Positions 1-29,141 of a stretch of 29,141 bases of DNA are shown here, in pieces (within the stretch, counting starts at the first letter, position 1; each line of letters starts with the position of its first letter). The notes beneath the pieces were generated by a model. It was given only the letters and a program-made list of their open reading frames with translations, did not search any database and was not told where the DNA came from. The DNA is taken from positions 5,784-34,924 of the IMG/VR virus record IMGVR_UViG_3300037847_001466; one strand, given 5' to 3'. Position numbers and translations under genes: made by a program. This DNA comes from a virus.

Positions 1-1109
1 AGATCAATATCTCGATTTGAACTAGACACAATATCTCTAGCTAAAACATCAAGGTCGCCGCCCAACTCAGGACTGGTATCGCCCACCACATTTGTTAGTG
101 AGCCAGCACCGTCATTGCCCGAATATGTAAAGTCAACTCTAATACCGTCAAGGTTGCTAAATGTACCGTTAGAAGCTAGGTGCGTAACAGGAACCTTAGA
201 GTATCCTGACGCTGCTGTAACTGCACCGCTTACCTTATATATTGCAAAGGTAGCCGCCGCGCCTTCCTTCTCAATATGTATAATCCCTCTTGCTGTGACG
301 TTACTAACATCATCAAACGTAGCAATAAAAGAAGATATTGCAGTACCATTATCGTCTGCATCATCAATATATATTTCTGATACTGAGCTTAGTGTGCCGT
401 TGTTTAAGGCAACCTTACCACCACCGGGGTCAGCGTCAGAAGTGCTATTGTTGAATGTCATCTGAAGGCCAGCAGAGTTGCCTGTTGCGCCAGTGTTACC
501 TGTTACAAGCCCAAAGGCCAAGGCAAGCGCACCAGAACTGGCTGTATAAGTCGCAGAAGCAGTGGGAGATCCGCCAGCTGATACAGCCGACACAGATGCC
601 GTGACGGTATCTACCTTGCCCTCAGTGACCGTTAGGTTGCCACTTCCATCGAAACTAAGTAGTTTATTCGCTCTGTCAGCAGCGGATGTAGTAAACTCAG
701 ATGTCGCAATCACATTTGTTTTTGACACCTTCAAAGATCGTCCTACAGTTTCCTCTAACTCCTGCACCATAAAAGTTAGCTTGTCTAACGCATCTTCATG
801 CGTGGCTGCTGGGAACGGATCGTTTGGTGTATAGTCTGTGGTCTGAGTCCGGGCTGTAGTTCTAAGCAACACCACAGTTTCACCTGATGCTGGGGCTGAC
901 CCAAATGTTATATTACCACCACTTGCAACACCTACGCCCGACACAGAGTAATGTGTTGTTTTAGTCTTGGTAGTTTCTGCGCCAGTTGAATCAGTCCTGA
1001 TAATGACCGTGATATCGTCATCATCAAAGATTTTGAACGTATATGCAAAAACAGTGGTACTGCCGTTGCCACTGTAACTGTTTCTAGTGTTGGTGCTACT
1101 AACTGTCAT
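1..1109 (-). CDS. Tail fibre protein, T7-type N-terminus (partial, C-terminus beyond window)
   Basis: The reading frame is open from an ATG at 1109 to the left edge, giving 369 codons with no stop. The start is set by GGAG placed 6 bases upstream. Residues about 1-130 have the pattern of the T7 tail fibre N-terminal domain: an opening NSYSGNGSTTVFAYTFKI, then YSVSG, a G-rich turn, VVLLRTT, and a helix with ALDKLTFMVQELEETVGRSL. In T7 this part docks the fibre to the tail tubular proteins. The rest is Ser/Thr/Gly/Ala-rich and beta-like, with a short GATGNSAG stretch near residue 210. It is the last gene seen of the late operon, 31 bases after the ejection protein, which is the T7-like place for a fibre. 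The receptor-binding tip is not in the window. Confidence 0.85.
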   Translation of the reverse strand, partial: MTVSSTNTRNSYSGNGSTTVFAYTFKIFDDDDITVIIRTDSTGAETTKTKTTHYSVSGVGVASGGNITFGSAPASGETVVLLRTTARTQTTDYTPNDPFPAATHEDALDKLTFMVQELEETVGRSLKVSKTNVIATSEFTTSAADRANKLLSFDGSGNLTVTEGKVDTVTASVSAVSAGGSPTASATYTASSGALALAFGLVTGNTGATGNSAGLQMTFNNSTSDADPGGGKVALNNGTLSSVSEIYIDDADDNGTAISSFIATFDDVSNVTARGIIHIEKEGAAATFAIYKVSGAVTAASGYSKVPVTHLASNGTFSNLDGIRVDFTYSGNDGAGSLTNVVGDTSPELGGDLDVLARDIVSSSNRDID

Positions 1110-1140
1110 ATCAATCTCCAGTAGCTATTAATTTAGCAGA

Positions 1141-3786
1141 TTAGAAGGTGTTTGCATATCTGCTTGGTGGAAAATAAAATTCTTGCTCCATGTCGCGTTT
1201 CATTCGGCGTTCCATTCTACGCAAGTAACCGGGGTTTGATCTTTCCATCAATCCATAAATAAACAAATAGTCTAAAGCTGTTTTTGTGTAAAACAGATTA
1301 TAACCCGGTGTATTGCTTATGGCAAAGCGTGTAGCATTTTTAGTAATAGCATCCACATCGCCAGACAACACATTATTGTAAATTCTAGCTATGTCATCTA
1401 TTGAGCCAAATGTAGGGCCAAGCAGACTTTGTGATAATGTTTGACCGTATTTGTTATATTCACCAAACAAAAAGTCTCCGTATATCCCCATGCCGCCGCC
1501 CTGCAACATAGCCTTTGTCAACAGTTCTGGGTTCAAAGCTGTTTCATCACTAAACACCTCAAGAGGCTCTTTGCCTTTTAATATCTCTTTAAGTTGTACA
1601 GATAGATAGCCCATCATGGTTGCGCCAACCATCATCTGTGCCAGCCCTACCATGCCGCTAGATGAAAACTGTTGTTCATTTGGTGCCATACCAGCTAACT
1701 GTTTTTTCGCGTAGTATTGACCTGTCATACCCTTTGATATGTAAGTGATTGGGAAACCTTTAAGTTGCATAATCGCTCTAATGGACTCGCCAAGCACTGT
1801 GCCTCTTTCTAAGCCTTGGTTCATTATGGCGCGTTCTTTAGCACCCGGCGTGGGGATAGCAGTGTCAGCCGCATCAGTAAGATATGTAGCAATCTTTGTT
1901 GACAAATCGTCACGGTACTTGTCAATCATGGCTTGCGTTGGCTGTTTAAGCTTACGCTTTCTTGTTTCATTTGCCTTGGCTAAAGCAGCTTGTGCTATTG
2001 ATGAGTCGGGCAAAGCATCTAAGCCAGAAGATGTCATGTATTTGTTGCCATCAACAGCCTCTAACTCCATTTGACGCATCAAACTCCACTCAGTTTCGTT
2101 AATGCCATACCGTTGCAAATCAAATCGTGTGGCGTTTGGAAGATCGCCAAATCCTTTGTCAGCGTAGGTTGCAAGGTCAGCAGCCAACATTTTAGCCAGC
2201 CCAACCTTTTGCGCGTTGTTCCAATAGTTCATGCCATTTAGTCTGAAGAATATGTTGTGTGCTTTTGCAAGTTTCCCCGGCCCACTATCATTTGCTCCAA
2301 ATCTGGCAAACACATCGCCATTGTATCCATCTACGCCTACATTTAACAGAAAAGCTAGACGCTTTTGGTCTTGAGAACTGTAGTTTCTGAAGATGTCGCT
2401 GAACGCTCTGGCGTATGATGTAAAAATACCACGGTCTGTGCGCGAGTTTATGAAGGATGCCTTACTTGCTATATCAGAAAATGACGTAATCGTTGCCATG
2501 CCTAACTTTGACATATTTTGCAACATGCGCCAACCAGCAGCTATCCCGGCAAAATCTGCCCCAAATAAAACTGGTCTTCCGGCACCCCTTGCTCTAGTAG
2601 TGCCGTCAAGTTCTCTGAATTGATTGGTAAGAGATCTTTCTTTTTTTACAATCTGGTCAATTCGTGTGGCATCCCCTTTATTCATCTTTTTGATGTCATC
2701 AATAACACGATCAAACATAGACTTTGGGTTTGTACCAAACTTTTCCATAAGGCCAATAGACTGCGCGTCATGTTGTATAGCGTTCATAACAGCGTCAGAC
2801 AGGCTCATTCTGCTGTATTTTTTAAAATACGCATGTGCCGCAGCACCATTCTTAAAATGTATGATACGGCTCTGACTAAGTTTTTTTGCTAGATTTGCTG
2901 GGCCAGTGAATGATGCAAGGCTGTCGGCCTGACCATCATCGCCTCTAAGCGCGTCAACCTTGTCATGTTGCCCTGACACAAGGTTATCCCACATATCAGC
3001 TAGGAACTGTTCGTTAGTATATGGCTCACCGTCTTTTGTCGGTGGTTTATTTTCAAATGTTTTTGGGTCTAATACATCTGGTTTTAACATATATTCTACC
3101 CAAGTATTTCTTGCGGTGTTTAACTCTTCGCTAGTTTTAGCCCCGGCTCTCAGTAATATTGGGTCATGTGATTGCCTAACAGCGTAGTTTTTTAACTCAG
3201 CAATCATCGCGCCTTGTTGGTTTTTACGCTTTAACATACGCTTTTGAGTGATTTGTATGATCTCTGCTATGCGTTTTGCTTCCGCACCACCAGCCACATT
3301 GACATCAAAATCATCGCCATCAAACATAGCTTGGAATACTTTGCCTTCTAGTTCCTTGCTAAGAAATAGTTTGTCTAATCTTTCTTTGTGCAAGGCGGCT
3401 AGTAGTTCGCCAGCATATTTGCTCATTATTCCCTGTTGACGCGCATCAACACTGTTCATGCCGCCCTCTGCATATTTGAAACTGCCAACCATTATAGCTG
3501 ATAAGGCTTCTGCCGGGTTTTCAGACTGTTGCACAAACCGCATAATATCAGCGTATGCCTTGGCGTTTAGCAATCTGTTGCGCTTTTGCATAACAGCGTT
3601 AATTCTAGCTTGTTTGGCTATCTCTCTAGCAAGCGATAAAACCTCTAGTTCCTCACCCTCACCAGCGTTCTCAACTCTTTTTTGCAATCGCTCGTTGAGA
3701 ATTTCAAAAACCGCTTCCGCTTCGCCTTCTTCAAAAACGACCCCAGCTTTTCTGCCAGCTTCAAGGATTTCGTCTACACAACTCAT
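1141..3786 (-). CDS. Internal virion/ejection protein, gp16-like C-terminal part
   Basis: This 881-residue protein starts with an ATG one base after the stop of the 577-residue gene, with GAGG 7 bases upstream. It is largely helical, with many charged heptad-like stretches in residues 1-250. A moderately hydrophobic segment lies around residues 720-750 (SGMVGLAQMMVGATMMGYLSVQL), and the C-terminal tail is Arg-rich. Size, position and partner gene match the large internal core/ejection protein of T7-like phages (T7 gp16, about 1300 residues). There the protein is extruded into the host envelope during DNA entry. Here the equivalent seems to be carried by two adjacent genes. I see no lytic transglycosylase motif in it. 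The role is inferred mainly from gene order and composition. Confidence 0.7.
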   Translation of the reverse strand: MSCVDEILEAGRKAGVVFEEGEAEAVFEILNERLQKRVENAGEGEELEVLSLAREIAKQARINAVMQKRNRLLNAKAYADIMRFVQQSENPAEALSAIMVGSFKYAEGGMNSVDARQQGIMSKYAGELLAALHKERLDKLFLSKELEGKVFQAMFDGDDFDVNVAGGAEAKRIAEIIQITQKRMLKRKNQQGAMIAELKNYAVRQSHDPILLRAGAKTSEELNTARNTWVEYMLKPDVLDPKTFENKPPTKDGEPYTNEQFLADMWDNLVSGQHDKVDALRGDDGQADSLASFTGPANLAKKLSQSRIIHFKNGAAAHAYFKKYSRMSLSDAVMNAIQHDAQSIGLMEKFGTNPKSMFDRVIDDIKKMNKGDATRIDQIVKKERSLTNQFRELDGTTRARGAGRPVLFGADFAGIAAGWRMLQNMSKLGMATITSFSDIASKASFINSRTDRGIFTSYARAFSDIFRNYSSQDQKRLAFLLNVGVDGYNGDVFARFGANDSGPGKLAKAHNIFFRLNGMNYWNNAQKVGLAKMLAADLATYADKGFGDLPNATRFDLQRYGINETEWSLMRQMELEAVDGNKYMTSSGLDALPDSSIAQAALAKANETRKRKLKQPTQAMIDKYRDDLSTKIATYLTDAADTAIPTPGAKERAIMNQGLERGTVLGESIRAIMQLKGFPITYISKGMTGQYYAKKQLAGMAPNEQQFSSSGMVGLAQMMVGATMMGYLSVQLKEILKGKEPLEVFSDETALNPELLTKAMLQGGGMGIYGDFLFGEYNKYGQTLSQSLLGPTFGSIDDIARIYNNVLSGDVDAITKNATRFAISNTPGYNLFYTKTALDYLFIYGLMERSNPGYLRRMERRMKRDMEQEFYFPPSRYANTF

Positions 3787-3787
3787 G

Positions 3788-5521
3788 CTATCGCCTCAAA
3801 ATACAAGCTGCACCAGCGCGGCTTATCTCTTCAAACTTGCTTGCCTTTTCGTCTATCTGCTTGGTTTCTTCAATAGACTTCTTTAAATCTGCTGGCAAAA
3901 CTGCTTGCATCTCTTCGTTTTGCAAGTCTTCTTGCAAACGTGCGTTTTCAGCCTCAAACTCATTAAGATCAATTTCATCCATGACAGGCTTGTCAGCCGC
4001 CATCTCATCAACAGCATCTTTATGTTCTGCTAGTCTGCCCAATAACGCCTCTGCGCCACCATCATCTAACTTTGTGTCTTCTGCTATATTGTCTGCTTGT
4101 TGGGCTGTTAATACACCTTGCTGTTTATTTACAAGGGCAGAAGCTTCTTGCAACTGAGTTTGTCGAACAGCAATTTTTTCTTGCAGTTCTGCTAGTTTTT
4201 TTTGCTCCGCTGCCGTTATTCTTTTGTTTTTACGCTTTTCTGCTTTTGCTCGGATGTCATCTATTTGTTTTTGAAAAGTAGCTAAATCAGCCTCAATAGC
4301 TTGCTCCATGTTTGGATCGACTGGGCGTTCTATAGTTTTCCCAGCCCTTCTATCCATTTCCACTTCAATAGCTTTTCTGTCAGTAGCCAGCTTTTCTGAT
4401 AAAACTGCATCATTAGACTCTCTGGCTGTTTGTAAGTTTGCTTCTAAATCAGCTATTTGTGTGTTTAGTTCTGTTTCTGTCATAGATGAAACAGCAATAT
4501 CATTTACTTCATAATCTTCATCAAAAGGAGATTTGCCTCTTAAATCACTGGCATCAAGGATCTTTTCTGTTCCGTCTACATCACGCACAGTAATCGTGCC
4601 ATCCTTACTAATATCTATGACATCTACTACTTTTGGCTCACCATCTGAGTTGTAAACAATTTTTTTGCCAGCCTGTTCCTCGACCTTGGCTACGTTTGTT
4701 TTTTCTACGTTATCAATTAATTTTGTTACTTCTACTTCTTTATCAAGCGCAAGTTGAGCAACAGATGTGCGTTGAGCCTGATCTCTAGTTGGGGCTGGCA
4801 GTTTGTTAATCCTGTCAGATATTTTGCCAGCACCCCAATGCAGCCCACCACCAAGCGCAGAACCTAGTGCTACATTCAAAAAGCTGTCCATCAAGGTATA
4901 ATCGTCATCGCCCTCTAGCGCAGCCGCGCCAATAACCAATGGCTCAACTGCCACCGCGCCAATCGCACCATCTATTGTACCAGTTGCAAAACGACTGCCA
5001 GATGTCTTGCCATCAAGCCTTTGTCTTACTGCCCTGACTGCACCAGAAGGTCTTATTTTAGCAGCCATTGTAGCCCCTCTAGCAACCGCTACAGAAGGTA
5101 TAAACGCTGATGCTACGTTTAGCGGGTCTATGACACTGCCAGCCAGTGCTACGCCAAACTGCGCTGCCCCAAGGCCAAAACCGCCTCTTGACCTACTAAG
5201 GGTGGTTTGAAAAGCTGATCTTTCATCATGTCTGTCTGCAAGCAAAGAAGCTAACCCCTCAGTGATCCCATCTGTGCCAACAGTCAGCCCCTCTCTATAA
5301 TATTCACTTTCTAAATACTCTTCTCTCGTAAGATTGCGGCCTTGTCTGCCACGACCAAGCTTTTGTTCCGCAATGCGACCCAAAGCATTGACAGGATTGT
5401 AGTACATTGTTTCGTCTAATGTCGCGCCAAGAACATCTAATGTGCCAGCCTTGGCATTATCAAAGTATTGATCATGTACATTCTGATCAAATTTTTGCTC
5501 TGGAATATAAACATCTACCAT
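3788..5521 (-). CDS. Internal virion/ejection protein, gp16-like N-terminal part
   Basis: This is a 577-residue protein. Its ATG shares one base with the stop of the 865-residue gene (TAATG). Residues about 100-240 hold several small-residue hydrophobic segments (GFGLGAAQFGVALAGSVIDP, AIGAVAVEPLVIGAAAL, FLNVALGSALGGGLHW), which suggests membrane insertion. Residues about 330-560 are a long charged coiled coil rich in Glu, Lys, Ala and Gln. The protein ends AGAACILRR immediately before the next gene. No classical soluble lytic transglycosylase motif is visible, unlike T7 gp16. It is very likely an ejection-apparatus protein acting with its two neighbours; its exact T7 equivalent is uncertain. 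Confidence 0.7.
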   Translation of the reverse strand: MVDVYIPEQKFDQNVHDQYFDNAKAGTLDVLGATLDETMYYNPVNALGRIAEQKLGRGRQGRNLTREEYLESEYYREGLTVGTDGITEGLASLLADRHDERSAFQTTLSRSRGGFGLGAAQFGVALAGSVIDPLNVASAFIPSVAVARGATMAAKIRPSGAVRAVRQRLDGKTSGSRFATGTIDGAIGAVAVEPLVIGAAALEGDDDYTLMDSFLNVALGSALGGGLHWGAGKISDRINKLPAPTRDQAQRTSVAQLALDKEVEVTKLIDNVEKTNVAKVEEQAGKKIVYNSDGEPKVVDVIDISKDGTITVRDVDGTEKILDASDLRGKSPFDEDYEVNDIAVSSMTETELNTQIADLEANLQTARESNDAVLSEKLATDRKAIEVEMDRRAGKTIERPVDPNMEQAIEADLATFQKQIDDIRAKAEKRKNKRITAAEQKKLAELQEKIAVRQTQLQEASALVNKQQGVLTAQQADNIAEDTKLDDGGAEALLGRLAEHKDAVDEMAADKPVMDEIDLNEFEAENARLQEDLQNEEMQAVLPADLKKSIEETKQIDEKASKFEEISRAGAACILRR

Positions 5522-8118
5522 TAGAACAACTTTTTGCTTTCAAAAATTTTATTTAACCTAGATTTTAACACGCCCTGACCATCTCGGTATTCTTCGGCTA
5601 ATGGTAATACCGCGCTGAATGGCACCGATATAAACCCTGCAAAACCGTCCATGCCCTCTGGCGGCACAAAATCCTGACTTGGTTTCATTGGCACTAGATT
5701 GCCCAACTGATCTACTAGAAACACGCCCTTGTTATCTACCGTTGTTCGCCATGATCCGTTACTTTTTAAATCGGATAAATATTCGTTTTGAAAATCCTCA
5801 TCTCTTCTGCCCACTGGTGTAGGGGGGAAAATAATCCGACTTTTCAAATAATCTTGATCCTCAAAAACACTATGTTGTAGCACAACACTCATGTCCCCTG
5901 CCTGATCAGCCAAAGCAGTTGGCACTCTCATCTGCGAGTCATTGATGTTTTCAAATACAAAATGATTGCCAATAACAGCCTCGTAAGCACGCTTCACAGC
6001 ATCTTCTGGGTCTATTGTTCTTGTAGCCATTAAATGCTTGGCAGTGTTTGCAATAGTGTCCTGCATTTTAATGATATGTGACGTTCTATTGGCATCACCG
6101 CCCACACCTATAACACCATCTCTAATGCCGCCCATCACACTTGATGCGTAATCATCAACCGTATCACGCACTATTTCATCAACCTGATTTCTTTGATCGC
6201 TGGTCAATTTACCTTTGGCGTTTTTGATATTAACTTCTTCATTCCCATCAACAACGCTTTGCATGTTGATTTGCTCCGGGTATGCTGCTCTCAAATGCTC
6301 TGCAAAAGAAATGACGTTAGTTGACATCAAATGACGCATCACTCTGTTTTCGTTCTCAACGCCATATTGTTGAACAAACTGGTCAAGAACCCTTGCCTTG
6401 TCCATAGATGTGTTGCCTTCAGCATTGTATTGAGCTTGAAATGCTGTAAGGTCTGCGTTTGATGTGACCCTTACATCCCCCGGCGCAACGCCCATTTGTA
6501 ACTGCATGGTAACAAGTTCGCTTGGTGTCTTTGGATCATCTGGGCGTTTGTTATTATAGTACCCAACAAAGTCATCTTTTATATCTTTGTTACGAGCCGC
6601 TAATCTCTCATTGAGAATTTGGTAAGCCCTTGCGCCTTGCTCTGTGCCTCTATTGGCTTTGGCTTCATTTATTATTGCTGTTTGTTGGGCAACAGAACCA
6701 AACTCGATGGACAAGAAATCTGCACCAGCAGACTTCATTGCCGCTAACTCCACTCTCATTTTGTTAGCTTGATCAAATTGTTCAGCATTTTCTAAGCCTA
6801 CAATAGCGGCAGCGGCTGCGTCCTCTTGTGCTTGAGTCAGCGTTCCGTCTTTGCTTGCAGCCAAGGCGGCTGATGTGTTTCTTAAAACTTGTTGTGAATT
6901 TGCCACCTCTTTAACAGCCTTGTCACGGATACTTGCATTTATCAACCCCGATATTCTTTGTCTGTCACTGAAATCTTTTACGTCTGGGAAGTGCATATGC
7001 TTGGAACCGGGCGTCCAATCATTTCCATCATCAGCCTTTGTCATTTGATCTTCTAGGGCTTGCAGTTGCGAAAGTGACATCCCTTGAATTTTGGTATTAG
7101 CAAGATTTAAGTTTGCACTTAGAGTTTCCGCTTTGTCGGACTTCATCCTTTGTTCAATTTTATTGATAAGTAACTCTCTGTTACTAGCCTTCATAGTTTT
7201 GAAATTTACTAATATTTCTTCGCCAGCGTTATTCTCAACCCTAAAAATTTTTCCATCTCTAATGTCTTGTATGCGTGATTTTGCTTGCTCTTCGTTTAAA
7301 AAAAGATCTTCAGACGTATTTATAATCTGATCGTAAACAGCTTGAACTTGCATATCGTCTACAATTTTTTCTTGCGCTGTGATAGCAGCATCCCTTAGAG
7401 CGTGCTGTTTAGCAGTCATGTCAGGGCGTTCTGCCTCTAATCTCCCGCGCATCCTTTCTATGTCAACCTGTGTGTCTGCTGACTGAATTTCATTTTCAAA
7501 AGCACTGGCTGACAGCTCTTTACGGTAGCCACCTTTATCATATTTCAACCTTAGACCTTGCGCCGACCATCTATCAAAACCATCATCAAGGTTTTGCTGC
7601 AACTGTTGATACAACGCACTCGACGGATCAAGACCACGCATCTGAGACATGGTGTCTTCAATAGTGGTATTGACCTGATTTGCTCTAATTGTCTGGTGCT
7701 TTGCAAAAGCTACCTGACTGCCTGTAGCAACCTTTGCAGCTACCGTCTTGTTAAATTCAGATTCAACTTTTTGAAACTGTTTTCTTGTTAGCCTGTTTCG
7801 TAAAGGTTCTAGCTTTTGTTTTCTCAGGCTTTCTGAAAAGACCTTTGCATCAGCCTGATATTGTTGAACGGTTGTGGCTTCTGATGCGTTTGTAAAGTTG
7901 TTAAAATCTTGATTAGTAGATGTGTTTAATTCTTGATACGCTTTTTCAGTTTCGGCTTCTTTTTCTGCCATGTGAAAACGATATTGAATATCAGATGCGG
8001 TTTTACCTAACGCGGCTGTTGCCCTGCCAGATGCAGTAAACGCAGCCTCATTTGCGCGAGGCCCAAGCTGACCTGTTGCTAATATTCCCTGTCTTTCAAC
8101 CATTGGTATTTTAGGCAT
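5521..8118 (-). CDS. Internal virion/ejection protein, gp15-like
   Basis: This 865-residue protein has GAGG 5 bases before its ATG. It is almost wholly helical and hydrophilic, rich in Ala, Gln, Asp and Lys, with no signal peptide or membrane segment. It starts MPKIPMVERQGILATG, an opening of the kind seen in the large core proteins that follow gp14 in T7-like and marine podophages. It sits directly between the gp14-like gene and the gp16-like pair, which is the T7 order 14-15-16. In T7 this protein forms part of the internal core and, after release, the periplasmic conduit for DNA. Assignment rests on order, size (T7 gp15 is about 750 residues) and composition. Confidence 0.72.
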   Translation of the reverse strand: MPKIPMVERQGILATGQLGPRANEAAFTASGRATAALGKTASDIQYRFHMAEKEAETEKAYQELNTSTNQDFNNFTNASEATTVQQYQADAKVFSESLRKQKLEPLRNRLTRKQFQKVESEFNKTVAAKVATGSQVAFAKHQTIRANQVNTTIEDTMSQMRGLDPSSALYQQLQQNLDDGFDRWSAQGLRLKYDKGGYRKELSASAFENEIQSADTQVDIERMRGRLEAERPDMTAKQHALRDAAITAQEKIVDDMQVQAVYDQIINTSEDLFLNEEQAKSRIQDIRDGKIFRVENNAGEEILVNFKTMKASNRELLINKIEQRMKSDKAETLSANLNLANTKIQGMSLSQLQALEDQMTKADDGNDWTPGSKHMHFPDVKDFSDRQRISGLINASIRDKAVKEVANSQQVLRNTSAALAASKDGTLTQAQEDAAAAAIVGLENAEQFDQANKMRVELAAMKSAGADFLSIEFGSVAQQTAIINEAKANRGTEQGARAYQILNERLAARNKDIKDDFVGYYNNKRPDDPKTPSELVTMQLQMGVAPGDVRVTSNADLTAFQAQYNAEGNTSMDKARVLDQFVQQYGVENENRVMRHLMSTNVISFAEHLRAAYPEQINMQSVVDGNEEVNIKNAKGKLTSDQRNQVDEIVRDTVDDYASSVMGGIRDGVIGVGGDANRTSHIIKMQDTIANTAKHLMATRTIDPEDAVKRAYEAVIGNHFVFENINDSQMRVPTALADQAGDMSVVLQHSVFEDQDYLKSRIIFPPTPVGRRDEDFQNEYLSDLKSNGSWRTTVDNKGVFLVDQLGNLVPMKPSQDFVPPEGMDGFAGFISVPFSAVLPLAEEYRDGQGVLKSRLNKIFESKKLF

Positions 8119-8125
8119 ATCTACC

Positions 8126-8548
8126 TCAACTCATAACATTGAATGCTTTTTCACCGCCTTCAAGCAAAGACTGATAAGAAGCCAGTTGGTATGCTTGTTT
8201 TTTGGCTCTTCCTTCAGCCCTTGAAAGAGCCGCTTGTGATTTTTTGGCTGTTTCTTGTAAATTCGCAGCGTACCTAATATCTAGTGCGTCCATCTCTGTG
8301 TTAAAATATGAATCGGCTAAAGCCTCAAGAGGACTACCAGACATCTCAATACCAGATGCCGCAGTAGCTACTTTTTGTGTGGCTATAGTGCGTTCAGAAG
8401 CTTTGCGTAAGTTACTTTCTTCACGCACTTTTGCCCTTCGTAAAATAATTGCTTCATTTTCCGCAACACGCGCATTAAACTCGCCAACAGCCTGTGCTTG
8501 TTTAGCGGCTGCTTGATTGCCTTTGAAACTAAGTAAATCGCCAATCAT
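8126..8548 (-). CDS. Internal virion protein, gp14-like
   Basis: This 140-residue protein is all helical and rich in Ala, Glu, Lys and Gln. It has the pattern of podophage virion core proteins of the T7 gp14 class: an N-terminal run of KGNQAAAKQAQA, a long helix with EFNARVAENEAIILRR, and then SGIEMSGSPLEALADSYFNTEMDAL. The motif around SGS-P is typical of these proteins. Its ATG overlaps the stop of the GNAT-like gene (ATGA), indicating translational coupling. It probably forms the part of the internal core next to the portal and is ejected to the outer membrane at infection. Confidence 0.8.
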   Translation of the reverse strand: MIGDLLSFKGNQAAAKQAQAVGEFNARVAENEAIILRRAKVREESNLRKASERTIATQKVATAASGIEMSGSPLEALADSYFNTEMDALDIRYAANLQETAKKSQAALSRAEGRAKKQAYQLASYQSLLEGGEKAFNVMS

Positions 8549-8970
8549 AACAACACCATTGACATTCTATAATAGTTGGAGCCATCTGGCCCATAATGAA
8601 GCATCATACCTTCGTTTTCAAACCCCAGCCACTTTGCGAATCTGATAGCCTCTGGGTCTGATTCATGTATGCTTGCTTGAACCCTATGTAATCCATTGTT
8701 TTGTATTATACCTTCAAACATGTTCCTAGCATACCTTGCTATTGATGTTTGCCATTTACCTGAGTGCTTTGACAGCATACAAAACCCCTCACCTACGCCG
8801 TCCCACAAAACATGAATACCACCTAGAGCAACAACAGTATCACCTTGCATGACCGTAAAAGCATCAACATCGCCACCAGACCTAAATGCGTCTTTAAATG
8901 ATTTTGGCATATCAAAGTCCGTCTCTATATTAGAGACATGCTCTGGTCTAAATTTTACCACTTCAAGCAT
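8545..8970 (-). CDS. GNAT-fold acetyltransferase-like protein in the T7 gp13 position
   Basis: This is a 141-residue protein. I chose the ATG at 8970, which overlaps the stop of the tail tubular B gene by 8 bases, over an in-frame TTG one codon upstream. It has the general layout of GNAT N-acetyltransferases: an N-terminal strand/helix (VVKFRPEHVSNI), strand pair TVMQGDTVVALGGIHVL, the acyl-CoA-binding strand EGFCMLSK at about 61-68, a helix, then HRVQASIHESDPEAIRFAKWLGF at 95-117 and a closing strand YYRMSMVLL. T7 gp13, needed for internal core assembly, sits in the same place, and its relatives are often annotated as acetyltransferases. Whether it is catalytic is not shown by the sequence. 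Confidence 0.75.
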   Translation of the reverse strand: MLEVVKFRPEHVSNIETDFDMPKSFKDAFRSGGDVDAFTVMQGDTVVALGGIHVLWDGVGEGFCMLSKHSGKWQTSIARYARNMFEGIIQNNGLHRVQASIHESDPEAIRFAKWLGFENEGMMLHYGPDGSNYYRMSMVLL

Positions 8971-11695
8971 CAAAAGTATTTGACCTTCTCATAATTGCTA
9001 AAACTGTCATGGGCAATGGCTGCGATTGTCGCACAACAACTCTTGCATCATTCTCGTAACCAGCCGGGAAACTAATTTCTTTATCACCGTTGAACAACGG
9101 CACCGCTTCATCCATAGCCATACTACTATCACGAAACGGCAGTCTATCAAGGTTATTTGTATCTGGCCCCATCTCGGCACCAACAGTATTAAAAAATCTA
9201 ACGGTTACACCATGTATACGTTTAATCTTTCCCTGTGCTATACCATCATCCGCACCAGCCTCTATTCGTAATGTTTCAACCGTTGATCTATAACCAAACC
9301 CAACATGCACCTTAGATGCGTCTCTCTCCAAAGTTATTGCGCCGCCAGAAACCGTTTTGTCTGGGTGTGATGACCCATCAGCTAGAACAGAAACAATTTC
9401 TCCTTCCAAGTGATTTAAACCTGTGATTGTAGCTGTTGCAGTGCTGTCATAGGTCAGACCACTATCAAGAAAGAAAGCATCTGTTACGTCTGTCCCAAAT
9501 TCTATAGGTTTCAAAAATTCTACATGACGCACTGTGCTGCCATCTATTTCACGTTTTACAGATACATAAACCTGATCTTCAGCCCCAGATGGTATTGATG
9601 TGATGCTTTCAACGATAGCGGCTGCTTGATTTGTTGTTGTCAATCTAGTTGTATCAGAACTCTTGATGCTCAATAAGCCACCAGCCGTGGGTGATGCTTC
9701 TTTTACAGTAACCACCGCCGCTGCTGGATTTGCCACAATAAAATCATCATGTGCATTGATTGCGGTAAATATATTATCAGCAGTTGTGTCGTTGTTGGTG
9801 TTTGGCCTAAACCCTAGTGATGATGCTGGGTCTGAACTACCTACAGCCTCAGATGTAAATGTGACAGTTGTGCCATCACTTTTTGTCAAAACCAGTGTTG
9901 TTCCTACAGCTATATTTGCATAATCGCTGACCGTTATGGTTGCATGTGCGCTTGTGCCGCCAATCGTGTGATCGTGCCACCCGATAGCCGCGTTTGCTCT
10001 GTCGTATGTCAGCCCAACCAACCGTCCGTCACTGTGGACAAACCATAAGATAAGTTCTGGTTCTTGCTGCCATACCATGTCTGTCAAGCCGCCACGCGGA
10101 ATGTGGTCTGCTAATATGGTCAAATCAATTCCAAGCAAGCCATCTGTATCCAAATCAAACGTAATCTCTTTGACTTTTTCTTGACCCTTTTGAATAAGAA
10201 TTGTGCTGTTTCCCGCCCGAACAGGACGAACATCTGATGAACCAAATGTGGTTTCACGCAAGACGTTTACATTCGTTGGCGATACTGGTGTAGAACCTGT
10301 GCCACCAGACAGCGTAAACTCTGCACTTGTAGTCAACACTTGCAGAAAACGTGCTGGCAACAAATGCTTGATAACATTAACTTTGTCAGACGCAATGGTA
10401 AAATTTACCGCTGAGTCATCTAATGTTCCCGGTGTCATGTTTTCAAAATCAGCCGATACTGAGCCAAATATGGTCTGTGGCTGGCCTGTAGTGCCAGCAA
10501 AGTACAACCGTTGCTCATAAAATCCAACAGCCTTAGGGAAGCCCTGATCGCCGCCAAATGCCCCAAGCGACCATTTTGTAGTTGGGTTTCCTGACCCTAC
10601 AACGCTTGCTGGCAAAAACCCCTCTGCGTTTTTAAATGTCGCTGTTACTTCTGTTGCGCTGGTAAAACCAGTTATTTTAACAAATCCAGATCCACTATGC
10701 TGAAACTGCCACTCAAGACTGCCATAGGTTTCTGTGCCAGATAAATGCACTGGCGGTGTGTTGCCGCTTGTTTCAGTCCCACTGTCTGTTTTTTTGTAAA
10801 CATTGTTGCCGTGTCTAACTAAAGCATTTTGAGCGTAGCTAGTGCTTGCAGCCCAAGCATCATGTTCTACCTCTATGACCTCTCTAAATCTTATTAATCG
10901 TCCGACATCATTTGCTGTAAACAAACTTGCAGAGGCAACGATTGTTACGCTACCAGTATTGGCAGACGCATACAAAGTGGTTGTCGTCTGGTTCTCATCA
11001 AGATAAGGGCCGTCAATAAAGTCTATATCTGCTAGTGTAAAGCTGGTTGCTGTGGTTCTGGTTAGTTTTGCTGGCTCATGGTCTTTATGCGCTAAGAACA
11101 AAACATCAGCCGATTGAGCATGGTTGATCTCAAATATATCTGTGACAGAATATGTTGTCGTAACCTCAACTATCTTGCCGACTGTACCGCCACTAGAGTA
11201 CGCTGTAAACGCGCTACTGTTGACACCAGACAACTGAAATGTATTTGTTGTTTTCCCAGCAACTGTAAACTCTAGGTTGTTGACCTCTACCATGCCAGCA
11301 ACAGACGTTATAAAAACTCTGTCACCATTGTTAAGACCATGAGATGATGCGGTTACAACCGCTGGATTGGCCTGTGTAATTCCTGTTATGTTTGTAGTGG
11401 CCTCTGTAAGTATGCCGCCATCTTTATAAAATCTGATGTAATTTGCACCAAGCTCAAGCACATAGGCTTGCTCATCGCTTACCTCAAAATTAATTAGACG
11501 TATCTTACCACCATCTTTAGAACGACCAGCAAAAAACGAACCCGGCCTACGAGTTACGCCGCCAGATGGGAACACAAGCATATTGTTAAGGGTTTGCACA
11601 GCTTCATTATACTTTGGTATATCTATGCGGCCCTCAAGCTTTGGCGAGATCTCACCTGTCCTAAAATTTGTTATTATGGTGGAGACACGCGCCAT
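8963..11695 (-). CDS. Tail tubular protein B / nozzle (gp12-like)
   Basis: This 910-residue protein starts 3 bases after the tail tubular A stop. The N-terminus (residues 1-60: FRTGEISPKLEGRIDIPKY, then NNMLVFPSGGVTRRPG) is the hallmark of the podophage nozzle family. Residues about 105-175 form a small beta domain (NPAVVTASSHGLNNGDRVFI) common in these proteins. Residues about 281-335 look like a carbohydrate-binding-type module (WAASTSYAQNALVRHGNNVY, then a Trp near 329). Residues roughly 580-700 are another Thr-rich beta insertion. The protein forms the distal tail tube through which DNA exits. The inserted modules make it longer than T7 gp12 (about 790) and may contact the cell surface. 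Confidence 0.88.
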   Translation of the reverse strand: MARVSTIITNFRTGEISPKLEGRIDIPKYNEAVQTLNNMLVFPSGGVTRRPGSFFAGRSKDGGKIRLINFEVSDEQAYVLELGANYIRFYKDGGILTEATTNITGITQANPAVVTASSHGLNNGDRVFITSVAGMVEVNNLEFTVAGKTTNTFQLSGVNSSAFTAYSSGGTVGKIVEVTTTYSVTDIFEINHAQSADVLFLAHKDHEPAKLTRTTATSFTLADIDFIDGPYLDENQTTTTLYASANTGSVTIVASASLFTANDVGRLIRFREVIEVEHDAWAASTSYAQNALVRHGNNVYKKTDSGTETSGNTPPVHLSGTETYGSLEWQFQHSGSGFVKITGFTSATEVTATFKNAEGFLPASVVGSGNPTTKWSLGAFGGDQGFPKAVGFYEQRLYFAGTTGQPQTIFGSVSADFENMTPGTLDDSAVNFTIASDKVNVIKHLLPARFLQVLTTSAEFTLSGGTGSTPVSPTNVNVLRETTFGSSDVRPVRAGNSTILIQKGQEKVKEITFDLDTDGLLGIDLTILADHIPRGGLTDMVWQQEPELILWFVHSDGRLVGLTYDRANAAIGWHDHTIGGTSAHATITVSDYANIAVGTTLVLTKSDGTTVTFTSEAVGSSDPASSLGFRPNTNNDTTADNIFTAINAHDDFIVANPAAAVVTVKEASPTAGGLLSIKSSDTTRLTTTNQAAAIVESITSIPSGAEDQVYVSVKREIDGSTVRHVEFLKPIEFGTDVTDAFFLDSGLTYDSTATATITGLNHLEGEIVSVLADGSSHPDKTVSGGAITLERDASKVHVGFGYRSTVETLRIEAGADDGIAQGKIKRIHGVTVRFFNTVGAEMGPDTNNLDRLPFRDSSMAMDEAVPLFNGDKEISFPAGYENDARVVVRQSQPLPMTVLAIMRRSNTFDA

Positions 11696-11698
11696 GCT

Positions 11699-12295
11699 TT
11701 ATAACCTAATGTTTGTGAAATCGTCTGCCTGTGGTTGCTCTGGGAAGCCTTCCATACTATCTACGCCTTTGGCTTCTTTCAGACGCGCTTCGTAAACACT
11801 CAACATATTAGCTGCAACAGAATTGCTGCCTGTAATGTTGTAAGCTATTTCAGCCGCCAAACGTGCTGATATGGCCTTGTTAAGCAGTGAGTCATACTGT
11901 TCTGTATCAGTTATTCTGCCTATGTAAATGATATTGCATGTGTCTTCATTAGATAGAATTTTTCTACCCTCTATCTTAAACATGACGTTGCTGTCATACG
12001 CGGCAACATCATTGTTGACATTGCTGTTCCAAAACGAAAGCACACGCAAACAAAATGGATCTGTTGGTAATGTAAACTGAAATGAAAAACCAAACGCAGG
12101 GGCGGTTGAGTCGGCTGCTAAATTTGTTCTTGTGATCGCTATGTTCCAAGGATGTGAACGCAATACAGCATCTCTAACATCATCAAAGTTGCCGTTACAT
12201 AATCTGGCTTCTTTTGAATTTTCGGTCAACGCAGTTATGTTGGCCGCGCCAAGCAAATCCAACGCCCTGTTACACAGATCGACAACTGATGCCAT
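11699..12295 (-). CDS. Tail tubular protein A (gp11-like adaptor)
   Basis: This 198-residue protein has GGAG 7 bases before its ATG. The opening VVDLCNRALDLLGAANITAL and the following VRDAVLRSHPWNIAITR, with a later LPTDPFCLRVL, are diagnostic of the T7 gp11-type adaptor, which forms a ring of twelve below the portal and joins it to the nozzle. Length matches T7 gp11 (196). It lies immediately upstream of the nozzle gene, as in T7. The sequence is intact, with no sign of truncation. Confidence 0.92.
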   Translation of the reverse strand: MASVVDLCNRALDLLGAANITALTENSKEARLCNGNFDDVRDAVLRSHPWNIAITRTNLAADSTAPAFGFSFQFTLPTDPFCLRVLSFWNSNVNNDVAAYDSNVMFKIEGRKILSNEDTCNIIYIGRITDTEQYDSLLNKAISARLAAEIAYNITGSNSVAANMLSVYEARLKEAKGVDSMEGFPEQPQADDFTNIRL

Positions 12296-12312
12296 AGCAA
12301 ACTCCTAAATGG

Positions 12313-12338
12313 GAGAAGGCAGCTTACGCTGCCCTCTC
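12313..12338 (-). terminator. Hairpin between decoration protein and tail tubular A genes
   Basis: On the minus strand, GAGAGGGCAGC and GCTGCCTTCTC form an 11-pair stem (one G-T) closed by the tetraloop GTAA. It starts 8 bases past the stop of the probable decoration gene. It is not followed by a clear run of T, so it may be a weak terminator, an attenuator or an mRNA 3'-end stabiliser that lets capsid transcripts outnumber tail transcripts. Confidence 0.6.
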
Positions 12339-12345
12339 TTATTGT

Positions 12346-12828
12346 TTAGTTTACAACGTAGTGAATAATGAACGACATATCACCGCCAGTGCCACCAGTG
12401 GCATTGAATGTTGCGGCTATGTAGTAATACCCACCCGGATCGGATGACGCTCCTGCATTTGTATACAGTTTCGCACCAATCGTGTTGATGTCTGCTGCCT
12501 CTGTCCTCAGATCCGCAACTGCTGTAGTTCCGTCTGCAACTGACGTTGCAAAGAAGTCTTCGTCTACAACAGTTCCGTCTGTCTGATAGATGCCAACATT
12601 GAATGTGCAGCTACCGCCAAGTGAATCTGCCGCAACCTGTATGGCTGTAATAGAAGCATTACTTGGGATTGGAGCTAGCATGACAATATCATTGTCGGTG
12701 CTATCACCAGCAGCTAACGCAATCGTACCTTGAGCAACACGCAAAACACCGTGTAACTCTTGGCTGTCGTTGGCAACCTGTGGAGAGGCTTCAAAATTAG
12801 CTACAAGATCTGAATTTTTCGTAGTCAT
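12346..12828 (-). CDS. Probable capsid decoration or head-associated protein
   Basis: This 160-residue protein has a strong GGAGTGG site 8 bases before the ATG, and follows the major capsid gene after 13 bases. It is acidic, rich in Ala, Thr, Asp and Gly, and appears all beta: alternating strands such as GTIALAAGDSTDNDIVMLAPI, SCTFNVGIYQTDG and a closing GDMSFIIHYVVN. It has no signal peptide and no membrane segment. Small beta-rich proteins next to the capsid gene are commonly decoration or cement proteins; I do not recognise a named family. Its position between capsid and a hairpin suggests a product needed in high copy. Confidence 0.6.
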   Translation of the reverse strand: MTTKNSDLVANFEASPQVANDSQELHGVLRVAQGTIALAAGDSTDNDIVMLAPIPSNASITAIQVAADSLGGSCTFNVGIYQTDGTVVDEDFFATSVADGTTAVADLRTEAADINTIGAKLYTNAGASSDPGGYYYIAATFNATGGTGGDMSFIIHYVVN

Positions 12829-12841
12829 AATTTACCACTCC

Positions 12842-13705
12842 TTACGCTGATTCGTCACAGTCAATCTGGACAACTTTTTCTTCTTCCATACGAGTGGAAC
12901 CGATGCTCATGCAATAATAGACTTGTGTTGCGTAACCTTTGTCGGAACGCTCATCTATTCTTGCCATTACATCTTTACCAATCGCTAGAGCAAGACCATC
13001 CTCTGCCCATGCAAAGCATGAACGGATGTTGCCAGTTTTTGACAAACGATTTGACACGATAAAGGTGAAGCCCATGAACTGATTTACTTCACCCTGTACT
13101 AAGGCTTTGACTGTGTTGAAGTCGCTGCTAGTAACATTTGTGTCACCTAACAATGCTTCAATCTGATCTGGGCCTACAGCGATATAACGCGGTATTGAAG
13201 GATCAACTGAAGCAAGGTCTAAGGTCTTCTTAGCAGTCCTAAGTTTTGCAACAGTTAAATCTGCACTACCGTCAGCAATCTGCTGACCAGAAGGAAGCGC
13301 AGTTGATGTGCTGCCTGTCTCGCCAGTAAACGCTGTGCCTAATGCTGCTGAGATAATCTCATCGTCCATCGCACGACCTAATGCAAAAGCGGCTGCTTGG
13401 GCATAGGCAGAGGTTGGGTCAATGAGCATACGGACTTTATCTTGCTCATCAATAAGATCAGCGTATTCATAGTCCACAAGTGTCACCCGACGCCTTGCAT
13501 GGGGTGTGTCGATCTGGGGAGTGTCAGCATGGCGCGTTGTGCGCTTTTGTGCTGTCGCTTTACCCACTTGATCAAAGAAGGCATTTTTGCCAGTCATGCT
13601 TTCTACACGCACAGCATCACGCAAAAGAGAACCCTTCTGCTGTGATAACATCTGCACGTTTGCAGAATATTGCTGGACAAATGCCGTGGTTACTTCAATA
13701 GACAT
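12842..13705 (-). CDS. Major capsid protein
   Basis: This 287-residue protein has the strongest ribosome site in the late block (AAAAGGAGACAGAG before the ATG). It opens VTTAFVQQYSANVQMLSQQ and continues with DQVGKATAQKR and RRRVTLVDYEYADLIDEQDK, a pattern I associate with HK97-fold capsid proteins of marine podophages. VDYEYADLIDEQD and an alpha-rich AAAFALGRAMDDEII helix fit the E-loop/spine-helix arrangement. It lies after the scaffold and before the decoration and tail genes, the usual head-gene order. At 287 residues it is on the short side (T7 gp10A is 345), with no sign of a separate cleaved propeptide. Confidence 0.85.
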   Translation of the reverse strand: MSIEVTTAFVQQYSANVQMLSQQKGSLLRDAVRVESMTGKNAFFDQVGKATAQKRTTRHADTPQIDTPHARRRVTLVDYEYADLIDEQDKVRMLIDPTSAYAQAAAFALGRAMDDEIISAALGTAFTGETGSTSTALPSGQQIADGSADLTVAKLRTAKKTLDLASVDPSIPRYIAVGPDQIEALLGDTNVTSSDFNTVKALVQGEVNQFMGFTFIVSNRLSKTGNIRSCFAWAEDGLALAIGKDVMARIDERSDKGYATQVYYCMSIGSTRMEEEKVVQIDCDESA

Positions 13706-13745
13706 CTCTGTCTCCTTTTACCTGATGACATTTGATTGCAGACTG

Positions 13746-13964
13746 CTACCCGACAGCGCGGACACTCCTAGAATTTTTGGCCTTCTTGCGGCCTTCGTCT
13801 TTCCGATTGTCAGCAGGACAAGTTTCCTCGCTACCCTGCATCACCCACTCATAGTAAACATCTGCGAGTAGATGAGGTTGTATCATATCACGACTTGTAC
13901 CATTTTCAACAGCTAGTCGCAAACATTCCAACCTAATCTCTTTTGTTGTCAAACCGTCAACCAT
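13746..13964 (-). CDS. Small conserved-looking protein between scaffold and capsid genes
   Basis: This is a 72-residue protein whose ATG lies within the last codons of the scaffold gene (8-base overlap), so it is translationally coupled. A TTG two codons upstream is possible but less likely. The N-terminal half is a helical domain (LTTKEIRLECLRLAVENGTS, then HLLADVYYEWVMQG). The C-terminal third is highly basic (NRKDEGRKKAKNSRSVRAVG), which may bind nucleic acid. I do not recognise a family. Position suggests a head assembly accessory factor. Confidence 0.65.
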   Translation of the reverse strand: MVDGLTTKEIRLECLRLAVENGTSRDMIQPHLLADVYYEWVMQGSEETCPADNRKDEGRKKAKNSRSVRAVG

Positions 13965-14805
13965 GCACAATACTCATAAGTTCTTGAACTCTTTGAACAG
14001 CACGATCACGCGCCACAGGGTCTTTGCGGTTCGTGTAATCAGGCCCACGCATGATAGAATCTATCTCAGCTTGCGCTGTTTGCTTTGTCATGTGATTGAC
14101 CTGTGACTTTTCTGCAACAGTATCTTCACTGGTTACAGATTGCTTGAACTCAGCGAATTTTGCAAATGCCTTAATAAACTCAGGGTGATCACCCAAGTTT
14201 GTTCCATCTTCAAGAACAATCCTTGTGATTGCTTGAGTGTCGGACAGTTCATCTGCAAGGCTTGTTGCTAGCTCAACATTTTTCTCATAATTAGATCCCC
14301 ACTCGGCTCTAAGCTGATTATCAGCATCTATTTGAGATTGGTGTCTTTTGTCTGCATCAGCTTGCACAGTGCCTTCCACACGATTTTTGTAATAATCCAA
14401 AATGCCATTAACTTGTTTTGGTGTTAGCCTTTCGACATAAGCCATCTCTGCAAAGTCGTTAGCGTCTTGTTCTGTAATGATGTTTCCATCAACAGCTATC
14501 TCATACCCTGATGCCGCCTCTGGTCTTCCCAGCCTATCAGCAATCCTATCCAGATCCTCGTCTGTTGGATTTGCTGGCAATGGCAACTTATCTGCACCAA
14601 TTAGTTTTTGGCTGTTGACGTAAGATCTAGCTAAATTTCCCACATCTTTAATAGGTGAAAGACTTGGATGCTCTCGCAAGTCTTCTGGTATCATGTTCAA
14701 AAACTCGTTACCAGACCCGCCTGACGCTACCTCTGCTGGCGTTTCAATCGCTGGTGCAGGGGTTGCCTCTGGCTGGGCTACCTGTTCGGCGTTTTCTAAT
14801 GACAT
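13957..14805 (-). CDS. Capsid scaffolding/assembly protein
   Basis: This 282-residue acidic protein has a low-complexity Pro/Ala/Glu N-terminus (EATPAPAIETPAEVASG) and a helical remainder. The segment IPEDLREHPSLSPIKDVGNLARSYVNSQ at residues 39-66, the GRPEAASGYEI motif near 92-102 and LRAEWGSNYEKNVELA near 166-181 are typical of podophage scaffold proteins, functionally equal to T7 gp9. The C-terminus ends with a basic helix (RKDPVARDRAVQRVQELM) of the kind that contacts the capsid protein. It directly follows the portal/Bbp19-like genes. The ATG overlaps the previous stop (TAATG). Confidence 0.85.
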   Translation of the reverse strand: MSLENAEQVAQPEATPAPAIETPAEVASGGSGNEFLNMIPEDLREHPSLSPIKDVGNLARSYVNSQKLIGADKLPLPANPTDEDLDRIADRLGRPEAASGYEIAVDGNIITEQDANDFAEMAYVERLTPKQVNGILDYYKNRVEGTVQADADKRHQSQIDADNQLRAEWGSNYEKNVELATSLADELSDTQAITRIVLEDGTNLGDHPEFIKAFAKFAEFKQSVTSEDTVAEKSQVNHMTKQTAQAEIDSIMRGPDYTNRKDPVARDRAVQRVQELMSIVHG

Positions 14806-15011
14806 TACATCTCCTCTCTTAACATGTTGTAAATGTGAAGAATAACGGCCCTCTTGCCCTCTTCAAAAGCTGTTGCATTGGCATCGCCAGCAACATAGCT
14901 AAGTGTCTTATAATTACACCTAGCTTCCAGATCAGCTAATATTTTACTCCCACTGTCTGTATTAAATGTCTGCCTATAAAGATCTTTTGTCTTCTCTATT
15001 TCTTTGTTCAC
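14805..15011 (-). CDS. Bbp19-like small phage protein
   Basis: This 68-residue protein starts with GTG, overlapping the portal stop as GTGA. YRQTFNTDSGSKILADLEARC, followed by a D-x-NATAFEEGKRAVILHIY helix, matches the Bordetella phage Bbp19 family (a Phe/G-K-VL motif, then a T-AF-EG-R-VIL-I motif). This family is nearly always coded beside the portal gene in podophages. Function is unknown; the location suggests a role in head or portal assembly. The GTG start is supported by the Bbp19 motif beginning only about ten residues in. Confidence 0.75.
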   Translation of the reverse strand: MNKEIEKTKDLYRQTFNTDSGSKILADLEARCNYKTLSYVAGDANATAFEEGKRAVILHIYNMLREEM

Positions 15012-16600
15012 TTGCTTACCATTCTACTAGCTTGGGCTAACTGTGCTATATCCTGCACCTCTTGAGATTCCTGCATAGCTTCTGCTTGCTGTTGTTCTGC
15101 CTCTGCCCTCGCCTGTCTAGCTTGCTGCACTTCAGCCTCGGATTTCAGTGTTGTCTTAGGCACACCAAGGGATTCAGTAACATGCCTGACTAATCCATCC
15201 GGGTCTATGTGATCCCCAACAGGAAGCGTTTGAGCAAGCGGCATTAGTATTTCCAATGCCTTCATAGTGCTGTTGAGACTGCTTGACTTTTGTGCGCGAG
15301 CAAGTGGTGAAATGTATTCAACATCTACATCACGCCCTTGCAATATCTCTGGGGCATCTCTCAACATTTCAGCGCGTAACATCAGAGCAAACACACGGTC
15401 AATCAACGGACGCAACATTTCATTCTTTAATCTGTCAAGGGCTGGCCCGATGACCCTTAGTTGCTCTTCTCGCCTTTGGATTATCTCAGTTGCGGTCATG
15501 TTTGGGCCGCCGCCTGTAAGTAGTTGGTCAACAAAAAACGCTGATCTAATCGCGCCTCTACGCTGTTCTTCCATGTTCAAGCCAATAGGAATGTTTGCGC
15601 CTGTGTTAAGTGGTGTGATTGTATCCCTGCTGCCGCTTCTAAAAAAGTTCAATCCCCCCGGCTGGGTACGGATAGGGAGAAGAAATCCGTCATCAGGAAC
15701 AAGTAGAGGAGGATCTATTTGTTTCTGTGCAGCTTGAATGATTGTTTTAGACATCAAGTTGAGCATCTTGACATCAGGCAACGCAACCATTGCGGGGGAA
15801 CGCCCCATTGTTTCACCAGTTGCCTTCAAATATCGTGGAACAATGTACGGGAACTCTTGGAAACCACTTTCAGAAAGCATGGCTTTTGATTGCATATCTA
15901 TATAAATAGATGCAAACGGCATGTTTTTATTATCTACTTTTGTTTTGTCCCTGTCTTCTCTGGGGATGACAACGTGCAATATCTCTACTTCTTCGTCAGG
16001 CTTGTCTTGGTTCTTTTTAAGAATGTAGTCTGTTACATTCTCCATACCAAACCTTTGCACCACTTGACGTACAGGCGATTTGTATGAACGAAAAACCGTA
16101 TCAACCAAACCAAACTGATTTTCTTGTATATAAAACTCTGAGATGTGCCGAGTGCTAAACCGCAACGCACCGCCTTCCATCTCCACAAACATGCAGCCTG
16201 TTCCAAAAACAACAAGGTCTACATACATTTCATGGACTTCAGTGCCAAAGTTTGATTGATCAAAGCCTCTCAACATTCTATGGCTTGTGTCTTGCAGCCA
16301 CTCACGAACCTCATCGTCACGCCCTATTTCCTCATCTTTCATGTCAAGATGAAACCAAGGTGCTGCACCGCTTGTAAGAAGTCCGTGAAGGCTTGATGAT
16401 AAAAGATCTACTGCTTGCAGTGCTGTGCCATCAAAGATCAACTCCATGCGTTTATCGCCTTTTGATCGGCTCTTAACAACGTCTGCCTTTCTTGGCAGCA
16501 TATAATCAGCCAACTCTTGATAGTGACTGTTCCAGTTGTCCCGCTGAGTCTTGAGGTGATCGTATCGCGTCACCAATTCTTTGATGCTGTTCATGTGCAT
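15008..16600 (-). CDS. Portal protein, T7-type head-tail connector
   Basis: This 530-residue protein matches T7 gp8 in length (536). The N-terminus is diagnostic: an RDNWNSHYQELADYMLPRK helix, then GDKRMELIFDGTALQAVDLL and LHGLLTSGAAPWFHLDM. Other family landmarks are MLRGFDQSNFGTEVHEMYVD, KTIIQAAQKQIDPPLLVP, the loop GGPNMTATEIIQRREE (about 357-372) and a C-terminal Gln/Glu-rich helix. Twelve copies form the DNA gate at the unique capsid vertex and dock the terminase. The start is an ATG 6 bases after GGGG; a second ATG two codons later is equally possible. The upstream small gene ends 3 bases away. Confidence 0.93.
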   Translation of the reverse strand: MHMNSIKELVTRYDHLKTQRDNWNSHYQELADYMLPRKADVVKSRSKGDKRMELIFDGTALQAVDLLSSSLHGLLTSGAAPWFHLDMKDEEIGRDDEVREWLQDTSHRMLRGFDQSNFGTEVHEMYVDLVVFGTGCMFVEMEGGALRFSTRHISEFYIQENQFGLVDTVFRSYKSPVRQVVQRFGMENVTDYILKKNQDKPDEEVEILHVVIPREDRDKTKVDNKNMPFASIYIDMQSKAMLSESGFQEFPYIVPRYLKATGETMGRSPAMVALPDVKMLNLMSKTIIQAAQKQIDPPLLVPDDGFLLPIRTQPGGLNFFRSGSRDTITPLNTGANIPIGLNMEEQRRGAIRSAFFVDQLLTGGGPNMTATEIIQRREEQLRVIGPALDRLKNEMLRPLIDRVFALMLRAEMLRDAPEILQGRDVDVEYISPLARAQKSSSLNSTMKALEILMPLAQTLPVGDHIDPDGLVRHVTESLGVPKTTLKSEAEVQQARQARAEAEQQQAEAMQESQEVQDIAQLAQASRMVSK

Positions 16601-16603
16601 AGC

Positions 16604-16828
16604 TTACCCCAATAAAGTTGGTCTACCCCCGGTTGGGCTTCGCCCTTGTTCCTCGCCAAGTGCGCCAGCAACTATCGTAGAGCCAGCACCTCTTTTTCTT
16701 CGCGTCTTTCTTACACCCTCTTCAGCCAAAGCCATAGCTCTCTCTGTGTCTTGCTCATTCGCTCTTGCTGGTGGTGGTGGCGGCGGCGGTGGTGGCGGCA
16801 TGTTAATTTTTGGTCTTAGAAAACTCAT
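16604..16828 (-). CDS. Small basic protein with a ten-proline run
   Basis: This is a 74-residue protein. Its ATG overlaps the stop of the upstream gene (TAATG) with GGGAG 7 bases before it. Residues 11-20 are ten consecutive prolines, coded by mixed CCA/CCG/CCT-type triplets, so it is not a simple one-codon slip. The C-terminal half is basic: VRKTRRKRGAGSTIVAGALG. That motif resembles the C-terminal end of the next-upstream gene product (KRSGGAGTLMEGYG). Small proteins ending in an Arg/Lys-rich then G-T-(I/L)-x-x-G motif next to portal genes are seen in other phages, but the function is unknown to me. It is probably a virion-assembly accessory or packaged basic protein. Confidence 0.6.
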   Translation of the reverse strand: MSFLRPKINMPPPPPPPPPPARANEQDTERAMALAEEGVRKTRRKRGAGSTIVAGALGEEQGRSPTGGRPTLLG

Positions 16829-17190
16829 TATCCACTCCCTGTCGGTGCTTTAGGATTTGGCTTGGCAAATGTAACTCCATAACCTTCCATAAGGGTTCCA
16901 GCCCCGCCTGACCTCTTTGTAGACCTTGTTCGCCTTCTGCCCCTTTCAAGTAGTGTTTCATCATCAGGGACAACTTCTGGCGTAATTTCTGGTGTTATTT
17001 CTGGAACCTCTGGGGTTTCTCCGTACAGGATCATCCTACGTTCTTCGTCCGTAGTACCCATAACAGTATCAAAAGTTTCTTTACCAATTTTCTTAATTGG
17101 CTTTTCAATAAAAGGCTCAACAACTTTTTTATCTACGAACCTTGTAGCTTTCCTAACAGCCTTTCTTACTCTCCTAGCAACACCACCCAT
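16828..17190 (-). CDS. Small basic protein upstream of the portal genes
   Basis: This is a 120-residue protein. I chose the ATG at 17190, because GGAG sits 6 bases before it inside the last codons of the acyltransferase-like gene. Residues 1-35 are extremely basic (GGVARRVRKAVRKATRFVDK). The middle carries a short acidic Pro/Glu/Thr repeat (EVPEITPEITPEVVPDDE). Residues about 87-106 (RRTRSTKRSGGAGTLMEGYG) share a motif with the proline-rich protein coded next. The architecture (basic, acidic linker, basic motif) suggests a DNA- or membrane-associated virion accessory. No family recognised. Confidence 0.6.
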   Translation of the reverse strand: MGGVARRVRKAVRKATRFVDKKVVEPFIEKPIKKIGKETFDTVMGTTDEERRMILYGETPEVPEITPEITPEVVPDDETLLERGRRRTRSTKRSGGAGTLMEGYGVTFAKPNPKAPTGSG

Positions 17191-17192
17191 AA

Positions 17193-17594
17193 CTAACTCC
17201 AATCGTGAAATCCAAGCTTTGATGTCTCAGTGCGAAACCAAAACGCCTGACTATAACCTTCTTTTGATAACATACTTTTTAGCTTTCTAAAACCTATTGC
17301 TGTGTTACGCATCCCACCAACAGATATAAAATCAATAATCCAGACATTTTCTCCGTTTGCGTTAAACCCCTCTATTGGAAATTTATAGTCTAATAAATAT
17401 TCTTTTATATGACTTGGGCTTGGGAATGCCCATGTCGCAAAACATATTGGCCTGTTGTCCTTCCTTATGATTGCATACTGCCCCAAACTAAACGGTGTTT
17501 TTATAAGGTTTGTGAAATTTTCCTTACCCCACCATTTATGATAATCGCTTGTTTTTATTAAATATATTATGTCTTCTATGTCTTCTTTTGCCAT
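17193..17594 (-). CDS. HlyC/RTX-type lysine fatty-acyltransferase-like protein
   Basis: This 133-residue protein can be aligned by eye with E. coli HlyC, the enzyme that moves a fatty acyl chain from acyl carrier protein to lysines of pro-haemolysin. YHKWW near residue 18 lines up with the HlyC LHRNW, putting His19 at the catalytic histidine. SLGQYAIIRKDNRPICFATWA (36-56) matches the strand pair ending in CSWA. WIIDFISVGG (85-94) matches WFIDWIAPFG, so Asp88 falls on the catalytic aspartate. The C-terminus is about 30 residues shorter than HlyC. The ATG lies 2 bases after the terL stop with no obvious ribosome site, suggesting coupling. No RTX toxin is present, so the target is unknown; a virion or small basic phage protein is the obvious guess. 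Confidence 0.75.
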   Translation of the reverse strand: MAKEDIEDIIYLIKTSDYHKWWGKENFTNLIKTPFSLGQYAIIRKDNRPICFATWAFPSPSHIKEYLLDYKFPIEGFNANGENVWIIDFISVGGMRNTAIGFRKLKSMLSKEGYSQAFWFRTETSKLGFHDWS

Positions 17595-17596
17595 AA

Positions 17597-18886
17597 TTAA
17601 ATGCTAAACGGATTATATTCATTGACTGCAACTTTCTGCGGTGGACGAACAGCAGCTTGTCTATTCTCCAGCCCAATAGCCAAATACCTAAATGCATCCG
17701 CAGCGTGAGATGTGAAGTCATGCCTCGGATGATCTCTAAACATTTTTCTCCGTTCATCCCACTCCTGCCTGTATTGTTTTAGCATCTCAACGCCTTCAGC
17801 GCATTTATCACGGTCAAAGTGGCACTTAGGCAATAATACTCTAGCAGCATTGATGCCATCAGCCACCTTCATTTTCGGGATGACTTTGAACCTGATGCCG
17901 AGGCTGAACGCCGTTTCGAGGCGACTTTTGCCCGACCCGATTTCCCTGACTTCGATGTCGTGCGGGGCGAGGTGATCTCCCCAATGATAATCCTTCTGAC
18001 GTAAGATTTCAGCGTAGTGATCCAACCCAACACCGCTGCTTTCATAGTAGTCAATGACATTTACTGCTCCACTCCTAAATATCTGTGCAAACCAAATTGC
18101 TGTTGAGTCGTTTATACCCAAATCCCATGCGGTATGCACAGGATAAGCGGGGTCATAAGGAACCCTAGTAATCCTTCCGTCATCATCAGCATCAGATAAC
18201 AACTTTCCATAATAAGCCCCTATGATTGCCGCTGTAAAGGAACACTCATATTCCTGTTCATACTGTTCCGGGGTCATTTGCGTTCTAGCAGCCTCAAGCT
18301 CCTCATCTTTCACAAGACCGCTTTCAGACGCTCTTACGATTTTCCAATACCACTGGTCAGACCCAGATTCGGACTCTGACTTGGCGTTTTCCAATAAATC
18401 ATAAAAATGATTATGCCCTGCCGGGGTGCCTAGAAATACAGCCGCACCCTCTCTGTCTGATAGGGCTGGCCTCACTACTTCCCCCCATACCCTTGGGTTC
18501 TGCATCCCAAACTCATCAAAAACACACAGGTCAAGATAGATACCGCGCAAGCTATCAGGGTTCTCAGCAGACAGCAGCATCAGCCTACCGCCATTAGGGA
18601 AGTCAACTCTTAGCTCAGTTTCATTAAAGTTCACACCGGGAATGACAGATGCATAATATTTCACATAATCCCACGCAATACGCTTGGCTTGTGTAAAAGT
18701 AGGGGCTACAAACGCCACTCTTGGCCTCGGTAGTTCACAAACTAGACAATGTTTTATTAAATGATTTACAGCCCAGACCGTCTTGCCAAAGCGTCTGTGC
18801 ATCACAAGCACGTTCCAACGCTTTACGCTTTCGTGCATTTCAGCCTGTAGCTCTCTAGGCTTATAAGGGATGCGTACCTGTTTCAC
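17597..18886 (-). CDS. terL: Terminase large subunit
   Basis: This 429-residue packaging motor has an ATPase domain and a nuclease domain. The Walker A-like loop is HRRFGKTV (30-37), an Arg-containing variant. Walker B is YLDLCVFDE (117-125), followed by the coupling motif FLGTPAG (151-157). The RNase H-like nuclease starts at AWDLGINDSTA with Asp255 and Asp260, and ends at HAADAFRYLAIG near 405-416, the third metal-binding aspartate. The start is GTG at 18886, chosen because the conserved IPYKPRELQ adenine-binding stretch begins only five residues later; no strong ribosome site is visible. It follows terS after 7 bases. The motifs look complete, so the enzyme should be active. Confidence 0.96.
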   Translation of the reverse strand: MKQVRIPYKPRELQAEMHESVKRWNVLVMHRRFGKTVWAVNHLIKHCLVCELPRPRVAFVAPTFTQAKRIAWDYVKYYASVIPGVNFNETELRVDFPNGGRLMLLSAENPDSLRGIYLDLCVFDEFGMQNPRVWGEVVRPALSDREGAAVFLGTPAGHNHFYDLLENAKSESESGSDQWYWKIVRASESGLVKDEELEAARTQMTPEQYEQEYECSFTAAIIGAYYGKLLSDADDDGRITRVPYDPAYPVHTAWDLGINDSTAIWFAQIFRSGAVNVIDYYESSGVGLDHYAEILRQKDYHWGDHLAPHDIEVREIGSGKSRLETAFSLGIRFKVIPKMKVADGINAARVLLPKCHFDRDKCAEGVEMLKQYRQEWDERRKMFRDHPRHDFTSHAADAFRYLAIGLENRQAAVRPPQKVAVNEYNPFSI

Positions 18887-18893
18887 AGTTGTA

Positions 18894-19271
18894 TCAACTT
18901 TCCCACAGTATCTTCACCGCACCGTCAGTAACCTCTACCCCGGCCCTAGCCTTTTGCTCCCCAAACCTCTCAGGTATAATCTTACTAACCTTCCACCTCA
19001 CATGGTTAGCATAATCCCTCAACACATGCGGGTCATAATCCTTACGCTTATGAAGAGCATCATCATACAAAACATCCAACTCCTCTAAAGCCTTCTCAGC
19101 ACTCTGCCTTTGTGCCTCCTTCACAGAAGCATCAAAGCCCTCATCCTGCCGCATAGTCTTATATACAGCACTACGGCTAATACCAACCTCTTCACAAGCC
19201 TGTACCAAACTAAGGCCATCGCCCAGAAGCCTGACAATTCCGTCTTTCTTAAAGTTCGTAAACCTAGCCAT
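18894..19271 (-). CDS. terS: Terminase small subunit
   Basis: This is a 125-residue protein from the ATG at 19271, which has GGAGG 4 bases upstream; longer readings into the GC-rich region have no such site. The N-terminal helix-turn-helix (DGLSLVQACEEVGISRSAVYKTM, about 18-40) recognises the packaging site. A central helical oligomerisation part follows. The C-terminal WKVSKIIPERFGEQ is typical of small terminases of the Sf6/phage 'terS with HTH' group. It lies immediately before terL and is the first gene of the late operon. Its leader therefore holds the late promoter and possibly the pac or cos site. Confidence 0.88.
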   Translation of the reverse strand: MARFTNFKKDGIVRLLGDGLSLVQACEEVGISRSAVYKTMRQDEGFDASVKEAQRQSAEKALEELDVLYDDALHKRKDYDPHVLRDYANHVRWKVSKIIPERFGEQKARAGVEVTDGAVKILWES

Positions 19272-19619
19272 GTAACCTCCGGCTGTGTGTTGTAACGTAC
19301 CATTTAACACATATACAATGCAGCAGTGCGGCTCGGGGGTGCCGCGTCGTTGCAAAGCCCCCGATGGCCTAGCGTTGCGCTGCGCAATAGTAATGCCGCG
19401 CATGATTCCTTGTTGTGTTGTGTGTGTCTTGAAATGAACCTAAAGCAATCTAAACAAATGCCAGCAACAAACAGCGAAGCCAAGCCAACAATGCTTTGCC
19501 TGTACACTTTAATTAAATAGCATAGATTTTGTATACAGTAAACGGTGCAAAGCTTTCACTTATATATATACACTGCTACAGCCCTGAAAAAATAATTTAA
19601 AAAAAATGTCATTGCGCTA
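19272..19619. other. Divergent control region with GC-rich hairpin island (19326-19390)
   Basis: No convincing gene lies in this 348-base stretch between terS and the rightward operon. Near terS it holds a GC-rich patch in an otherwise AT-rich area. The patch contains GCGGC/GCCGC arms (19328-19332 and 19341-19345), CGGGGG/CCCCCG arms (19334-19339 and 19358-19363) and a 13-base palindrome TTGCGCTGCGCAA (19375-19387). The rest is AT-rich with a TATATATATA run at 19561. By position it should contain the leftward late promoter; the best leftward match I see is TTTACT then TATTTA with a 17-base spacer, which is weak. The GC island is a candidate packaging-initiation site. Confidence 0.5.
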
Positions 19620-19648
19620 TTGACTATGTGCAAGTCTTGCACTATGTC
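19620..19648 (+). promoter_or_regulatory. Rightward promoter with operator palindrome in the spacer
   Basis: TTGACT (19620-19625) is followed after 17 bases by TATGTC (19643-19648), a good -35 with a weak -10, placed 32 bases before the first gene. The spacer contains a perfect inverted repeat, GTGCAAG-T-CTTGCAC at 19628-19642. A protein bound there would block RNA polymerase. The likely ligand is a helix-turn-helix protein such as the one coded at 21961, which is the last gene of the same operon; that link is inference. Confidence 0.6.
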
Positions 19649-19656
19649 TTATGTAT

Positions 19657-19672
19657 CACTAGCAAAAAGGAA
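19657..19672 (+). repeat. CTAGC leader, copy 1
   Basis: CACTAGCAAAAAGGAA ends 8 bases before the ATG at 19681. The AAAAAGGAA part can serve as the ribosome site; the CACTAGC part is not explained by that. Confidence 0.8.
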
Positions 19673-19680
19673 ACAAACAA

Positions 19681-19851
19681 ATGAATGATTCAGCTACAAT
19701 CTTTGCAATGGTTCTCGGCATGGCTTTACAACTTGCCAGCCTTGGCCTTGCAGTCTCAGGCTTTCACCATGTTGAAGGCCTTTATATCCCTGCAACTCTT
19801 GGCATTACCGGAACTGTTTTGTTTTGGTGGCCTATGATTTGCGCCAAATAA
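19681..19851 (+). CDS. Small membrane protein of unknown function
   Basis: This is a 56-residue protein with an ATG start 8 bases after the repeated leader, and it is the first gene behind the rightward promoter. It has two hydrophobic segments: about residues 5-26 (ATIFAMVLGMALQLASLGLA) and 34-53 (LYIPATLGITGTVLFWW), joined by a short GFHHVEG loop. It is probably a two-pass inner-membrane protein. No family recognised. As the first early gene it could act on the host membrane or exclude other phages, but nothing in the sequence proves this. Confidence 0.7.
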   Translation: MNDSATIFAMVLGMALQLASLGLAVSGFHHVEGLYIPATLGITGTVLFWWPMICAK

Positions 19852-19854
19852 TCA

Positions 19855-19870
19855 CACTAGCAAAAAGGAA
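19855..19870 (+). repeat. CTAGC leader, copy 2
   Basis: CACTAGCAAAAAGGAA is identical over 16 bases to copy 1 and has the same 8-base distance to the ATG at 19879. It begins 4 bases after the previous stop. Confidence 0.8.
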
Positions 19871-19878
19871 CTAAGCAA

Positions 19879-20181
19879 ATGAAAATGGATTATATCGAAT
19901 CATTACCTAACCATGACATTGCATTGGATGTTTATTCAACTCTTATGCATTACAAAGTTGACAAGGGGATTGATCACATTGATGTGATGGCTGTTATTGA
20001 ATACCTAAAGCACCATTACGAAACAGATCAAAACCCTGTCGCTGTATCAATACGCAATCAAAACAAAATTTGTGACAATGCCTATTGTGAAGCAATGGCA
20101 ACCCACAAAGCCCCGCACAATGAGCAATATTGCTCTGAGTGCATACATGAGCATGTTTATGATGATTGCCAACCAATATAA
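19879..20181 (+). CDS. Unknown small protein with a possible zinc-binding C-terminus
   Basis: This is a 100-residue protein. Residues 1-50 are helical and acidic. The C-terminal half has Cys65, Cys70, Cys85, Cys88 and Cys97 (CDNAYC, then YCSEC) with several histidines (76, 80, 90, 92), spaced as in a zinc-binding knuckle. That suggests a nucleic-acid- or protein-binding role. No family recognised. The start is fixed by the leader; an internal ATG two codons later is possible. Confidence 0.65.
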   Translation: MKMDYIESLPNHDIALDVYSTLMHYKVDKGIDHIDVMAVIEYLKHHYETDQNPVAVSIRNQNKICDNAYCEAMATHKAPHNEQYCSECIHEHVYDDCQPI

Positions 20182-20196
20182 ACAACTAATCAATCA

Positions 20197-20211
20197 CACT
20201 AGCAAAAGGAA
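20197..20211 (+). repeat. CTAGC leader, copy 3
   Basis: CACTAGCAAAAGGAA has one A fewer than copies 1 and 2 but again ends 8 bases before the ATG at 20220. Confidence 0.8.
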
Positions 20212-20219
20212 ATAAGATA

Positions 20220-20675
20220 ATGAGACAAGTTAGCAAAAACACAGTGTTCGCATTTTTAAATCGTACCGTAAAACGCACTGGCAGAAATGACGCTGTTACA
20301 CGCACAGGATTTGTTGAGACTAACAACAAAACAGGCGAAACAAAAAACACAGAATGTTTTTTCATGACGCTACACGACAACCCTATTGCAAGCTTGCAGC
20401 CATTACACAAAACAAAATGGCACAAACGCGCAATACATTTGACTCTTGCAGGTTGGAACACAGTAACAACACGCGAACGATTAAATGCTTTATTGCGTAT
20501 TTTGGGCAAAAGTAACTTGCACATTGTACAACATAAGCACCAAGCTTGCCTAGCCACATTTGCTGGCAACAAAAGACTCACAACACCATTAAATGTGAAT
20601 CGCTGGTATGATGTGGAAGAATTGCAGCACATGGCGAACTTTCTACACCACAAAGAAACTAACAAGGCAGCATAA
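20220..20675 (+). CDS. Unknown basic protein
   Basis: This is a 151-residue protein, rich in Lys, Arg, His and Thr, with no membrane segment or signal peptide. Visible landmarks are an N-terminal KNTVFAFLNRTVKRTGRND, a Thr/Asn-rich middle and a C-terminal RWYDVEELQHMANFLHH helix. The high basic content fits nucleic-acid binding, but I do not recognise a family. A hairpin and about 100 non-coding bases follow before the next leader. Confidence 0.6.
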   Translation: MRQVSKNTVFAFLNRTVKRTGRNDAVTRTGFVETNNKTGETKNTECFFMTLHDNPIASLQPLHKTKWHKRAIHLTLAGWNTVTTRERLNALLRILGKSNLHIVQHKHQACLATFAGNKRLTTPLNVNRWYDVEELQHMANFLHHKETNKAA

Positions 20676-20685
20676 AACAACAACA

Positions 20686-20710
20686 GGCGGCACGCATTGC
20701 GCGTGCTGCC
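20686..20710 (+). terminator. Intercistronic GC-rich hairpin
   Basis: GGCGGCACGC and GCGTGCTGCC form a 10-pair stem (one G-T) with loop ATTGC, 10 bases after the stop at 20675. There is no T-run, so it is more likely an mRNA-stabilising or attenuating structure than a full terminator. A second small stem, GGGC-AAAT-GCCC, lies at 20744-20755. Confidence 0.55.
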
Positions 20711-20759
20711 CCATGATTGCATGGCAATGATTGTGCAATGATGGGGCAAATGCCCACAA

Positions 20760-20776
20760 CACTAGCAAGAAAAAGG
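20760..20776 (+). repeat. CTAGC leader, copy 4
   Basis: CACTAGCAAGAAAAAGG keeps the first nine bases of the motif, with a longer A/G stretch before the AGG. The ATG follows at 20785. Confidence 0.75.
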
Positions 20777-20784
20777 TTAAACAA

Positions 20785-21006
20785 ATGGCAAAATATAACG
20801 GTTACACAAGTTGGAATGCTTGGAATGTATCGCTTTGGATAAATAACGATGAATACCTTTACAACACGGCAAGGGAAACGGTGAAGCGTTTTGGATATGT
20901 GCGAGGCTTGAAGGTTCTCGTCGCGCGATGGGAAGGTGACAGAACACCGGATGGTGCAATTTATAACCGCACTGGAATAAAGCAAGCAATACAGGAGATA
21001 GTTTGA
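20785..21006 (+). CDS. Small conserved-type phage protein (NGYTSWNAWNVSLWI motif)
   Basis: This is a 73-residue protein. The ATG at 20785 is set by the leader; a longer in-frame reading would run through the leader itself. The N-terminus YNGYTSWNAWNVSLWINND resembles a widespread small phage family with a Tyr-Asn-Gly-Tyr-x-x-(Tyr/Trp)-x-(Thr/Ala)-Trp-Asn-Val motif, whose function is unknown (a DUF7249-like assignment is tentative). The remainder is a helical, basic domain (ETVKRFGYVRGLKVLVARW). Its stop overlaps the next start (TGATG). Confidence 0.7.
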   Translation: MAKYNGYTSWNAWNVSLWINNDEYLYNTARETVKRFGYVRGLKVLVARWEGDRTPDGAIYNRTGIKQAIQEIV

Positions 21007-21149
21007 TGACAGAGAAACTTATCAACGGTTTTTGCATAATCTTAACAGCGCTTCTAATCATGGGCTGGATAGATTGGCTTTGGCTGTTTGGCTTTGAAAA
21101 CAGCAAATCGTTTACTTGGTGGGCTGTGATGGCTCACTTTGGTAAATAG
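21006..21149 (+). CDS. Small membrane protein of unknown function
   Basis: This is a 47-residue protein. Its ATG overlaps the previous stop by one base, so it depends on coupling and has no leader of its own. Residues 6-29 form a strongly hydrophobic, Trp-rich segment (INGFCIILTALLIMGWIDWL); residues 36-43 (FTWWAVMA) are a shorter hydrophobic patch. It is probably a single-pass membrane peptide. No family recognised. Confidence 0.6.
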   Translation: MTEKLINGFCIILTALLIMGWIDWLWLFGFENSKSFTWWAVMAHFGK

Positions 21150-21161
21150 GCTACCAACCTA

Positions 21162-21189
21162 CCATTGACGGGCTGAAGCCTGTCAGTGG
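21162..21189 (+). terminator. Intercistronic hairpin, possible terminator or attenuator
   Basis: CCATTGACGGGC and GCCTGTCAGTGG form a 12-pair stem (two G-T) with loop TGAA, 12 bases after the stop at 21149. It is followed by GCTTTAAAT, only a weak T tract. It resembles an intrinsic terminator of low efficiency placed inside the operon. Confidence 0.6.
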
Positions 21190-21215
21190 GCTTTAAATCG
21201 GCAGCAATGGCATAA

Positions 21216-21229
21216 CGCTAGCAGAAAGG
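21216..21229 (+). repeat. CTAGC leader, copy 5
   Basis: CGCTAGCAGAAAGG is a diverged copy (A to G before CTAGC, and AGAAAGG after). The ATG is at 21240, 10 bases on. Confidence 0.65.
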
Positions 21230-21239
21230 TAAAAGAGAA

Positions 21240-21425
21240 ATGGCAAAGCAAGGTAAAATTGAAATGCCACTTAACTATTCAATAGAAAATAATAACGATG
21301 GCACTTTTTCGTTATTGCAAGATGGGTTCTTTTTGTTTTGTGGAAAAACAATTGAAGAATGTTTCGACGCTATGACAAAGAATCACACTTGCATGAAATA
21401 CGGCAAGAGCTATTCAAAATTCTAG
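21240..21425 (+). CDS. Unknown small protein
   Basis: This 61-residue protein looks like a small beta-then-helix domain: LNYSIENNNDGTFSLLQDGF gives two strands, followed by FLFCGKTIEECFDAMTKNH. That arrangement recalls small phage inhibitor or accessory proteins, but no family is recognised. There are three cysteines (34, 41, 51). The stop TAG is itself part of the next CTAGC leader. Confidence 0.6.
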   Translation: MAKQGKIEMPLNYSIENNNDGTFSLLQDGFFLFCGKTIEECFDAMTKNHTCMKYGKSYSKF

Positions 21426-21440
21426 CAAAAGAGAGAGGGA
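21422..21440 (+). repeat. CTAGC leader, copy 6
   Basis: CTAGCAAAAGAGAGAGGGA begins with the last coding base and stop codon of the previous gene. The ATG follows at 21450. Confidence 0.7.
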
Positions 21441-21449
21441 AAAAGAGAA

Positions 21450-21623
21450 ATGAAAACCTATGAAATAACTGTGATGGGGACAGTCGAGAGGACTGTGGTT
21501 GTTGAGGCAGATTGCCTTGAGTCAGCAGAAAGCAGCGCTGAAGCTGAATGGTCGAGATTAACCGGCGGTAATATTTTCACAGCCGAAACGGTATCAGCCA
21601 TTGAGAGAGAGGAAAAGCAATGA
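21450..21623 (+). CDS. Unknown small acidic protein (possibly DpnD/PcfM-like)
   Basis: This is a 57-residue acidic protein. MKTYEITVMGTVERTVVVEA forms a beta hairpin, and DCLESAESSAEAEWSRLTGG a helix. That strand-strand-helix layout resembles the small DpnD/PcfM-type domain; the match is by eye and weak. The function of that family is unknown. It ends in ATGA overlapping the next gene. It is easily missed because it is short. Confidence 0.6.
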   Translation: MKTYEITVMGTVERTVVVEADCLESAESSAEAEWSRLTGGNIFTAETVSAIEREEKQ

Positions 21624-21883
21624 TTAACGCAGTGTTTAAATTAAGAGACAAACCCAACACAAATTTAGGTTGGGAATATATCAAGATTATTGATCGGTAT
21701 TGTTATGGCTGGGAAGAAATCCCAGCAAAGGAAACATACCACAAAAAGGCTTGGACAATAAAAAAGTTTACCTATGTCATTTTGGGCTGGGATACAGGCA
21801 AGCCAAAAGACTTGCACCCAATATCTGAAGATGAGATGGAAGACTTATGGATGAATTATGATTTTATTGAAATGGAAAACTAA
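21620..21883 (+). CDS. Unknown protein, aromatic-rich
   Basis: This is an 87-residue protein translationally coupled to the previous gene (ATGA overlap). It is rich in Trp, Tyr and Lys (GWEYIKIIDRYCYGWEEI, AWTIKKFTYVILGW) with an acidic C-terminus (EDEMEDLWMNYDFIEMEN). No membrane span or known motif. The acidic, aromatic tail is reminiscent of small phage proteins that mimic nucleic acid or bind host enzymes, but that is only an impression. Confidence 0.6.
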   Translation: MINAVFKLRDKPNTNLGWEYIKIIDRYCYGWEEIPAKETYHKKAWTIKKFTYVILGWDTGKPKDLHPISEDEMEDLWMNYDFIEMEN

Positions 21884-21885
21884 AA

Positions 21886-21921
21886 GAGAAACCGCCAAAG
21901 CATTGCGCTTTGACGGTTCTC
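21886..21921 (+). terminator. Long intercistronic hairpin with ATTGC loop
   Basis: The arms 21886-21901 and 21907-21921 pair over about 14 positions with one bulge and one mismatch (GAG, AACCG, CAAAGC against GCTTTG, CGGTT, CTC). The loop is ATTGC, the same as the hairpin at 20686. It starts 3 bases after the stop at 21883. There is no T-run, so it is probably a processing or stability element rather than a terminator. Confidence 0.55.
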
Positions 21922-21928
21922 ACATCCT

Positions 21929-21944
21929 ACTAGCAAAGAAGGAA
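21929..21944 (+). repeat. CTAGC leader, copy 7
   Basis: ACTAGCAAAGAAGGAA precedes the repressor-like gene. Here the ATG (21961) is 16 bases away, and a second purine run, AGAAGGGAA, sits closer to the start. Confidence 0.7.
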
Positions 21945-21960
21945 CAGAAGGGAAAATAAC

Positions 21961-22302
21961 ATGGATTCAAAAAAAATCAAGCTTGAACGTCTACAGCTAG
22001 GGATTAGCCAACAAAAGATGGCTGACAGGCTAGGCGTAACAAGGCGAACAATTATCAATTATGAAACCGGGGCAACGCATGTGCCTGATACTGTCACCAA
22101 GTTACACCGATGCCTAAAAGAGAAAGAGCGAATGGAGAAAGAAAAAGAATTGAACAACGATTTAGATTGGCTTGTTGATTCACTTACAGAGTTTGCAGAA
22201 ATTATATCAACCTTAGATATAAAACAATTTAGCAATCAAAAAGACTACGCATATTTAGTCATGCTTACTTGCCAAGAATTTATCAAACAGAGAGGGAGTT
22301 GA
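21961..22302 (+). CDS. Helix-turn-helix transcriptional regulator (XRE/Cro-CI type)
   Basis: This is a 113-residue protein. Residues 5-52 are a classic HTH_3 domain: IKLERLQLGISQQKMADRLG, then the recognition helix VTRRTIINYETG (26-37) and VPDTVTKLHRCL. Residues 55-113 are a charged helix and a hydrophobic C-terminal part that may dimerise. It is the last gene of the first rightward operon, just before an intrinsic terminator, which suggests autoregulation of the promoter at 19620. It lacks the LexA-type autocleavage domain, so it is not an SOS-inducible CI. Confidence 0.85.
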   Translation: MDSKKIKLERLQLGISQQKMADRLGVTRRTIINYETGATHVPDTVTKLHRCLKEKERMEKEKELNNDLDWLVDSLTEFAEIISTLDIKQFSNQKDYAYLVMLTCQEFIKQRGS

Positions 22303-22335
22303 ATTAACGATTAGCAATGCCGCGTGGCATTTCTT

Positions 22336-22370
22336 AAAGCATAGCCTTAACACTTGGCTATGCTTTTTTT
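22336..22370 (+). terminator. Intrinsic terminator of the first rightward operon
   Basis: AAAGCATAGCC and GGCTATGCTTT form a perfect 11-pair stem with loop TTAACACTT, running into TTTTTTT. It lies 34 bases after the regulator stop. A smaller stem, AATGCC-GCGT-GGCATT, precedes it (22317-22332). This is the clearest Rho-independent terminator in the window. Confidence 0.9.
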
Positions 22371-22467
22371 ATTTACAAATTATGTGTTTTGTTTTGCAAT
22401 TCGGTTTGCTCCGGTAATGCATTACTTGGCATTGCTTTAAGTGACGAGCAAGCTCGATTTTATCGAG
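22371..22467. other. Convergent intergenic region with palindromes
   Basis: No gene is visible here. It contains a perfect 12-base palindrome GTAATGCATTAC (22414-22425) and the hairpin CTCGAT-TTT-ATCGAG (22453-22467), which directly abuts the stop of the minus-strand nuclease gene. Read on the plus strand this hairpin is followed by TCAGTTTTTC, so it could be a back-up terminator for rightward transcripts as well as an end for the leftward one. Confidence 0.6.
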
Positions 22468-22872
22468 TCAGTTTTTCTTGTCAACCCCATAAGATTCACG
22501 CACCACTTGAACCCAAGTTGGCAGTGACATTTCTGCAACAAGTCGTGGGTCATAAGAGAAAGAGCGACACGCAGCCATAAGCTGTATGACGCAACGGATT
22601 GGGCGATTGTTAAACTTATAAATGAGAACAGGGAACCTATCGCCGGATGCATCACAAGCTTGCTCCCACCATGCCTGTTTGTATGTTGCGCCAGAAGCAT
22701 AAGCCTTGCACTCTATCGACCAGCCGGGGATTACAATGTCAGCCTCACCTTTCACTTGATATTGAGAGAGGTTGCGCTTTGGTAACTCAGGCAGTGACTC
22801 GCCCAAGTGGTCTTTGATGTAGTTTACAATCTGCCTTTCAAACGCCGCGCCTTTCTGTCTGCTATCTGTCAT
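22468..22872 (-). CDS. PD-(D/E)XK nuclease, Holliday-junction-resolvase-like
   Basis: This is a 134-residue protein. KGAAFERQIVNYI supplies the N-terminal glutamate (Glu12), GEADIVIPGWSIECKAY gives Asp45 and the Glu54-x-Lys56 pair, and KQAWWEQACDASGDRFPVLIYKF is the trailing helix/strand. This is the active-site order of the PD-(D/E)XK fold as found in small phage resolvases and RecB-like nucleases. It would cleave branched or damaged DNA in replication or recombination. It is the last gene of the leftward four-gene island, and its ATG overlaps the preceding gene by 11 bases. Catalytic residues look intact; the exact substrate cannot be told. Confidence 0.75.
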   Translation of the reverse strand: MTDSRQKGAAFERQIVNYIKDHLGESLPELPKRNLSQYQVKGEADIVIPGWSIECKAYASGATYKQAWWEQACDASGDRFPVLIYKFNNRPIRCVIQLMAACRSFSYDPRLVAEMSLPTWVQVVRESYGVDKKN

Positions 22873-23017
22873 TTTGTTTTCGTTTCAAAACGCTCTTGGC
22901 TGTATTTTTTTTGCGTATCACTCGCCCAAGATTATCAAACTTTACATCGACCTCTGGAACCTTCAAAGCCTCTTTGATTTCCTCTACAGTAGGAACTTTA
23001 TAACTACTTTGATTCAT
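22862..23017 (-). CDS. Unknown 51-residue basic protein
   Basis: I chose the ATG at 23017, with GGAG about 10 bases upstream inside the zinc-ribbon gene. Longer in-frame readings would overlap that gene much more. The N-terminal half (VPTVEEIKEALKVPEVDVKF) is a short helix plus strand, and the C-terminal half is basic (GRVIRKKNTAKSVLKRK). It overlaps both neighbours by 11-14 bases, which argues it is real and coupled. No family recognised. Confidence 0.55.
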   Translation of the reverse strand: MNQSSYKVPTVEEIKEALKVPEVDVKFDNLGRVIRKKNTAKSVLKRKQNDR

Positions 23018-23267
23018 AATGATGCACTCCATATTGTAATTTACAAACAGGGCATACACTTGCCCCGTCGAGAAATGTCTCACACCTCAAACACATATCA
23101 GCAGCAGCAAGTTGCGCTATCTTTTCATCACCCTCTGGTAAAAGCACACCAGTCGCGCTGCAAAGTTCGCAATCCTCTGGCACTACTTCAGTTGGGTCAA
23201 AGTAATCTTTGACGTACCGAAAACCTTTACCTTTGCATTTGTAGCATTGTATCTGTGAAAAAATCAT
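23004..23267 (-). CDS. Small double zinc-ribbon protein
   Basis: This 87-residue protein starts from the ATG at 23267, which has GAGG 8 bases upstream; another in-frame ATG is 18 bases earlier. It carries four Cys-x-x-Cys pairs: Cys8/11 and Cys33/36 in DnaJ-like settings (CYKCKGKGF, CELCSATGV), then Cys59/62 (CLRC) and Cys72/75 (CPVC). Two zinc ions could thus be bound. Such proteins often bind nucleic acid or act as adaptors. The gene overlaps the Cro-like gene by 41 bases. Confidence 0.65.
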   Translation of the reverse strand: MIFSQIQCYKCKGKGFRYVKDYFDPTEVVPEDCELCSATGVLLPEGDEKIAQLAAADMCLRCETFLDGASVCPVCKLQYGVHHYESK

Positions 23268-23436
23268 TTGGCTTAACCTCACCATTACTTGCTAAGAGAA
23301 TCCTACGCATTGTCTCAGGGTTTGGATACCGTCTGCCAGCTATAAAATGATTGATGGCTGACCGGGATATACCACAACGCCGAGCAAACCTAGCTTGGCT
23401 TATCTTGTTGATATGTATATATTCTTTCAGTGTCAT
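23227..23436 (-). CDS. Cro-like helix-turn-helix regulator
   Basis: This is a 69-residue protein from the ATG at 23436 (GAGA 6 bases upstream); a longer reading would cross the promoter. Residues about 11-35 (ISQARFARRCGISRSAINHF) are a helix-turn-helix with recognition helix SRSAINHFIAG, in the size range of lambda and P22 Cro. It is the first gene of the leftward island and lies next to a palindrome shared by both divergent promoters. It probably represses its own operon and the rightward recombination operon. Confidence 0.8.
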   Translation of the reverse strand: MTLKEYIHINKISQARFARRCGISRSAINHFIAGRRYPNPETMRRILLASNGEVKPNDFFTDTMLQMQR

Positions 23437-23457
23437 AATTTTTCTCAACTTTACCTG

Positions 23458-23493
23458 TTGACCGATTGTAGACATTACGTTACCGTAACACAA
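23458..23493. promoter_or_regulatory. Divergent overlapping promoters with GTTACCGTAAC operator
   Basis: Leftward: TTGTGT (complement of 23488-23493), a 17-base spacer, and TACAAT (complement of 23465-23470), a good match to the sigma-70 consensus. Rightward: TTGACC (23458-23463), a 17-base spacer, and TACCGT (23481-23486), with a weak -10. The perfect inverted repeat GTTAC-C-GTAAC (23479-23489) overlaps the leftward spacer and the rightward -10. A bound regulator would block both, as in a Cro-type switch. The Cro-like protein coded at 23436 is the natural candidate. Confidence 0.6.
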
Positions 23494-23505
23494 CTAGCAA
23501 TGAGG
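23492..23505 (+). repeat. CTAGC leader, copy 8
   Basis: AACTAGCAATGAGG precedes the exonuclease-like gene at 23512. The core ACTAGCAA is kept, although this gene belongs to a different transcription unit from copies 1-7. Confidence 0.65.
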
Positions 23506-23511
23506 TCAAGC

Positions 23512-24384
23512 ATGGATATTTACAAACACGATAGCGCAAGTGGCGCAACATCACCAAAGTATGAAATGATATTTAAGTTGTGGCTCAGAGCGACAACTAA
23601 TCTCAATCCTGTATTCCCAGATAACGCAGCTATGCTAACAGGACGCACCGTTGAGATGGGTGTACGCCGAGTTGAGGGGCTAGAAAACTTTGACCCTGAT
23701 AAGGGTAAGCAAGATGGTATGTCAATTGCTGAAGCCACTCGTGATATGATGGCAGACTACGATGAGTATGTGCCAAGGGATTGGGATGAGGGCAAAGACA
23801 AAGAGGAACATGAAGCTTTTAGAGAACACTTGCCTGACATGCTTGGCAACGCGCTTGAAGGCTTGAAAGCGTGGCAAAACAAACACGGACTTAACACTGT
23901 AAATGGTGAGCATGTAACTTGGCACTCTGTGCCAGAACTTGATGTTCGTATTATGATGTTCAGAGACTTTTATGGCGGTAACGTATTGTGCGATCTCAAG
24001 TGTAAGATGCCGCAACGCAACCCTCTAAAAAAAGATGGCACTCGCACATGGCGAATACCAAAGCCAGATTTGCAGCCCAGCGAAAACAATATCAAACAGA
24101 TGTCAGTGTATTGGAGAGCGACAGGCCAAAAGCCATCGTTGCTACAAGTCACTGCGTCTGGCTTTCACATTTGGGATGAGGATAATTGCGAACTGCTACA
24201 AGAGCAACATCTTGAACAAGTCTATCAGGATGTGAAGCGTAGCTGGACTACCACACAAAATTTAATTCGTGTCGCTAATGGTAATTGGCACACACTAGCT
24301 GGCCTAGTCACCCCGGATTTTACAGAAATCGCAAGGAAGCATGGGCCACACATACTTAAACTAGCAAGGGAGTTTTGGAAATGA
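23512..24384 (+). CDS. PD-(D/E)XK exonuclease-like protein
   Basis: This 290-residue protein starts from the ATG at 23512 behind the divergent promoter. GRTVEMGVRRVEG (44-56) resembles the first helix of RecB/lambda-exonuclease-type folds, with Glu48 as the candidate acidic residue. ELDVRI (142-147) supplies Asp144, and VLCDLKCK (158-165) the Asp161-x-Lys163 pair. The C-terminal half contains the usual helix IKQMSVYWRATGQKPSLLQV of PD-(D/E)XK exonucleases. Its role is probably 5'-3' DNA end resection for recombination. The annealing-protein-like gene lies three genes downstream in the same operon. Confidence 0.75.
   Translation: MDIYKHDSASGATSPKYEMIFKLWLRATTNLNPVFPDNAAMLTGRTVEMGVRRVEGLENFDPDKGKQDGMSIAEATRDMMADYDEYVPRDWDEGKDKEEHEAFREHLPDMLGNALEGLKAWQNKHGLNTVNGEHVTWHSVPELDVRIMMFRDFYGGNVLCDLKCKMPQRNPLKKDGTRTWRIPKPDLQPSENNIKQMSVYWRATGQKPSLLQVTASGFHIWDEDNCELLQEQHLEQVYQDVKRSWTTTQNLIRVANGNWHTLAGLVTPDFTEIARKHGPHILKLAREFWK
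24360..24372 (+). repeat. CTAGC leader, copy 9 (inside coding sequence)
   Basis: ACTAGCAAGGGAG lies in the last codons of the exonuclease-like gene, encoding Leu-Ala-Arg-Glu, and precedes the ATG at 24381 by 8 bases. Because it is coding, its match to the leader could be partly chance. Confidence 0.5.
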
Positions 24385-24737
24385 TTACAGTGCAAGATTC
24401 AGACGATATGTTTGATTTATTCTATACACCGCCACACAAACTGGTCAGGCGAGATGACCCAGTGACAAGCCATGAGGCCGCTGAGAGTGTGGATACCAGC
24501 CACATGGAGCAAGTTGTTCTTGAAGCCATACAAGACTTTGGCGCAGACGGTTGTATCTCAGACCAAGTTTTAGCAAAGCTATCGCATCACGGTTACAGCA
24601 CAGTGACCGCAAGGTACAAGCAGCTAAAAGAGAAAGGGCTGGTGAAGGTTGATGACCGCAAGCGTAAGGGACGGTCAGGCCGTCGTCAGTTGGTGATGTG
24701 GGCAACAGAATTTTATGTGGAGCAAAAGGATGGATGA
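24381..24737 (+). CDS. Winged-helix-like phage protein
   Basis: This is a 118-residue protein. Its ATG overlaps the previous stop (ATGA). Residues about 23-36 (RRDDPVTSHEAAESV) form a motif common in phage proteins of this type. Residues 41-105 fit a winged helix: EQVVLEAIQDFGADGCISDQ, then the helix-turn-helix LAKLSHHGYSTVTARYKQLKEKGLVKV and a basic wing RKRKGRSGRRQLVMW. It is likely to bind DNA. Its position between exonuclease and annealing-type genes suggests a replication or recombination role, or operon control. The family is known to me only as hypothetical. Confidence 0.7.
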   Translation: MITVQDSDDMFDLFYTPPHKLVRRDDPVTSHEAAESVDTSHMEQVVLEAIQDFGADGCISDQVLAKLSHHGYSTVTARYKQLKEKGLVKVDDRKRKGRSGRRQLVMWATEFYVEQKDG

Positions 24738-24870
24738 AGAAACACAACAGCGCATTGACATGCTGCAAATGAAAGTCGATGAGTTAGAGGCAAAAGTGTT
24801 AGAACAAATGGTAGCCTTTACTACAGCTATGAAGCTGATTGCAGACTTGATGGAGAAAAAAGATGGCTAG
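24730..24870 (+). CDS. 46-residue coiled-coil protein
   Basis: This is a short frame from an ATG inside the end of the winged-helix gene (8-base overlap, AAAAGG upstream). The whole protein (MDEETQQRIDMLQMKVDELE, then AKVLEQMVAFTTAMKLIADL) is one amphipathic helix with Leu/Met/Val at heptad positions. It ends by overlapping the start of the next gene by 8 bases. The tight overlaps at both ends argue for a real gene. It is likely a small oligomerising partner; no family is recognised. Confidence 0.6.
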   Translation: MDEETQQRIDMLQMKVDELEAKVLEQMVAFTTAMKLIADLMEKKDG

Positions 24871-25534
24871 AGGAACCTTGCCGCCAAACCTAATACAAGC
24901 TTTGGAAGAAGTTGGCATGAGTACGGAGATGGATAAAGGTGCTGTATGGAACTGTCGAGGCACCCCGGTTGTTCTTCACAAAGCCTTGGAGCGTATAGCT
25001 CATAAAAAAGGCATACGCTTTGACCCACCGATGGTGATAGAAACCAGTGCTGAACAAAACATCGCAGTGATGTGCGTCACGGGATACCTTGGTGAGTTTA
25101 GCGAATGGTCTATAGGTGAAAGCACACCGCGAAACACCACTAATAATTATCCTTTTGCTATGGCAGAGAAACGTGCAAAAGACAGGGTAATACTAAAGCT
25201 TATAGGTGTTGCTGGCTTTGTTTATTCAGAAGAAGAAGCTGATGAATTCAAACATAGCAAACCTGACCAAGTTGCACAAAGCCAACAGGTAGAAAGCAAA
25301 GCCGATAACAGCGGCTACAACCCAGAGGTGCAAAAGGCAAAGGACTTTTGGCGTGAGGTTGATTTGAAATGTAGCCCAGCAAACATGAAGACATCTTCTG
25401 ACTTTAATGCTTTAGTATCCCCAGACTATTTTGTTGGGCGTATGAAAGAAACAAAAGAAAATGCCCCAGAAATCTTTGAAGAAATCGACAAAACCATAGC
25501 GCAAGCTGCGCGTAGATTAAAATTGGAGTGGTAA
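24863..25534 (+). CDS. Putative single-strand annealing protein (Rad52/Erf-like)
   Basis: This 223-residue protein has GGAG 6 bases before its ATG. The core, about residues 36-128, runs VVLHKALERIAHKKGIRF, a strand pair (NIAVMCVTGYLGEFSEWSIG), an NYPFAMAEKRAKDRVILKLIG helix and a SEEEAD closing turn. That resembles Rad52/Erf-type annealing proteins, in which an A-x-KRA-x-R helix precedes an acidic SEEE. The C-terminal 70 residues (EVQKAKDFWREVDLKC onward) are a separate helical domain. With the exonuclease-like gene upstream it would make a Red-type recombination pair. The assignment rests on pattern and context; a search is needed to confirm. Confidence 0.5.
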   Translation: MARGTLPPNLIQALEEVGMSTEMDKGAVWNCRGTPVVLHKALERIAHKKGIRFDPPMVIETSAEQNIAVMCVTGYLGEFSEWSIGESTPRNTTNNYPFAMAEKRAKDRVILKLIGVAGFVYSEEEADEFKHSKPDQVAQSQQVESKADNSGYNPEVQKAKDFWREVDLKCSPANMKTSSDFNALVSPDYFVGRMKETKENAPEIFEEIDKTIAQAARRLKLEW

Positions 25535-25535
25535 T

Positions 25536-25898
25536 ATGCCTACAAAACAAAGAAAGAAAGTGTTTGGTTTTAAGTTGTTCCCAAACAACGATAAGAAATC
25601 AGATCGTGCGCCTGACTATGGCAATGCAAATGTGCAATGCTATGACCCTGTTATGAAACAAATTGCACCCATATCCCTATCACCTGACAATAAGTATGAG
25701 GTGTCGGCATGGACTGAGGCAGATGGGTCAATCGGGGTTAGCTTAAATCAAGTTATCATGGTGGAGTCAGCAGACAACCTTGCTGATGATATTTCACAAG
25801 CTGGCTTCAAACCGATTGCCGAGGCCATCGAAACCAAACATTACCCAGAAGGGCGGCAGGAAGCCCCACAACGGCCTCAAGTACAAAAGCGGTGGTAA
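25536..25898 (+). CDS. Unknown protein in the recombination operon
   Basis: This is a 120-residue protein with GGAG 8 bases before the ATG, 1 base after the previous stop. It has a basic N-terminus (PTKQRKKVFGFKLFPNNDKK), a beta-looking middle (QCYDPVMKQIAPISLS, YEVSAWTEADGSIGVSLNQV) and a Pro/Gln/Arg-rich tail (RQEAPQRPQVQKRW). A small beta core with a flexible tail recalls single-strand DNA-binding proteins, and the operon makes that attractive. No signature residues prove it. Confidence 0.6.
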   Translation: MPTKQRKKVFGFKLFPNNDKKSDRAPDYGNANVQCYDPVMKQIAPISLSPDNKYEVSAWTEADGSIGVSLNQVIMVESADNLADDISQAGFKPIAEAIETKHYPEGRQEAPQRPQVQKRW

Positions 25899-26131
25899 GG
25901 AAGCGGAAACGTGACAAAGCCTCTCAGAGGGCGTTTAAAGAGCCAGCAACAGACTATGTGGTATGTGAGGGGTGCCAAAAATCTATGCCGTTGGTGACAG
26001 GATATTGGATAATAAATGGATTAGGGGAGTTGTTGTGTCATGGCACAAACGGTTGTTCAGTTAGAAAACAAAGTTCTCATAGAGGAAGCGAGGGTAGTAG
26101 CGAGGGACTATTACACAGCCCTGATACTTGA
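25892..26131 (+). CDS. Unknown small protein with Cys-x-x-Cys zinc-knuckle-like motif (GTG start)
   Basis: This is a 79-residue frame starting with GTG inside the previous gene's last codons. The first half is basic (RKRKRDKASQRAFKEP). Residues about 24-54 (VVCEGCQKSMPLVTGYWIIN, then LLCHGTNGC) have four cysteines, Cys-x-x-Cys and Cys-x5-Cys, spaced as a zinc ribbon. The last 30 residues are low-complexity Ser/Gly/His and overlap the next gene for 92 bases in another frame. The useful part of the protein may therefore end near residue 58, and this overlap makes the exact gene limits uncertain. Confidence 0.5.
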   Translation: MVRKRKRDKASQRAFKEPATDYVVCEGCQKSMPLVTGYWIINGLGELLCHGTNGCSVRKQSSHRGSEGSSEGLLHSPDT

Positions 26132-26297
26132 AGGTTGGGGCTTGTACCGAATACTCAAAGAGCATGGTTACGAGCCTCACAGAGCAAAATATATTATACC
26201 CCTAAATGGAGAAGAGAAAGGATGGTATACAAGTGAGCCACACGTTATAGAATGTCTGGCTCACTATATATCAAACGGTGGAGAACCTTTGTACTAA
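26040..26297 (+). CDS. Unknown small protein, last gene of the rightward operon
   Basis: This is an 85-residue protein. The only ATG is at 26040, with GGGGAG about 12 bases upstream. It is well-formed helical sequence (LENKVLIEEARVVARDYYTA, LEGWGLYRILKEHGYEPHRA) followed by YTSEPHVIECLAHYIS. No family recognised. It overlaps the zinc-knuckle-like gene by 92 bases, and its stop interlocks with the stop of the convergent minus-strand gene (4 shared bases). Confidence 0.6.
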   Translation: MAQTVVQLENKVLIEEARVVARDYYTALILEGWGLYRILKEHGYEPHRAKYIIPLNGEEKGWYTSEPHVIECLAHYISNGGEPLY

Positions 26298-26407
26298 CGC
26301 TTCTTCTTTGATTTCATAATCTTTTTTTGAAGAGCCATTGGCAAAGTCTTTTGTTTAGCGGTCAGGCCGTTCTTCTTGGCTCCTGCTTTTTTCTTCTTGC
26401 CGTACAT
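26294..26407 (-). CDS. Tiny lysine-rich protein (37 residues)
   Basis: The ATG at 26407 shares one base with the stop of the DUF6321-like gene (TGATG). The protein is MYGKKKKAGAKKNGLTAKQK followed by TLPMALQKKIMKSKKKR: 14 lysines and one arginine out of 37. It is the last gene of the lysis-side operon, meeting the rightward operon tail to tail. The good overlap, the AAGGAAAG-rich upstream and its similarity in style to the three other basic proteins next to it support it. It may bind DNA or the membrane; function unknown. Confidence 0.6.
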   Translation of the reverse strand: MYGKKKKAGAKKNGLTAKQKTLPMALQKKIMKSKKKR

Positions 26408-26715
26408 CACTTCTTTCCTTTCTTAGCTTTGTTACGTTTGGAGATAGCTGCTGCCTTCTTCTTTGCATCAGCTTTGCTACTGGCACCCCATGCCCGGAGT
26501 GATAATAACAACCGTGTCGGCTTGCCATTTTTATACTCTGGCCCCCTCATGTTACCCATACGAGCTAGGAAACTAGCTCTTCTAGGGTTGTCACCCTTCT
26601 TGACAGGTGCTTTTAAATTCATGCCCTGCCGCCTAGCAGACGCACGACCCCTAGCGTTCAAGCCACCCTTGGGGTTCTTCCCAGCTTTGCGTTGCCATGC
26701 TGGTGTCTTAGCCAT
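26407..26715 (-). CDS. DUF6321-like basic phage protein
   Basis: This is a 102-residue, strongly basic protein. PAWQRKAGKNPKGGLNARGR, then NLKAPVKKGDNPRRASFLAR, MGNMRGPEYKNGKPTRLLL and SLRAWGASSKADAKKKAAA reproduce, in order, the conserved blocks I associate with DUF6321, a family found widely in phages and some hosts. The C-terminal 20 residues are mostly Lys and Ala. Function is unknown. Its ATG overlaps the lysozyme stop by 8 bases, so it is co-translated with the lysis enzyme, but its basic nature fits nucleic-acid binding better than lysis. Confidence 0.8.
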   Translation of the reverse strand: MAKTPAWQRKAGKNPKGGLNARGRASARRQGMNLKAPVKKGDNPRRASFLARMGNMRGPEYKNGKPTRLLLSLRAWGASSKADAKKKAAAISKRNKAKKGKK

Positions 26716-27157
26716 CTGCCAATGCTCTCATACGATCTACCAAACGTCTAGCCCTATTGGGAACCTGAGTGTACCACCGCGAGTCTATCATTTCATCCGC
26801 TGCTTTGTTCCAATCCCTTGCGTCAACGCCAGCCTTCATGCCCTTGAACTTGGATAGCCGAGGCCGACCCATGTTGAACATCATGTTAGCTATGATGTGC
26901 TGACACTCTTCTGGCAAATCGTCAAAGTCAGGGTACAATACTTTGCACTCATCTATTGTCACAGACATATCCAATGCAAACAATTTCTTAACACGTTCTT
27001 GCTCAACTGTTGTTCCAACAGGCTTGCCATGTTCTTCATCACTTTCAGTGATTAGATGACCAATCCCGCAAGTGGGCAAGCCAAGGTGATCTAAATAAAC
27101 CTCGTACTTGCAGCCCTCATCTTCGGCTATCTCTTCTCTGAGTCTATCTTTGTTCAT
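26708..27157 (-). CDS. Endolysin, T4-type lysozyme (glycoside hydrolase family 24)
   Basis: This 149-residue muramidase cleaves the N-acetylmuramic acid to N-acetylglucosamine bond of peptidoglycan at the end of infection. EDEGCKYEVYLDHLGLPTCG aligns with T4 lysozyme: Glu14, Asp23 and Thr29 fall at the spacing of the T4 catalytic Glu11, Asp20 and Thr26, and GIGHLI follows as in T4. The C-terminus has FNMGRPRLSKFKGM and the usual helix SRWYTQVPNRARRLVDRM. There is no signal peptide or signal-anchor, so it needs a holin to reach the wall; a 3TM-type holin gene lies 0.4 kb upstream in the same operon. The ATG overlaps the previous stop (ATGA). Confidence 0.93.
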   Translation of the reverse strand: MNKDRLREEIAEDEGCKYEVYLDHLGLPTCGIGHLITESDEEHGKPVGTTVEQERVKKLFALDMSVTIDECKVLYPDFDDLPEECQHIIANMMFNMGRPRLSKFKGMKAGVDARDWNKAADEMIDSRWYTQVPNRARRLVDRMRALADG

Positions 27158-27399
27158 TTCTTTTTCTTCGCTGCTGGTTTTTTCTTTTTCTTGCCACCTC
27201 GTAGCAAGTCTGAGTCAGCCTTTCTTGCACCGCCCTTGCCAGATACAAAAGACTTTACCCTGCCCATAGCCCACTGATGCGCTGATACCTTTGGCCTAGA
27301 CCCTGATGAATAGTATGCACCCAGCCCACGTTTGTAGACTTTATCAAGAGTTGCTTTGGAATACCGTGACGCACCTGAGATGCTTGCAAACCTAGACAT
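27154..27399 (-). CDS. Small basic phage protein (KRGLGAYYSSGSRP motif, DUF5824-like)
   Basis: This is an 81-residue protein. LDKVYKRGLGAYYSSGSRPK followed by HQWAMGRVKSFVSGKGGARK is a distinctive block I associate with a phage/virus family of unknown function (DUF5824-like). The C-terminus ends in a lysine run (GGKKKKKPAAKKKK). The ATG overlaps the previous stop (TAATG). The 61-residue neighbour upstream may correspond to the N-terminal part of the same family, split into two genes here. Confidence 0.7.
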   Translation of the reverse strand: MSRFASISGASRYSKATLDKVYKRGLGAYYSSGSRPKVSAHQWAMGRVKSFVSGKGGARKADSDLLRGGKKKKKPAAKKKK

Positions 27400-27584
27400 T
27401 ATCCACGACTCCTCTGCTTGCTAATACGATCCATCATAGCTGGTGTGAGCTTGCCTTGTCTATACAGTTTGGCAGTGCGCTTAATCTCTGCCTCTCGTTT
27501 CTTAGGGTTTTTTGCCCCACGCACATACTTCTTTGGTACACCGCCTTTTGTTTTAGGAACCTTTGCAAACTTACGCTTTGTCAC
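27399..27584 (-). CDS. Small basic phage protein (GTG start)
   Basis: This is a 61-residue protein started by GTG within GTGA overlapping the holin stop, with AAGGGG 7-8 bases upstream. KRKFAKVPKTKGGVPKKYVR, then NPKKREAEIKRTAKLYRQGK and LTPAMMDRISKQRSRG: about one third of residues are Lys or Arg. The VPKKYV and EIKRTAKLY elements resemble the N-terminal region of DUF5824-like proteins. It is probably a DNA- or virion-associated basic protein; no direct lysis feature is seen. Confidence 0.65.
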   Translation of the reverse strand: MTKRKFAKVPKTKGGVPKKYVRGAKNPKKREAEIKRTAKLYRQGKLTPAMMDRISKQRSRG

Positions 27585-27976
27585 TTTGTCACCCCTTTGT
27601 ATTTTTCAAAGCTACGCATCCCACCAAGACCCAATAATCCTAACAGCACAGTCATTAAGCTGTCCATATCAAAAGCTGGGTACGCCACTGCCTCAATGCC
27701 CATGTACGCAGTGACCACATCCATCGTAGGAAAAACTAAAAAATGAGCGAATAGGGCTAGGCTACAGCACCAGCCTACACTCGGTCTCCAACCCGATACA
27801 AAAATGTTTTTTGACTTTGCTTCTTCAGCGTTGATAGCCAACTGGCCTTTGGCTAACTCTTGTGCGTGTCGATCAGCCATAGTAGCTAACTCATGCGCCA
27901 ACTTGTTCTTCTGATCTTTGTCCTCAACAAATTTATCTAATAGCCCTGTCACTGGCCCTATTAATGCTTGTATCAT
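27581..27976 (-). CDS. Holin, 3TM/gene-transfer-agent type
   Basis: This is a 131-residue protein. Residues 20-57 are a soluble helix (QELAKGQLAINAEEAKSKN), followed by the family signature FVSGWRPSVGW (59-69), hydrophobic segments about 64-84 and 103-122, and a basic tail. This is the pattern of the 'holin of 3TMs, for gene-transfer release' family first known from alphaproteobacterial gene transfer agents. It should open the inner membrane for the lysozyme coded three genes later. The ATG overlaps the previous stop (ATGA). Confidence 0.85.
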   Translation of the reverse strand: MIQALIGPVTGLLDKFVEDKDQKNKLAHELATMADRHAQELAKGQLAINAEEAKSKNIFVSGWRPSVGWCCSLALFAHFLVFPTMDVVTAYMGIEAVAYPAFDMDSLMTVLLGLLGLGGMRSFEKYKGVTK

Positions 27977-28191
27977 TCTATTATCCTCACAATATAGTTT
28001 GAACCATCATCATTCTTTTCAATTACAACTGTTTTGTTTTCGCAAGCGTACCTAACAGATGTTGATTTCTTGTAAAGGTTTCTCTCTATCTTTCGTTTGG
28101 TCTTGAGACATTTAGATATTTTCTCAAATGCGGTATGCTCTGCAATATCACCGCCCATATAGAGTATCAGTGTAATTGTTTCAGTTACCAC
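27973..28191 (-). CDS. Unknown small protein upstream of the holin (GTG start)
   Basis: This is a 72-residue protein starting with GTG, overlapping the previous gene by 11 bases, with AGGA 9 bases upstream. An internal ATG at codon 12 is the alternative. The first 15 residues are moderately hydrophobic (VVTETITLILYMGGD), and the rest has KISKCLKTKRKIERN, a Cys-containing ..RYACE.. and a VVIEKNDDGSNYIVRI strand pair. It is not long enough to be a typical spanin. No family recognised. Confidence 0.6.
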   Translation of the reverse strand: MVTETITLILYMGGDIAEHTAFEKISKCLKTKRKIERNLYKKSTSVRYACENKTVVIEKNDDGSNYIVRIIE

Positions 28192-28585
28192 GTTGTCCGT
28201 TCCTCATCTTTTCAATCTGCGCCTCAATATTGGTAAGACGCTTTTCATAAAAATCTAAAGTCAGCTTTTGCTGTTGGTCATGTGGCGCACGGCCTTCATC
28301 TATTTGCTCTTGCAATTTAGCAAGTTGCTCAGACAAATGTTCTATCAGCATAAACTGTTCGCTATCTGCTGGCAAACTCCCCATTTCGCCTCTAGGCCAT
28401 TTTATTCTGAACTCTGTGTTCTGCCCCAAGTCAGCTTCCATAAGAATGATTTTGTTTTCAATGCTGTTCAGTCGTTCAATCACTCCAAAATATGCCCAAG
28501 TTCCAACAGCAGCACCAACAACCATTGCAATCAAATTGCGGATTGGCATGGCTAATTCTGTGTTTTCACTTATCTTCGTAGCCAT
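28181..28585 (-). CDS. Membrane-anchored coiled-coil protein (possible i-spanin-like)
   Basis: This is a 134-residue protein. I chose the ATG at 28585, overlapping the upstream stop (TGATG); a GTG one codon earlier is possible. Residues about 15-37 (PIRNLIAMVVGAAVGTWAYF) form one membrane helix. The rest is a periplasmic-type coiled coil rich in Glu, Gln, Leu and Lys (ERLNSIENKIILMEADL, HLSEQLAKLQEQIDEGRAP, YEKRLTNIEAQIEKMRNG). Topology and position just upstream of holin and lysozyme fit an inner-membrane spanin. I do not see an outer-membrane lipoprotein partner nearby, so the call is tentative. Confidence 0.65.
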   Translation of the reverse strand: MATKISENTELAMPIRNLIAMVVGAAVGTWAYFGVIERLNSIENKIILMEADLGQNTEFRIKWPRGEMGSLPADSEQFMLIEHLSEQLAKLQEQIDEGRAPHDQQQKLTLDFYEKRLTNIEAQIEKMRNGQRGN

Positions 28586-28797
28586 CACTCAAGCCCTACA
28601 ACTTGCGATAGACCAAATACCTCCAACATCATAAACGTGAAAAACAATAACAAAATTCCACCGAATATTAACTTCCCAGAAAAATTGGTGGAACCTAATC
28701 TGATAGCTATAAATTCATTGCCCAATATTCGTAGAACAAGCTCAAAGCTATTTTCGCCTACGCTTATTGATACAGGCTTTTTCTTTTCATCAGTCAT
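28585..28797 (-). CDS. Small single-pass membrane protein
   Basis: This is a 70-residue protein from the ATG at 28797, with AAGGA 7 bases upstream; a longer in-frame reading lacks such a site. The N-terminal 45 residues are soluble (EKKKPVSISVGENSFELVLR). A strong C-terminal hydrophobic segment follows at about 43-65 (KLIFGGILLLFFTFMMLEVF). The gene starts 2 bases after the previous stop. It could be a holin/antiholin-type accessory; nothing is diagnostic. Confidence 0.6.
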   Translation of the reverse strand: MTDEKKKPVSISVGENSFELVLRILGNEFIAIRLGSTNFSGKLIFGGILLLFFTFMMLEVFGLSQVVGLE

Positions 28798-28799
28798 AC

Positions 28800-29006
28800 C
28801 TAATCCTTCTTGTGTTCGTGTCCCATCCAAATCCCGAACACGCCTGTCATCACGCCCATCACAACGCTAACGAAAGCTGACTGTGATGCTGTCGGATCAT
28901 CAAGAGACATAAACCATTCCGCACAACGCCATGACATAACTGTGCTAGCCAACATCATAAAACGTGGTAGGACTTTCCATCTTAAAAACTGTTCTACTGT
29001 AATCAT
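28800..29006 (-). CDS. Small two-pass membrane protein, holin-like
   Basis: This is a 68-residue protein from the ATG at 29006, with GAGGG 8 bases upstream; an in-frame GTG earlier is less likely. Two hydrophobic stretches are visible: about 12-34 (VLPRFMMLASTVMSWRCAEW) and 45-62 (QSAFVSVVMGVMTGVFGIW), with a charged C-terminus HEHKKD. Two-pass topology, small size and a lysis context fit a holin-like or membrane accessory protein. It overlaps the end of the partial upstream frame. Confidence 0.6.
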   Translation of the reverse strand: MITVEQFLRWKVLPRFMMLASTVMSWRCAEWFMSLDDPTASQSAFVSVVMGVMTGVFGIWMGHEHKKD

Positions 29007-29141
29007 ACCGTTCACCCTCGACACTACGAGCTATTGTCATAAACATCACAGCGAAAAGAAAAATAGCTACCAAGAGTACACAGAAGATAATTGCACACGT
29101 TTTAATTGTCTCTGCCACTTCTTGTTGCCGTCGGGCCGCTT
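28945..29141 (-). CDS. Partial membrane protein running off the right edge
   Basis: A minus-strand frame is open from the right edge to a TAG at 28945-28947. It begins in-window with ARRQQEVAETIKTCAII, continues as a clear membrane helix (CAIIFCVLLVAIFLFAVMFM) and ends TIARSVEGERYDYSRTV and about 15 more residues. Its last 62 bases overlap the next gene in another frame, which is long for this genome. The membrane helix makes it plausible as a further small membrane protein, but the start lies outside the window. Confidence 0.45.
   Translation of the reverse strand, partial: AARRQQEVAETIKTCAIIFCVLLVAIFLFAVMFMTIARSVEGERYDYSRTVFKMESPTTFYDVG

Follow-up and report, generated by a model that had tools for sequence, protein, structure and literature searches.

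Nine copies of a short leader tag were found ahead of early genes in the window (the whole 29,141-nucleotide stretch of phage DNA that was analysed). The core of the tag, ACTAGCAA, is probably the invariant portion of a standard 5' leader, specific to these phages, that works at the mRNA level on early cistrons initiating translation without the help of an upstream ribosome. All nine copies lie on the early strand in one orientation (Table 1), at the sites where an earlier sequence-only reading had placed them; copies 1 and 2 indeed share an identical stretch of 16 bases, and the first three copies each stop 8 nt short of the ATG, as that reading had also noted. In copies 5 and 6 the sequence is GCTAGCAG and TCTAGCAA, respectively, and the core is therefore (W)(M)ACTAGCAA followed by a variable spacer to the Shine-Dalgarno (SD) sequence. 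The phage itself is an HTVC010P/Greip-like podovirus of a little-known, marine-type group.

Table 1. Leader copies, probable promoters and leader RNA structures in the window (genes are named by the position of their ATG; distances run from the start of CTAG to the ATG)
Feature	Position	Strand	CTAG start	Gene	CTAG to ATG (nt)	Sequence, basis or remark
Probable early promoter	19620..19648	+				TTGACT-17-TATGTC; from sequence; predicted transcription start about 19655
Leader copy 1	19657..19672	+	19659	19681	22	CACTAGCAAAAAGGAA
Leader copy 2	19855..19870	+	19857	19879	22	CACTAGCAAAAAGGAA; stop codon of preceding gene immediately 5'
Leader copy 3	20197..20211	+	20199	20220 (phrog_554)	21	CACTAGCAAAAGGAA
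Three consecutive RNA hairpins	20686..20755	+				directly 5' of copy 4; folding z -3.5
Leader copy 4	20760..20776	+	20762	20785 (phrog_871)	23	CACTAGCAAGAAAAAGG
Two-hairpin leader RNA, family B	21162..21214	+				directly 5' of copy 5; conserved
Leader copy 5	21217..21229	+	21218	21240	22	GCTAGCAGAAAGG
Leader copy 6	21421..21440	+	21422	21450	28	TCTAGCAAAAGAGAGAGGG; TAG stop of preceding gene inside copy
Long-stem hairpin	21886..21921	+				5' of copy 7, kept in relatives; folding z -4.5
Leader copy 7	21929..21943	+	21930	21961 (HTH regulator)	31	ACTAGCAAAGAAGGA
Probable promoter, second early unit	23458..23486	+				TTGACC-17-TACCGT; from sequence; predicted start about 23493
Leader copy 8	23493..23505	+	23494	23512 (nuclease-like, by synteny with Greip)	18	ACTAGCAATGAGG
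Leader copy 9	24360..24373	+	24361	24381	20	ACTAGCAAGGGAG

The window contains 11 instances of the heptamer ACTAGCA where 4.4 were expected, a count reached in none of 100 shuffled sequences, and CACTAGCAN(1-6)AGGA was found 3 times against 0.05 expected. Seven of the ACTAGCA occurrences are early leaders and four fall within late coding sequence of the minus strand, where they read ACTAGCAG instead of ACTAGCAA. CTAG itself is not a rare tetramer here, as had been supposed (86 found, 79.5 expected).

In many related phages the tag was observed ahead of non-homologous genes. Unbiased k-mer counting returned ACTAGCAA as the top start-associated 8-mer of these relatives, ahead of the SD words, and it stands upstream of 56 of their 319 non-redundant starts (2.6 expected). 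Its non-redundant occurrences are concentrated in leaders (77, with 22 elsewhere), whereas all of its one-base variants together gave 41 in leaders and 184 elsewhere (p = 1e-24) and its reverse complement gave 1 and 95. No leader-form tag was found on the late strand of the whole relatives or in the backwards control. An alignment of 54 tag copies shows about ten conserved positions and nothing conserved farther upstream.

The tag is also specific to its phages. The sister clade has a different leader, AAAGGATCA (40:9 there, 0:1 in the clade of the tag), orthologous genes in other phages are preceded by the leaders of those phages, and the cultured HTVC010P-type pelagiphages and the Methylophilales phage Venkman do not have the tag in leader form. 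A host leader motif was considered and rejected, as 289 alphaproteobacterial genomes gave 16 matches against 19 in the control, with the true host possibly outside this set. The host search by TerL in genome contigs matched only a distant Hyphomicrobiaceae MAG contig.

Within the clade of the relatives, the tag is present at 60 of 104 independent starts but at only 7 of 52 coupled starts (p = 7e-8), so that about 40% of the independent starts are without it. In the window, copy 9 is the sole copy ahead of an overlapping (coupled) gene and lies within the 3' end of the preceding coding sequence. As an example of this dependence, the nuclease gene (93-95% identical) has the tag where it is promoter-proximal, in the window and in relative L150, and lacks it where it is coupled, in L012 and L013. 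Gene 21006 is coupled and tagless in the window, and its counterpart in L008 has a predicted hammerhead plus the tag. The tag marks the early genes that initiate translation independently. The proposal of a class mark for early genes at the RNA level was borne out by the single strand, the single orientation, the restriction to the early region and the presence before non-homologous genes in many relatives, but the tag covers a smaller class than all early genes.

The tag is located 14-36 nt from the ATG, upstream of a separate SD. Tag and SD are separated by anything from 1 to 18 nt while the distance from SD to ATG mostly stays near 9-13 nt, and an extended SD pairing with the 16S tail was rejected on this range. 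Ahead of some orthologues of gene 21961 the tag stands 45-62 nt before the ATG and other sequence lies between, which fits an element that is read separately better than one in direct contact with the initiating ribosome. The tag stretch is accessible, with 0.63 unpaired against 0.40 upstream. We suggest that the tag functions at the mRNA level as a start-associated element 5' of a separate SD, where it would most likely help a phage factor or the small ribosomal subunit to load. A possible but clearly less probable explanation is that it is the target of an RNA-binding protein or a small RNA, encoded by phage or host, through which early translation would be turned off (or on) as a class, much as with T4 RegA or RegB. 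The RNA-level placement, the single orientation, the flexible distance to the SD and the clade-specific sequence all agree with such a target, and dependence on coupling would also be expected if control were needed at independent starts only. However, no candidate protein or small RNA was found, and a class switch that coupled genes evade would be unusual.

The predicted transcription start of the first early promoter places copy 1 at the extreme 5' end of the mRNA; the -10 box of this promoter is weak and was missed by one promoter analysis. In the relatives, clusters of TTGAC were observed 34-42 nt upstream of the tags (16 against 2.3 expected). A promoter for a phage RNA polymerase was rejected, since no polymerase was found among the large late proteins (the 865-aa protein gave no match in this search) and nothing is conserved 5' of the tag. 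The positions at probable promoters, where copies lie at about +1 to +8, would also suit asymmetric repressor sites in the DNA, that is, candidate stoperators halting transcription of the early region as in mycobacteriophage L5. The L5 stoperators are repressor sites with a role in transcription whose placement is independent of the SD and start codon (general background and PMC3203893). The tag resembles them as an asymmetric repeat of single orientation in phage intergenic regions, and two HTH proteins are encoded in the early region. We nevertheless consider this explanation unlikely because the tag, unlike the L5 sites, is tied to an SD and a start codon, is rare outside leaders and is lost from a coupled gene although the DNA remains in the early unit.

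The leader that we favour would be modular, with its 5' side formed by a transcription start, a preceding stop codon or, in the relatives, a hammerhead or other hairpin. Unusually stable hairpins were observed upstream of 45% of the tags. An Rfam search of the early region of the window returned no known RNA family. The family B leader RNA has the consensus ...GUCAGUGGGCUUUAAAUCGsCAGCAAUGGC, and a pistol-like reading of it, raised by a hairpin-loop pairing, failed to be established. At the place of the three hairpins ahead of gene 20785, the L074 orthologue has a predicted type II hammerhead.

A total of 22 distinct predicted hammerheads (CUGANGA, GAAA and NUH core plus three stems) were found directly 5' of early leaders in the relatives, and none in the backwards control. 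Rfam matches were obtained to Hammerhead_1 (26.4 bits) and Hammerhead_II (30.0 bits), below the gathering scores of 34 and 37. In the leaders of L015, L010, L008 and L074 the predicted cut falls after GUC. The window's own leaders have no hammerhead core and their hairpins are of other kinds. In the relatives, the hammerhead or hairpin would cleave the polycistronic early mRNA and cap it; a link to mRNA processing is likely there, with the upstream hammerhead rather than CTAGC as the putative cutter. That the tag itself is a site of mRNA cutting or 5'-end stability is improbable. Tags do lie close to where 5' ends are predicted, at probable transcription starts and hammerhead products, but the upstream ribozyme accounts for cutting in the relatives and many tags come straight after a stop codon without any structure. 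Least probable, and already disfavoured, is a favourable ribosome-binding site that has no separate function and was dispersed through recombination or gene duplication, or else a longer pairing with the tail of the 16S rRNA: early genes are swapped as cassettes and an annealing-type protein is present (by synteny with Greip), but the 54 different contexts have only about ten conserved bases in common, leaders contain far fewer single-base variants and the tag-SD spacing is too variable for continuous pairing.

The predicted hammerheads precede start codons by about 30 nt and, among the wider phages, refolding through a covarying pairing between tail and core is possible for 29 of the 30 type II copies that have a UCAG tail. 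We did not find such putative refolding of the 3' product described in the literature compared on phage hammerheads. Together, these two features give phage ribozymes, whose purpose is so far open, a concrete and checkable role, and the frequent position of the relatives' ribozymes directly before the tag provides a setting for testing their action. More speculatively, and with considerable doubt, the leader code word may be private to each lineage, with ACTAGCAA in the present phages, AAAGGATCA in their sister clade and AACTACGGGAG and AACTTTAAAAAGGA in others. Its reader would be a dedicated factor of the phage or a ribosome that the phage has altered, and the word would be coupled to self-cutting ribozymes whose products refold to a 5' hairpin, converting one long early transcript into uniform, insulated single-gene mRNAs.

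Type I and type II hammerheads between phage genes, in tandem arrays, were reported by Perreault et al. 2011 (PMC3088659), who already proposed that long phage transcripts are cut into operon- or single-gene mRNAs and described one hammerhead 13 nt ahead of a start codon. Unlike those arrays, the hammerheads in the relatives hold one fixed place in the leader, directly before the tag and ribosome-binding site. Their order of ribozyme, hairpin and ribosome-binding site is that of the engineered RiboJ-type insulators, as these are outlined where Lou et al. 2012 is cited in PMC6993053, but the leaders are natural, recur along an operon and have a phage-specific tag after the ribozyme.

The closest parallel in placement is the SAS of cluster K mycobacteriophages, known since 2011 with no function assigned (PMC3203893). 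Like the SAS, the tag is a short asymmetric repeat of single orientation upstream of start codons, confined to the non-structural gene region, kept before different genes and phage-specific. Both mostly precede genes with an intergenic gap upstream, although the gaps here are often shorter than the 50 bp of the SAS report. About half of the SAS have an additional inverted-repeat element (ESAS) directly 5', comparable to the share of tags with a stable upstream hairpin, but the ESAS repeats share sequence and have little support as mRNA hairpins (PMC3203893), whereas the hairpins upstream of the tag are diverse and, in the relatives, include the predicted hammerheads. The SAS consensus GGGATAGGAGCCC contains the SD, 3-7 nt from the start, whereas the tag has a separate SD. 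By this comparison, the tag appears to work like the SAS while standing outside that family. It would be a second, unrelated case with a sharp consensus and with natural experiments, in that one gene occurs both tagged and untagged, which makes the question of function directly testable.

The tag also resembles the T7 gene 10 epsilon enhancer (UUAACUUUA, PMC8748333) as a fixed block of a phage leader immediately 5' of the SD. It does not contain UUAACUUUA, is not restricted to A and U and occurs many times in each genome. The T7 g10 enhancer is unnecessary in the alphaproteobacterium Agrobacterium fabrum (PMC8748333) and therefore lends no precedent to a generic 'enhancer' reading of the tag. 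A repeated leader, AACTTTAAAAAGGA, was observed in Venkman, and it does resemble the T7 epsilon enhancer, with an approximate match to UUAACUUUA upstream of the SD.

All nine copies of the leader tag (consensus core ACTAGCAA) that the sequence-only reading had placed before early genes were found in the window, ahead of the ATGs at 19681, 19879, 20220, 20785, 21240, 21450, 21961, 23512 and 24381. All early genes that have a start of their own carry the tag, and it is missing from the translationally coupled genes 21006, 21620, 24730, 24863 and 25536 (named by start coordinate), the exception being 24381, which is coupled and tagged. In the clade as a whole, the tag precedes 60 of 104 independent starts versus 7 of 52 coupled ones (p = 7e-8), counts that depend on a crude gene calling. 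Orthologues with and without the tag provide a natural experiment on its placement. The nuclease gene 23512 has a probable promoter and the tag in the window and in the related contig L150; its orthologues in L012 and L013 (93% identical) are untagged, and there the stop codon of an inserted upstream gene adjoins the nuclease ATG. Gene 21006, coupled and bare in the window, has a predicted hammerhead and the tag in L008; gene 20785 is preceded by three hairpins and the tag in the window and by a predicted hammerhead and the same tag in L074. These comparisons show that the tag belongs to the position of an independent cistron rather than to particular genes.

Nearly 200 loci of relatives were collected by searches with the nuclease, ORF 20220 and the large and small terminases. 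When 54 non-redundant copies were aligned, the shared core, (W)(M)ACTAGCAA, spanned about ten bases, with a purine-rich Shine-Dalgarno (SD) sequence at variable distance on its 3' side and no further conserved sequence upstream. By unbiased counting, ACTAGCAA was the top 8-mer before start codons in the window's clade, beating even the SD words, and occurred at 56 of 319 starts versus 2.6 expected. The enrichment that the sequence-only reading had proposed to look for in related phages and the host is found in these leaders and not in 289 alphaproteobacterial genomes, which gave 16 tag matches versus 19 in the control. A stricter non-redundant count placed ACTAGCAA 77 times in leaders and 22 times elsewhere, versus 41 and 184 for all 24 one-base variants pooled and 1 and 95 for its reverse complement; many of the copies elsewhere resemble leaders with a longer spacer or at a contig end. 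In whole records the tag-SD-ATG pattern is confined to one strand and is absent from the backwards control. Within the window, ACTAGCA was observed 11 times versus 4.4 expected from shuffling, and four of the 11 are not early leaders but lie within late coding sequence, reading ACTAGCAG. CTAG, which had been supposed to be a rare tetramer, is not rare in the window.

Three contexts were observed upstream of the tag, namely a probable promoter, the previous gene's stop codon only a few bases away, or a stable hairpin. TTGAC was seen 34-42 nt ahead of 16 tags versus 2.3 expected (p = 3e-10), a spacing by which promoter-proximal tags would probably fall at roughly positions +1 to +8 of the transcript. 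A folding-stability score (z) below -1.5 was found in the 58 nt upstream of 45% of 88 tags versus 16% of coding controls (p = 2e-6), and the predicted openness is 0.63 for the tag versus 0.40 for the upstream sequence. Neither the hairpins before gene 20785 nor the leader RNA that we call family B has an Rfam match. Family B is conserved in L008, L010, L011, L012, L014, L015, L019, L020, L021, L023, L074, L146 and L152, occupies the place held by hammerheads in relatives and contains a possible loop pairing; it is a candidate for a new structured or self-cutting RNA. In addition, at 22309-22331 a tag copy (ATTAGCAA) is directly followed by a small hairpin (TGCC-GCG-TGGCA), its counterparts being CTAGCAA plus a small hairpin (L010:3557, L011:3396, L012:1450 and L020:6432). 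Copies of this type lie between the early unit's last gene and the terminator, with no gene downstream.

Coordinates of early units and leader features in the window and in related loci (L-numbers)
Feature	Location	Strand	Remarks
Early unit 1	19681-22302	plus	
Early unit 2	23512-26297	plus	
Probable promoter	19620-19648		fits TTGAC spacing; weak -10 box
Probable promoter	23458-23486		fits TTGAC spacing; weak -10 box
Three consecutive hairpins before gene 20785	20686-20755		z -3.5; hammerhead at that place in L074
Leader RNA family B	21162-21214		hairpin, then UUUAAAUCGC, then small hairpin before tag
Predicted hammerheads	L008:172, L010:1409, L013:806, L015:3972, L019:371, L021:1122 and 2098; L070, L074, L091, L093 (two), L096, L104, L105; L123, L127, L128, L144, L146, L174, L195		

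A search requiring the complete core and all three stems predicted 22 distinct hammerheads, of types I and II, in HTVC010P-like relatives; it gave none in the window and none when the relatives' sequences were read backwards. No contig contains more than two of them, and they immediately precede early-gene leaders, with CTAGC following after 3-11 nt or, in sister clades, the RBS coming shortly afterwards; Rfam matched two of them below its gathering scores. A short hairpin, for example UGUC-AUAA-GACA or UGCC-AUAG-GGCA, opens most type I products, and in its arrangement the predicted ribozyme-hairpin leader is similar to engineered RiboJ insulators (PMC6993053). When the type II pattern was applied to a broader set of viral contigs, the matches listed included 120 stem-verified copies. 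In 88 of these, an RBS and a start codon lie no more than 120 nt away (median 31.5 nt); some phages with several of these listed copies repeat their own leader. At least seven type II hammerheads lie within 8.5 kb of the viral contig L211, all of them followed by a start codon. Perreault et al. 2011 (PMC3088659) had already suggested that phage transcripts are cut into short mRNAs; a fixed hammerhead position ahead of a repeated leader takes that proposal further.

Of 98 non-redundant type II hammerheads from relatives and viral contigs (L204 onwards, among the matches listed), 30 have N'UCAG within the bases that follow stem II; a control stretch contains it in 5 of 98. N' complements the variable core base N of CUGANGA in 29 of the 30 (U-A 10, C-G 19; Fisher p = 5e-8). 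This covariation suggests a refolded state excluding the active ribozyme, because CUGAN/N'UCAG pairing would use core bases; the pairing could act after cleavage, by locking the 3' product, or before it, by holding cleavage back. Loop I was rejected as its explanation (0/44).

On this sequence evidence, we lean towards the tag being an RNA-level start-associated element that would act on early mRNAs to support independent translation initiation. The tag lies about 45-62 nt from the start in some 21961 orthologues (L019, L146, L070, L154, L012 and L013), where a hairpin or insert separates the tag from the SD, and this distance favours separate recognition over direct ribosome contact. The main rival, that a regulatory protein or small RNA targets these leaders as a class, appears rather improbable; stoperators acting on DNA, cleavage inside the tag itself and a neutrally spread leader are less likely explanations. 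The closest known kind is the start-associated sequence (SAS) of cluster K mycobacteriophages (PMC3203893), which the tag resembles in where it sits, in its orientation, in the class of genes it precedes and in being associated with gaps and upstream structures. The tag is not an SAS member because its consensus and relation to the SD differ.

The window covers positions 5784-34924 of a viral record of 34,924 bases. Its connector shares about 56-59% identity, and its terminase about 49-51%, with the counterparts in most Pelagibacter phages of the HTVC010P group; its genes are arranged in the same order as in phage Greip EXVC021P. The minus strand carries the late genes (head, tail, lysis), and a minus-strand block with an HTH gene separates the two early units. 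Since its G+C is about 43% versus 32% in pelagiphages, the host is probably a bacterium other than Pelagibacter.

Elsewhere, ORF 20220 orthologues have different leaders, in several cases one repeated in their own phage. The sister-clade leader is AAAGGATCA (L112, L121, L123, L127, L128, L144 and others), found there 40 times in leaders versus 9 elsewhere, and in the window's clade 0 and 1 times, respectively; first genes of the sister clade often have both blocks. Unrelated phages L049 and L053 carry a AACTACGGGAG leader. In the unrelated Methylophilales phage Venkman (L065), the leader AACTTTAAAAAGGA is like the T7 gene 10 enhancer, and AACTTTAAAAAGGAAA, common to several of its genes, is close to that enhancer plus SD.
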